Source: Bacteroidota bacterium (GTDB lineage Bacteria; Bacteroidota; Bacteroidia; Chitinophagales; Chitinophagaceae). From it: a stretch of 46,849 bases of DNA. Below the pieces are notes generated by a model that searched no databases, was not told the DNA's origin, and saw only the letters and a list, made by a program, of their open reading frames with translations. The position numbers and the translations under genes are program-made. Below are positions 1 through 46,849 of the stretch, piece after piece. The stretch is taken from contig JAFDYA010000120.1 in assembly GCA_018267675.1 (NCBI GenBank), positions 1-46,849 of the forward strand. Reading direction: 5' to 3'. Numbering within the stretch: the first letter of the stretch is position 1; each line of letters begins with the position of its first letter.

Positions 1-732
1 AAAGAACGGCTCAGTGTAGAATTTAAAGTCTCCCTTGAGCACATCCTGGACGAGCCCCGCCAAACGGAGCTCAACCTGGACGAGCTAACTACCGAAAGCG
101 AACGTTTGAAAAAACGCTTGGACAACTTGGGAGAAGTGAACCCAACCGCCATTGAAGCCTTTGCAGAAGTGAAGACCCGCCATGACTTTATTGTAGAACA
201 AAAGACAGACTTAGTTAACGCCAAAGAGTCACTACTAGCAACAATTGAGGAAGTAGAAAATACCGCCAACACACGCTTCCGGGAAACATTTGACGCAGTA
301 CGTAAAAACTTCGCGGAAGTATTCAAAGCCTTATTCACCGCAGATGACTCTGCCGACCTTCGCCTGACCGACCCCGATAATGTTGCGGAAAGTGGTATTG
401 AAATCTACGCTCAACCCAAAGGAAAAAAACCATCCACACTCACCCAATTGAGTGGGGGAGAAAAAACCTTGACCTCAACAGCCTTTCTCTTTGCCATATA
501 CCTCATCAAACCTGCACCCTTCTGCATCCTTGACGAAGTGGACGCCCCACTGGATGATGCCAATGTGGGCAAATTCACGGGTATGATTCGAAAGTTCTCG
601 GACAACTCCCAATTCATCATTGTCACCCACAACAAGCAAACAATGGCTGCTGTAGATGTGATCTATGGTGTGACGATGCAAGAGCCCGGCGTAAGCAAGT
701 TAGTCCCGGTGGATTTTAGGAGTTTGAACTAG
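1..732 (+). CDS. smc: Chromosome segregation ATPase SMC, C-terminal end (5' truncated)
   Basis: The frame is open from the first base of the window to a TAG at 730-732, giving the last 243 residues of a much longer protein. It holds the end of the second coiled coil and then the C-terminal half of the ABC-type ATPase head: signature motif LSGGE near residue 150 of the fragment, Walker B FCILDEVDAPLDD near 174-186, and the switch histidine in VTHNK. This combination, with the LGEVNPTAIEAF stretch before the head, is characteristic of SMC, the DNA-bridging ATPase that organises and segregates the chromosome together with ScpA and ScpB. No ScpA or ScpB gene is visible here. The N-terminal head, hinge and most of the coiled coil lie outside the window. 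Confidence 0.94.
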   Translation, partial: KERLSVEFKVSLEHILDEPRQTELNLDELTTESERLKKRLDNLGEVNPTAIEAFAEVKTRHDFIVEQKTDLVNAKESLLATIEEVENTANTRFRETFDAVRKNFAEVFKALFTADDSADLRLTDPDNVAESGIEIYAQPKGKKPSTLTQLSGGEKTLTSTAFLFAIYLIKPAPFCILDEVDAPLDDANVGKFTGMIRKFSDNSQFIIVTHNKQTMAAVDVIYGVTMQEPGVSKLVPVDFRSLN

Positions 733-782
733 GACACGCACCAACATCCCATTCGGGGCATGATTTTTTCTAAAAAAATATT

Positions 783-1211
783 ATGCAGCATCCGGATGAA
801 AAATTACAAAAGGCTACCCAGGGCAGGCCCGCGGGAGAACGCGTCCTAGACGCCCCTTTGATGCGCCTCAGTATAGAACATGCCGAACGAATCATCAAGA
901 ATGAGCAAGCTTGGATACTTGGCGATCGTAATGCCATCACCTTGTCGCACAGCAGCTATCAACGTATCGTACTCGTCGCCCTGCGGAAGAACGCAGAACT
1001 GGTACACAAGGCCATAGATGCTGCCCTCAGTATCCAGGTCATCTCCGGGAGGGTTTGGGTGGTAGCCGAAACGCAAAGCTATTCACTGGATACAGCAGAG
1101 CTGGCCACCCTTCATAACGGCACCTGGCACAGCCTTTACGCAGAACAGGAAAGCACAATACTGATGACCTTCTCGGGCACCCATTGTGAAGACGGACATG
1201 TCCCTGCTTAG
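783..1211 (+). CDS. Small cupin-like protein
   Basis: This 142-residue soluble protein begins at ATG 783, about 50 bases after smc and in the same direction. Residues about 65-135 have the spacing of a single cupin beta-barrel: LVALRKNAELVHKAIDA, a glycine turn in VISGRVWVV, then LHNGTWHSLYAEQES and a final beta strand ILMTFSG. The usual metal-binding histidine pair of the first cupin motif is not evident (only one His, in LVHK), so binding or sensing is at least as likely as catalysis. Its stop codon overlaps the stop of the convergent J-domain gene by three bases. The cupin call rests on pattern resemblance only; the function is unknown. Confidence 0.6.
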   Translation: MQHPDEKLQKATQGRPAGERVLDAPLMRLSIEHAERIIKNEQAWILGDRNAITLSHSSYQRIVLVALRKNAELVHKAIDAALSIQVISGRVWVVAETQSYSLDTAELATLHNGTWHSLYAEQESTILMTFSGTHCEDGHVPA

Positions 1212-1855
1212 TGTCGAACCAGTAGATAAATGACCAACAAAAGCAGTACCGCAATACAAACCACCAACACCGGAAGCATCCTTTCGGATTGCGCTTTTGC
1301 AGCACGCGCCGCGACGCAATCATCCACCTGCGCCTTCATTCCCAAATCAGTACCGGCCAACAAATAACAACGACTCAATACCTCCGGTAAAAACGCCTGA
1401 TGTAGCGGACGCACACAAATCAACACATCAGAAAGTAAGGCAGCACGCCGTTCGGGATCATGTTGCAGCACGCTCAAATGTTCATTTCTAAGGAGGAAAA
1501 GCAAATAATCCCTGAGTAGCGCATGATCCATATGATAAGTATCTAGCGTAGCCAAATAGTCTTTGAGCCTCGCAGCCTGTTCACCTACCCATTCCGGAGT
1601 AATGGCCACAAGTGCTTCGTTTGCCCGATGCAAACCCAATAACCATCGCTCCCGATCATAGGCCGCCCGTGACTTTGAATCCGACAACACGACATAGGCT
1701 TCCTGTACTTCTGTAAAATGAGCTGCAGCAAATGGGTTCTCGGGCGCTTTATCCGGGTGATACTTTTTTACCAAACTCCGATAGGCCTGCTTGATCACAT
1801 CCGGAGGCGCAGATGGGGCTACACCAAGACAAGCATAATAGTTTTTGAGCGCCAC
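1208..1855 (-). CDS. J-domain protein with C-terminal membrane anchor
   Basis: The protein has 215 residues and starts at a GTG, which places the J domain at the N terminus as is usual (MALKNYYACLGV). Residues 3-70 form a complete J domain with the HPD tripeptide at 33-35, KKYHPDK and an AYVVLSDSKSRAAYD helix end. J domains stimulate the ATPase of DnaK. There is no Gly/Phe or zinc-finger region, so this is not canonical DnaJ. The middle part (about 75-185) is helical and unrecognised. Residues about 191-213 form one hydrophobic helix at the very C terminus, suggesting a tail-anchored protein that recruits DnaK to the inner membrane. The client is not indicated. The gene is divergent from the CBS-type gene and convergent with the cupin-like gene. 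Confidence 0.85.
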   Translation of the reverse strand: MALKNYYACLGVAPSAPPDVIKQAYRSLVKKYHPDKAPENPFAAAHFTEVQEAYVVLSDSKSRAAYDRERWLLGLHRANEALVAITPEWVGEQAARLKDYLATLDTYHMDHALLRDYLLFLLRNEHLSVLQHDPERRAALLSDVLICVRPLHQAFLPEVLSRCYLLAGTDLGMKAQVDDCVAARAAKAQSERMLPVLVVCIAVLLLLVIYLLVRH

Positions 1856-1909
1856 AATGCAAATTAATAGCGCAATTGCATTCCGAAAATCCCAATACCC
1901 GCATTGATG

Positions 1910-1917
1910 TACCTTTG
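1910..1917 (+). promoter_or_regulatory. Candidate promoter -7 element (TACCTTTG) of the CBS-type gene
   Basis: TACCTTTG matches the Bacteroidota -7 consensus TAnnTTTG exactly and lies 53 bases before the ATG at 1971, leaving a leader of roughly 45 bases. No convincing TTG/TTTG element is seen 17-23 bases upstream, so confidence is moderate. Confidence 0.5.
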
Positions 1918-1970
1918 CAAACTTTTAGCTTCAGGACATTCTACCGGAATCCACAAAAATCAAAACGACC

Positions 1971-3332
1971 ATGCACAAAGTCTTCGACAATATCCTACAG
2001 ACCATCGGCGATACTCCTTTAGTTCGACTCAACCGAGTAGTTGCTGATTTACCCTGCCCCGTATATGCCAAGCTGGAATATGGCAACCCCGGCAATAGCA
2101 TCAAAGACCGCATGGCGTTGAAAATGTTGGAAGTTGCCGAGCAGGAAGGCAAGATAAAACCAGGTGGGACCATCATTGAAGGCACTAGTGGCAATACCGG
2201 CATGGGATTGGCCATTGCCGCAATCATCAAAGGCTATAAGTGCATCTTTACGACTACCGACAAGCAGAGTAAAGAAAAAGCAGACATCCTCAAGGCAATG
2301 GGTGCCGAAGTGATTGTTTGCCCCACAAACGTAGAGCCCGAAGACCCTAGTAGTTATTACAGCGTCAGCAAACGGCTGGCAAAAGAAATACCCAACTCTT
2401 GGTATGTGAACCAATATGACAACCTAGCCAACCGTTTGGCACACTATGAACAAACCGGACCCGAAATCTGGAATCAAACCGATGGAAAAGTAACCCATCT
2501 CGTAGTAGCAGCAGGCACCGGCGGCACCGTTACCGGCTTGGGAAAATATTTCAAAGAGCAAAACCCTAACGTTCAAGTATGGGCTATCGACACCTACGGC
2601 TCACTATTGAAAAAATGGTTCGATACCGGCGAGCTGGATATGAAGGAAGTGCACCCCTATGTGAGTGAAGGTTTCGGGGAAGACTTCCTACCACAAAACT
2701 ACCAGCATGAGGCTATCGACCTTTTTGAAAAGGTAACCGACAAAGATGGCGCTGTGATGGCCCGACGCATAGCCAAGGAAGAAGGTATATTCGTTGGATA
2801 CAGCGCTGGGAGCGTTATCGCGGGTTTGCGCCAGTTGAAAGACAAGCTAAAGAAAGACGATTTCGTAGTCGTGATCTTCCATGATCATGGCAGCCGGTAT
2901 GTTGGTAAGATCTATAACGATGAATGGATGCTGGATCGCGGCTTCCTGGATGTAAATACGGTAAAAGACTTGATCGGCGGCCTAGGTCGGCGGCGCTTGG
3001 TCACCATCGGCAAAGAAGCAAGTATCGGCGATGCTTTGGCACTTATGAAGAAATATGACATCGAGCAGATACCGGTAGAGGAAAACCGCGAAATGATTGG
3101 CGCCATCACCCAGGAAGCCTTGTTCAAACGGATGCTGGAAGAAGACAACTTACGGGAACAACGCGTGAGCAGTGTCATGGAAAAACCACTGCCTGTAGTG
3201 CCTATGGACACCCCAATTGACCGACTCACCAAATACATTAACAAAGACAATGGCGCCGTGCTCGCACAGGATGAAAGTGGCAACTACCATATCCTCACAA
3301 AGTACGACGTGCTCAATGCCTTGGGTAAATGA
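1971..3332 (+). CDS. Cystathionine beta-synthase-type PLP enzyme with CBS-domain pair
   Basis: This 453-residue fold-type II PLP enzyme belongs to the cysteine synthase/cystathionine beta-synthase family. Residues about 1-320 are the catalytic part: the PLP-binding lysine is K45 in GNSIKDR, the phosphate/substrate loop GTSGNTG is at 71-77, and a glycine-rich TGGTVTGLG follows near 180. Residues about 335-453 are a tandem CBS (Bateman) module, as in eukaryotic CBS. The domain order and length match cystathionine beta-synthase (serine + homocysteine to cystathionine, transsulfuration) better than plain O-acetylserine sulfhydrylase, although some bacterial members act as cysteine synthases. The Bateman module may bind an adenosyl ligand and regulate activity. 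The gene appears monocistronic, or is followed at 57 bases by the small membrane protein. Confidence 0.9.
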   Translation: MHKVFDNILQTIGDTPLVRLNRVVADLPCPVYAKLEYGNPGNSIKDRMALKMLEVAEQEGKIKPGGTIIEGTSGNTGMGLAIAAIIKGYKCIFTTTDKQSKEKADILKAMGAEVIVCPTNVEPEDPSSYYSVSKRLAKEIPNSWYVNQYDNLANRLAHYEQTGPEIWNQTDGKVTHLVVAAGTGGTVTGLGKYFKEQNPNVQVWAIDTYGSLLKKWFDTGELDMKEVHPYVSEGFGEDFLPQNYQHEAIDLFEKVTDKDGAVMARRIAKEEGIFVGYSAGSVIAGLRQLKDKLKKDDFVVVIFHDHGSRYVGKIYNDEWMLDRGFLDVNTVKDLIGGLGRRRLVTIGKEASIGDALALMKKYDIEQIPVEENREMIGAITQEALFKRMLEEDNLREQRVSSVMEKPLPVVPMDTPIDRLTKYINKDNGAVLAQDESGNYHILTKYDVLNALGK

Positions 3333-3389
3333 GCCCCAGCCGAACACACAACAACTGGATACATTTCTCCCGAAAATCGGATAAAATAA

Positions 3390-3803
3390 ATGGCACTTTC
3401 TTTTAGGAAAATCTGGACCGGAATGCCCGTCTTATTCCCGCTCCTAGCCCTTTTTCATGTGCTCATGTTGGCAGTTGCAGCAGTTGGATTTGCCCGCTCC
3501 GGCGACCTCTTCAGCTTCATCCCCGGCGGCACCGTTCTGGAATGGCTGCTCTATTCCCTATTTTGGATTGGCGTCAGCATCACCCAACGCCGACTCCCTG
3601 CCATCCTCTACATTCTCCTTGCTGCAGGCAACCTCTGCCTTCAATTCCTAACGCCCGAAACCAGCGACTGGCGCAGCATTGGCAGCACCGTATTCCCCTT
3701 CGACATCCTCCTCTGCTTCTTTCTACTCTACTACTACAAACGGTTAAAAAGAAGTAACAAACCAGATGATGCAGCACAAAAATCCGAAACCCCTCTGCCC
3801 TAG
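3390..3803 (+). CDS. Small membrane protein of unknown function
   Basis: The product has 137 residues and four hydrophobic segments at about 12-34, 48-64, 68-84 and 100-115, followed by a basic, polar tail (YYYKRLKRSNKPDD), so a four-helix inner-membrane protein with a cytoplasmic C terminus is likely. I recognise no family motif. It follows the CBS-type gene by 57 bases on the same strand and may share its transcript. Downstream lies the non-coding, repeat-like region and then a convergent gene. The composition is typical of a real protein rather than a chance frame, and two shorter overlapping frames on the same strand are shadows of it. Confidence 0.6.
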   Translation: MALSFRKIWTGMPVLFPLLALFHVLMLAVAAVGFARSGDLFSFIPGGTVLEWLLYSLFWIGVSITQRRLPAILYILLAAGNLCLQFLTPETSDWRSIGSTVFPFDILLCFFLLYYYKRLKRSNKPDDAAQKSETPLP

Positions 3804-3819
3804 TTCCAACGCATAAATC

Positions 3820-3920
3820 TGAGAATTTGGGCGTCCGGGCGGGCTATCCGTTCCAATCTTTGCCCCACGCACAATGCTTGGCAGGCAAAGGATTTCCACT
3901 GCTATCCCTGACGCGGGAGC
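3820..3920. repeat. Repeat-like intergenic element with nested inverted repeats
   Basis: This lies in the 278-base gene-free stretch between two convergent genes. An inner stem pairs AATCTTTGCC (3855-3864) with GGCAAAGGATT (3884-3894), with one bulged base, around a 19-base loop. An outer pair GCGTC (3831-3835) / GACGC (3910-3914) encloses the unit. GGGCTATCCG and CACTGCTATCCCTGACGC resemble, from memory, a family of dispersed non-coding repeats found many times in Bacteroidota genomes. Only one copy is seen in this window, so the repeat status is an inference. The remainder of 3921-4081 shows nothing recognisable. Confidence 0.5.
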
Positions 3921-4081
3921 ATAGCAAACACTCGGCGCACTCACAGGAAGAAGATACTGTCCCAACTATCTGCCCAATAAAGTAGTTGCTTGTACCCTAT
4001 CAGACAAAATCATCGGCATTCCTACGAGAGCTATTGGCCACCCTAATACGATCAATATCCCTTGCCGCTAGCCTAGGTGAA

Positions 4082-5431
4082 CTACTGTTTTACAAACTGA
4101 ACCATTTTCTGATAGCCGCCTTCAGCCCATCTTGCCTTCAACCAATAGATCCCCGGTGCCAACTGTGCCAACGGAAGAACAAACTCCTGTATTCCTGAAT
4201 GTAGCTTTTTGGTATTACTCAAGACTAGCGCCCCATTTGCTCCAAAAATTTGCAATTCCACCTCGGATGCTGTTTGTGTAGCAACTTGCACATTGGCCAC
4301 TGATGCAACAGGGTTCGGGTACAAATTCAAGTCTTCAGCAGCTCCACCACAAGACACTTGCAGCACATTGGAGCTTTGGCGGGTACCGTCCCTACCAATC
4401 AAATTTATTCGGAAATATTGCCCCCCTGCCCTATCTTGGAATTGATAGTCGGACTGAGCTTCCTGAGCAGCTATCATTTCTGCTGGCTCCCATTTAGCAC
4501 CATCCTCGCTTCGCTGCACCTCAAACATTGCTACCGAAGCAGGCGATGAAATGCGCCAATTCAATTGAGCTTTACCACCATCACACTTCCCAGAAAAATT
4601 GATTAGTGCCAGAGGTAAGGGGTTACTCATAGACGACAGGGTCCAACGAGAAAAATCAGGGATTCCCATTTTCTCAACAAAGTTGCTCGCAGCGCTTTTA
4701 CTAGAATATCCTTCATTCTTCCAATGAATCGTGTCCTTACTCTTCCAAAGGCATAGCCCCGATTCAGACAAAGAGTTTAGCTCCGCATCAAAGTACTTGA
4801 GCTGGAGTGTTGCATTCAATCCCGAATTATTACTCGGGAGAATATCGAAGAACCTAAGTATACTGTTCCCGGAATTTGTACTATTCACTTGGCTTGTGTG
4901 CCCACGGCGGATAGTTGTACTTCCTAAATTTTGGGTACTAGAAATTATTGCCCCCAAATTACCTGGATTAGCAGTTGTTGGGGCATTCAAGGTTGTTGTT
5001 ATTTCAACGAAACCACCTGTAGATCCGGTAATCCGACTTGTTTCCGACTCGTTGAGTAATACCGCATTTGGCGCTAGTCTCATGTTGTAACCATTCAAGT
5101 CTATGTTACCTTCACTGAACATCACGGCCGTTTTGGCCATTGTAGTATCCTGAAGAATGAGGGCAGCACCTCCCGATTTAGCGATTACAAGTGTGTCAAA
5201 ATTTGAAACAGATGTACCAACCCCAGCTACCCTAGTGTTGGCAGTACCGGATATCAAAGTAGTACTTCCCGCATTCTGTACAAAAGTACCTTCATTGATT
5301 AGGTCAGCATTCTTTAAGGTGAGCAAGGCATTCCCTACGGAGATTAGCGAAGCTCCATTTTGAATATAGAGCTGCGCCCAGCTTGATGTGTATAAGAACA
5401 AGAGCAGCGAAAGGGTAATAATGCTTTTCAT
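4082..5431 (-). CDS. Secreted protein with T9SS type A sorting domain
   Basis: The protein has 449 residues. Residues 1-19 are a Sec signal peptide (cleavage after TSSWA). Residues about 20-260 are Gly/Thr/Asn-rich beta-helix-like sequence with no family I can name. A short beta-sandwich-like segment (about 270-355; FSGKCDGGKAQLNWRISS) is typical of the region before T9SS tails. The last ~80 residues (LYPNPVASVANVQV to MVQFVKQ) form a type A C-terminal domain, the signal for secretion across the outer membrane by the type IX system and usually for attachment to surface lipopolysaccharide. It lies 82 bases downstream of a GIGT/C1q gene in the same direction with no clear terminator between them, so co-transcription is possible. 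The ligand or enzyme activity is unknown. Confidence 0.88.
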   Translation of the reverse strand: MKSIITLSLLLFLYTSSWAQLYIQNGASLISVGNALLTLKNADLINEGTFVQNAGSTTLISGTANTRVAGVGTSVSNFDTLVIAKSGGAALILQDTTMAKTAVMFSEGNIDLNGYNMRLAPNAVLLNESETSRITGSTGGFVEITTTLNAPTTANPGNLGAIISSTQNLGSTTIRRGHTSQVNSTNSGNSILRFFDILPSNNSGLNATLQLKYFDAELNSLSESGLCLWKSKDTIHWKNEGYSSKSAASNFVEKMGIPDFSRWTLSSMSNPLPLALINFSGKCDGGKAQLNWRISSPASVAMFEVQRSEDGAKWEPAEMIAAQEAQSDYQFQDRAGGQYFRINLIGRDGTRQSSNVLQVSCGGAAEDLNLYPNPVASVANVQVATQTASEVELQIFGANGALVLSNTKKLHSGIQEFVLPLAQLAPGIYWLKARWAEGGYQKMVQFVKQ

Positions 5432-5513
5432 AGTGATTTATTTAAAGATTGGATATCGAGTATAGGGGCTGAGCAGCTCAAACGAACTGAAGATTGATAA
5501 ATCAAAAAAGGAA

Positions 5514-7169
5514 CTAGAATATTTTGTACAACGCAAAACCAGTGCCTTCTCCCGGAATCATATACTGGGTAACCCCGGATGATTGATAGAATTGAATTTT
5601 CACGACATCACCTGCTTGCAAGGGCATATCATACACGCCATTCACATTAGCAGGCAGATAGTCGCCATTGTCGAGGTAACTTTGATGGACCGTATAACTC
5701 GTTGTGGCACTACCCCGGGTGACCAAGATTTGAACTTGAATCGCCCCACCGCTGGCCGCTATTAAATTATTGAGGTTTAAACTCGTGAAAACATGGTAGA
5801 AGCCATTTGAGGGCACAGTATACGCCTTGGTAGTATTATTGAAATTATTACCATTATCAAATCCAGCGGTGCCGGACACATTGTCCTGAAACGGAACCGT
5901 AACTGCGGTGCCGGAAGACACGCTTTGCCAGCCCAGAGGATGAGAACTGTTGGGAATCATAAAGGTCATCGCAGCATCTGCTTTTGTCGGGCTCTCCTTC
6001 CAACTAGCGTTACCTGAGGCGTCACTAGTCAATAGCTTGTCGGCACCTGCACCTGTAGTCATTATCAAATTTGTAGTCTTGGTGGTACCATTAACTTCCA
6101 ATTTGGTGGAGGGGTTTTGAGTGCCAATGCCCAGATTTCCGGTACTGTTCTGAAGGGTCACTTTGGCACCACCATTATTGGTAGTAAAGTTCAAATCTGT
6201 TGCAGTATGGGTTTGTACATAGGCATTAGTACTATTTACGCTAAACCCAACTGCATTTGCCCCATTACTACTTATTTGTCCTACACCCTCGCCATCCGCC
6301 TGAACAGTCAACGGATAGTTGGCTACCGTGCCAAGCACCGCTACCCGGCGTACTTTTAACGTATCCGTGAGCTTCATGTTTCCAGCCACTTCCAGTTTCT
6401 CTGATGGATTTGCGGTAGCAATACCCACATTACCATTGCCCTTTATGCGCATCAATTCTGTGAAGGAGCTACTACTACCATACCCAAATGCGATATTATC
6501 CGAAGCACTTCCTGCATAAAACTGCATAAGATAGCCTTGTAAACCGATTCCGTACCGATTGTTTACACCGCTATTATAAAATTCAATTTTAGGCCCAACC
6601 GTGTTTGCAAACGACAATGGCGCCAATGGGTTAGTATTTCCTTGTAAGCCCAGGTTCCCGGTATTGGTATTGAAAAGCATTTTCCAGCCTGCTCCTGTGA
6701 AACCATAGAAACCCATAGTCGTGTCATTAAAGGTTCCTAGGAATCCATTGACCGTCGTTTCATCAGCTTTTGTGAATTCGATACCCGGAGCAATCCCAGA
6801 AGAAACATTACCACTAAACCGAAGTCGCCCCTTCTTTATATCCAGTTTTTGTGCTGGAGTTTCGGTACCAATACCTAAAAATCCATTGCCCTTCTGCAGG
6901 GTCATTTGTGCCGCCATGTTATTGGTGGAAAAGTTCAAGTTATTATTGGTATGAGTTTGGATATATGCCCCATAAGTGTTGTCGACGAAGGTGCCGACAG
7001 CAATTGTTCCGTCGGGTGATATCTGGGCAAAACCTTGCCCTAAACTCGTATTGTTCGTATCTTTTACAGTGAGGACGTACTTAGGGATTTTAGTACCCAC
7101 ACCAACATTCTGCGCCATGGCAGCAATGGAGCTAAATAAGAATAACGAAAGTAAAGCTTTCTTTTTCAT
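5514..7169 (-). CDS. Secreted GIGT-repeat protein with C-terminal C1q-like domain (paralogue 1)
   Basis: The protein has 551 residues. The signal peptide is 1-19 (cleavage at AMA/QN). The module at 21-110 (NVGVGTKIPKYVLTVKD ... LGIGTETPAQKLDI) recurs at about 285-360 (YPLTVQADGEG ... LGIGTQNPSTKLEV). GIGT-type turns also occur near 248-262. This is the pattern of Bacteroidota proteins with tail-fibre-like beta-solenoid stalks. Residues about 412-551 form a C1q/TNF-like jelly roll (GFDNGNNF, YTVPSNGFYHVFTSLNL, MPLQAGDVVKIQFY, FALYKIF), a domain that usually trimerises and binds ligands. There is no T9SS tail. The neighbour at 7367-8803 has the same first and last domains, and its promoter matches this one. 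An adhesin or matrix role is inferred; no enzyme motif is seen. Confidence 0.85.
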   Translation of the reverse strand: MKKKALLSLFLFSSIAAMAQNVGVGTKIPKYVLTVKDTNNTSLGQGFAQISPDGTIAVGTFVDNTYGAYIQTHTNNNLNFSTNNMAAQMTLQKGNGFLGIGTETPAQKLDIKKGRLRFSGNVSSGIAPGIEFTKADETTVNGFLGTFNDTTMGFYGFTGAGWKMLFNTNTGNLGLQGNTNPLAPLSFANTVGPKIEFYNSGVNNRYGIGLQGYLMQFYAGSASDNIAFGYGSSSSFTELMRIKGNGNVGIATANPSEKLEVAGNMKLTDTLKVRRVAVLGTVANYPLTVQADGEGVGQISSNGANAVGFSVNSTNAYVQTHTATDLNFTTNNGGAKVTLQNSTGNLGIGTQNPSTKLEVNGTTKTTNLIMTTGAGADKLLTSDASGNASWKESPTKADAAMTFMIPNSSHPLGWQSVSSGTAVTVPFQDNVSGTAGFDNGNNFNNTTKAYTVPSNGFYHVFTSLNLNNLIAASGGAIQVQILVTRGSATTSYTVHQSYLDNGDYLPANVNGVYDMPLQAGDVVKIQFYQSSGVTQYMIPGEGTGFALYKIF

Positions 7170-7236
7170 CGTAATTTTTTTTTGAATTGTTACAGGAAGG
7201 ATAGTGATGCTGTGCCTTGTTTACAGACTGGTGGAA

Positions 7237-7244
7237 CAAACATA
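7237..7244 (-). promoter_or_regulatory. Promoter -7 box TATGTTTG of GIGT/C1q paralogue 1
   Basis: TATGTTTG matches TAnnTTTG exactly. Nineteen bases upstream is TTCG, one mismatch from the TTTG -33 element. Such a weak -33 suits a promoter that needs an activator. It lies 67 bases before the ATG, and the same octamer is used by the paralogue at 8878-8885. Confidence 0.6.
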
Positions 7245-7274
7245 TTCGGAAGGGAATAAGGATCGAATAAGAAA

Positions 7275-7304
7275 CCGCCGAACGACCAAATAAACCGCTG
7301 AACG
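7275..7304 (-). promoter_or_regulatory. Paired direct-repeat operator, probable LytTR-type site
   Basis: Read on the minus strand, CGTTCAGCGG (7304-7295) and CGTTCGGCGG (7284-7275) are direct repeats with a period of exactly 20 bp. The downstream copy ends 30 bases before the -7 box. The paralogous promoter has the same geometry (8916-8945). The core TTCGTTCAG agrees at 8 of 9 positions with the AlgR/LytR-family consensus [TA][AC][CA]GTTN[AG][TG], where N is any base. A LytTR regulator gene lies about 4 kb away. Confidence 0.6.
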
Positions 7305-7366
7305 AAACCAATGATGTACGCACCAGAATACTTTTAGCCCCCAAATGAAGACTTAGGAACACTTTG

Positions 7367-8803
7367 CTAATAAATCCTATAGCCCGTCAGGCGTGAATCT
7401 GCGGTGTTGAAAAAGTTTTGGGTTTGTCCGGAATTTTGCGTTAGTATGAAGATGACTTTGTCGCCAGCTTGAAGTTTCAGGTTGATACTTCCAGAACACG
7501 CCGGAACTGTCTTCCCGTTGTAAATATTATTGCGCCAATAAGTAGTGGAACTCGTATTGGTCTTCATCTGCACGGTTACTAATCCGTCTTGGGATGCACT
7601 ATTACCCCAAAACCGAAGGGACCACTCGAAATGATAAAACCCGGTGGTAGGAACAGTATACCTCCCCGACGTAAAATTATTACCATCATCAAATGCGTAG
7701 CTTAAATTGGTATTGCCCGAAGTGGCATCAAAGGGAATGGTGTCCGCTACACCACTGGTAATCCCCGTGAGTTTATTAACATCTATTGCGGCGAAAAAGC
7801 CTGAATTGGAAATTGACGTTGGGGTGCTTGTGGGCTGCCATGATGCTGTGCCTACTGCATCACTCGTCAATACTTTACCCGCACCCGGAACGCCACCTTG
7901 CACTTTGATTGTTCCAGTCAATGTTGTATTCCCGTATATTACTGCATTACCATTTACTTCTAACTTGGCGCTCGGTGCCAATACCCCAACACCCATGTTT
8001 CCGTTTCTCAGTATAGTCAGTACGTTGCTGCGGACACCTACATTGCCGTTACCAATTTGTAAAAGCCTATCAGTTGCGGCAATGGTATTGGGGTTTGGGT
8101 TGTCCGAAGTATCATTGTAATATCCCAAAGCCATTCCGTAATTAGCTTTCGCTAGTGTGTTGCTCCCTAGTGCAAACGAAAACTTTGCTCTAGCTTCCGT
8201 CAAATTTCCAAATGCTGTGGCGTTAAAGCCGAGAGCGCGAGTGTCGATACCTGCTGCAAAAGAATTCTGCCCAGAGGCTTGTGTATTTTCACCAAAAGCG
8301 GTGGAAAATTCACCAATATTGTCTTTATCCCACGCAGTATCCAAAACATACCCTGCACGAAACGCCGACTTCTGGGCATACCACATCATTCGCTTTCCTT
8401 GGCCTTCAATGGGTGGCGCGGAAGGATTGGGATTGAAGCTGTAGTAACCCCCAAAGACGACAGAACTATCCTCCACATGTAGCCTTGCTTTTGGCGTAAA
8501 GGTGCCAATACCAAAGTACCCGGTATTCTTCTTCAATACCAAAGCTACTCCTCCATTATTGGTAGCAAAACAGAGATCGTTGTCTGTATGAGTCTGTATA
8601 AATGCTGCCCCATAGTTGTCCACATAGGTGCCTAGTGCAACTTGGCCATTAGGGGATACATTAGCAATACCGATTCCTCCGGCGGACGTTGAGTCTTTTA
8701 CAGTAAGCGGAAACTGAGGGATCTTGGTTCCGATGCCCACATTTTGGGCCATACAATCACTTAAGGGATATAGGAACAGGGTAATAAGCAGGAATTTCTT
8801 CAT
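7367..8803 (-). CDS. Secreted GIGT/YadA-head-repeat protein with C1q-like domain (paralogue 2)
   Basis: The protein has 478 residues. The signal peptide is 1-19 (CMA/QN). Residues 21-110 are the same GIGT module as in paralogue 1 (NVGIGTKIPQFPLTVKD ... FGIGTFTPKARLHV). Residues about 164-228 are trimeric-autotransporter head repeats of about 14 residues (STAFGENTQASGQ, SFAAGIDTRALGF, ATAFGNLTEARAK, SFALGSNTLAKAN), a left-handed beta-roll seen in YadA-type adhesins. A further GVG..PSAKLEVNG turn follows at about 270-285. Residues about 335-478 are the C1q-like jelly roll (YTVPTTGFYHFEWSL, LQAGDKVIFIL, LTGYRIY). There is no T9SS or autotransporter anchor. The protein is probably a trimeric stalk with a C1q head. 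The middle section differs completely from that of the paralogue, suggesting domain shuffling between conserved ends. Confidence 0.85.
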   Translation of the reverse strand: MKKFLLITLFLYPLSDCMAQNVGIGTKIPQFPLTVKDSTSAGGIGIANVSPNGQVALGTYVDNYGAAFIQTHTDNDLCFATNNGGVALVLKKNTGYFGIGTFTPKARLHVEDSSVVFGGYYSFNPNPSAPPIEGQGKRMMWYAQKSAFRAGYVLDTAWDKDNIGEFSTAFGENTQASGQNSFAAGIDTRALGFNATAFGNLTEARAKFSFALGSNTLAKANYGMALGYYNDTSDNPNPNTIAATDRLLQIGNGNVGVRSNVLTILRNGNMGVGVLAPSAKLEVNGNAVIYGNTTLTGTIKVQGGVPGAGKVLTSDAVGTASWQPTSTPTSISNSGFFAAIDVNKLTGITSGVADTIPFDATSGNTNLSYAFDDGNNFTSGRYTVPTTGFYHFEWSLRFWGNSASQDGLVTVQMKTNTSSTTYWRNNIYNGKTVPACSGSINLKLQAGDKVIFILTQNSGQTQNFFNTADSRLTGYRIY

Positions 8804-8877
8804 GTCTTTAAATTTTTTGGGGATCTAGAAATTGGTAAATGAATGCTCCTTTAACCGGAGCTTTCCGCAATTCCCGC

Positions 8878-8885
8878 CAAACATA
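8878..8885 (-). promoter_or_regulatory. Promoter -7 box TATGTTTG of GIGT/C1q paralogue 2
   Basis: This exact TAnnTTTG match is identical to the box of paralogue 1 and lies 74 bases before the ATG. No TTTG is present 19 bases upstream (AACG instead), again pointing to activator dependence. Confidence 0.6.
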
Positions 8886-8915
8886 AAAACTCAGATAAGC
8901 CTGGCGTTTAAAAAG

Positions 8916-8945
8916 CCGCTCAATGGAAGAAAAAACCGCTGAATG
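8916..8945 (-). promoter_or_regulatory. Paired direct-repeat operator, probable LytTR-type site
   Basis: On the minus strand CATTCAGCGG (8945-8936) and CATTGAGCGG (8925-8916) repeat with a period of exactly 20 bp. The downstream copy ends 30 bases before the -7 box, the same distance as upstream of paralogue 1. The flanking A/T run (AAAA before CCGC on the plus strand) is also shared. The rest of the intergenic region 8804-9012 shows nothing else recognisable. Confidence 0.6.
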
Positions 8946-9012
8946 GAAAACAGCCCATAGGCAAAACAATTTAATGAGCTGATCTGCGGAAAAAGACTTG
9001 AGGGCAATTCGC

Positions 9013-11052
9013 CTAAGAAAATCTCAAAATAGCAACCGTGCGTTCCTCTTCACGCTCTTCAAAATCTAGCCGAAGGGCTACCTTCCTACAGAGTTCGTCG
9101 ACCAACTTTAGGCCCATACCGGAAAGGGAAGTAGTATTATCGGAAAGGGCATTTAAATAGTCCTGCTGTTTAAAACTGATTCCAGTATTGATAATCTTCA
9201 AACAATTTCCTGAAAAAACAACATCCACAGAAGTGTTATTCGGAGCTGCTTTTAACGCGTTTTGAAGCAAATTTCTAAGAATGATTTGAAGGAAATACGC
9301 ATCCGTCTGAACCTTTACATCCGGAGTAACTGCTACATTAACGGAAAGCTGCTTTGCGTCGATATTTAGTTGTAACAAAGCCTTACACTGTTGGACGACA
9401 GGCAGCAGCGGTACCGTTTGCACGCTTGCTGAAAATGAAGCCATTTGCGTCTTACTCCAAAGCAATAGGTCTTCCATCGTCTCTAGGAGCGTGCCTGTGG
9501 CCGATTGAATTTTGGCACTTAATAGTTCCTTTTCTTTTTCATCAATAAGAGTCGGATGTTGTTGTTGCAATTTCAAGAACTGATACACCTGGTTTATTGG
9601 CGAACGTAAATCATGGCCGATAACACTGAATAGCTTCGCTTTAGTTGAATTCGCCTCATCCAAGGCTCTATTCTTTACTGCCAGGATTTCTGCATTCTTT
9701 TTCTTATTCCGGTAAATGACTAATAACAATACAAAAGCAAGTCCCAATAAAACTAAACCTACAATCATCAACAACCTTTGTTTCCGGACATCGGCCAATT
9801 GTAAGCTTTGTGCTGCTATGCGGATTTGCTTTTCTTTATTTTGGAATTTCGCTTCAGCCGATGCTATTGATTGTTTCGAGGCTTGTAGATAAAGTGTATC
9901 TCTTAAGGGTACATACTTCTGATAGTAGCTAACTGCCATTTTTAGGTTTCCAATGCCTGTATAGCATTCTGCAATCAATCGGAGAATCTGAACATAGTCT
10001 TCCTTATTCATAGATTGGAACATGGCCTCCGACCTCCCGAAATTTTGTAGCGCTTCTGCATAATGCCCCTGCTGCATTTTAAGCTTTCCTAGCGCGAGGT
10101 TTAAGGCATTTATGACGTAAGGATTCACTTGGCTCGTATCCTTAATCGGCAGGATGCCTGCTAGAAAAAATTGAGCACTATCTTGTTTCCCAATACCAAG
10201 ATAATGATCGGCAAGTGTCAGTTTGATCGCGTTATAATTATCCCGTACATCTCCGGGTATAACATTGGGCAGGCTTTGTAGCGCTAAAAGGCTATCTGCA
10301 TATAGTTCAGCTGTTTTTACTTCCCCAATACCAAGGTAGGCTATAGCGGCATCTCTAAAATAAAAGGTAAACAAGCTGGGTTGCCGTACCGGAGCATTTG
10401 GCCGCCCAAGAAGCAGATACTCTACAGCTTTTGGATATTGCTTAATTTCAAGATAGCTGGAGGCAACGCGCATGTAGGCAATCAGTCGATTAGCACTATC
10501 ATTACCATTTAAATTCCTATCCCGATTTTCTTGAATCATTGCATCCAATGCCTTAATATCACATTGTAATTGCATTTCGTGGTATCCTAGTACACCATAA
10601 TAGCTGGACATAGCTGTATTTAACCTATTCAGCATTTTTGGAGTTTGAGCAGTGTCCAACATAGCACGCAACTGCTCCGCTATCTTATCCCGCTCCTTTT
10701 CTTTTTCTGGCAGGTTACAATACAATTCATTGAGCGACTCCAGATTATCAAAAATTAATTTGGAATTACCGACATGCCGAGCATTAATCAATGATTTTTT
10801 CAGGTAAGGCTCTGCAACGCCTGGATTGCTGAACCTAAACGCATACCCTACATAGTATTGCAAGCTAGCCTTAAAGTCTAAATTAAGGTTAGGTTTTGAC
10901 AACTCTCGTTGTGCAAGAGCTGCTGATTGTTCAAACTCATCCCGATTATTCAATGAATCGAGCATTTGAATAAATGCCTGGTCAGGCGTTTGGGCCAATG
11001 TAAAATGATAGGACAGTAAGCCTAAAAAAAGCGTAAGTAATATTTTGTTCAA
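9013..11052 (-). CDS. TPR sensor histidine kinase
   Basis: The protein has 679 residues and a TTG start that overlaps the stop of the regulator gene (TTGA), so translation is coupled. Residues 1-20 are a signal peptide. About 25-420 is an extracytoplasmic array of tetratricopeptide repeats. A transmembrane helix is at about 427-447, then a short coiled coil, then the dimerisation/phosphoacceptor helix with H480 in VIGHDLRSPINQ. The ATPase domain has an N box NLLQNALK near 594-601 and a G2 box SGMGLKLV near 644-651. The G1 box reads NTGISF (N622), not the usual DxGxG, so the Asp that contacts adenine is missing. It presumably phosphorylates the adjacent LytTR regulator. The TPR sensor region suggests sensing of a peptide or envelope protein; the signal is not indicated. 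Confidence 0.92.
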   Translation of the reverse strand: MNKILLTLFLGLLSYHFTLAQTPDQAFIQMLDSLNNRDEFEQSAALAQRELSKPNLNLDFKASLQYYVGYAFRFSNPGVAEPYLKKSLINARHVGNSKLIFDNLESLNELYCNLPEKEKERDKIAEQLRAMLDTAQTPKMLNRLNTAMSSYYGVLGYHEMQLQCDIKALDAMIQENRDRNLNGNDSANRLIAYMRVASSYLEIKQYPKAVEYLLLGRPNAPVRQPSLFTFYFRDAAIAYLGIGEVKTAELYADSLLALQSLPNVIPGDVRDNYNAIKLTLADHYLGIGKQDSAQFFLAGILPIKDTSQVNPYVINALNLALGKLKMQQGHYAEALQNFGRSEAMFQSMNKEDYVQILRLIAECYTGIGNLKMAVSYYQKYVPLRDTLYLQASKQSIASAEAKFQNKEKQIRIAAQSLQLADVRKQRLLMIVGLVLLGLAFVLLLVIYRNKKKNAEILAVKNRALDEANSTKAKLFSVIGHDLRSPINQVYQFLKLQQQHPTLIDEKEKELLSAKIQSATGTLLETMEDLLLWSKTQMASFSASVQTVPLLPVVQQCKALLQLNIDAKQLSVNVAVTPDVKVQTDAYFLQIILRNLLQNALKAAPNNTSVDVVFSGNCLKIINTGISFKQQDYLNALSDNTTSLSGMGLKLVDELCRKVALRLDFEEREEERTVAILRFS

Positions 11053-11774
11053 ATGCCGGTATTTAGGTATTGAGAAATTGCCATCCGGTAAGTCTTCCCG
11101 ACCGGCAAACGGATAGCGTCCGAAACAATAATTTCACTAGTGCTCACTCGGACAATATGCGATTGCAACACGGCATAACTTCGGTGTATTCTAAGAAACT
11201 GAAAATTTGAATATTGCTGTAGAAAAGTAGAAAGGGGCATATTAACCATATACTTCTGGCCATTCGTTACAATTTTGGTATAGTCCTGCATCGCTTCCAA
11301 ATATAAAATTTCTTTGAGGGACACTTTGTGTTTGTTATATCCATCTTTAACAAAAATTGCCGCACCTTCAATTACCAATTTATACGCATCAGCGCTTTGC
11401 CGCATTTGCCAATACTCGCTGATCCGAAGTGCAGTTTGCGCAAAGCGAAGGTTCGATATTGGTTTCAGTAAATAATCTAAAGCCGCAAGTTGAAACGCAT
11501 CCAATACATATTCATCATGAGAAGTACTGAAAACCAACATTGGTATTTGTCCCGCAAGCACTTTAGCCAATTCTACACCAGAGCCACCCGGGATATCAAT
11601 ATCCATAAAAACAAGATCCGGTTGTAGGTTTTTGATATAGGTCAGGCCTTCGGCAATATCTGATGCTGTTGCCAGATGAAGCCAATCTTGTTGTTGTTGA
11701 GTGAGTGCAAGTAAACTCAATTCATCAATTCGTTGATCTTCTACAATTACAAATCGAATTTGCTTTCCCTGCAC
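11049..11774 (-). CDS. LytTR-family response regulator
   Basis: From the GTG at 11774 the product has 241 residues. A receiver domain covers about 5-122, with an acidic pocket in VIVED, phosphoacceptor D58 in LVFMDIDIPG, the conserved Ser/Thr near FSTSHDEYVLDAF, and K in LLKPIS. A LytTR DNA-binding domain is at about 140-240 (IFVKDGYNKHKVSLKEILYLEA, FLRIHRSYAV, LPVGKTYR). The frame also has an ATG at 11843, but that adds 23 residues before the receiver's first strand and places the start upstream of the TAAATTTG promoter-like box, so the GTG is preferred. The gene overlaps the kinase gene by four bases and is the natural candidate to bind the paired repeats before the two C1q-domain genes. 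Confidence 0.9.
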   Translation of the reverse strand: MQGKQIRFVIVEDQRIDELSLLALTQQQQDWLHLATASDIAEGLTYIKNLQPDLVFMDIDIPGGSGVELAKVLAGQIPMLVFSTSHDEYVLDAFQLAALDYLLKPISNLRFAQTALRISEYWQMRQSADAYKLVIEGAAIFVKDGYNKHKVSLKEILYLEAMQDYTKIVTNGQKYMVNMPLSTFLQQYSNFQFLRIHRSYAVLQSHIVRVSTSEIIVSDAIRLPVGKTYRMAISQYLNTGI

Positions 11775-11789
11775 TTTCTCAAAAGAAGT

Positions 11790-11797
11790 CAAATTTA
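11790..11797 (-). promoter_or_regulatory. Candidate -7 box TAAATTTG for the LytTR/kinase operon
   Basis: This is an exact TAnnTTTG match 15 bases upstream of the GTG start and downstream of the ftsZ terminator. No TTG lies 17-23 bases further upstream, so the call is tentative. Confidence 0.35.
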
Positions 11798-11859
11798 CGT
11801 CCAAGGCAAACAATTTAATATGGCAATATACATTATTGCTCAACTCGCACCAATGGCCC

Positions 11860-11891
11860 TAAACAAAATCGCCACCCGAATCCGAGTGGCG
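11860..11891 (-). terminator. Rho-independent terminator after ftsZ
   Basis: On the minus strand a 9-bp stem (11891-11883 with 11878-11870, CGCCACTCG / CGGGTGGCG, one G-U pair) with a GATT loop is followed by ATTTTGTTT. It sits 32 bases beyond the ftsZ stop and closes the dcw cluster. Confidence 0.8.
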
Positions 11892-11922
11892 AAGCTGTTA
11901 TCCATAAACCTCTTAAATGTGC

Positions 11923-13563
11923 CTAATCCGGCTTCTTCCCGTCTAAGAATGTATTAATTGTTTGCAAGCCAGCCTGACCGTATTCTTGGCCGCTATTTAA
12001 ACCAACACTGATACTGCTGAGGTAGCCATTATCGCTAGAGCCTGCAGATGCAGGCAATTCCATATTCTGCCGTTGGTAGGCCGGAATACTTTCCATTTCA
12101 TCATTCCCATTTCCGTTCTTCATATTAAAGCTCAATCGGCGCAAGCGTTCCGCACGCTCTTCCAGCGCTTGCTTTTGTGCTTCAAACCTTTGCTTTTCAG
12201 CTAGCTCATCCGGAGTAAGGGTGTGACTACCGATGGTGAAGCTATCAACCAAACTGCTATTACTTGTCTCCTCCTTTATTGTAAGTTGGAAGCCATTAGT
12301 ATCCTCTGTGGTTGGTTGTTCTGCTTTTGTTTCTGATGGCATTATCGCCTCATTTTGATCCAAAGTAAACTGTTGCCGTACTGAATGCTCCACTTCAAAA
12401 GGCAATGGTTTCAGGCGAGGAGTTTCTGATTGATAGGGTAAGTTGTCCACCAGACGAGGAGCTAAAGCATCCACTGGCACGCTTGGCGCGCTAAATGTTG
12501 GTACTTTTTGAAAGACGGTTTCCCCTTCAGTATCGCCGAGCGCAACAACTATTTTACGATCTTCCTCTCTTACCCGCTCAGGCAAATCTTTCACTTCCTT
12601 ATAATCGAATCCTGTTGCAATTACAGTCACACCGATTTTATCTTCTAGTGCCGGATCATGACCAAGGCCCAGAATGATGTCGCAGTTGTCGCCTGCACGT
12701 TCTTGTACATAAGCTTGGATTTCATCCAGTTCATCCAGGGTATGTTCAAACTCTCCTTGAGCAGAGGTGACATTGAGCAACATCCACTTTGCCCCACGGA
12801 TATCACTATCATTAAGTAAAGGAGAGGCTATGGCTTCTTCCACTGCCTTCATTGCTCTATGTTCGCCACCTGCTGCTGCACTGCCTAGGATGGCCACACC
12901 GCCATTCCGCATTACAGTGGTCACATCTGCGAAGTCAAGGTTCATATCGCCGGAGGTGGTGATCACATCAGTGATACATTTGGCAGCTGTAGCCAAAACA
13001 TTATCCGCCTTCCCAAAGGCTTGAGAAAAGGGTAGATTGCCAAACTGTTGCCGAAGTTTATCATTAGAAATCACCAATATGGTATCCACGTGTTCCCGCA
13101 GACGGGCAATACCTTCTTTGGCTTGTTTCATCCGTTTTGGCCCTTCATAGGTAAAAGGAGTCGTAACAATCCCTACTGTAAGGATACCTAGGTCTTTACA
13201 AATTTTTGCAACAACTGGCGCACCTCCGGTACCAGTACCGCCGCCCATACCGGCAGTGATAAAGGCCATTTTGGTATTTACTTTGAGTATTTTAGAAATA
13301 TCATCAAAACTTTCTTCGCTAGCTTGCTTTCCGATTTCGGGATTCGCACCGGCTCCAAGCCCCTGAGTGAGATGAGGGCCAAGTTGAATCTTGTTGGGTA
13401 CGGGACTATTTGCCAGTGCTTGGGAGTCGGTATTACATACGATGAAATCTACACCATCAAGGTCCAAATTGTGCATGTAATTTACGGCATTACCGCCGCC
13501 CCCGCCTACACCGATTACCTTGAGGATAGAGGATTGGTTTTTGGGAATTTCAAAATGTATCAT
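11923..13563 (-). CDS. ftsZ: Cell division protein FtsZ
   Basis: This is the tubulin-like GTPase that forms the division ring. The GTPase part has the nucleotide-binding GVGGGGGNAVNYM at 18-30 and the tubulin signature GGGTGTGGAP at 107-116. Residues about 1-325 cover both globular domains. The protein is long (546 residues against 383 in E. coli). Residues about 340-525 form a poorly conserved, Glu/Pro/Ser-rich linker, followed by a short C-terminal tail NTFLDGKKPD that differs from the proteobacterial tail binding FtsA/ZipA but suits Bacteroidota. It is the last gene of the dcw cluster, 54 bases after ftsA, and is followed by a terminator. Confidence 0.98.
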   Translation of the reverse strand: MIHFEIPKNQSSILKVIGVGGGGGNAVNYMHNLDLDGVDFIVCNTDSQALANSPVPNKIQLGPHLTQGLGAGANPEIGKQASEESFDDISKILKVNTKMAFITAGMGGGTGTGGAPVVAKICKDLGILTVGIVTTPFTYEGPKRMKQAKEGIARLREHVDTILVISNDKLRQQFGNLPFSQAFGKADNVLATAAKCITDVITTSGDMNLDFADVTTVMRNGGVAILGSAAAGGEHRAMKAVEEAIASPLLNDSDIRGAKWMLLNVTSAQGEFEHTLDELDEIQAYVQERAGDNCDIILGLGHDPALEDKIGVTVIATGFDYKEVKDLPERVREEDRKIVVALGDTEGETVFQKVPTFSAPSVPVDALAPRLVDNLPYQSETPRLKPLPFEVEHSVRQQFTLDQNEAIMPSETKAEQPTTEDTNGFQLTIKEETSNSSLVDSFTIGSHTLTPDELAEKQRFEAQKQALEERAERLRRLSFNMKNGNGNDEMESIPAYQRQNMELPASAGSSDNGYLSSISVGLNSGQEYGQAGLQTINTFLDGKKPD

Positions 13564-13617
13564 AGTTGTTGTTGTGAATTTTACTGATTATAAATAATGG
13601 GTGTTGTGTGTTTTTTC

Positions 13618-15099
13618 TTAGTCCATTTTTTGGTCTTCGATATCTTCAAATAGCCCAATGAACTTGTTTTTCAAACCATCGAATAGCTTTCCGAATTTCT
13701 GACTCCGGCGTTCTCCACGAATGGCTGCCTCGTCTTTGCTCTCCGGTACCGCATTGCTGGAATCAATTTCTGCTCCCACTCCCGCCTGATGATCCGGTTT
13801 GGGCACACCGGCAGTCAGGTAGCTCACTTCAATAGCTTCAATTCCGCCTAGGTGAATGACATTCCCTCCTTCCCCGATATGGCGCAATCTGCCGGTTTCG
13901 AAGTCGTGATATCCGCGTAATATCAAGCCAACACAGGTCGCGAACATCGGATTCTGAAGACCTTCCGCATTGCTACCCGCCAAGTGTTCATTTGGATAAC
14001 CAAGACGAGCCCCCATACCGGTTACATACTCGGTGAGTTGAATCAAATTTTTCAGCTGAGCACCGCCGCCGGTTAAGATGATGCCTCCAAGTAATTTTCT
14101 ATCCAAGCCCACCAGTTTGAGGTGATAGACAACATGGTCCAAAATCTCTGTCATACGAGCCTGGATAATATGGGCTAGATTTTTTACGGAGATTTCTTTT
14201 GCGGGCATACCACGCAGGCCGGGGATGGTAATAAAAGCGTTTGCATTTGCTTCATTGGCCAATGCCGTACCAAATTGTGTCTTAAGTTGCTCCGCTTGTG
14301 CTTTTAAGACGCCGAGTCCATTGCGGATATCATTGCTAATATTCACGCCGGCATAGGGAATTACCGCAGTATGCTTCAGCATTCCGTCATAAAAGACAGC
14401 CAAATCGGTAGTGCCACCGCCAATGTCCACAATGGCCACACCTGCCTCCAGGTCTTCATCATTCATCACGGCTGCGGCTGAGGCGAGTGGTTGAAGTACG
14501 AGGTCCCGGATCTTGAGCCCACTCTTGTCCACACAGCGCCCGATATTGCGAATAGCGTTCTTATCGCCAGAGATGATATGAAAGTTGGCACCAATTTTTA
14601 CACCACTCATGCCGATAGGATCCAGAACAGCGGGTGTATTGTCCACAACAAAATCTTGTGGGATTACATCTATGATTTGGTCGCCGGCAGGTAAGTAAGT
14701 TTTGTATTGGTCATGAATGAGGAGGTCTATATCCGCCTTATTTATTTCCTCAGTTGCGCTCACCCGCACCCGGTCACCACGGGTTTGCAGGCTCTTGATA
14801 TGTTGGCCGGCAATGCCCACGTACACATCGTTAATCTCGAGGGACGGGTTACTATCTAAACAGCGTTTAATTGATTCTTCAATGCTCCTGATGCATTGTT
14901 CGATATTCATCACTACGCCATGGCTCACGCCGGCACTTTCTGCCTTTCCGAAACCTAGAATTTCCAGTTTGCCGAATTCATTCTTTCGTCCTGCGATGGC
15001 GACTACTTTAGTAGTGCCTATATCTAGCCCCACAATGATGGGGTTTTTATTGCTTTGAGTATTGGTCTCCATTTCCTTGGTGTTCTTGCTATCTGACAT
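13618..15099 (-). CDS. ftsA: Cell division protein FtsA
   Basis: This 493-residue actin-like ATPase tethers FtsZ filaments to the membrane. The phosphate-1 motif IIVGLDIGTTKVVAIAG is near 21-37, phosphate-2 VAIVDIGGGTTDLAVF lies in the middle, and the adenosine motif ILTGGGAQLKNL is near residue 340. The C-terminal KLFDGLKNKFIGLF is an amphipathic helix fitting the membrane-targeting sequence. An N-terminal 18-residue polar extension (SDSKNTKEMETNTQSNK) precedes the domain. The start overlaps the end of ftsQ by 11 bases, indicating translational coupling, and ftsZ follows. Confidence 0.97.
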   Translation of the reverse strand: MSDSKNTKEMETNTQSNKNPIIVGLDIGTTKVVAIAGRKNEFGKLEILGFGKAESAGVSHGVVMNIEQCIRSIEESIKRCLDSNPSLEINDVYVGIAGQHIKSLQTRGDRVRVSATEEINKADIDLLIHDQYKTYLPAGDQIIDVIPQDFVVDNTPAVLDPIGMSGVKIGANFHIISGDKNAIRNIGRCVDKSGLKIRDLVLQPLASAAAVMNDEDLEAGVAIVDIGGGTTDLAVFYDGMLKHTAVIPYAGVNISNDIRNGLGVLKAQAEQLKTQFGTALANEANANAFITIPGLRGMPAKEISVKNLAHIIQARMTEILDHVVYHLKLVGLDRKLLGGIILTGGGAQLKNLIQLTEYVTGMGARLGYPNEHLAGSNAEGLQNPMFATCVGLILRGYHDFETGRLRHIGEGGNVIHLGGIEAIEVSYLTAGVPKPDHQAGVGAEIDSSNAVPESKDEAAIRGERRSQKFGKLFDGLKNKFIGLFEDIEDQKMD

Positions 15100-16174
15100 G
15101 GGCTTTCGTATTTTTTTCTTGTTTGTTGTTGTTGTTTTGCTTTGGTTTTGCTGCGTGCGCGGTGGCCGCCTCTTGCTTCTTTGCTTTTACACTTGCTTCT
15201 GATGAAGCTGGGGCAGCTTGTGCTGGCATTTTCTCCGTTTTGGGTGTTTTAGTTGCACCCTGACCTTCTGCATTGGGCGTCTCCACATCCTTTCCTGCTT
15301 CTCCGCCCGGCCCGGATTCCGTTTTCTGGGCTGTCTCCATGATTGCAGTCAACCAACTCATGTTGGTAAAGGCGGCATCTTTTGGTCGTTTCCAAGGAAG
15401 GCTTGGAGAGGCTACGACTTGATCTTTGAAGCGCAAATCGATCTTAGTGTACTTGTCCCATCCCACCTTATTCTGAATCTGTTTGTAAAAGGCCAAAAGC
15501 TTTGCTAGCTTGGCATCCAGACGTGTTGTATCTCCGAGAATGATGCGCTGGCTACCCAGAACCGGTATAAGTTCAAATTCACCATCTTCATTGATGTCGA
15601 TCTGAGCAATTTGTGCCGACCAAAACGAATTTTTGCCGAGCCGATTCACCAACCCGACAATTTTTCCTTTGAGAATTAGGGAGGCAGAATCTTTGTGGAG
15701 TTGTGGAACTCCAGTGACTACAGGCGTGTAATGAGTGTAGTGATTCGATATCGGCATTACCTGCAAAACGTGGTCAAGATAGTAGCTGTTTCCGTCCTGT
15801 TCAAATATTCTTGCGACCGGCACTCTTTGTGTGAGTATGATGTGCATAACTCGGTTTGCATCGGTATAAACTTGTGCATTTTCTATCCAAGGATTGCTTA
15901 TCAAAATGCTTTCTAGTGTATGCTCATCAACGGAGGATGCTGCTTCCTGCAATGGGTTAAAATGTCGGTTCTCAAAAAGTTGTTCTCGGACGGAGGCTTC
16001 ATCCACAAAACCCACGCCTGAAGGCTTTTGAATAGAGATTTGTACCTCTTTTATTTTCCGCCCACGGAACTGATGGTCGGCACGCTTCATAGCCATCACC
16101 ACGCCGGCCACTAGGATCAGTGTCACCAGTGTCTGGATGATTTTACGAATAGATATTTTGTGTTGCGCTGCCAT
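15089..16174 (-). CDS. ftsQ: Cell division protein FtsQ/DivIB
   Basis: The protein has 361 residues. A basic N terminus and a single transmembrane helix at about 10-27 are followed by a periplasmic POTRA domain (about 38-115, KIKEVQISIQ ... NPWIENAQVY) and the FtsQ beta domain (to about 265). FtsQ recruits FtsL and the FtsW-FtsI synthase to the septum. The last ~85 residues are low-complexity, rich in Ala, Lys, Gln, Glu and Pro, ending with a run of asparagines and lysines, and would lie in the periplasm. Such a tail is absent from E. coli FtsQ. Its position between murC and ftsA supports the call even though sequence conservation is low. Confidence 0.9.
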   Translation of the reverse strand: MAAQHKISIRKIIQTLVTLILVAGVVMAMKRADHQFRGRKIKEVQISIQKPSGVGFVDEASVREQLFENRHFNPLQEAASSVDEHTLESILISNPWIENAQVYTDANRVMHIILTQRVPVARIFEQDGNSYYLDHVLQVMPISNHYTHYTPVVTGVPQLHKDSASLILKGKIVGLVNRLGKNSFWSAQIAQIDINEDGEFELIPVLGSQRIILGDTTRLDAKLAKLLAFYKQIQNKVGWDKYTKIDLRFKDQVVASPSLPWKRPKDAAFTNMSWLTAIMETAQKTESGPGGEAGKDVETPNAEGQGATKTPKTEKMPAQAAPASSEASVKAKKQEAATAHAAKPKQNNNNKQEKNTKAHVR

Positions 16175-16262
16175 GTTAATAGTTAAAAACTGTGTTCGTG
16201 AATATGTTGATAAGCTGTTGTTTTTTGATGAGTTTTTCGTCTTGTTTTAGATTAGAATCCTG

Positions 16263-17621
16263 TCACTTTTTACTAAGAATTTGAGCAATTTCGGGTACGA
16301 GTTTATCAATATCTCCTGCGCCGGAAGTGATCATTAAATCCAAGGGTGCCCGAGCTACATACTCCAGCAAACCCGCCTTACTCAGAATAATGTGTGCCGG
16401 ATTAGTCATAAGTTGGGCTATCGTGTCCGATGTGACGCCTGAGATTGGCAATTCCCGTGCAGGATAAATATCCAGGAGGAGTACTTCATCGGCGGCATCT
16501 AGTGCACGGGCAAAACCTTCTGCCAAGTCTCGGGTACGCGAAAACAAATGTGGTTGAAACGCTATCACACAACGACGATTCGGGAATAAATGTTTTGCAC
16601 TTTTGATCAGCGCGGCCAGCTCTTCGGGATGATGGGCATAGTCGTCAATATAAACGACAGCTTCGGTCCGTAGAATATACTCAAAGCGACGTTTCACTCC
16701 TTTGAAGCCGGCTAATGCCTGCTTCACTTGTTCGGAGGGTAGGCCAAGTATTTGTGTTACGGCGATTGCCGCAACAGCATTCTCAACATTGTGCATTCCG
16801 CCGATGGGCAGCCAAAGGTTTTCGATTCGGGTTTCGCCCTGCACGAAGTGAAAATGATAGCCACCATTGTCCTGACGGATATCTTCCGCAAAGCAATCTG
16901 CTGCGTCATTCTGAAGGGAATAGGTCAAGGTAGTCGGCCCAGTAAGCAAGGCACCGTGCCGTAGGCCATGCTTCACCAACAGTGTCCCATTGGGCTTGAT
17001 GTTTTTGGTATATTGTATAAATGCTGCTTCCAGTGCCTCCAGAGTGCCGTAAATATCCAAGTGATCCGCATCCATAGAGCTGAGCACGGCTACATCAGGG
17101 GATAATTTCAAAAATGAACGATCATATTCGTCCGCTTCCACTACAGCCAGATCTTTATCACTAGACCAATAATTGGTGCCATAGTTCACCGATACCCCAC
17201 CAAGAAAAGCATTGCACCCTGCACCTGCTTCCCGAATTAAGTACCCGATCATGGTACTAATTGTTGTCTTACCATGAGTACCGGCAACTGTTACGGCATG
17301 CATGGCTTCCGTAATCCACTGCAACACGTCGCTGCGTTTCTTCACCAAAAAATCCTGCTGGATATACCAATTCCATTCCTGGTTATCTTTTGGAATAGCT
17401 GGAGTGTACACAACTAGGTCGGCATCTTGCCAGAGTAAAGCAACCTCATCAGAATAATGAATTGTCGCCCCTTCTTTGACCAGTTGCTTGGTTAGTTCCG
17501 TTTCAGTACGATCATAGCCACGAACCTCTGCGCCACGCTGCATAAAGAAGCGTGCCAACGCACTCATACCGATACCACCGATACCCAGAAAATAGACTTT
17601 TTGGAATTTGCTTAGGTTCAT
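16263..17621 (-). CDS. murC: UDP-N-acetylmuramate--L-alanine ligase MurC
   Basis: This 452-residue cytoplasmic Mur ligase adds L-Ala to UDP-MurNAc using ATP. The N-terminal nucleotide-binding motif FLGIGGIGMSALA is at 11-23, the ATP loop GTHGKTT at 114-120, the carbamylated-lysine region and EADEYDRSF follow, and the C-terminal domain holds DDYAHHPEE. The HGKTT loop and GIGGIGMS distinguish MurC from MurD and MurE. The start codon overlaps the murG stop (ATGA), so the two are translationally coupled. An 88-base spacer separates it from ftsQ. Confidence 0.98.
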   Translation of the reverse strand: MNLSKFQKVYFLGIGGIGMSALARFFMQRGAEVRGYDRTETELTKQLVKEGATIHYSDEVALLWQDADLVVYTPAIPKDNQEWNWYIQQDFLVKKRSDVLQWITEAMHAVTVAGTHGKTTISTMIGYLIREAGAGCNAFLGGVSVNYGTNYWSSDKDLAVVEADEYDRSFLKLSPDVAVLSSMDADHLDIYGTLEALEAAFIQYTKNIKPNGTLLVKHGLRHGALLTGPTTLTYSLQNDAADCFAEDIRQDNGGYHFHFVQGETRIENLWLPIGGMHNVENAVAAIAVTQILGLPSEQVKQALAGFKGVKRRFEYILRTEAVVYIDDYAHHPEELAALIKSAKHLFPNRRCVIAFQPHLFSRTRDLAEGFARALDAADEVLLLDIYPARELPISGVTSDTIAQLMTNPAHIILSKAGLLEYVARAPLDLMITSGAGDIDKLVPEIAQILSKK

Positions 17622-18745
17622 TGTGCGTTTAGATTTTGAGGGGAAACGTGGGCTAATTCAAAAAGTTCTTTAGCTATTCTTTCATCAGCATCATCAATTG
17701 CCAGTGCGCTAAGGGCTTCCTGCATCCGTACTTGTTTTGCCTGGTCGGCAATCAGTGCAAAAAGAATCGGAACGAGCATTGTGGCCGCGTCCTTATCGGG
17801 CACCATAATGGCAGCTTCTTTTTCTACCAATGCTTGCGCATTGCTTGTCTGATGGTCTTCTGCGGCGAAAGGATAGGGCACAAACACGACCGGCTTTGCC
17901 ACAATACATAACTCTGCGATGGCTAAAGCACCTGCACGGGAGATGACGAAATCGGCAGCAGCATAGGCGGTAGCCATATCTCGGATGAACTCTTGTACCT
18001 GCACGCTACCTACAAAGGGGGCAGCTTGTTGCTTTGCTGTTTCCAAGTAAGGCTTTCCACACTGCCAAATAACCTGTAAACCACCCGCTACCAACGCTTC
18101 CAGGCCATTGCCCACAGCCTCATTGATGGACTTTGCACCTAAGCTTCCTCCTACAACCAGCAATACCTTCTTATCTTGAAGTAGCTGCAATTTTTGCCTT
18201 GCATCTGTCTGCGAAACAGTTGCCTTGCTTATCGACTTCCGAACTGGATTGCCCGTCTTCATCAATTTCGTCTTGGGGAAGAACTTGTCCATTCCGTCAT
18301 AGGCCACACAAATTCTCTCGGCTTTTTTCGCAAGAAGTTTATTGCTCTTTCCGGCATAAGAGTTCTGCTCCTGAATGACCGTTGGGACTCCCAATTGCTG
18401 CGCCGCATTCAGGAGTGGGAAGGAGGCATATCCACCCACACCCAACACGATATTTGGTTGAAACTGCTGAATAATGTTTCGTGCTTTAATTGCGCTTTTC
18501 AACATTTTCAGTGGAAGCGAAAGGTTTTTCAAAAAATTACTCCGGTCAAGACCGGCAATGGGCAATCCAATGATTTGAAAACCCTCTTGGGGCACCTTCT
18601 CCATTTCCATCTTCCCCTCAGCGCCCACGAAAAGAATCGCGGCATCGGGGCTAAGTCGTTGCACAGCATGGCCCACAGCAACAGCCGGGAAAATATGCCC
18701 TCCTGTGCCGCCACCTGCAATGATGAGTCGAATTTGCTTTTCCAT
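17618..18745 (-). CDS. murG: Undecaprenyl-PP-MurNAc-pentapeptide GlcNAc transferase MurG
   Basis: This 375-residue GT-B glycosyltransferase, peripheral to the inner membrane, converts lipid I to lipid II. The GGGTGGHIFPAVAV loop at 11-24 binds the lipid-linked acceptor. LGVGGYASFP and IQEQNSYAGKSNK follow in the N domain. The C domain contains VVGGSLGAKSINEA, VISRAGALAIAEL and PYPFAAEDHQTSNA, the UDP-GlcNAc site. The gene starts five bases after the ftsW stop and overlaps murC by four bases. Confidence 0.98.
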   Translation of the reverse strand: MEKQIRLIIAGGGTGGHIFPAVAVGHAVQRLSPDAAILFVGAEGKMEMEKVPQEGFQIIGLPIAGLDRSNFLKNLSLPLKMLKSAIKARNIIQQFQPNIVLGVGGYASFPLLNAAQQLGVPTVIQEQNSYAGKSNKLLAKKAERICVAYDGMDKFFPKTKLMKTGNPVRKSISKATVSQTDARQKLQLLQDKKVLLVVGGSLGAKSINEAVGNGLEALVAGGLQVIWQCGKPYLETAKQQAAPFVGSVQVQEFIRDMATAYAAADFVISRAGALAIAELCIVAKPVVFVPYPFAAEDHQTSNAQALVEKEAAIMVPDKDAATMLVPILFALIADQAKQVRMQEALSALAIDDADERIAKELFELAHVSPQNLNAQ

Positions 18746-18750
18746 TTCAA

Positions 18751-20070
18751 TTAGGCCAATGCTGGTTCAAGAGTTCGCTTTGTCTTAGGGCTGGGTAAGG
18801 GTGCTTTGCGTAGCAAGTCGGTAGGTGGAGTAGCTTGCTCCGGCTGGCCACTTCCGCCATTGTCGCCATCTGTATCGTCATCTTCGTCGCTACCGGTGGT
18901 ATCACTAATTGTATTTCCCATGCCATCCTTTCCTTCCATTTCGTCCACATACCTACTCACAGAAAGCACGATGCCAATAGCGATTGACGTGAACCAAATC
19001 GATGACCCGCCCATGCTCACCATTGGCAGGGTAAGGCCGGTAACGGGTACCAGGTGCACATTCACCGCCATATTAAGCATGGCTTGAAACACAAGTGTGA
19101 TACTCAAACCAACTGCTAGGAAGGCACCAAAGGCATAGGGACAACGTCTAAAAATTAAGATGCTCCGCCATAAAAACGCCAGATAAAGGAAGATGAGCAC
19201 ACCTCCGCCTACCAGGCCATATTCTTCGATGATGGAAGAGAAAATAAAATCGGAATAGGCTTCAGGCAAAAAGTCTCGTTGCATACTATGGCCGGGGCCT
19301 CGCCCCCACACGCCACCATTAGCAATGGCGATCTTGGCTTGAAGTCCCTGGAATGGCTCTTCTGCTTTTTGACCAGTTGAATCAGTCCCGCCTCTAAAAT
19401 CAGCTATTCTCTTCTCCCATGTTGCAGCACGACCAAAACCGGTGAGTTTTGATACAGCAAAGAGCATGATCACACCAAACACTCCGGCCAAGGCCAACAT
19501 GGCGATATGCTTCACATTCACCCGACCTATAAAAAACAAGATGCAACAAGTGGCTCCCAACATCAAAGCGGTGGACAGATTGGCCGGCGCAATGAGTGCG
19601 CAGGTGAGGAGCACGGGGATCAACACCGGTAAAAAACCCTTTCTCAAATCTTTGATGGATCCTTGTTTCTGAGATAATAAGCGAGCCAAAAACATAAACA
19701 AAACAAGCTTGGCAAAATCCGATGTCTGGAAGGTGAGGTTCACGACCGGGAGGCGGATCCAACGGGAGCCATTGTTATAGGTAGTTCCAAAGAACAAAGT
19801 GTATGCAAGCAAGGGTATTGAGACCAAATAAGCCAATACAGAAAGCTTAGCAAAAACAGTATAATTGACCCGATGTACCAGAAAGATGATCACTAAACCC
19901 GCAGCAAGTACAGAAAGTTGCTTCACGAGATAATAGGTCGCGTTTTTATCTAGCTTAAATGCCAGGGATCTGGTAGAGCTATAAACAGCCAACAACGAAA
20001 AGAACGTCAAAATCAGGACTACTGACCAAATGGCACGATCACCACGGAGTTTCTGTAAGATTTGTTGCAT
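18751..20070 (-). CDS. ftsW: Septal peptidoglycan glycosyltransferase FtsW (SEDS family)
   Basis: The protein has 439 residues and about ten transmembrane helices. SEDS hallmarks include YNGSRWIRLP, FQTSDFAKLVLFMFLARLLS, FLPEAYSDFIFSSIIEEYG (catalytic Asp region) and GLTLPMVSMGGSS near the C-terminal helices. FtsW polymerises lipid II at the septum together with FtsI. The last ~70 residues form a cytoplasmic tail with an acidic run (SDEDDDTDGDNGG) and then a Pro/Lys segment, longer than in E. coli and of unknown role. It is located between murD and murG, as is usual for the dcw order. Confidence 0.97.
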   Translation of the reverse strand: MQQILQKLRGDRAIWSVVLILTFFSLLAVYSSTRSLAFKLDKNATYYLVKQLSVLAAGLVIIFLVHRVNYTVFAKLSVLAYLVSIPLLAYTLFFGTTYNNGSRWIRLPVVNLTFQTSDFAKLVLFMFLARLLSQKQGSIKDLRKGFLPVLIPVLLTCALIAPANLSTALMLGATCCILFFIGRVNVKHIAMLALAGVFGVIMLFAVSKLTGFGRAATWEKRIADFRGGTDSTGQKAEEPFQGLQAKIAIANGGVWGRGPGHSMQRDFLPEAYSDFIFSSIIEEYGLVGGGVLIFLYLAFLWRSILIFRRCPYAFGAFLAVGLSITLVFQAMLNMAVNVHLVPVTGLTLPMVSMGGSSIWFTSIAIGIVLSVSRYVDEMEGKDGMGNTISDTTGSDEDDDTDGDNGGSGQPEQATPPTDLLRKAPLPSPKTKRTLEPALA

Positions 20071-20106
20071 CGTCGTAGGCTTTTATTAAGGCTATTAATT
20101 AGGGGA

Positions 20107-21507
20107 CTAAAGTGCTTTCACAGCGGCTTTAAATTGATTGCCGCGGTCTTCATAATTCTTAAATAGGTCAAAGGAGGCACAAGCGGGCGATAACAAGACA
20201 GTATCGCCAGGGGATGCAAGCTGAAAGGCCTTTTGCACGGCTTCCTCAGCACTGGCAGCATCTTCCATGCAAGCTATTTCATGTCCGAACGCCGCATGAA
20301 TCGGCGCATTATTGACACCAAGACAAACAATAGCTTTTACTTTCTCTTTTACTAATTCACTTAGTTCAGAATAGTCGTTGCCTTTGTCTTGTCCGCCCAA
20401 GATCAATACTGTTGGTGTCTTCATGCTTTCCAAGGCATACCAAACCGAGTTGACATTCGTGGCCTTACTATCATTGATGAATTGCACCCCTCTAACAGCG
20501 GCAACAAACTCCAAGCGATGATCCAGACCTTCGAACGTGGAAAAGCTAGCTCTGATTTTTTCCTTCCTTATTCCGGCAATTTGTGCTGAAATACCTGCTG
20601 CCATTGTGTTGAGCTGATTATGTTTTCCGGGTAATGTGAGATCATGAATGGATACTTGATTGTCATTCCCTTGATATCGGAAATGAATATTGTCTTCTTG
20701 TAGAAATGCACCAATCGCTGTTTCTAATTTATCCTGCATAGTGATGTGTGAAATGGGTACTGTAAAGGAATGTTTGTTGATATAATCCATGATGACAGGG
20801 TCGTCTGCATTTATTATGAAATAGTTGTGTTGATTTTGATTCTTTGCGATCAAAAACTTCGCTGCGATGTAGTTGGAAAAATCGTAGTTGTATCGGTCCA
20901 GATGATCGGGGGTAATATTGAGTAACACCGCGATGTCCGGTTGAAAATGATGCGTATCGTCCAGTTGGAAAGAACTTACCTCCATCACATACCACTCAGT
21001 AGGTTCTTCGATAATTTGCTTTGCGAAAGAGTTGCCGATATTGCCCACCATACTTACACTGTATCCGGCTTCTTTGAGAATATGATAGCAGAGTTTAGTT
21101 GTCGTACTCTTGCCATTGGAGCCAGTAATAGCAATCACTTTAGATGCCCCCTTATAGCGGAAGCCAAACTCAATCTCACTTTCTACCCATATTCCCTGCG
21201 CTCGAATCTCCTTCATGATCGGGGCTTTCTCCGGGATGCCGGGGCTTTTTACAATACAGTCGGCATTCAAGATATTTTGTAGCGTATGGCCACCTTCTTC
21301 ATAAGGTATGGAAGCGGCATCCAACAATTCTTTGTAGGCTGGTTTGATTGCACCGCCATCACTCACCCAAACATCCCAGGCCCGAGCCTTACCGAGCAAA
21401 GCCGCGCCAACACCACTCTCCGCTGCACCCAATATCACAAGTTTGCCCGACGAAGCAGTTACTGCTTCGGTGCGCTCCTGATGAATATGGGCATTATGAT
21501 TGTTCAT
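20107..21507 (-). CDS. murD: UDP-N-acetylmuramoylalanine--D-glutamate ligase MurD
   Basis: The protein has 466 residues. The N-terminal Rossmann segment is KLVILGAAESGVGAALLGK (about 22-40), the ATP loop ITGSNGKSTTTKL is at 127-139, NITPDHLDRY lies in the central domain, and FINDSKATNVNSVWYALE with LILGGQDKGNDYSEL in the C-terminal domain is diagnostic for MurD. It adds D-Glu to UDP-MurNAc-L-Ala in the cytoplasm. A ~17-residue polar N-terminal extension precedes the first strand. It lies 21 bases after mraY and 36 bases before ftsW. Confidence 0.98.
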   Translation of the reverse strand: MNNHNAHIHQERTEAVTASSGKLVILGAAESGVGAALLGKARAWDVWVSDGGAIKPAYKELLDAASIPYEEGGHTLQNILNADCIVKSPGIPEKAPIMKEIRAQGIWVESEIEFGFRYKGASKVIAITGSNGKSTTTKLCYHILKEAGYSVSMVGNIGNSFAKQIIEEPTEWYVMEVSSFQLDDTHHFQPDIAVLLNITPDHLDRYNYDFSNYIAAKFLIAKNQNQHNYFIINADDPVIMDYINKHSFTVPISHITMQDKLETAIGAFLQEDNIHFRYQGNDNQVSIHDLTLPGKHNQLNTMAAGISAQIAGIRKEKIRASFSTFEGLDHRLEFVAAVRGVQFINDSKATNVNSVWYALESMKTPTVLILGGQDKGNDYSELSELVKEKVKAIVCLGVNNAPIHAAFGHEIACMEDAASAEEAVQKAFQLASPGDTVLLSPACASFDLFKNYEDRGNQFKAAVKAL

Positions 21508-21528
21508 GTTCTTAGTAAATGCTTTCGT

Positions 21529-22800
21529 TTATTGTAGCTTCAGTGTAACGATGCTGAGTACAGCTAGGATGATGCCGACGATCCAAAACCGGACAGTAAT
21601 CTTGCTTTCGTTATACCCCAATTTTTGATAGTGGTGATGCAGTGGGCTCATTAGAAAAATGCGACGCCCTTCACCATATTTACGCTTAGTATGCTTAAAC
21701 CAAGCTACCTGCATCATTACACTCAGGTTCTCGACCAAAAAGATTCCACAAATGATGGGTACTAAAAGCTCTTTGCGGACGATGATAGCCAATGAGGCGA
21801 TGATACCACCCAAGGCTAAACTTCCGGTATCTCCCATGAACACTTGCGCCGGATAGGCATTATACCAAAGGAACCCAACACAAGCACCAATAAATGCACC
21901 GATAAAGACTGATAATTCTCCCAAATTTGGGATGTGCATGATGTTGAGGTATGCAGCAAAAATGAAGTTACCGGACACGTAGGCAAACACACCAAGACAT
22001 ACGGCGGCAATGGCGGAGACGCCTGTTGCCAAGCCGTCAATACCATCTGTAATATTGGCGCCATTGCTCACTGCGGTGATAATTAATGTAACAAACAAGA
22101 TGTACAGGACGGGTGTAAGCCAATACCGATTTACCTCACCTAGAAATCCACCTATCTTCCCAAAACTCAGTTCATGGCTTTTAGTAAAGGGTACAGTCGT
22201 CACAGCGCTTTGTACTGTAGTCACCATGTGTACTCTACCCTGCTCATCTTTTCTTGGCTTCGGTTGAGACACTACCTTTTCGGTTGAATTAAACACAGCG
22301 GTTTGCCCGTTTGTCACATCTCTACTGGTCACGACGGAATTGTTCCAATACATCACCGAACCGATGATGATGCCCAGGCCTACCTGGCCCGCTATTTTAA
22401 ACCGTCCGGCCAGTCCTTCCTTATTTTTCCTAAACACCTTGATATAGTCATCCAAAAAACCAACCAAGCCCAACCAAACTGTGCTCACCAACATCAAAAT
22501 GATATAAACATTAGTAATCCGGGCAAAAAGCAGTGTCGGAATCAAAATTGCCCCAATGATGATGAGGCCACCCATAGTTGGTGTTCCTTTCTTTTGCTTT
22601 TCACCTTCTAGACCTAGGTCTCTAATGGTTTCTCCAATTTGTTTGCGATGCAAATAGGCTATCAAACGCTTTCCAAACACCATACTAATCACTAGGGATA
22701 AAATGATGGCCATGGCCGTCCGGAAGGTGATGTAATACCACACCCCTGCCCCAAAGAAGCCGTAGTGTTCGCGCAGCCAGGTAAAAAGGTAGTAGAGCAT
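21529..22800 (-). CDS. mraY: Phospho-N-acetylmuramoyl-pentapeptide transferase MraY
   Basis: This integral membrane enzyme transfers phospho-MurNAc-pentapeptide to undecaprenyl phosphate, making lipid I. Conserved elements are KKGTPTMGG near 70-78, the Mg-binding [16 protein letters not shown] near 115-130, [24 protein letters not shown] and the HHHYQKLG loop near the C terminus. At 423 residues it is about 60 longer than the E. coli enzyme. The excess is a polar insert at about 153-210 ([13 protein letters not shown] ... [12 protein letters not shown]) in what should be the periplasmic loop between helices 4 and 5. Similar inserts occur in other Bacteroidota MraY proteins, as far as I recall. 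Confidence 0.98.
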
Positions 22801-22854
22801 GGGATGAATGATTACGAAAGTGGTTGTACTATTTTTTGTGTCGTTGTTGTTTGT

Positions 22855-24321
22855 CTATCGCTGTTGTTGCTTGTATGCTTCTTTTAAGATTTCATGGTCA
22901 TCGAAGTGCTGCCGAACGCCCTTAATTTCTTGATAGGTTTCGTGTCCTTTTCCGGCAATCAAAATGATGTCCCCTGTTTGTGCGAGGCTCACCGCCGTCT
23001 TGATCGCTTCCTTTCTGTCTGTGATCCGCAGGACTCGGCGGATAAGTGTTGGGTTCAGACCTGCCTCCATTTCATTCAGGATCACCTCCGGATCTTCGGA
23101 TCGTGGATTGTCCGATGTTAAAATCACCTTAGCGCTATGGGTGGCAGCTACTTCTGCCATAATTGGGCGCTTTGCTTTATCACGGTCGCCACCACAACCG
23201 ACTACTGTAATGACTTGTTGGCCATCTACGCGCACTTGGTTAATAGTTGCCAAGACATTCAAGAGTGCATCCGGCGTATGTGCGTAATCCACTATTCCGA
23301 GGAGCTTGTCTTTATCGGAGCGTATGCTTTCAAACCTGCCAGCGGCACCGGAAAGATTGCTCAGCACTTTAAGGATCTGATGCTGCTCCTGCCCTAGCAT
23401 GGTGGCCACGCCGAAGACCGCCAAAAGATTGTACGCATTGAAAATGCCGATGAGCCTACAATGCACTTCAATATCATTTATGTCCAGAACGAGCCCATCG
23501 AGTGTATTAGCAACAATCTTCCCCTTGACAGTAGCCATGGTCTTGAGGCTATAGGTCAACTTCTTAGCCGGAGTATTTTGCAACATCACTGCACCACGCC
23601 GATCATCCAAATTTGAAAGTGCAAATGCTGCTTCCGGCAGATCGTCAAAAAACCGCTTCTTCACCCTTAGGTATTCTTCAAAAGTCTTATGGTAATCTAG
23701 GTGGTCGTGGGTAATATTTGTGAAGACACCTCCTGCAAAACGGATACCGGCAATCCGATGTTGATGGATAGCGTGTGAGCTTACTTCCATAAACACGTGC
23801 GTGCAGCCTGCAGCCTGCATTCTAGCCAAAAGGCCTTGAATAGAGACCGCGTCCGGAGTGGTGTGTGTGGCTAGTTCTTTTTCTTGTCCGATTAGGTTTT
23901 GAACGGTTGAAATAAGGCCACAGGTATAGCCTAATGCAGAAAATAATTGAAAAAGCAAGGTGGCCACTGTCGTCTTACCATTGGTGCCGGTTACCCCTAC
24001 CACTTCCATGGAAGCCGAGGGATTACCGAAAAAACTATCCGCCATATACCCTGCGGCATTTGATGCGTCAGGTACCCGGACATAACAAACCTGCGGATGC
24101 AACTCTTCCGGGAATACTTCGCAAACAATCGCTACAGCTCCCGCATCTATCGCTTTAGCAATAAATAAATGGCCATCACTCACGACTCCTTTAATTGCAA
24201 TGAAAGCCGTTCCAGGTGCTACTTTCCGAGAATCAAGCGCTACACTACTAATAGCAATATCAGTAGTGCCGATCACCTCCTGTACCGGTACCGCAAATAA
24301 TATGTCTTTAAGCAAAATCAT
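22855..24321 (-). CDS. murE: UDP-MurNAc-tripeptide synthetase MurE (meso-diaminopimelate type)
   Basis: The protein has 488 residues. The N-terminal substrate domain has SRKVAPGTAFIAIKG, the ATP loop TGTNGKTT is at 111-118, FTNITHDHLDYH lies in the central domain and GCGGDRDKAKRPIM in the C-terminal one. The sequence DNPR at 404-407 is the MurE motif that selects meso-diaminopimelate rather than lysine, so the peptidoglycan is predicted to be of the A1-gamma type. It lies six bases after ftsI and 54 before mraY. Confidence 0.98.
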   Translation of the reverse strand: MILLKDILFAVPVQEVIGTTDIAISSVALDSRKVAPGTAFIAIKGVVSDGHLFIAKAIDAGAVAIVCEVFPEELHPQVCYVRVPDASNAAGYMADSFFGNPSASMEVVGVTGTNGKTTVATLLFQLFSALGYTCGLISTVQNLIGQEKELATHTTPDAVSIQGLLARMQAAGCTHVFMEVSSHAIHQHRIAGIRFAGGVFTNITHDHLDYHKTFEEYLRVKKRFFDDLPEAAFALSNLDDRRGAVMLQNTPAKKLTYSLKTMATVKGKIVANTLDGLVLDINDIEVHCRLIGIFNAYNLLAVFGVATMLGQEQHQILKVLSNLSGAAGRFESIRSDKDKLLGIVDYAHTPDALLNVLATINQVRVDGQQVITVVGCGGDRDKAKRPIMAEVAATHSAKVILTSDNPRSEDPEVILNEMEAGLNPTLIRRVLRITDRKEAIKTAVSLAQTGDIILIAGKGHETYQEIKGVRQHFDDHEILKEAYKQQQR

Positions 24322-24327
24322 GCTTTC

Positions 24328-26436
24328 TTAACCCAATTGAATGATGATAGATTGCCCATTACCTACGGCGACACCAGCGGCTATACTTTGGCTCCGGACG
24401 CTACCGCGACCTTCAACCAACACTTTCATTCCTTGCTTTTCAAGAAGGTAAACCGCGTCTTTCAAGCTCATGCCACTCACATCGGGAACCACACCACGAA
24501 TGGCAGGTTTTGCCCGAAGAACCATGCGCTGACTGGAGTCAGTTGCTGCTTGTACTACCACCCTATTGTTTCCTACATTCTTGGCAGCTTTCATGCCTAA
24601 GGTGGCCATCAACTCCTGGTAGCTGGCGCCGGTTGCTTGTCGGCCATAGTAGCCCTTCTTCGTACTTCTCTCGATACTATCCAAAGGTGATTTCCAAGTA
24701 CCCATGCCACTGGCAAAAATCTTATCGCTAATCATTCTAAACACAGGAGCTGCCAACGTGCCACCATAATAAGAGCTGGAGTGTGGCTTCGTCCGGATAG
24801 CTACACAAATTGTATAGCGTGGCTTATCGGAGGGGAAATAACCAACAAAAGAACCTTGGTAAATTTTTGCCCCATAACCATACCATTTTCCGTCAATTAG
24901 GTCGGCAACTTGTGCTGTTCCTGTTTTCCCTGAAATTTCATAGTTGGGGCTTTTGATATGCCGACCTGTGCCACTCAAGACTACCTCGCGCGTACAGCTC
25001 TGCATCTGTGCAATGGCACTTGAATCGCCCATTTGCATGATCACTTCCGGATCAAAATGCTGAATTTCCTTTCCATACTGCTTCACTCCACTCACCAAAT
25101 ATGGGCGCATCATCTTACCGCCGTTTGCAACACCATTATAGAGCATTGCAGTGCGGATAGGATTAATCATAACGCCATAGCCGGTAGCCATCCAAGGCAG
25201 TGTGGTGCCACTCCATTCCTTGGAACCGGGCTTAATGACATGGGGACGAGGCTCACCTGCAATATCAATTCCGGTACGCTTGTCAATACCAAATGCCTCT
25301 AGATGCTTGATATATTTCTCCGGATCTTTACTATAGAATTGCCAAGCGAGCTTGGCCATTGCCGCGTTGGATGAATGCGCATAGGCATCCCTAATGGTAA
25401 TTCTACCCAAGCCAAAGTGAGAATCTTTCATCACCCGTGGACCAAATTGGATCCGACCACCCTCACAATCCACAATATCATTCACGTTAATGAGCTTATC
25501 ATTGAGCAGAGACATCAGGGTGACCAGTTTAAATGTAGAACCGGGCTCGGCTGGAATGAGCGCATAATTCTGATTCTCTAAATAGCTATTTGTTTTGGTA
25601 TCATAGCCGAGGTTGACCAATGCGGCAATTTTTCCGGTATTCACTTCCATCACCACGGCCGTCCCATACAAGCAATTGTACTTCTCTAGGACTTGCATCA
25701 TGGCATGTTCGGCCACGTTTTGAATATTCAGGTCAATCGTTGTAATAATATCTTCGCCGTTCTGCGGGTCTATCTCCGTGCCTTCTACCGGCATATACAC
25801 TCCGCCGGTCATCCGCTGCATCAATCGGCTTCCGTTTGTACCACTTAACACAGAATCAAAAGTGCCTTCAAGACCAACATTGCGGGCATTCTTCCGCCAC
25901 AGACCAATAGTTCTAAAGGCCAAACTCCCATAGGGATTGATGCGCTTTGTATCGGCATCTGCAATGAAGCCACCCCGACGCTTCCCCAACTTAAAAATTG
26001 GGAGGGAGCGTAGTGCCAAATATTTATCATAGGTAACGTCTTTGGCTAGCCGGAAATAGTGGTTGCTATCATTGTAGGCACGTACCAATTCCGACTTGAT
26101 GATTGCCGGGCTTTTAATTTGTAGTATGCTATAAATACCACGAGACAGGGTGTCGACGTACTTAAAGAAACTGTCCTTTTTCACTACCGTAGGATCCAGA
26201 TGAATATCAAACTGAGGAATCGAAGAGCATAATAATTCGCCATTCTCGGTGTAAATGTTCCCGCGCTCCGCATACATTGTATCCGCCTTCATGTGCATGT
26301 TATAGGACATTTGCCGCAGCTCCTTCCCTTCTTTTATCTGCAAGTATGCTGCACGACATATGATGGCTACCCCCATAATGCACATGCAGGTAAAGGCGAT
26401 ATACACACGAAACCGGATGTCTTTCTTTACATTCAT
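24328..26436 (-). CDS. ftsI: Septal transpeptidase FtsI (class B PBP) with PASTA domain
   Basis: The protein has 702 residues. A short cytoplasmic N terminus and one transmembrane helix (about 10-32) lead into the pedestal domain (AERGNIYTENGELL ... ). The penicillin-binding domain carries the three active-site motifs: S300-T-F-K303, S355-S-N357 and K504-T-G506. The last ~60 residues (VVPDVSGMSLKDAVYLLEKQGM ... IIIQLG) are one PASTA domain, absent from E. coli FtsI but typical of Bacteroidota and Gram-positive septal PBPs, where it may bind muropeptides or partner proteins. It cross-links septal peptidoglycan with FtsW. The position between the ftsL-like gene and murE fits the dcw order. Confidence 0.96.
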   Translation of the reverse strand: MNVKKDIRFRVYIAFTCMCIMGVAIICRAAYLQIKEGKELRQMSYNMHMKADTMYAERGNIYTENGELLCSSIPQFDIHLDPTVVKKDSFFKYVDTLSRGIYSILQIKSPAIIKSELVRAYNDSNHYFRLAKDVTYDKYLALRSLPIFKLGKRRGGFIADADTKRINPYGSLAFRTIGLWRKNARNVGLEGTFDSVLSGTNGSRLMQRMTGGVYMPVEGTEIDPQNGEDIITTIDLNIQNVAEHAMMQVLEKYNCLYGTAVVMEVNTGKIAALVNLGYDTKTNSYLENQNYALIPAEPGSTFKLVTLMSLLNDKLINVNDIVDCEGGRIQFGPRVMKDSHFGLGRITIRDAYAHSSNAAMAKLAWQFYSKDPEKYIKHLEAFGIDKRTGIDIAGEPRPHVIKPGSKEWSGTTLPWMATGYGVMINPIRTAMLYNGVANGGKMMRPYLVSGVKQYGKEIQHFDPEVIMQMGDSSAIAQMQSCTREVVLSGTGRHIKSPNYEISGKTGTAQVADLIDGKWYGYGAKIYQGSFVGYFPSDKPRYTICVAIRTKPHSSSYYGGTLAAPVFRMISDKIFASGMGTWKSPLDSIERSTKKGYYGRQATGASYQELMATLGMKAAKNVGNNRVVVQAATDSSQRMVLRAKPAIRGVVPDVSGMSLKDAVYLLEKQGMKVLVEGRGSVRSQSIAAGVAVGNGQSIIIQLG

Positions 26437-26477
26437 GGGTTGAGTAGAATTTTGTTTTGAGGAATTTTTCTCTAGGG

Positions 26478-26852
26478 TTATTGTTTGGCTACTTGAATGC
26501 TGTAGGCGGGTAGGGTTAAGGGTTTCAAGCCCAGCGGTTCTGCTGATCGGATAATCTTAGTCTCCATTCTGGCATTCATTAACCGGGTCTTGGTGTCCAT
26601 ATCTCGCCAACGGAGTTCTTTCAATACTTTCTGCTGCTTGCCTAATTCCCGCTGCATTTCTACAGCTCGGTGGTTATTGCCGATATAGATTACGGTGAGC
26701 AGGGCAATGAAGGAGACATAGGGCATATTGGCCAAAAAGCTTTTGTAAGACACTTTTGCCCAAAGCGCTTTAATGTCCGTCCGAATTTTCTGAACGGGTG
26801 TGAGCACCTCTTGGCCGATTTTCTCCTTTTTTAGTTCTTTTGTCTGATTCAT
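26478..26852 (-). CDS. ftsL: FtsL-like division protein
   Basis: This 124-residue bitopic protein has a charged cytoplasmic N terminus, a transmembrane helix at about 41-58 (MPYVSFIALLTVIYIG) and a short periplasmic coiled coil (VEMQRELGKQQKVLKELRWRDMDTKTRLM), then SAEPLGLKPL. This is the architecture of FtsL, which with FtsB and FtsQ controls FtsWI. Primary sequence is never well conserved in FtsL, so the call depends on size, topology and location between rsmH and ftsI. It overlaps rsmH by four bases (ATGA). No FtsB is found in the window. Confidence 0.82.
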   Translation of the reverse strand: MNQTKELKKEKIGQEVLTPVQKIRTDIKALWAKVSYKSFLANMPYVSFIALLTVIYIGNNHRAVEMQRELGKQQKVLKELRWRDMDTKTRLMNARMETKIIRSAEPLGLKPLTLPAYSIQVAKQ

Positions 26853-27760
26853 AGTTTTTGAGCAATGCGCAGTTTGGCGCTGCGCGACCGAGGATTAGCA
26901 TTTAGTTCCGATGCACCGGCTTCAATAGGCTTCTTAGCAACTGTAGTGAGTAGGGAAGGATTAGTAACCTGGCCAAATTCATTGACTTCATCCTTCCAAA
27001 CCCCACGTTTCATAAAGGTTTTTACCAACCTATCCTCAAGGGAATGAAAGGAGATGACTGCCAAGCGACCATTGGGCTGCAAGCATTGCGCCGACTGGCT
27101 TAAAAAATCTTTGAGTGCACCAAACTCATCATTCACTTCTATCCGCAGCGCTTGGAACAATTGGGCAAAGTATCGTTGCGGATTTCCTTTTACCACAGGT
27201 GCAATTCGTTGCTTGAGACTGTTGGTATCCTTAATCTTTCCGGCAATCCTGCCCTCCACAATATGTCGTGCCAGTTGTTTAGAATTTCTAATTTCTCCAG
27301 CTTCCTCAAACAATTTATGGAGTCGCTCTTCGGTATAGGTATCCAAGATATCAGCCGCTGTCTTTTCCATCCGTTGATCCATCCGCATATCAAGAGGACC
27401 ATCAAAGCGAGTAGAAAAGCCACGTTCCGCGGTGTCGAACTGCCAGGAGCTCACACCCAAATCGGCCAATATCCCCTGTACCCCACCAGCCAAACCTTCC
27501 AAACGAAGGAAACGAGCCAGATATCGAAAATTCTCCCGGATCAATGTAAACCGGCTATCATCAATCTGATTGCGCCATGCATCCTCATCCTGATCAAATG
27601 CAAGCAATCTCCCTTTAGGCCCGAGTTGCGCCAAAATAGCTCGGCTATGACCGCCACCGCCAAATGTTGCATCTACATATACTCCATCCGGAACAATAGC
27701 TAATGCAGCCACTGATTCTTGCAAAAGCACTGAAGTGTGGTAGAATGTGGGAGTACTCAT
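26849..27760 (-). CDS. rsmH: 16S rRNA (cytosine-1402-N4)-methyltransferase RsmH (MraW)
   Basis: This 303-residue SAM-dependent methyltransferase modifies C1402 of 16S rRNA. YHTSVLLQESV at the N terminus, the SAM loop DATFGGGGHSRAIL, LADLGVSSWQFD, GFSTRFDGPLDMRMD and VISFHSLEDRLVK are all hallmark segments. The ATG at 27760 is chosen over an in-frame TTG at 27769 because family members start immediately before this Y-H motif; it lies five bases after the mraZ stop. It is the second gene of the dcw cluster. Confidence 0.97.
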   Translation of the reverse strand: MSTPTFYHTSVLLQESVAALAIVPDGVYVDATFGGGGHSRAILAQLGPKGRLLAFDQDEDAWRNQIDDSRFTLIRENFRYLARFLRLEGLAGGVQGILADLGVSSWQFDTAERGFSTRFDGPLDMRMDQRMEKTAADILDTYTEERLHKLFEEAGEIRNSKQLARHIVEGRIAGKIKDTNSLKQRIAPVVKGNPQRYFAQLFQALRIEVNDEFGALKDFLSQSAQCLQPNGRLAVISFHSLEDRLVKTFMKRGVWKDEVNEFGQVTNPSLLTTVAKKPIEAGASELNANPRSRSAKLRIAQKL

Positions 27761-27765
27761 AACGC

Positions 27766-28233
27766 TCAATCGGCAAAAGGGTTAAACGTTTCATTCTTAC
27801 CTACTTCCTCAGCTAGAGCGCTCAACTGTCCGAGGTGCTGGTTCATGTACTCATTATAAGCATCCCGATCCCAAATCTCTAGCTTGTTGCCTTGCGCCGA
27901 AAGAATCAAATTCTTATCCAGCTTTGCGTAAGCTTTTAGCGTTGGTGCAATAAGCAGCCGCCCGGCAGCATCTAATTGAGTCAAAGCAGCACCATTCAGG
28001 AACACCCGCTTTAATGCTCGTTCTTTCGGATTGAAATCATTGAGCGTATTGATCTTGGCAGAAAGCTTATTCCACACATCCATGGTATATAATACCAAGC
28101 AAGGCTCCAGGCCGCGATTAATAACAAACTGTTCACCACTCCCCTCGGCCAATTGCTTCCGGAAGCCCGCAGGGAGCACAAAGCGCCCCTTTGCGTCCAG
28201 TGCAACTTCATATTCGCCGAGAAAGCTGTGCAT
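27766..28233 (-). CDS. mraZ: Transcriptional regulator MraZ
   Basis: From ATG 28233 the product has 155 residues with two SpoVT/AbrB-like half-domains: LGEYEVALDAKGRFVLPAGFRK and TQLDAAGRLLIAPTLK. MraZ forms ring-shaped octamers or dodecamers that bind TGGG-type repeats and regulate the dcw operon. The frame extends upstream to a TTG at 28272, but the family begins with the M-x-x-F-L-G-E sequence, and the extra codons would cover the box-like repeats at 28252-28291. It is the first gene of the cluster. The C terminus ends with an Asn/Glu-containing polar tail (GKNETFNPFAD). Confidence 0.95.
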   Translation of the reverse strand: MHSFLGEYEVALDAKGRFVLPAGFRKQLAEGSGEQFVINRGLEPCLVLYTMDVWNKLSAKINTLNDFNPKERALKRVFLNGAALTQLDAAGRLLIAPTLKAYAKLDKNLILSAQGNKLEIWDRDAYNEYMNQHLGQLSALAEEVGKNETFNPFAD

Positions 28234-28251
28234 GGGTGATAAGATTGTCTT

Positions 28252-28291
28252 GATTTCCCCACAAAGAAACAAAAACTCCCACTTTCTACCA
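28252..28291 (-). promoter_or_regulatory. Probable MraZ-binding boxes (TG(GG) repeats at 10-bp period)
   Basis: Read on the minus strand, four consecutive decamers begin TGGT, TGGG, TGTT and TGGG (28291, 28281, 28271 and 28261), ending 18 bases before the mraZ ATG. MraZ in E. coli binds TGGG repeats with a 10-bp period, and in mollicutes AAAGTGG repeats; AAAGTGGG is present here at 28285-28278. One of the four boxes (TGTT) is degenerate. An exact TAnnTTTG match (28444-28437) lies further upstream. Confidence 0.5.
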
Positions 28292-28441
28292 CCTACATTT
28301 TACAAAGATTTTATTCACATCAGTGTCCACAAGAAAACACACTCATTGTCAGTAAATTACGACAAACAAATCATCAGAAACACCCTCCAAGAGGGAAACC
28401 ATGTGGATTACTGTGGAAAAACTAAGGATAACCCGACAAAC

Positions 28442-29581
28442 TTAAAGACTATTAGCTATTTGAGCTCTTAAATACCGTCGAAAAAAATAATCAAACAGCC
28501 AAATGAGCAAACCATAGCCCAGGACCAAGAAAGGATAAAAGAAGAAAACAAGGATATAGTATCCATGATAACGGCTAGCATGAATGCCAATCAATCCATC
28601 AATAAATGGATAGGACAATACATAGCAAAGCAATATTAGAAATGGCAGTAGGATGCTACCGAGTATCACCGGCATAGAATAGCGTCGTTGCGGGTGCTGC
28701 CGCCGAAATCGCCCAACCCACCAAACATGCACCAATACTAGAAAAAAACCAACAAGCAAGGCCATTCCAAACGGACTAAGCTCTATTAAAAATTGTGCAA
28801 ATCCGGAAGGTTTGGGTTGAAAGAAAACTTCCAAATCATCGCTAGGTAATTGTGTAAAATGCCAGTTCGCAAAAGAATCCAGATGTCCGGAATGCACTGT
28901 CCCCAAATTGGTACCGGAAACCTTGCGAAAACCTGTCCCATCAAGGCTTACATCCAACCCTCCGAATGAACTCCAATGCCGCGCAGGAGCTAGGGAATAT
29001 CTAAAACTATAGCGTTTCACCCAATCCGACTTATCCTGCCAAACCCTAGCCCGATAACGCACCTGAATCTGATGCGTACCTTCGGATAAATCTGCCCGAA
29101 AGAACTTTAAATCATGGAGCTGGCACGACATTTCAGATTGCTTGCTCCATGCTATCATCACCGGATCTTCTGTGTCTTCTTTTTTTGATTGTTGCGTATA
29201 TTTACTGAAACCAGCTAGGGGCGTGCCTTCTATGGTATAATACTCTCGGGGAACTTCCTCAATTTGTTGCGCTACACCATCTACCCACACTCCAAATGCT
29301 CCCTCCAAATCCTTCGCATAAAACAACAGAGGGACTTGCAATCCAGATAAATCGGAACGAATGGAATAGCGCACAAAAAAGTCTGCAAATTGAAATGCCT
29401 TGTCCGGGCGGATAGTAATGTGCTCTGATATAATATCGATATTCTTGCTCGCAAACGCAGTACTGGAGCTAGTTCCAGGCCGGATAGGAGAAGCCATATT
29501 GGCCCAAACAGGCATCGGCAGTCCGAATAAAAAGAGACTACAGACCAATAAAAACGTCCTTATTAAGAAGTGTCGAAACAT
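28442..29581 (-). CDS. Membrane protein with large extracytoplasmic domain, unknown function
   Basis: From ATG 29581 the product has 379 residues. An N-terminal signal segment (about 5-28, ending VWANM) is followed by an extracytoplasmic beta-rich domain of about 220 residues (YSIRSDLSGLQVPLLFYAKDLEG ... WVKRYSFRYSLAPARHWSSF). Three hydrophobic helices at about 260-280, 303-324 and 340-362 and a basic C terminus (YFFRRYLRAQ) complete it. I recognise no family. An upstream in-frame TTG at 29590 is a less likely start. It lies between the tRNA genes and mraZ on the same strand, more than 200 bases from mraZ, and is not obviously part of the dcw operon. Confidence 0.75.
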   Translation of the reverse strand: MFRHFLIRTFLLVCSLFLFGLPMPVWANMASPIRPGTSSSTAFASKNIDIISEHITIRPDKAFQFADFFVRYSIRSDLSGLQVPLLFYAKDLEGAFGVWVDGVAQQIEEVPREYYTIEGTPLAGFSKYTQQSKKEDTEDPVMIAWSKQSEMSCQLHDLKFFRADLSEGTHQIQVRYRARVWQDKSDWVKRYSFRYSLAPARHWSSFGGLDVSLDGTGFRKVSGTNLGTVHSGHLDSFANWHFTQLPSDDLEVFFQPKPSGFAQFLIELSPFGMALLVGFFLVLVHVWWVGRFRRQHPQRRYSMPVILGSILLPFLILLCYVLSYPFIDGLIGIHASRYHGYYILVFFFYPFLVLGYGLLIWLFDYFFRRYLRAQIANSL

Positions 29582-29723
29582 GTAACACAAGTGTACAAGA
29601 AAACAAGTAATCTTTATTCAAGAATTTGCGCGGCTGCAAGGCTGCAAGCTGCGGTGCGCATTCATTTCCTCAACTGTCAATAGCCGATCTAAAAAAGCTG
29701 CTCATACTGGCGCATCCCAACAC

Positions 29724-29764
29724 AAAAAAAACCTGCAACACATCGGGGGGATGCTCGTTGCAGG
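29724..29764 (-). terminator. Rho-independent terminator of the tRNA unit
   Basis: On the minus strand CCTGCAAC (29764-29757) pairs with GTTGCAGG (29739-29732). The loop contains a further GCATC/GATGT pairing, and a run of eight T follows. It starts three bases after the CCA end of tRNA-Arg. Confidence 0.85.
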
Positions 29765-29766
29765 TC

Positions 29767-29841
29767 TGGTGGCTTCGCCAGGAATCGAACCTGGATCTGG
29801 AGCTTCGGAAACTCTTATACTATCCATTGTACTACGAAGCC
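29767..29841 (-). tRNA. tRNA-Arg (anticodon CCG)
   Basis: The cloverleaf is complete on the minus strand: acceptor GGCTTCG/CGAAGCC, D stem GTAC/GTAT, anticodon loop TTCCGAA with CCG at positions 34-36, T stem CCAGG/CCTGG with loop TTCGATT. Discriminator A is followed by an encoded CCA (29769-29767). It decodes CGG. The anticodon stem has one mismatch at its outer pair. Because the next gene tRNA-Glu has no encoded CCA, the CCA here could be fortuitous. Confidence 0.93.
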
Positions 29842-29844
29842 GCT

Positions 29845-29916
29845 AAAAAAAGAAAGTCAAAAGGGAAAAGTAAAACCAAGATCTCGGCCCCAACTTTTCA
29901 TTCCTTTTGACTTTCT
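29845..29916 (-). terminator. Long hairpin with T-run between tRNA-Glu and tRNA-Arg
   Basis: Perfect 14-bp arms (29851-29864 and 29903-29916, AGAAAGTCAAAAGG and its complement) extend, after a three-base bulge, into a further 7-bp pairing (GAAAAGT 29865-29871 / ACTTTTC 29893-29899). In the minus-strand transcript the hairpin is followed by six to seven T, ending four bases before tRNA-Arg. It has the form of an intrinsic terminator but stands inside a two-tRNA unit; processing site or attenuator are alternatives. Confidence 0.6.
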
Positions 29917-29922
29917 AACTCG

Positions 29923-29994
29923 TACGGCGTACGGGAATCGAACCCGTTATTCCACCGTGAAAGGGTGGCGTATTAACCGGTTTACCAACGCCGC
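29923..29994 (-). tRNA. tRNA-Glu (anticodon TTC)
   Basis: Minus-strand cloverleaf: acceptor GCGGCGT/ACGCCGT (G-U at 1-72), a weak D stem GTA/TAC, anticodon stem CCACC/GGTGG with loop CTTTCAC (TTC at 34-36), T stem ACGGG/CCCGT with loop TTCGATT, discriminator A. CCA is not encoded (CGA follows). It is the first gene of the unit, 20 bases after a strong promoter. Confidence 0.94.
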
Positions 29995-30013
29995 GTTAAT
30001 CACTTTGGGAGCG

Positions 30014-30044
30014 CAAAGATACATATCCTTCCCAAACTGCCAAA
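30014..30044 (-). promoter_or_regulatory. Promoter of the tRNA-Glu/tRNA-Arg unit
   Basis: TTTG (30044-30041), 19 bases, then TATCTTTG (30021-30014): both elements and the spacing fit the Bacteroidota consensus TTTG-N19-TAnnTTTG. The predicted start near 30007 lies 13 bases before the tRNA-Glu 5' end. Confidence 0.78.
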
Positions 30045-30060
30045 TCTTTCTTCAATTTAT

Positions 30061-30828
30061 TTATTTTGCAACCATTGCAGAAACGATGCCAAGGAATTCA
30101 TCTGCTTTCAGTGCTGCACCACCAATCAAACCACCGTCCACATCTGCACCTGCAAAGATCTCGGCTGCATTGCCGGGCTTACAAGAGCCTCCGTATAGGA
30201 TAGACATTTCGTTGGCGATTTCGGAACCAAAATGACTAGCCACTGTTGCCCGAATATGTGCGTGCATTTCTTGAGCTTGCGCTGCACTAGCAGTACGACC
30301 GGTACCAATAGCCCAAATCGGCTCATAGGCAATCGCCACTTGACTGATATCCGCTGCACTTAGATGAAAAAGACCTGCTTGAATCTGTGCTGCTACAAAA
30401 TCATTCTGTTGGTTCGCATCCCGAATTTCTAAAGCTTCACCACAGCAAAAAATTGGCTTCAAGCCTACGCTCAGTGCAGCATTCATTTTCTTTACCAACA
30501 ACGCATCATGCTCTCCATTGTATTCCCTGCGTTCCGAATGTCCGATCAATACATACTCGGCACCAGCAGCTTGAAGCATTGTAGGGCTCACTTCGCCGGT
30601 ATAAGCACCATTCATCTCATGATGCACATTCTGTGCGCCACAAAACACGTGGGCGACACCACTTAGCTGCTTTGCTGTTTCGGGAATATTAAGAAAGGCT
30701 GGCGCTAGGACAACGATCTTGTTTTCGCTCAACAGTGGCATTCCGGCCAATACATCTGCTACCAGCGCCTGGCCTTCGCTCAGGTTTTTATTCATCTTCC
30801 AATTGCCCGCTACAATTTGTTTGCGCAT
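30061..30828 (-). CDS. tpiA: Triosephosphate isomerase
   Basis: This 255-residue TIM-barrel glycolytic enzyme interconverts dihydroxyacetone phosphate and glyceraldehyde 3-phosphate. Catalytic residues are all present: K11 in GNWKMN, H97 in IGHSERR and E169 in AYEPIWAIGTG. The phosphate-binding YGGSCKPGNA and DGGLIGGAAL segments are also intact. The length is standard. A TAACTTGC element 25 bases upstream of the ATG (30860-30853) resembles a -7 box. The gene ends 17 bases before the tRNA promoter. The stretch upstream (30829-31012) holds no gene. Confidence 0.98.
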   Translation of the reverse strand: MRKQIVAGNWKMNKNLSEGQALVADVLAGMPLLSENKIVVLAPAFLNIPETAKQLSGVAHVFCGAQNVHHEMNGAYTGEVSPTMLQAAGAEYVLIGHSERREYNGEHDALLVKKMNAALSVGLKPIFCCGEALEIRDANQQNDFVAAQIQAGLFHLSAADISQVAIAYEPIWAIGTGRTASAAQAQEMHAHIRATVASHFGSEIANEMSILYGGSCKPGNAAEIFAGADVDGGLIGGAALKADEFLGIVSAMVAK

Positions 30829-31012
30829 TTCAATAAATTTTTAATTGAGGGCGCAAGTTAGCGTCTTGGCGAATTAGAAAAGTTGATTGTTAGCGGCAAA
30901 GAAGATAGGTTTCACTTCCACACCACGATATCCAAATTGCTTTGTCTATCGGCCACGATGAAGATCTACTGAAAAATCTAAGATAACGACATCCTCAAGG
31001 AAAGGATCTTTG

Positions 31013-32224
31013 TCAACTATCGCTCCTAAACATGAGCAGGCGGGAGCTTTGGGTATTATCAAAAACCGACTCAAAGACTTTGCGGTCCAAAATGGACAAG
31101 CTTTTACCTCGCCGAGCCATCATCCTATCGGCGGTTTTCATGGCTTGCGGCAATTGATAGGTCGTCATTTGCTCCGGCCCGCCCCAAGTGAAAGAAGGAA
31201 TGAATTTTTCCGGAAAATCTCCACCCCAAATATTGCAGGACACACCAACGACGGTACCGGTATTGAACATGGTATTGATCCCACATTTGCTATGGTCGCC
31301 CATCATCAGCCCACAAAAGCTTAGCCCAGTAGCCACTGTACCGGAGGCTGCCTCATCCCATACTTTGACCACATCATAGTTATTCTTCAGGTTGGAGGCA
31401 TTCGTATCTGCGCCCAAATTGCACCATTCGCCGATCACTGCATTCCCCAAAAATCCATCGTGCCCCTTATTGCTATATCCGAAAAAGACGACATTGCTTA
31501 CTTCGCCGCCCACTTTGCATTCCGGGCCAATGGTTGTGCCACCATATACTTTGGCGCCCATCTTTAGTGTGGCATGATCACAGAGTGCAAATGCACCACG
31601 AATCATACAACCTTCCATCACCTCCGCAGCTACACCAATATACACAGGGCCAGTGGTGGCATTGATAATAGTGCCGGGCTGAATGATGGCTCCTTCTTCA
31701 AAAAAATACTCGTCGCCACTTACCACTACCCCCGCTGGGATGGGTTGTGAGGTCCGGCCAGTACTCAAGATTTCAAAATCATGGACAATCATCCGTTCAT
31801 TCATTGAAAATATCTCCCAAGGCCGTTTAAGTACTTCAATTTCGGACGCATACAAATGAGCGGCTATCGCGTTAGCCATACCTTCGAGTGAATGAAAATC
31901 CGGAACAGCTTTCGGTAGGCGAACTGCGAGTAATTGTTCCTCTTTCCAAAGTGCGGTAGCTGGTGCCAAATTTTTTATCGCCTGCACCAATTCTTCTGAT
32001 GCAAAAAGCCCCCCTAAAACGAACAAAAAATCTGAACCTACCAAAGGCTCGTCGGAACGCATCAAATAGTCCGCAGTGAGTGTACTGCTGGAATTAAGAC
32101 CTAGCATCCTTTCCCATCGTTGCCGCATAGTAAGGATACCGCAGCGAATATCCGCTACAGCCCGCGTGTGTGTAAAGGGGAAAAGCGCATTTCTGGAAGT
32201 GTCGTCAAAAAGTATCAGGTGCAT
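31013..32224 (-). CDS. GlmU-like putative sugar-nucleotide/acyl transferase
   Basis: This 403-residue protein is of the type annotated as GlmU family in Bacteroidota. The N-terminal half (MHLILFDDTSRNALFPFTHTRAVADIRCGILTMRQRWE) resembles a nucleotidyltransferase fold but has no canonical G-x-G-T-R-M pyrophosphorylase loop. The C-terminal half (about 190-375) is a left-handed beta helix of hexapeptide repeats (IIQPGTIINATTGPVYIGVAAEVMEG ... ), as in acyltransferases, with IGEWCNLGADTNASNLKNNY and MMGDHSKCGINTMFN resembling the acetyl-CoA-binding coils of GlmU. The ATG at 32224 is chosen because the frame's earlier ATG at 32245 lies inside the rpmE2 terminator hairpin. Substrate unknown; an envelope-sugar role is inferred. 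Confidence 0.8.
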   Translation of the reverse strand: MHLILFDDTSRNALFPFTHTRAVADIRCGILTMRQRWERMLGLNSSSTLTADYLMRSDEPLVGSDFLFVLGGLFASEELVQAIKNLAPATALWKEEQLLAVRLPKAVPDFHSLEGMANAIAAHLYASEIEVLKRPWEIFSMNERMIVHDFEILSTGRTSQPIPAGVVVSGDEYFFEEGAIIQPGTIINATTGPVYIGVAAEVMEGCMIRGAFALCDHATLKMGAKVYGGTTIGPECKVGGEVSNVVFFGYSNKGHDGFLGNAVIGEWCNLGADTNASNLKNNYDVVKVWDEAASGTVATGLSFCGLMMGDHSKCGINTMFNTGTVVGVSCNIWGGDFPEKFIPSFTWGGPEQMTTYQLPQAMKTADRMMARRGKSLSILDRKVFESVFDNTQSSRLLMFRSDS

Positions 32225-32225
32225 A

Positions 32226-32256
32226 AACAAAAAAAATCCCGACAAAAGTCGGGATT
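32226..32256 (-). terminator. Rho-independent terminator after rpmE2
   Basis: On the minus strand AATCCCGAC (32256-32248) and GTCGGGATT (32243-32235) form a 9-bp stem with a TTTT loop, followed by a T-run to 32229. It sits 22 bases after the rpmE2 stop and ends just before the ATG of the next gene. Confidence 0.85.
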
Positions 32257-32278
32257 ATACGAGGTATTAAAAAGATGA

Positions 32279-32533
32279 TTATTTGGTCTTTTTTGCGTAG
32301 CGATTGCGGAATTTTTCAATACGGCCTGCAGTATCTACAAACATGCTCTTACCGGTGTAGAATGGATGGCTCATGTGGGAGATTTCCACCTTTACGAGTG
32401 GGTATTCGTTACCGTCTTCCCATTGAATGGTTTCGCTTGTGTTTGCTGTAGAGCGAGTCAGGAAGGCATAGTCGTTACTCATGTCTTTGAACACGACCAT
32501 ACGGAAATTCTTAGGATGGATGTCTTTTTTCAT
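32279..32533 (-). CDS. rpmE2: Ribosomal protein bL31, type B
   Basis: This 84-residue protein begins [29 protein letters not shown] and contains the conserved [35 protein letters not shown]. It lacks the CxxC zinc ligands of type A L31 and has the internal insertion of the zinc-independent type B form. Bacteroidota commonly carry this form as the housekeeping copy. It has its own promoter (32596-32624) and terminator, so it forms a single-gene unit. Confidence 0.97.
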
Positions 32534-32595
32534 TTTGATTATTGATGTGCATGGGGCCGGCCATGCGATGAAGGCATTAAAAAATTAAAGGGCTG

Positions 32596-32624
32596 CAAAG
32601 GTAAGGGTTCTCTTGTAAATTCAA
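32596..32624 (-). promoter_or_regulatory. Promoter of rpmE2
   Basis: TACCTTTG (32603-32596) is an exact TAnnTTTG match, and TTG lies 18 bases upstream (32624-32622). The predicted start near 32589 gives a leader of about 55 bases. Confidence 0.65.
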
Positions 32625-33157
32625 TGCTTTTTCTTAAGCAATTTGTCGATATCTACCGAAGGATCTGCTCCCATGGTATATTTAGCAATGATTTTACCAT
32701 CCGGCCCAAGTAGAAATGATTGTGGAATAAACTGAACGCCATAAATCTGTGCTCCTTTACTATTCCAGGAACCCAAATCGCTCATATGATAGGGCCAAGT
32801 TAATTTGTCTTGTTCGATGGCGGCCACCCAGGCTTCTTTATTCTTATCAAGGGAGACACTCAGGATCGTAAATCCTTTCTTTGCTGTTGGAAATTTTGCG
32901 TCTTTATACTTTTCATAAAGAGCTACTAGCTCCGGCGATGCTCTCCGGCAAGGGCCGCACCAAGAAGCCCAAAAATCAAGTAGCACTACTCTACCCTTTG
33001 TGATTTCCGAGAGTTTCAAAGTCTTGCCTTCCGGATTTGGAAAGGCCAATTCAGGTGCCTTCTGGCCAACACTCATTTTTGTATTGGAATACTCCTGGGC
33101 TTGCGTATGGAATGTGAACGCCAACAAGGCTACACACGCGACAATGATTTGTTTCAT
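32621..33157 (-). CDS. Periplasmic TlpA-family thioredoxin-like protein
   Basis: This 178-residue protein has a signal peptide (1-20, TQA/QE) and an AhpC-TSA/Redoxin-type thioredoxin fold: VGQKAPELAFPNPEGKTLKLSE, the redox motif WASWCGPCR with C67 and C70, and the cis-proline segment FIPQSF. Such proteins reduce or exchange disulfides in periplasmic partners, for example in cytochrome c maturation. No partner is encoded next to it. A TATCTTGC element (33191-33184) about 27 bases before the ATG could serve as promoter. The MBL-fold gene precedes it by 36 bases in the same direction. Confidence 0.92.
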   Translation of the reverse strand: MKQIIVACVALLAFTFHTQAQEYSNTKMSVGQKAPELAFPNPEGKTLKLSEITKGRVVLLDFWASWCGPCRRASPELVALYEKYKDAKFPTAKKGFTILSVSLDKNKEAWVAAIEQDKLTWPYHMSDLGSWNSKGAQIYGVQFIPQSFLLGPDGKIIAKYTMGADPSVDIDKLLKKKH

Positions 33158-33193
33158 TTTCTGGAATTAAGTAAAATTTTGGGGCAAGATAAG

Positions 33194-33961
33194 TCAATCA
33201 GGAAAGTGAAGCGTCAGGCCATCGTAAGCTAAACACATGCCGGAAGGGAGTGCACTACTGACTGTTTCATGCAAGCCAAGCTGATGAGAGATGTGGGTAA
33301 AGTAGGTATTGGGTGCAGCAATATCCTTTGCTACTTCTATGGCTTCGGCAAGTGTAAAATGAGAGATATGCGCCTCTGTTCGCAGGGCATTCAGCACAAT
33401 CGTGTTGCTTCCGCGCATTTTATCTCGTTCTTCAGGAGCAATGAAATTGGCATCTGTAATGTAGCTAAATGCGCCAATCCTGAAGCCTAAGACTTCCATT
33501 TTATAATGCTTCACAAGCACTGGAAGGATTTCTAGGTCCCCAATGCGAAAGATTTGGCTCCCAATCTCATGAAGTTGTAACTGTGGGATACCGGGGTAGC
33601 TCGCATTTTCAAAGACATAAGCAAACTCTCTTCTTAGCGCGGCTTGGGTTTCTTGGGTTGCCCAAATATCCATCGGCTTATTTTGATGATAGTTATAAGC
33701 TCGGACATCATCCAGACCCGCTATATGATCCTTATGACCATGAGTAAAAATGATGGCGTCTAGTTTGTCCACCTTTGCCCGTAGCATCTGGTATCGAAAG
33801 TCAGGACCGGTATCTATCACGATACTGGTATTTTTGCTTTGCACCCAAATGGAGCAACGAAGTCGTTTATTTTCGGTACTTATAGCCATACATACGGGAC
33901 AATGGCAACCAATGACTGGCACTCCTTGAGAGGTACCTGTTCCTAGGAATGTAACGGTCAT
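33194..33961 (-). CDS. PhnP-like metallo-beta-lactamase-fold phosphodiesterase
   Basis: The 255-residue protein begins MTVTFLGTGTSQGVPVIGC. The motif GCHCPVC (C19, C21, C24) is the structural zinc site of PhnP-type enzymes, and THGHKDHIAG (H74, H76, D78, H79) is the catalytic di-metal motif. IDTGPDFRYQML, SYITDAN and THISHQLGLH supply the remaining ligands. PhnP hydrolyses cyclic phosphates such as 5-phosphoribosyl 1,2-cyclic phosphate, but no phosphonate genes occur here, so the natural substrate in this organism is unknown. It is cytoplasmic, with no signal peptide. Confidence 0.88.
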   Translation of the reverse strand: MTVTFLGTGTSQGVPVIGCHCPVCMAISTENKRLRCSIWVQSKNTSIVIDTGPDFRYQMLRAKVDKLDAIIFTHGHKDHIAGLDDVRAYNYHQNKPMDIWATQETQAALRREFAYVFENASYPGIPQLQLHEIGSQIFRIGDLEILPVLVKHYKMEVLGFRIGAFSYITDANFIAPEERDKMRGSNTIVLNALRTEAHISHFTLAEAIEVAKDIAAPNTYFTHISHQLGLHETVSSALPSGMCLAYDGLTLHFPD

Positions 33962-34127
33962 CCTACAAAATTAGGGACTAATGTTTTCAATACTTCAGCT
34001 TGTACCGCACCTTCGTCCACTATAGCATTCTAGACAAAAAACTTTGTTAGCTTGGCTACCCGATTCCGCGTTATCCAAATGTTGTGGAAACTATATTGAA
34101 TAATCAGGGTTGAATCAATCACCGCTT

Positions 34128-34808
34128 ATGAAATCTAGAAAAAAACAAAACAATAAACTACCGGTCTTTGAGCAGATTGACTCAATATACAAGTATTTCA
34201 TCTGCTTAGGATTTGGCACTATCGCCTATCTACTATCACTATTTGGGCATTTTGATGGCTTGACTCATTTAATGATTGGCTGGGATGCGTTTGCCTTGAG
34301 TAATCTTGTGTTGACTTGGGTCACATTCTTAATTGTGAACTCAAGCCAAATACCTGAAGTGGCGGGACTCCAAGACCAGAGTCGACTCTTTGTATTTTTT
34401 ACGGTGATCATTTCCGCCATTGCCAGTATCAGTGCCATCACCCTATTAATTGTTTCCAAAAATGGTGCTTCGGCAAATGACTGGCCCCGCTTGCTATTAG
34501 CTGTCGCGGGGATGCTTTTTTCCTGGTTTTTGATTCATTCCAGCTTTGCCTTACGCTATGCACATATTTACTATGGCGACCACCCAAAGAAACCGGAAGA
34601 ACGGGCGCTCGGCCTCCAATTTCCGGGTGATAATTCACCTGACTATATGGACTTCGTTTACTTCTCGTTTGTAATGGGAATGACCTTTCAGGTGTCTGAT
34701 GTGACCATTACTTCTTCTACTATGCGTCGCTTTGCCTTATTTCATTCAATTATTTCATTCTTTTTTAGTACTATAATAATTGCGTTAACAATAAGCATTC
34801 TATCATAG
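34128..34808 (+). CDS. DUF1345 family membrane protein
   Basis: From ATG 34128 the product has 226 residues and five to six transmembrane helices. Features of the DUF1345 family are an early GWDAFALSNLVLTW segment, a central region with HSSFALRYAHIYY, and the signature DYMDFVYFSFVMGMTFQVSDVTITSSTMRRFALFHS before the last helix. Its biochemical role is unknown. An in-frame TTG at 34110 would add six residues and is less likely. It is a plus-strand gene ending 84 bases before the BNR-repeat protein and divergent from the PhnP-like gene. Confidence 0.85.
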   Translation: MKSRKKQNNKLPVFEQIDSIYKYFICLGFGTIAYLLSLFGHFDGLTHLMIGWDAFALSNLVLTWVTFLIVNSSQIPEVAGLQDQSRLFVFFTVIISAIASISAITLLIVSKNGASANDWPRLLLAVAGMLFSWFLIHSSFALRYAHIYYGDHPKKPEERALGLQFPGDNSPDYMDFVYFSFVMGMTFQVSDVTITSSTMRRFALFHSIISFFFSTIIIALTISILS

Positions 34809-34892
34809 AACTGAAAGAAAATGTGTTTTTTGAATGTTAATGTTAAAATAGGATTTAAAAATTTGCTAACTTCATCAATAATCCTATACATT

Positions 34893-37787
34893 ATGAAGAT
34901 TTCATACTCTCTACTCACCTTAGCTTTAGCCTACACAATCTTTAGTTTCAGCGCTTGTAATAGTAACAGAGAAGGGCGAATGGAAGCCGAGGGAGGTGAC
35001 GAAGAACACGAAACACCCTATGACGGACCGGCAGCAATGGCTCGCCAAGAATTTGAAAACACCCTAGATCCTAAGACAGGCAGAGTGCCCCGAGAATTAT
35101 TGTGGCCGGCTATCGTCTATACCGATCAATTAAAACAGGATCTCAGAACCCAATTTGCTTTTGCAAAAACAACCGGCACAGGCTGGATAGAACGTGGACC
35201 AATTACAGACACGACAGGGCCTTCGAATGGGAATACCCGTTCTGGCAATGGTGCAACTTCAGGAAGGATAAGAGCCGTGATGGTGGACAAAGGAGACGCT
35301 ACCGGCAATACTGTCTTTGTCGGTGGAGTTGGCGGTGGTTTATGGAAGACTACAAATATTACAAACAACCCGGCAGGATGGACCTTGTTGGACGATAAGC
35401 TTTCCAACCTAGCAATTACCAGCATTTGCCAAGACCCCAAGCGACCGGATACTATTTATTTCTGTACCGGAGAAGCGAATTATAATAGTGATGCGGTACA
35501 AGGCGACGGCATCTTCAAGAGTACCGACGGGGGACAGACTTTCTCACAATTGGGATCTACAACCAATGCGAGTGCAGGCAATAATTTTGCTTATTGTTCT
35601 CGGATTGTCTGTGATAGCTCCGGTAATGTATATGTTGGTACCCGTGCTGGATTATTTCGCAGCACCAACTTTGGCACTTCGTGGAGCAATATTACTCCTT
35701 CAAGTATGAGCCCAACGGGGATATCAGATATTAGAATTTCGGACAAGGGTCGGATGCATATCGTTTCCGGGTTTGCGTATGACACAAATATTGACTATCG
35801 CTACAGCGACATTCCGGCCACAGCTACTGGCGCATCGGGCTGGAATGCTGCTAGCTCCGGCTTCCCAAGTTCGTCCAATGCTCATGCTGTTTTAGCCTGC
35901 CAAAATGACACTCTTTTGATATTGCCTGGAGACAATACAAATTATGAAGTAGCCAACATCTACCGCTCAACCAACGGCGGAAGTACCTGGGCTGCTTTGA
36001 GCAACACACCAACCTTCACATCCGGCCAAGGCTGGTATTGCTTGGCTGCTGCCATTGATCCACAGAACCCACTCAAATACATCGTGGGTAGCTTAGACTG
36101 CTATTTAACGAGCAATGGCGGAAATACGGCTTGGACTCAGGTATCCGAATGGGTAGGCACAACCGGTAATTATGTACATGCTGATCAGCAAAACATGATT
36201 TGGTACCATACGGCCACACAGAGCAGAATCCTAGTAGTCTGTGATGGGGGCATTTTCCTTTCAACTGATGGCGGTGCTACATTCAATGATCGGAACTATG
36301 GCTTGCGCGTCAAACAATTCTATTCCGTAGCCATTCATCCGAGCACAACTGACTACTTTATAGCCGGCGCGCAGGACAATGGCTGCCATCAATTTAAGAA
36401 TGCCGGGCTAAGCTATACTACAGAAATCACTGGAGGCGACGGCGCTTCGGTACAGATTGACCAAAACCAAGCCCAGTACCAGTTTGGCTCTTATACCTAT
36501 AATAATTACCGCAGAAGCACCAATAGCGGAGCTAGTTGGAATTCGGTAAACCTTTCCTCTGCTGGCCGATTCATAAACCCTACAGATTATGACAACGCTG
36601 CAAATATTATGTATTGTGGTAATTCTGCCGGTACTTATAAACGTTGGACAAATCCGCAAACCGGCTCAACACATTCAAACGTAACAGTATCCGGCTTCGG
36701 CGGCTCAAGCGTATATGCTATTGCTGTTAGCCCCTATACTTCTAATACTGTCTATTTTGGATTAGCTTCCGGTAGGATTGTCAGGGTACCGAGCGCTAAT
36801 ACCACATCAACTAGCAGCACGGCGGGTGTCAACTTAGGCACCCTCAATACACAAGTATCCAGTATCGTGTTTGGCGGCTCTGAAGATACAATTCTCGTCA
36901 CCTCAACCAACTATGTCGGCACACAAGTCTATTATACGACCAATGGCACAAGTAGCTCACCGACCTGGGTGGGCAAAGATGGCAACTTGCCCAACATACC
37001 GGTTCGATCCGCGTTGCTTTTGCCTGGCACCTCTAGTAAACGCGCAATGATAGCTACTGAAACAGGAGTTTGGGTAACGAAAGACATTACCGCTTCCGCA
37101 CCAACTTGGCTTCCCGATCCTACTTTCCCAAATGTAAGCACCTATATGCTCCGCTATCGTGCTAGCGATAGCCTTGTTGCAGCCGCTACCCATGGTCGGG
37201 GCTTATGGACTGCAAATGTGAATACGGCTACTGGCATTGCACTACCGATAAACAACTTTGTACTTCAGGGCAATGCCGGCACCCAAACCAATAGTCTAAG
37301 TTGGACATTTAGTACGCATCGCAGCAATATTACTTTTGAAGTTCAGCGATCTGCTGATGGCGAGCATTATGCAGCAATAGCACAGTTTCAAGCAAAAGAA
37401 GGAGCGCAAAACTTCCGTTTTACCGACAACAATCCCAGAGCTAAAAACCTCTACCGGATCAAGAGTACAGATGCTTATGGCCTTGTGCAATATTCCAACT
37501 TCATTCAACTTCAGAATAAGAATATTAAGTATGTTGAAGTGGGCGCCCCTTACCCAAATCCAACTTTAGGAAAACTCACACTGCCCTTACAATTGAAGGG
37601 GAATAGCCAAATTCAAATTCAGGTATTTGGCATCAACGGTCAAAAAGTGTGGGACAATGGGAGTAAGACGCTTGACCAAAACACACCGAGCATAAGCCTT
37701 GAGCTCGCGCAATTGACTCCCGGCAATTATACCCTAGTGGCTATTGTGGACAACAAGCGCTACAGTTTTAAGATTCAGAAACAATAA
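34893..37787 (+). CDS. BNR/sortilin-type beta-propeller protein with T9SS sorting domain
   Basis: From ATG 34893 the product has 964 residues. The N terminus has a hydrophobic signal with a lipobox-like FSAC followed by an acidic stretch (EAEGGDEEHE). About 90-800 contains many BNR/Asp-box-like repeats (GIFKSTDGGQTFSQ, GLFRSTNFGTSWSN, IYRSTNGGSTWAA, GIFLSTDGGATFND), as in VPS10/sialidase-like beta-propellers. A ~90-residue fibronectin-like segment (EVQRSADGEHYAAIAQFQ) follows. The last ~85 residues (APYPNPTLGKLTLP ... FKIQKQ) form a type A T9SS domain. An earlier ATG at 34821 would place 24 unneeded residues before the signal. No glycosidase catalytic residues can be assigned; ligand unknown. 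Confidence 0.88.
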   Translation: MKISYSLLTLALAYTIFSFSACNSNREGRMEAEGGDEEHETPYDGPAAMARQEFENTLDPKTGRVPRELLWPAIVYTDQLKQDLRTQFAFAKTTGTGWIERGPITDTTGPSNGNTRSGNGATSGRIRAVMVDKGDATGNTVFVGGVGGGLWKTTNITNNPAGWTLLDDKLSNLAITSICQDPKRPDTIYFCTGEANYNSDAVQGDGIFKSTDGGQTFSQLGSTTNASAGNNFAYCSRIVCDSSGNVYVGTRAGLFRSTNFGTSWSNITPSSMSPTGISDIRISDKGRMHIVSGFAYDTNIDYRYSDIPATATGASGWNAASSGFPSSSNAHAVLACQNDTLLILPGDNTNYEVANIYRSTNGGSTWAALSNTPTFTSGQGWYCLAAAIDPQNPLKYIVGSLDCYLTSNGGNTAWTQVSEWVGTTGNYVHADQQNMIWYHTATQSRILVVCDGGIFLSTDGGATFNDRNYGLRVKQFYSVAIHPSTTDYFIAGAQDNGCHQFKNAGLSYTTEITGGDGASVQIDQNQAQYQFGSYTYNNYRRSTNSGASWNSVNLSSAGRFINPTDYDNAANIMYCGNSAGTYKRWTNPQTGSTHSNVTVSGFGGSSVYAIAVSPYTSNTVYFGLASGRIVRVPSANTTSTSSTAGVNLGTLNTQVSSIVFGGSEDTILVTSTNYVGTQVYYTTNGTSSSPTWVGKDGNLPNIPVRSALLLPGTSSKRAMIATETGVWVTKDITASAPTWLPDPTFPNVSTYMLRYRASDSLVAAATHGRGLWTANVNTATGIALPINNFVLQGNAGTQTNSLSWTFSTHRSNITFEVQRSADGEHYAAIAQFQAKEGAQNFRFTDNNPRAKNLYRIKSTDAYGLVQYSNFIQLQNKNIKYVEVGAPYPNPTLGKLTLPLQLKGNSQIQIQVFGINGQKVWDNGSKTLDQNTPSISLELAQLTPGNYTLVAIVDNKRYSFKIQKQ

Positions 37788-37799
37788 GTTTATGCTTAC

Positions 37800-39140
37800 T
37801 CAGTAGTTGGGGGTAAATCGTATTTTCAATATCCTTTGGGTTGTCTCCGTCACCTTAAATCGCTCATCCAAGCGATGGCCAGCTACCCAAAGGATTTTTC
37901 TATCGAACTCCAAAACGCGAACAGACTCCTTCTCGTGTACCCCCAGCTTTTGATCAATCAAAAATTTCTTCAGTTTTTTCTTTTTCATGCCCATGCCCAA
38001 AGGGTAGAAGTAATCCCCTTCTTTACGGCTTCGTAGCAAAAGCGGAAGTTGAATTCTGTCCGCATCAATAGAAGCTTCTAGCTGCCCGTCGTTTATCTTG
38101 TCCCCTTTCGGTACAATGGAAAAATCGAAAACACCAACACTGCACTCGATCTTTGCCGGTAGTTGATCTACCAAGACTAAATCAGCTTCTGTATTGGCTT
38201 TGGTAGTGACGACTAAAAAATCTCGGTGGCGCAACACCCGATGGCTCGCTGAACAAACCATGCTTCCACTTCCCCGCTCCGCCAGTGAGAGTACTTCCTG
38301 AATCTGGCCGGAGCTGAACCCATACCCAGAAAAAATCTCGTAGGCCAACAAGTTTTTGGAAGGCTGTTTCAGCAACAACTTCAAGGGCACATAAATATCC
38401 TTCCCCCTTTGCAGAGTCAACTTGGTCAATATTCGTTGTAATGCGGACTGATAAATAATTTCCGCCTCAGCAATCCGCTGTGCCGTAAGTGAAATTTGCC
38501 GAGCTGCACCCGGTAGCAATTCGTCAATCTTAGTAAGAACAGAATGCCTAAATGCATTGCGTAAGTAATCAGTTTTAGCATTGGAAGCATCTTCCCGCCA
38601 GGTGATATCATTGCTTGCGGCATAACTCCAAATCTCCTTTTTGTCCGCAAAAAGTAAGGGTCTAAAAACAGGACCCATTCTAGGCCGAATACCATGTAAA
38701 CCAGCAATACCGGTGCCTTTACATAAATTCATTAAGACGGTCTCTGCTACATCATCCGCATGGTGTGCCGTAATAACCCCAGCATATTTTTCCCGAGCAC
38801 ACAACTCCCAAAACCAGTCGTAGCGTAGGTTTCGGGCGGCTACCTGCGTACTCAACTTTTGCTGTACGGCAAAAGTTGCCGTATCAAAAACTTTAAGGTG
38901 GAAATGAAGATTTCGTTGAAGGCTCCAATCTTGGACAAACTGTGCGTCGCCATCTGAAGCCGCTCCCCGAAGGGAAAAATTGCAGTGTGCTACTGAAAAC
39001 TTCACACCCGCCTTCGTCAATAAGTCGCCCAAAACCATGGAGTCTATGCCTCCGCTCATTGCGAGCAAAAAAGGCGCACTAAATGCTGCAAATCCTTGTT
39101 GCTGCCAATTCTTTTCAAAGCGTGATAATAATTCTTCCAT
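37800..39140 (-). CDS. tilS: tRNA(Ile)-lysidine synthase TilS
   Basis: This enzyme modifies C34 of tRNA-Ile(CAU) to lysidine using ATP and lysine, so that AUA is read as Ile. The PP-loop LLAMSGGIDSMVLGDLL lies in the N-terminal domain and HHADDVAETVLMNL and RPLLFADKKEIWSYA follow. The C-terminal region includes LRSRKEGDYFYPLGM and KKLKKFLIDQKL, characteristic of TilS. The ATG at 39140 overlaps the TPR gene's stop as TAATG, indicating termination-reinitiation, and gives 446 residues; a second ATG at 39161 in the same frame would add seven. It is convergent with the BNR protein, with a 12-base gap. Confidence 0.95.
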   Translation of the reverse strand: MEELLSRFEKNWQQQGFAAFSAPFLLAMSGGIDSMVLGDLLTKAGVKFSVAHCNFSLRGAASDGDAQFVQDWSLQRNLHFHLKVFDTATFAVQQKLSTQVAARNLRYDWFWELCAREKYAGVITAHHADDVAETVLMNLCKGTGIAGLHGIRPRMGPVFRPLLFADKKEIWSYAASNDITWREDASNAKTDYLRNAFRHSVLTKIDELLPGAARQISLTAQRIAEAEIIYQSALQRILTKLTLQRGKDIYVPLKLLLKQPSKNLLAYEIFSGYGFSSGQIQEVLSLAERGSGSMVCSASHRVLRHRDFLVVTTKANTEADLVLVDQLPAKIECSVGVFDFSIVPKGDKINDGQLEASIDADRIQLPLLLRSRKEGDYFYPLGMGMKKKKLKKFLIDQKLGVHEKESVRVLEFDRKILWVAGHRLDERFKVTETTQRILKIRFTPNY

Positions 39141-39454
39141 TAGTCCATCAAATCTTCGCAAGCACTTTGCAATTCGCTGTAGGTATGCCTGTCTTTTGCC
39201 GTCAATGCCACCCGCATGCCCAGCTCATAAAATTCAATAGCTTCTTGAACGTGACCTGTCCTTTCCTTCAATTTTGCCAGGTGATAATAGGTCGCCAAAT
39301 AATCCGGCTGCTCGAGATAGTTCGCGTGAAAGTATTGCTCCGCTTGTATTTCATCACCAAGCTTCACTAACTCCAAGGCAAGTGCATGACGCAAAAAAGC
39401 ATCCTTCGGACTTGCTTTCAAAAACTCCTGTAATTGTTCAATTCTACTAGCCAT
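39140..39454 (-). CDS. Small TPR protein
   Basis: This 104-residue protein is made almost entirely of tetratricopeptide-like helices (AFLRHALALELVKLGDEIQAEQYFHANYLEQPDYLATYYHLA, HVQEAIEFYELGMRVA). It has no signal peptide, so it is cytoplasmic. Its stop overlaps the tilS start by one base (TAATG), so the two are co-transcribed. A scaffold role is likely, but the partner is unknown and no connection with tRNA modification is evident beyond coupling. Confidence 0.82.
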   Translation of the reverse strand: MASRIEQLQEFLKASPKDAFLRHALALELVKLGDEIQAEQYFHANYLEQPDYLATYYHLAKLKERTGHVQEAIEFYELGMRVALTAKDRHTYSELQSACEDLMD

Positions 39455-39463
39455 ATCCTACAT

Positions 39464-39502
39464 CAAAAATAAATGCCTTCGGCTTCATAAGCCGAAGGCA
39501 TT
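39464..39502 (-). terminator. Rho-independent terminator after the PNGase F-like gene
   Basis: On the minus strand AATGCCTTCGGCTT (39502-39489) pairs perfectly over 14 bp with AAGCCGAAGGCATT (39485-39472) across an ATG loop, followed by TATTTTTG. It separates this gene from the TPR/tilS pair. Confidence 0.88.
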
Positions 39503-39519
39503 CTTCACAAATCAAACTA

Positions 39520-41550
39520 CTAATTGCCTAAAAGCACAACACGCTGTTGCATTCTTACTCCGTCCACGGCATTATACTGGAGCAGATAAGTGCCGCCTGC
39601 AAGATGCGCAACATCTAGTAATACGATACCGTAGCTATAGCTTTGATGCAACACTACCCTTCCCATCACATCCAACAATTGCAAGCTTCCATCTGCTCTT
39701 TGATCCCGATCCACCACGACACTCAGCGTATTACTTGCCGGATTAGGGAAGGCCTTCAAGCTCCCTGCTTGATGAGTAGCCGGACGAACGCCCACAGGCT
39801 CCCCTACAACAAATGACTGTGTGAAACCTCTACCAAAATTCCCCCCAAAATAGCCTGGGAGATTAATCGGTAAGCCACCGGCTGCAACATCATAGACCCG
39901 TAAATAGCCGCTACTACCACCAAATGAGGTACTAGCTCCTGTACCGGTGATATACCCGACAACACTTCCTGCATCTGCATCATAGTACCCTAGATAAGCG
40001 CTATCCGTCACCACAAGGCGATAGCCGCCCGGCGCCAATCGTATAGTATCGCTTGTGCAAAGAGAACTGGGTGCACAATCCGATTTTTGATACAGAACAT
40101 TGCCATTTGCATCTTCAATCTTCCAGGCAGTTTGGCTCAACGATGCATTAGTATTGCTGGCTTCATTATTTGACTTCAACTGAACCTGAATCTCCGATGG
40201 CCAAGTGTCCGCAGCAGTGAACGTGCTATGCATTTCATTGTTCAAGGGTTCTTCATCTGTGGCTGAATTAACCGAAACAATCTTTGCACTGAAGCCATAA
40301 TTCCCTGCTGCTAATCTTAGCTGTGTCAATGGTGGGAAAACGATTTCTTGGGAGCTCAGCGGCGCCAAAGTACCACTCCAGGTATATGTTTGGGTCATCT
40401 TCCCAACTACGCCATAATTGAAGGTAATACTGGTGATAGGCGTGCTCCCGCTATTGCGAACCATCAAAATGGGTTGCGTCGCAGTAGGGTTTGCCCTCCA
40501 GTGATATTCTGCATTTGTTGGTGCGACAATATCTTCAATTGCAGCATCCAGTGTATGATTCATGGCTCCATAATAGATGATGGCCCCATCAATTGTATAA
40601 GAACCGGTTCCTCCTCCGGGTGAGGTATAAGCCGGGAAACCTAGTCCCAAAGTATAGTTTGCTGCGGCGGTCACACCGTTGAGCGTATGAGAGAAGGTAT
40701 GCACTAAAGCACCCGGGCACCAATTAGCCCGGGAATAAACCCAGGTACCGGACTGTGGGTATAAATCATTGAGTCCACAATCATCACGGAAGAATGGTTG
40801 CTTTGCTATGGCGTTACCATTCAAAGAAACGGTATACGCATTCCCACAAAATTCACCACATCCATTATTGTCGCTGCCATGGCCGGTAATATTCAATTTC
40901 ATTTCTGCACTGGCGGTACCTGCAGGGGCAGTGCGATTCAAATCGGGAAGCTTTGCACTAATTGGAGTTGTTGCCCCATAGTTGAAACTGCCATGCCAGA
41001 TTCGTTCTACCTTTTTTACATCGCGCTCAGGAGTTCCTTCAATAAACAAGAATTTGACATCCCCTCTGAAGCCGGTACTATAACCGGAATAAAATACACG
41101 CATTGTTGCCGCACCTTTCAATACCGGATAGTAGTCAGTGACATCAAAGATGTAGCGTTGTGTCCAGGTTAAGGGCGTCCGAGGCCAGGTCTGGCGCGCA
41201 TAGGGCGTGATCAACCTACCCAACTCTAGCGTATCACCACCTGGGGTCATCAAAATATTCTCTACGGTATAATCCCAGTCGCCACACCAACCGGTTTGCC
41301 CTGCACCATCTCCCGGATTATTGGGGTCATAGCCCGGACAGGGATATTTACCCAATTCAAAGACCATATATATCTTCCGATAGGTAGTACTTGTGTTAGG
41401 AAAGCTTACTGCGGTATCATAAGCTCCATACCCATTGCCCCGATCAAAACGTCGGTTGGTAGCTTGTACCCAAGTGCTGTCGCCCGGTGCGGCAAGTGCC
41501 ATTTCAGAAAGGATACAGCTCAAAAAAAGGAGGTAAACAATTTTTCTCAT
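39520..41550 (-). CDS. PNGase F-like secreted protein with T9SS sorting domain
   Basis: From ATG 41550 the product has 676 residues: signal peptide about 1-20 (LSEMALA), then the two jelly-roll domains of peptide-N-glycosidase F. Recognisable segments are WCGDWDYTVENIL, IFDVTDYYPVLKG, EGTPERDV, ITGHGSDNNGCGEFCG and SRANWCPGALV, matching PNGase F from Elizabethkingia. By my recalled alignment, catalytic D60 corresponds to D93 (GDWD) and E206 to E233 (GCGEFC), but E118 corresponds to G156. PNGase F cleaves the Asn-linked glycan amide bond. A ~200-residue beta-sandwich follows and the last ~75 residues (KAFPNPASNTLSVVVD ... RVVLLGN) form a type A T9SS domain. An ATG at 41571 lies too near the predicted transcription start. 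Confidence 0.85.
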   Translation of the reverse strand: MRKIVYLLFLSCILSEMALAAPGDSTWVQATNRRFDRGNGYGAYDTAVSFPNTSTTYRKIYMVFELGKYPCPGYDPNNPGDGAGQTGWCGDWDYTVENILMTPGGDTLELGRLITPYARQTWPRTPLTWTQRYIFDVTDYYPVLKGAATMRVFYSGYSTGFRGDVKFLFIEGTPERDVKKVERIWHGSFNYGATTPISAKLPDLNRTAPAGTASAEMKLNITGHGSDNNGCGEFCGNAYTVSLNGNAIAKQPFFRDDCGLNDLYPQSGTWVYSRANWCPGALVHTFSHTLNGVTAAANYTLGLGFPAYTSPGGGTGSYTIDGAIIYYGAMNHTLDAAIEDIVAPTNAEYHWRANPTATQPILMVRNSGSTPITSITFNYGVVGKMTQTYTWSGTLAPLSSQEIVFPPLTQLRLAAGNYGFSAKIVSVNSATDEEPLNNEMHSTFTAADTWPSEIQVQLKSNNEASNTNASLSQTAWKIEDANGNVLYQKSDCAPSSLCTSDTIRLAPGGYRLVVTDSAYLGYYDADAGSVVGYITGTGASTSFGGSSGYLRVYDVAAGGLPINLPGYFGGNFGRGFTQSFVVGEPVGVRPATHQAGSLKAFPNPASNTLSVVVDRDQRADGSLQLLDVMGRVVLHQSYSYGIVLLDVAHLAGGTYLLQYNAVDGVRMQQRVVLLGN

Positions 41551-41584
41551 AGGAAAGAAGTCGCTTTTCATTTGCGTTCAGCGA

Positions 41585-41592
41585 CAAAGGTA
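41585..41592 (-). promoter_or_regulatory. -7 box TACCTTTG of the PNGase F-like gene
   Basis: This exact TAnnTTTG match lies 34 bases before ATG 41550 (and only 13 before ATG 41571, which argues for the former). A TTTTG lies about 24 bases upstream, slightly too far for the usual spacer. Confidence 0.5.
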
Positions 41593-41629
41593 TCCACTCC
41601 CAGCATTTGCTGTAGCCAAAACCAAAAAA

Positions 41630-42823
41630 TTAAACCTTGATTCTAGTGGCCATTTTCAATTGAATAACTAAAAGCCCCATTAGGCATAAAGCACAAAACC
41701 AAAGTGGCCAGCCCGGAAGCAGCCCGAAATGTAAGCCCAAAGTCTTGCCATAAACATGAGTCAAAACTTGCAAGCCAAATCCGAGTAGAAGTGCCAACAT
41801 TACCACAGCGGCCAGCAAGGGTAAAAACTGCCGGAACAAGTAGGCCTGAAGCATTTTCGGGCTATACCCTATTTCCACCAAGCGTTGTACAGAACTTCTA
41901 CTTCGAGCGATGGTCAATTCAATAAACAAGGTAAAAACAAGGAGCGAAATACCGAGCAACATCAGAGCCAAAAGACCAATGACAAGCGTAACACTTTCCA
42001 CAATTGTTCTAAACTTACTCCAGCGTAATTGTTCGGCATTAGTCACATAATTATGATCGGCCAGATACTGAGCAAATTGGGTAGAAGAAGGATCATCAAT
42101 TTTCAGAATAACCCTTGATGGGTGTACTGCTCCAGATGAGGCACCATTAGCATATTGAACAAAACTTTCCGGCACCAACAATGACGTGATCCGATCCGAA
42201 AAGCCAACTACCCGAGCCGTGTATTGCTGCATTTGGCTTCCGGTACCAATTTCCAATTGAAAGGGCAGTGCTTTTATCGTTTCTTCTGAAAGCTGAGGCA
42301 AGCCCTGGCTAGGTGCAAAGGCATAATTGTAAAGACTCAGAAATGATGAAGATAAAATGATCGGGAGTGTCGGGTTGCCGATTTGCCAGTGCCAATCCGA
42401 AGGCTTTTTGTCCATAAACCGCTCCGGTACCGACTCCAAGACCATGATGGTAGAAAATCCTGCACCAGGCGCCAACTGCATGCTCATATAGGCCCGTGGC
42501 TGCAACGCTTGGACTATTCCCAAATCCTGTACCTGAGGCGCGTTACGCAAATCATTCAACTCGCTTTCCGAAAAAATAGTAGCGTCGGGGTGGCCCATGT
42601 TCTCGTTAGTCACCCGTTTGCTCACCGTCAGGAATGTGCTTCCTAAATCGTCGGTAGCGGCAGTGCCATGGAGTAGCTGGTTAAAATTCCACCAGATCAA
42701 AACGGCAGAAAACAACAAGACCATCCCACAACACATGGCCACCAACGACACCCAAAGGCGTCTACGAGAGGCTGTCTCCAATAGCAGCTTATAAAGCAAC
42801 GGTGCTGCGGGAATTTTACTCAC
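41630..42823 (-). CDS. FtsX-like ABC transporter permease
   Basis: This 397-residue protein starts at a GTG overlapping the ATP-binding gene's stop (GTGA). One transmembrane helix at about 23-45, a ~200-residue extracytoplasmic domain, then three C-terminal helices (about 270-300, 325-350 and 370-390) match the FtsX/MacB/LolCE permease topology. The C-terminal segment VQRLVEIGYSPKMLQAYLFRQFLPLL is typical of this family. It pairs with the ATPase at 42820-43476. The substrate is not indicated. FtsX itself normally pairs with FtsE, whose relatives are closer than this; I regard a dedicated transporter as likelier. Confidence 0.85.
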   Translation of the reverse strand: MSKIPAAPLLYKLLLETASRRRLWVSLVAMCCGMVLLFSAVLIWWNFNQLLHGTAATDDLGSTFLTVSKRVTNENMGHPDATIFSESELNDLRNAPQVQDLGIVQALQPRAYMSMQLAPGAGFSTIMVLESVPERFMDKKPSDWHWQIGNPTLPIILSSSFLSLYNYAFAPSQGLPQLSEETIKALPFQLEIGTGSQMQQYTARVVGFSDRITSLLVPESFVQYANGASSGAVHPSRVILKIDDPSSTQFAQYLADHNYVTNAEQLRWSKFRTIVESVTLVIGLLALMLLGISLLVFTLFIELTIARSRSSVQRLVEIGYSPKMLQAYLFRQFLPLLAAVVMLALLLGFGLQVLTHVYGKTLGLHFGLLPGWPLWFCALCLMGLLVIQLKMATRIKV

Positions 42824-43476
42824 AAGCTCAATTTTTGGGTGTATGGAAAATACTCATTATCGTCAAGGTCGGCGAGTATCAATGTTGCTCCGTTTCGCTG
42901 CACCTGAGCCGCTATCAACGCCGCCGCCTTTCGTATATTCCCGGAATCCAAATGACTGAATGGCTCATCCAGCAACAAAAATTTGAAAGGCTGTAACAAG
43001 CTTCGGATAATGGCCAATCGTTGTTGTTCCCCATACGACAGTGTCCCGCCTAGTTTGTCTGCCCGGTCGGAAATGCCTAATAGGTCCATCCATTCTTTCA
43101 GCTCATTGGTCGAGATGTAGTTGGCAAGCACGCGCTTTGCTTCCAGGTTCTCAAAAGCACTGAGCTCGGGGAACAAACGTAGATCCTGAAAGACCAAGCT
43201 CAATTCTTGTTGTCGGAGGCGGCTCCAGGCTTCTGCAGACATCGTTTTTGTTTCTGTCGCCTGCCAGAATATTTGTCCCACAAAATCATTGCGCAAGCCA
43301 TAAAGACTATGCATCAGGGTCGTCTTCCCGGTGCCGGAAGCCGCTTGTACAAAAATTTGCTCTCCTTGTTCCCAGCTCAAGTCCTGCATCCATACATCCG
43401 ATTTACGGACGGATAGTCGCTCACGAAGAGGATTGGGCAAAAGCCCGGAAATACGCAAAAAGAAACCAGTGGACAT
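42820..43476 (-). CDS. ABC transporter ATP-binding protein
   Basis: This 218-residue ATPase has Walker A QAASGTGKTT (44-53), Q-loop VFQDLRLFPELSAFEN (about 95-110), a signature LSYGEQQR (146-153, a variant of LSGGQ) and Walker B LLLDEPFSHLD (167-177). The switch His is not present in the usual position: LILADLDDNE follows instead of the H-loop. It is probably the partner of the permease that overlaps it by four bases. Its promoter (43484-43512) overlaps the 5' region of the divergent ligase gene. Confidence 0.88.
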   Translation of the reverse strand: MSTGFFLRISGLLPNPLRERLSVRKSDVWMQDLSWEQGEQIFVQAASGTGKTTLMHSLYGLRNDFVGQIFWQATETKTMSAEAWSRLRQQELSLVFQDLRLFPELSAFENLEAKRVLANYISTNELKEWMDLLGISDRADKLGGTLSYGEQQRLAIIRSLLQPFKFLLLDEPFSHLDSGNIRKAAALIAAQVQRNGATLILADLDDNEYFPYTQKLSL

Positions 43477-43483
43477 GAACGAG

Positions 43484-43512
43484 GCAATTTAGGCAATGGA
43501 AGAATATCACAA
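43484..43512 (-). promoter_or_regulatory. Candidate promoter of the ABC ATPase/permease pair
   Basis: TAAATTGC (43491-43484), a one-mismatch relative of TAnnTTTG, with TTG 18 bases upstream (43512-43510). It lies eight bases before the ATG at 43476, so the leader would be almost absent. Confidence 0.4.
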
Positions 43513-43549
43513 GATTTCTTTTCCAACAAATAAGGAAGTATATTTAAAC

Positions 43550-45319
43550 ATGACGCAACGCCTTTTTGATCTTGTAAAGGAGCGCTACGACACCGCCCCT
43601 TCCGCTACACTGCTTGCTGCCAAAGAGAATGGCCGTTGGCGGGAATATCCTGTTTCTGAAGTTTGGGAGACTGCTTGTGCTATGGCCAATGGGCTCTTGG
43701 AGCTTGGCGTGGCGACTGTTGACCTAAGCCCGGAAGGACAAGAAAAGATTGCGATCATTTCCCCCAATCGTCCGGAATGGATCATCACCGATTTGGCAGT
43801 TCAGCTTTCGGGTGCGGTGCTCACGCCCATTTATCCCACAATAGCCCCGCACGAACTGGTATTCGTCTTAAAGGATGCCGGTGTTAAAAAACTACTGATT
43901 GCCGATCATAAACTTTACGATAATTTCAAAGAAGCTATAAAAAATGTGCCGGAACTTGTCGACATCTTTAGCTTTGATGCTATCCCGGGAGTCCGCTCCT
44001 GGCGCAGCCTTCACTCGGACAACAAAAATGTAAACCAAAGTGTAGTGGCACAAATCACTACGGACACACTAGCCACAATCATCTACACCTCCGGCACTAC
44101 CGGCAACCCCAAAGGGGTGATGCTCAGCCATAGCAACATCGCCTGCAACGTGCGGGACAGTATGCCGGCATTTACGTTTGCAAAAGTTGGTGAAAGGACG
44201 TTAAGCTTCCTTCCGCTCAATCATATTTTTGAACGGATGATCACCTATATCTATGTCAAAGCAGGACTAAGTATTTGGTATGCCGAAAGCATGGAAACAA
44301 TTGGCGACAACCTCAAAGAGGTGCAACCAATGGTCTTCTGCACAGTACCTCGCCTTTTGGAAAAAGTCTATGAAAAAATCATGGCCAAAGGCTTGGAATT
44401 GAAAGGAATTAAACGCGCACTATTCTTCTGGGCTGTAAAACTGGGTAAAAAATATGACAATGTCCAGCAAGGCTCAGCCTGGTACCGGCTCCAATTAAAA
44501 CTGGCAAACCGACTCATCTTCGCCAAATGGCGCGAGGCGTTGGGTGGCAAAGTGAAAGCCATTGTGACCGGCTCCGCGGCTTGCCAGGAGCGGCTTATCC
44601 GCATCTTCTCGTCAGCCAATATCGTGATTATGGAAGGCTATGGCCTCACCGAAACATCACCGGTTATTTCAGTTAACAGATTTGAAAGTGAAGGCCGACG
44701 AATAGGGACAATCGGACTACTAATTGACAATGTAGCCGTAAAAATTGCCGACGATGGCGAAATCTTGTGCAAAGGCCCAAATGTGATGATCGGCTACTAC
44801 AAACAACCAGAACTTACCGCAACTGTGATGCAGGACGGTTGGTTCCACACCGGCGATATTGGCACCTGGGTTGAAGATCGATTCCTCAAAATTACCGATC
44901 GCAAAAAGGAAATTTTCAAAACCTCTGGCGGTAAATATGTAGCACCTCAACCTATTGAAAACAAAATGCGGGAAAGCATTTTCATTGAGCAAATAATGGT
45001 GCTAGGCGCAGGCCGAAAATTCGTATCCGCTCTCATTGTTCCATCAATGATGCAACTTCGTAAGGCACTCCAGGATGCCGGCAATTCCGCGCCGGACGAT
45101 AATGCCCAGCTTATTGCCCTGCCCGCAGTACAACAAATCATCCGTGGCCAACTCGATAAATACAATGTACAATTCGGACATGTGGAGCAAGTAAAAAAAT
45201 TCAAACTACTCCCGCACGAATGGACGATAGACAGCGGCGAACTCACCCCATCCCTCAAAGTGAAACGAAAAGTATTGGAAGCAAAATTTGAAAAAGAAAT
45301 TGAAGACCTATACGACTAG
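43550..45319 (+). CDS. Long-chain acyl-CoA synthetase (AMP-dependent ligase)
   Basis: From ATG 43550 the product has 589 residues and belongs to the AMP-forming acyl-CoA ligase family, close to long-chain fatty-acid CoA ligases. The ATP motif TIIYTSGTTGNPKGVMLSH lies near 175-193, the GYGLTETSPVIS motif in the central part, and WFHTGDIG, LKITDRKKEIFKTSGGKYVAP and the C-terminal LTPSLKVKRK with the catalytic lysine follow. It activates fatty acids with ATP and CoA. A start at 43496 would add 18 residues that overlap the divergent ABC promoter, and the family begins with a sequence like MTQRLFDLVKERY, so 43550 is preferred. Confidence 0.94.
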   Translation: MTQRLFDLVKERYDTAPSATLLAAKENGRWREYPVSEVWETACAMANGLLELGVATVDLSPEGQEKIAIISPNRPEWIITDLAVQLSGAVLTPIYPTIAPHELVFVLKDAGVKKLLIADHKLYDNFKEAIKNVPELVDIFSFDAIPGVRSWRSLHSDNKNVNQSVVAQITTDTLATIIYTSGTTGNPKGVMLSHSNIACNVRDSMPAFTFAKVGERTLSFLPLNHIFERMITYIYVKAGLSIWYAESMETIGDNLKEVQPMVFCTVPRLLEKVYEKIMAKGLELKGIKRALFFWAVKLGKKYDNVQQGSAWYRLQLKLANRLIFAKWREALGGKVKAIVTGSAACQERLIRIFSSANIVIMEGYGLTETSPVISVNRFESEGRRIGTIGLLIDNVAVKIADDGEILCKGPNVMIGYYKQPELTATVMQDGWFHTGDIGTWVEDRFLKITDRKKEIFKTSGGKYVAPQPIENKMRESIFIEQIMVLGAGRKFVSALIVPSMMQLRKALQDAGNSAPDDNAQLIALPAVQQIIRGQLDKYNVQFGHVEQVKKFKLLPHEWTIDSGELTPSLKVKRKVLEAKFEKEIEDLYD

Positions 45320-45539
45320 TCGCCACCTTCTTTTTTCTCGCGCCAATGCTCGAAACACCACTTGAATCTGGTATTCCACTTAGAAATTCAGACAAGATAG
45401 ACACTGCACCCATTAGTAAAGGAATGGGATAAAAGCATAGTAAACTAGGGTGATTGCGCAAATGAAGCAAATAGGAAGTAGCGTTTCATTGCAACAAAAT
45501 GGCCACCACAAAATCTAGCTTGAATGGTACATTTATCCC

Positions 45540-46849
45540 ATGAAGCGCTTGTTTTTACTGGCTACCCTCCTGCCTTTTTTTGCCCAGGCCCAATCTGATT
45601 CCGCTGCCCTCCACCGGATCCGTACCGAGATATTGATGCATAACGATTGCTATGAAAACCTTCGGGTACTCACCCAATCCATCGGACATCGGCTTAGTGG
45701 CTCCCCGCAAGCTGCAAAAGCAGTACAATGGGGACTCAATACACTGAAATCCGCAGGGGCAGACACGGCCTACCTCCAGCCGGTCTATGTACCCCACTGG
45801 GTACGCGGTAAGGAAAGCCTCCGCGTCAAATTACCCGGTAACAATCACTTTCAACCAATAAAAATGCTTTCGTTGGGGAATACCATCGGCACCGGTAAAA
45901 TGCTCGAAGCGCCTATCGTATTAGTTAACGACATGAAGGAATTTGAAGCCCTGACACCAGCACAAATTGCCGGAAAGATCATCTTCTTCAACTACCGCTT
46001 CCGGCAGGACCTTGTCAGTACCTTCCATGGCTATGGTGATGCCATAAAATATCGAATCCTTCCCCCCACACTCGTAGCCAAAAAAGGAGGTGCAGGTGTC
46101 ATCATCCGTTCCATGTCCACAGGCTTAGATGATGTACCCCACACCGGCGTCACCCGCATCGTGGACTCGATCAGGAAAATACCCAGCGTAGCTATTGGCA
46201 ACTCCAGTGCCGACCTTTTGGAGCAAGCCTGCAAAAAAGGAACCGTAACGGCGCAACTCCTGACAAGTGGCCAGATGCTCCCCCCTGTCCTTTCCTACAA
46301 CGTTATTGGCGAAATTAGAGGCAGCGAAATTCCTAATGAATTCGTCATTGCCGGTGGCCACCTAGACTCTTGGGATGTTGGCGAAGGTGCCGAAGATGAT
46401 GGTGCCGGTATCGTACAAAGCATTGAAATAATCCGAGCATTCAAAGCTTTGGGCATTCACCCCAAACGTACCGTCCGAGCCGTCCTCTTCATGAACGAAG
46501 AAAATGGAGCAAAGGGTGGCCATGCCTATGCCGATAGCGCTGCTGCACGAAATGAAAAACATATCCTAGCCATCGAAAGCGACGCGGGCGGCTACTCCCC
46601 AAGAGGCTTTGGCCTAGACATGAATCCGGATCAAAAACAAAAAGTACAATCCTGGGCTCCCCTCTTCCAACCACTGAATGCCGATGACTTTAGCGGCGAA
46701 GATGGCGGTGTGGACATTGAACCACTCGGCAAACTCGGCACCGCACTCGCCGGCCTCTACCCCGACCCCCAACGCTATTTTGAATACCACCACACAGAGA
46801 AAGACGTATTCAGCGTGGTCAATCACCGCGAACTAAAACTCGGCGCCGC
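45540..46849 (+). CDS. Secreted M28-family zinc metallopeptidase (3' truncated)
   Basis: The frame opens at ATG 45540 and runs without a stop to the end of the window: 436 codons visible. Residues 1-17 are a signal peptide (PFFAQA). A PA-like inserted domain spans about 115-255. The M28 di-zinc site is intact: H and D in AGGHLDSWDVGEGAEDDGAG, catalytic and metal-binding Glu in MNEENGAKGG, Asp in ESDAGG and His in YHHTEKDVFS. This pattern matches carboxypeptidase Q/plasma glutamate carboxypeptidase-like aminopeptidases. It probably acts on peptides in the periplasm or outside. A possible -7 box TACATTTA lies directly before the ATG. The last part of the protein lies beyond the window. The spacer 45320-45539 holds no recognised element. 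Confidence 0.9.
   Translation, partial: MKRLFLLATLLPFFAQAQSDSAALHRIRTEILMHNDCYENLRVLTQSIGHRLSGSPQAAKAVQWGLNTLKSAGADTAYLQPVYVPHWVRGKESLRVKLPGNNHFQPIKMLSLGNTIGTGKMLEAPIVLVNDMKEFEALTPAQIAGKIIFFNYRFRQDLVSTFHGYGDAIKYRILPPTLVAKKGGAGVIIRSMSTGLDDVPHTGVTRIVDSIRKIPSVAIGNSSADLLEQACKKGTVTAQLLTSGQMLPPVLSYNVIGEIRGSEIPNEFVIAGGHLDSWDVGEGAEDDGAGIVQSIEIIRAFKALGIHPKRTVRAVLFMNEENGAKGGHAYADSAAARNEKHILAIESDAGGYSPRGFGLDMNPDQKQKVQSWAPLFQPLNADDFSGEDGGVDIEPLGKLGTALAGLYPDPQRYFEYHHTEKDVFSVVNHRELKLGA

Follow-up and report, generated by a model that had tools for sequence, protein, structure and literature searches.

Two pairs of direct repeats, each placed before a gene for an exported C1q-type protein, are very likely the operators of an adjacent LytTR response regulator which, as judged from sequence comparison, would activate C1qA on one side and a unit of C1qB and a T9SS-tail protein on the other. 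The window, i.e. the whole stretch of DNA analysed, comprises 46,849 nucleotides (contig JAFDYA010000120.1 of assembly GCA_018267675.1, a Bacteroidota bacterium of the family Chitinophagaceae). LytTR regulators accompanied by TPR kinases are common in Bacteroidota, and we found no operator or target described for such regulators in the open-access literature. The genes of the cluster follow one another on the minus strand in the order ftsZ, LytTR regulator, TPR kinase, C1qA, C1qB and T9SS-tail protein, and the features that concern us are:

11049..11843, minus strand: LytTR response regulator, assigned by Pfam Response_reg (54.6 bits) and LytTR (64.1 bits) matches and by the regulator tree
9013..11052, minus strand: TPR sensor histidine kinase, with a signal peptide, a TPR region, one TM, a GHDLRSPI motif and a HATPase domain
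8916..8945, minus strand: candidate operator A, CATTCAGCGG-N10-CATTGAGCGG, a direct repeat with sites 20 bp apart
8878..8885, minus strand: -7 box of promoter A, TATGTTTG, 30 bp past the second site
7367..8803, minus strand: C1qA, exported protein with an NVGIGT head, Pfam YadA_head repeats and a C-terminal Pfam C1q domain
7275..7304, minus strand: candidate operator B, CGTTCAGCGG-N10-CGTTCGGCGG, a direct repeat with sites 20 bp apart
7237..7244, minus strand: -7 box of promoter B, TATGTTTG, 30 bp past the second site
5514..7169, minus strand: C1qB, exported paralogue of C1qA with head repeats and a C1q-like end
4082..5431, minus strand: exported protein with a T9SS C-terminal sorting domain (Pfam Por_Secre_tail)

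The true start of the regulator is likely the GTG near 11774, and the H-D-L-R-S-P motif of the kinase is invariant across its orthologues. The signal peptide of C1qA was recognised by eye, and its Pfam C1q match reached 32 bits (cut-off 23.7). C1qB shares 35% identity with C1qA in two blocks, the C1q-like end included, and gave no Pfam match; thus, the "two C1q-domain genes" of the preliminary description are one gene with a Pfam C1q domain (7367-8803) and one paralogue without such a match (5514-7169). In the Pfam search Por_Secre_tail was found in the 4082-5431 protein only and was absent from both C1qA and C1qB. The gene of that protein (5431-4082) runs in the same direction as C1qB, is probably cotranscribed with it, and has no copy of the operator before it. 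At the other end of the cluster, between ftsZ and the regulator, a GC-rich hairpin followed by T-rich DNA was seen by eye at 11860-11900; it is likely a terminator that parts the division genes from the regulator cluster.

LytTR regulators bind paired repeats close to [TA][AC][CA]GTTN[AG][TG], about 21 bp apart. The half-sites of the pair starting at 7304 agree with this consensus at 8 of 9 and then 7 of 9 positions, and those of the pair at 8945 at 8 of 9 positions each. Direct reading gave the same geometry at both promoters: 20 bp from start to start of the repeats and exactly 30 bases from the second site to TATGTTTG, with TTTG absent at -33. The paired sites with their 20 bp repeat and 30-base distance, the 8 of 9 agreement at 7304 and the lack of a proper TTTG had been described before and proved exact. 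The spacing of 20 bp leaves 11 bp between the 9-bp repeats, vs 21 bp, or 12 between, in nearly all relatives. The repeat-pair pattern occurs twice in the window vs 0.07 times expected from shuffles, and the intergenic regions before C1qA and C1qB are dissimilar outside the repeats and the box, in line with the earlier claim of a spacing conserved beyond chance amid divergent sequence. The motif is not frequent in the host genome either (2.7 Mb, environmental Bacteroidota, 84%-complete): at 0-1 mismatch only the two window pairs were recovered, the four matches at 2-3 mismatches all lay in or at coding frames, and looser patterns with 20 and 21 bp spacing again returned only the two window pairs genome-wide. 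Searching this genome with the consensus of the relatives at 21 bp spacing gave chance-level matches only.

The position of the sites relative to the promoter was the same in other genomes. A TAnnTTTG-like box (at most 1 mismatch) starts 29-30 bp past the second site in 28 of 28 aligned promoters, compared with about 1% at other offsets; this set was partly chosen with the box in the score, and the 16 promoters of relatives that were found without the box all agree. At the -33 position, TTT was present in 16 of the 28. The distance from the first site to the box is 60 in the window, as in relatives with 21 + 29, and therefore the window differs only by a one-base shift of the second site; G098, a distant relative, has the same 20 + 30 arrangement as the window. 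When the 47 kb window was scanned with a matrix built from the relatives only, operator B ranked first (29.3, a score reached by 0 of 200 shuffles) and operator A second (14.9; in 34 of 200 shuffles the best site scored at least as high).

We propose that the regulator very probably turns on these surface-protein genes. In response to a presumed signal, the TPR membrane kinase (11052-9013) would phosphorylate the regulator (11843-11049), whose activity may depend on this step. A regulator dimer would then bind both half-sites, which would lie on the same face of the DNA, separated by about two helical turns and immediately upstream of -33, and would bring in the housekeeping RNA polymerase at promoters whose -7 box (TATGTTTG) is good and whose -33 is poor. 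Each unit would be served by one operator: A for C1qA alone, and B for C1qB and the T9SS-tail protein. Activation is predicted from position, because the sites are upstream of -33. The opposite sign, i.e. that the same regulator represses from these sites, is improbable: position alone does not prove the sign of regulation, but the sites are clear of both the -7 box and the start site and occupy the usual LytTR activator place (PMC4227749), and the window's -33 is poor, as activator-dependent promoters should have it.

A minority of family members has an orthologue of the TPR kinase: among 149 family genomes, 13 had one at E<1e-40 and, the window's genome aside, 8 at E<1e-60. Operators were present past the kinase gene in Niabella pedocola, G129 (Taibaiella koreensis), G130, G111, G131, G062, G251, G267, G363, G404, G360 and G215; for the first six the DNA directly past the kinase gene was read without pattern search, showing two paired sites in Niabella pedocola and a paired site in each of the other five. 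In Taibaiella koreensis the operator on contig C16 is identical to that of the RefSeq contig. The consensus pair of the relatives is CGTTYRNCGATT-N9-CGTTSGTCGGTT, usually 21 bp apart, and the half-site carries GCGG in the window and NCGATT/TCGGTT in most relatives. A box-free pattern search of 396 family genomes returned 23 matches vs 10 with the reversed pattern, the intergenic ones mostly before genes for exported proteins and lipoproteins. The raw matches in G020, G031, G093, G095, G101, G213 and G383 were set aside as chance, since they fell within reading frames or simple CGTTTATCGTTT arrays. Each of the 13 genomes in which this search placed an operator between genes had a kinase orthologue at E<1e-140, and raw operator matches and kinase co-occurred across genomes (Fisher p = 9e-7) in the evenly drawn 149-genome sample, whose membership in the 396-genome search was inferred from the order of handles. 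More than ten relatives with an orthologous kinase pair bear a matching paired site before exported-protein genes, the conservation that the preliminary description had called for; in G251 the kinase pair stands with both a VGIGTT-type relative of C1qA/B and the T9SS gene.

The system is not evenly distributed. The nearest genomes, those of the window's own genus, lack the system entirely, so conservation was judged over longer evolutionary distances. The genus of G159 has an orthologous kinase pair and no recognisable operator; in G069, the other genome considered there, the region is cut by the contig end. In G159 (L034 8230-8350) we observed CCTTTCGCC and CCTTTACCA as a weak pair with 22 bp spacing, 30 bp before TACTTTTA. 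No clear operator was found near the regulators of the same group in Dyadobacter and Pseudarcicella; in Pseudarcicella the gene past the regulator encodes a 1382-aa protein unlike the TPR kinase. Separately, a conserved operator, CCTTCGTCGATT-N9-CGTTCGTCGATT, with TTTG at -33 and distant from the kinase was seen in G251, G004 and G129 (L156, L157 and L158, respectively).

We also asked which regulator of the host genome the sites belong to. Because the repeats bound by LytTR proteins are alike and six LytTR matches occur in the genome, the sites could be operators of another of these regulators, with the adjacent pair governing something else. We regard this as slightly less probable still than repression. 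In a phylogeny of 34 regulators, that of the window falls inside a supported group with 27 members, among them all the operator-linked regulators, whereas the four other full-length LytTR regulators of the genome fall outside it, on long branches whose exact place is unsure (the sixth match is a cut fragment). Moreover, the operator lies directly past the kinase gene in at least 10 genomes, and the operator-bearing genomes have the kinase. The operators of the relatives, the co-occurrence and the regulator tree together argue for control of the C1q genes by the adjacent LytTR/TPR-kinase pair, as had been suggested.

The genes behind the operators differ between genomes. G251 retains the whole cluster, with a regulator and a kinase each 40% identical to the window's, an operator, several NVGIGTT proteins (one with 46-47% identity to the C1qA and C1qB heads), and a T9SS protein with 43% identity to the window's 4082-5431 product over 450 aa. 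In G111, on another contig than the main kinase pair, an operator is followed by a gene whose product shares 58% identity with C1qB over 180 aa, and then by a T9SS-tail gene. G184 has three operators away from the main kinase pair, each before a gene for an NVGIGTT/NVGVGTT protein, and one of these proteins matches C1qA over its C1q end (28%, E 3e-10). In the same genome (L195:5376-8381) tandem, near-identical NVGVGTT genes each have their own operator, in parallel to C1qA and C1qB. In Niabella-like genomes and others the cargo consists of small lipoproteins. When the C1q proteins were searched whole in the family, they gave mostly head-repeat matches, and orthology at the gene level was patchy. 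Since the cargo varies among genomes, the operator is tied to the regulator and not to one gene family. The "dedicated" regulon of the preliminary description stands insofar as only two promoters were found in the 84%-complete genome; in other genomes unrelated lipoproteins are part of the cargo as well. C1qA and C1qB are paralogues, but that their sites are a functionless remnant of the duplication of genes and upstream regions is hardly credible, given that the remainder of the two intergenic regions is unlike and that the same kind of site stands at the same offset before unrelated lipoprotein genes in other genera. Under regulation by the adjacent pair, one regulator family would be joined to exported surface proteins that change from genus to genus, being C1q-like fibres in some and lipoproteins in others. 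Such a locus supplies regulator, operator sequence, promoter geometry and cargo, and it recurs in many genomes, which makes targets predictable.

The promoter layout may extend beyond this regulator group. A second repeat type, CATTCACCGA occurring twice at 21 bp, gave 26 matches vs 4 with the reversed pattern in 296 genomes of the phylum in a search that did not use the box. The box stood at 29-30 in 12 of the 26, with at most 1 at any other offset, and the box-bearing pairs lay in short intergenic stretches, mostly before genes for membrane proteins and lipoproteins. In many Bacteroidota, pairs with TAnnTTTG at 29-30 stand before genes for small membrane proteins or lipoproteins; they were noted at L215, L217, L222-L225, L233, L234 and L237-L240. 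The CATTCACCGA pairs probably serve a further LytTR group as operators. At four loci that have LytTR regulators of other kinds, different repeats showed the same box offset. On balance we favour the idea that Bacteroidota share one LytTR promoter layout, with direct repeats 20-22 bp apart, the second ending 29-30 bp before TAnnTTTG, and a repeat sequence that depends on the regulator group. If so, sequence alone would suffice to identify the targets of the many unstudied LytTR/TPR-kinase pairs of the phylum.

In published LytTR operators, direct repeats of 9 bp are separated by 11-13 bp and stand 4-11 bp upstream of -35 (PMC6193735), a geometry that the window's pairs share. In particular, HdrR/BrsR of Streptococcus mutans resembles the window in having 9-bp repeats 11-13 bp apart, just before -35, at several target promoters (PMC6193735); the window differs in its phosphorelay response regulator with a TPR kinase, in its Bacteroidota -33/-7 promoter, and in the absence of an operator site before the regulator's own gene. 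AgrA of Staphylococcus aureus binds direct repeats centred near -60; at agr P2/P3, as is proposed here, a dimer occupies two direct repeats ahead of a suboptimal core promoter (PMC4227749). In contrast to the AgrA system, the window has a TPR sensor kinase with one TM and a GHDLRSPI H-box, and the cargo consists of exported fibre/C1q-like proteins. Finally, AlgR of Pseudomonas recognises CCGTTCGTC, and the second half-site of several relatives is identical to this site (PMC4064291); AlgR sites, however, are mostly single, scattered and often far from the promoter, whereas the sites described here are paired and fixed to it.
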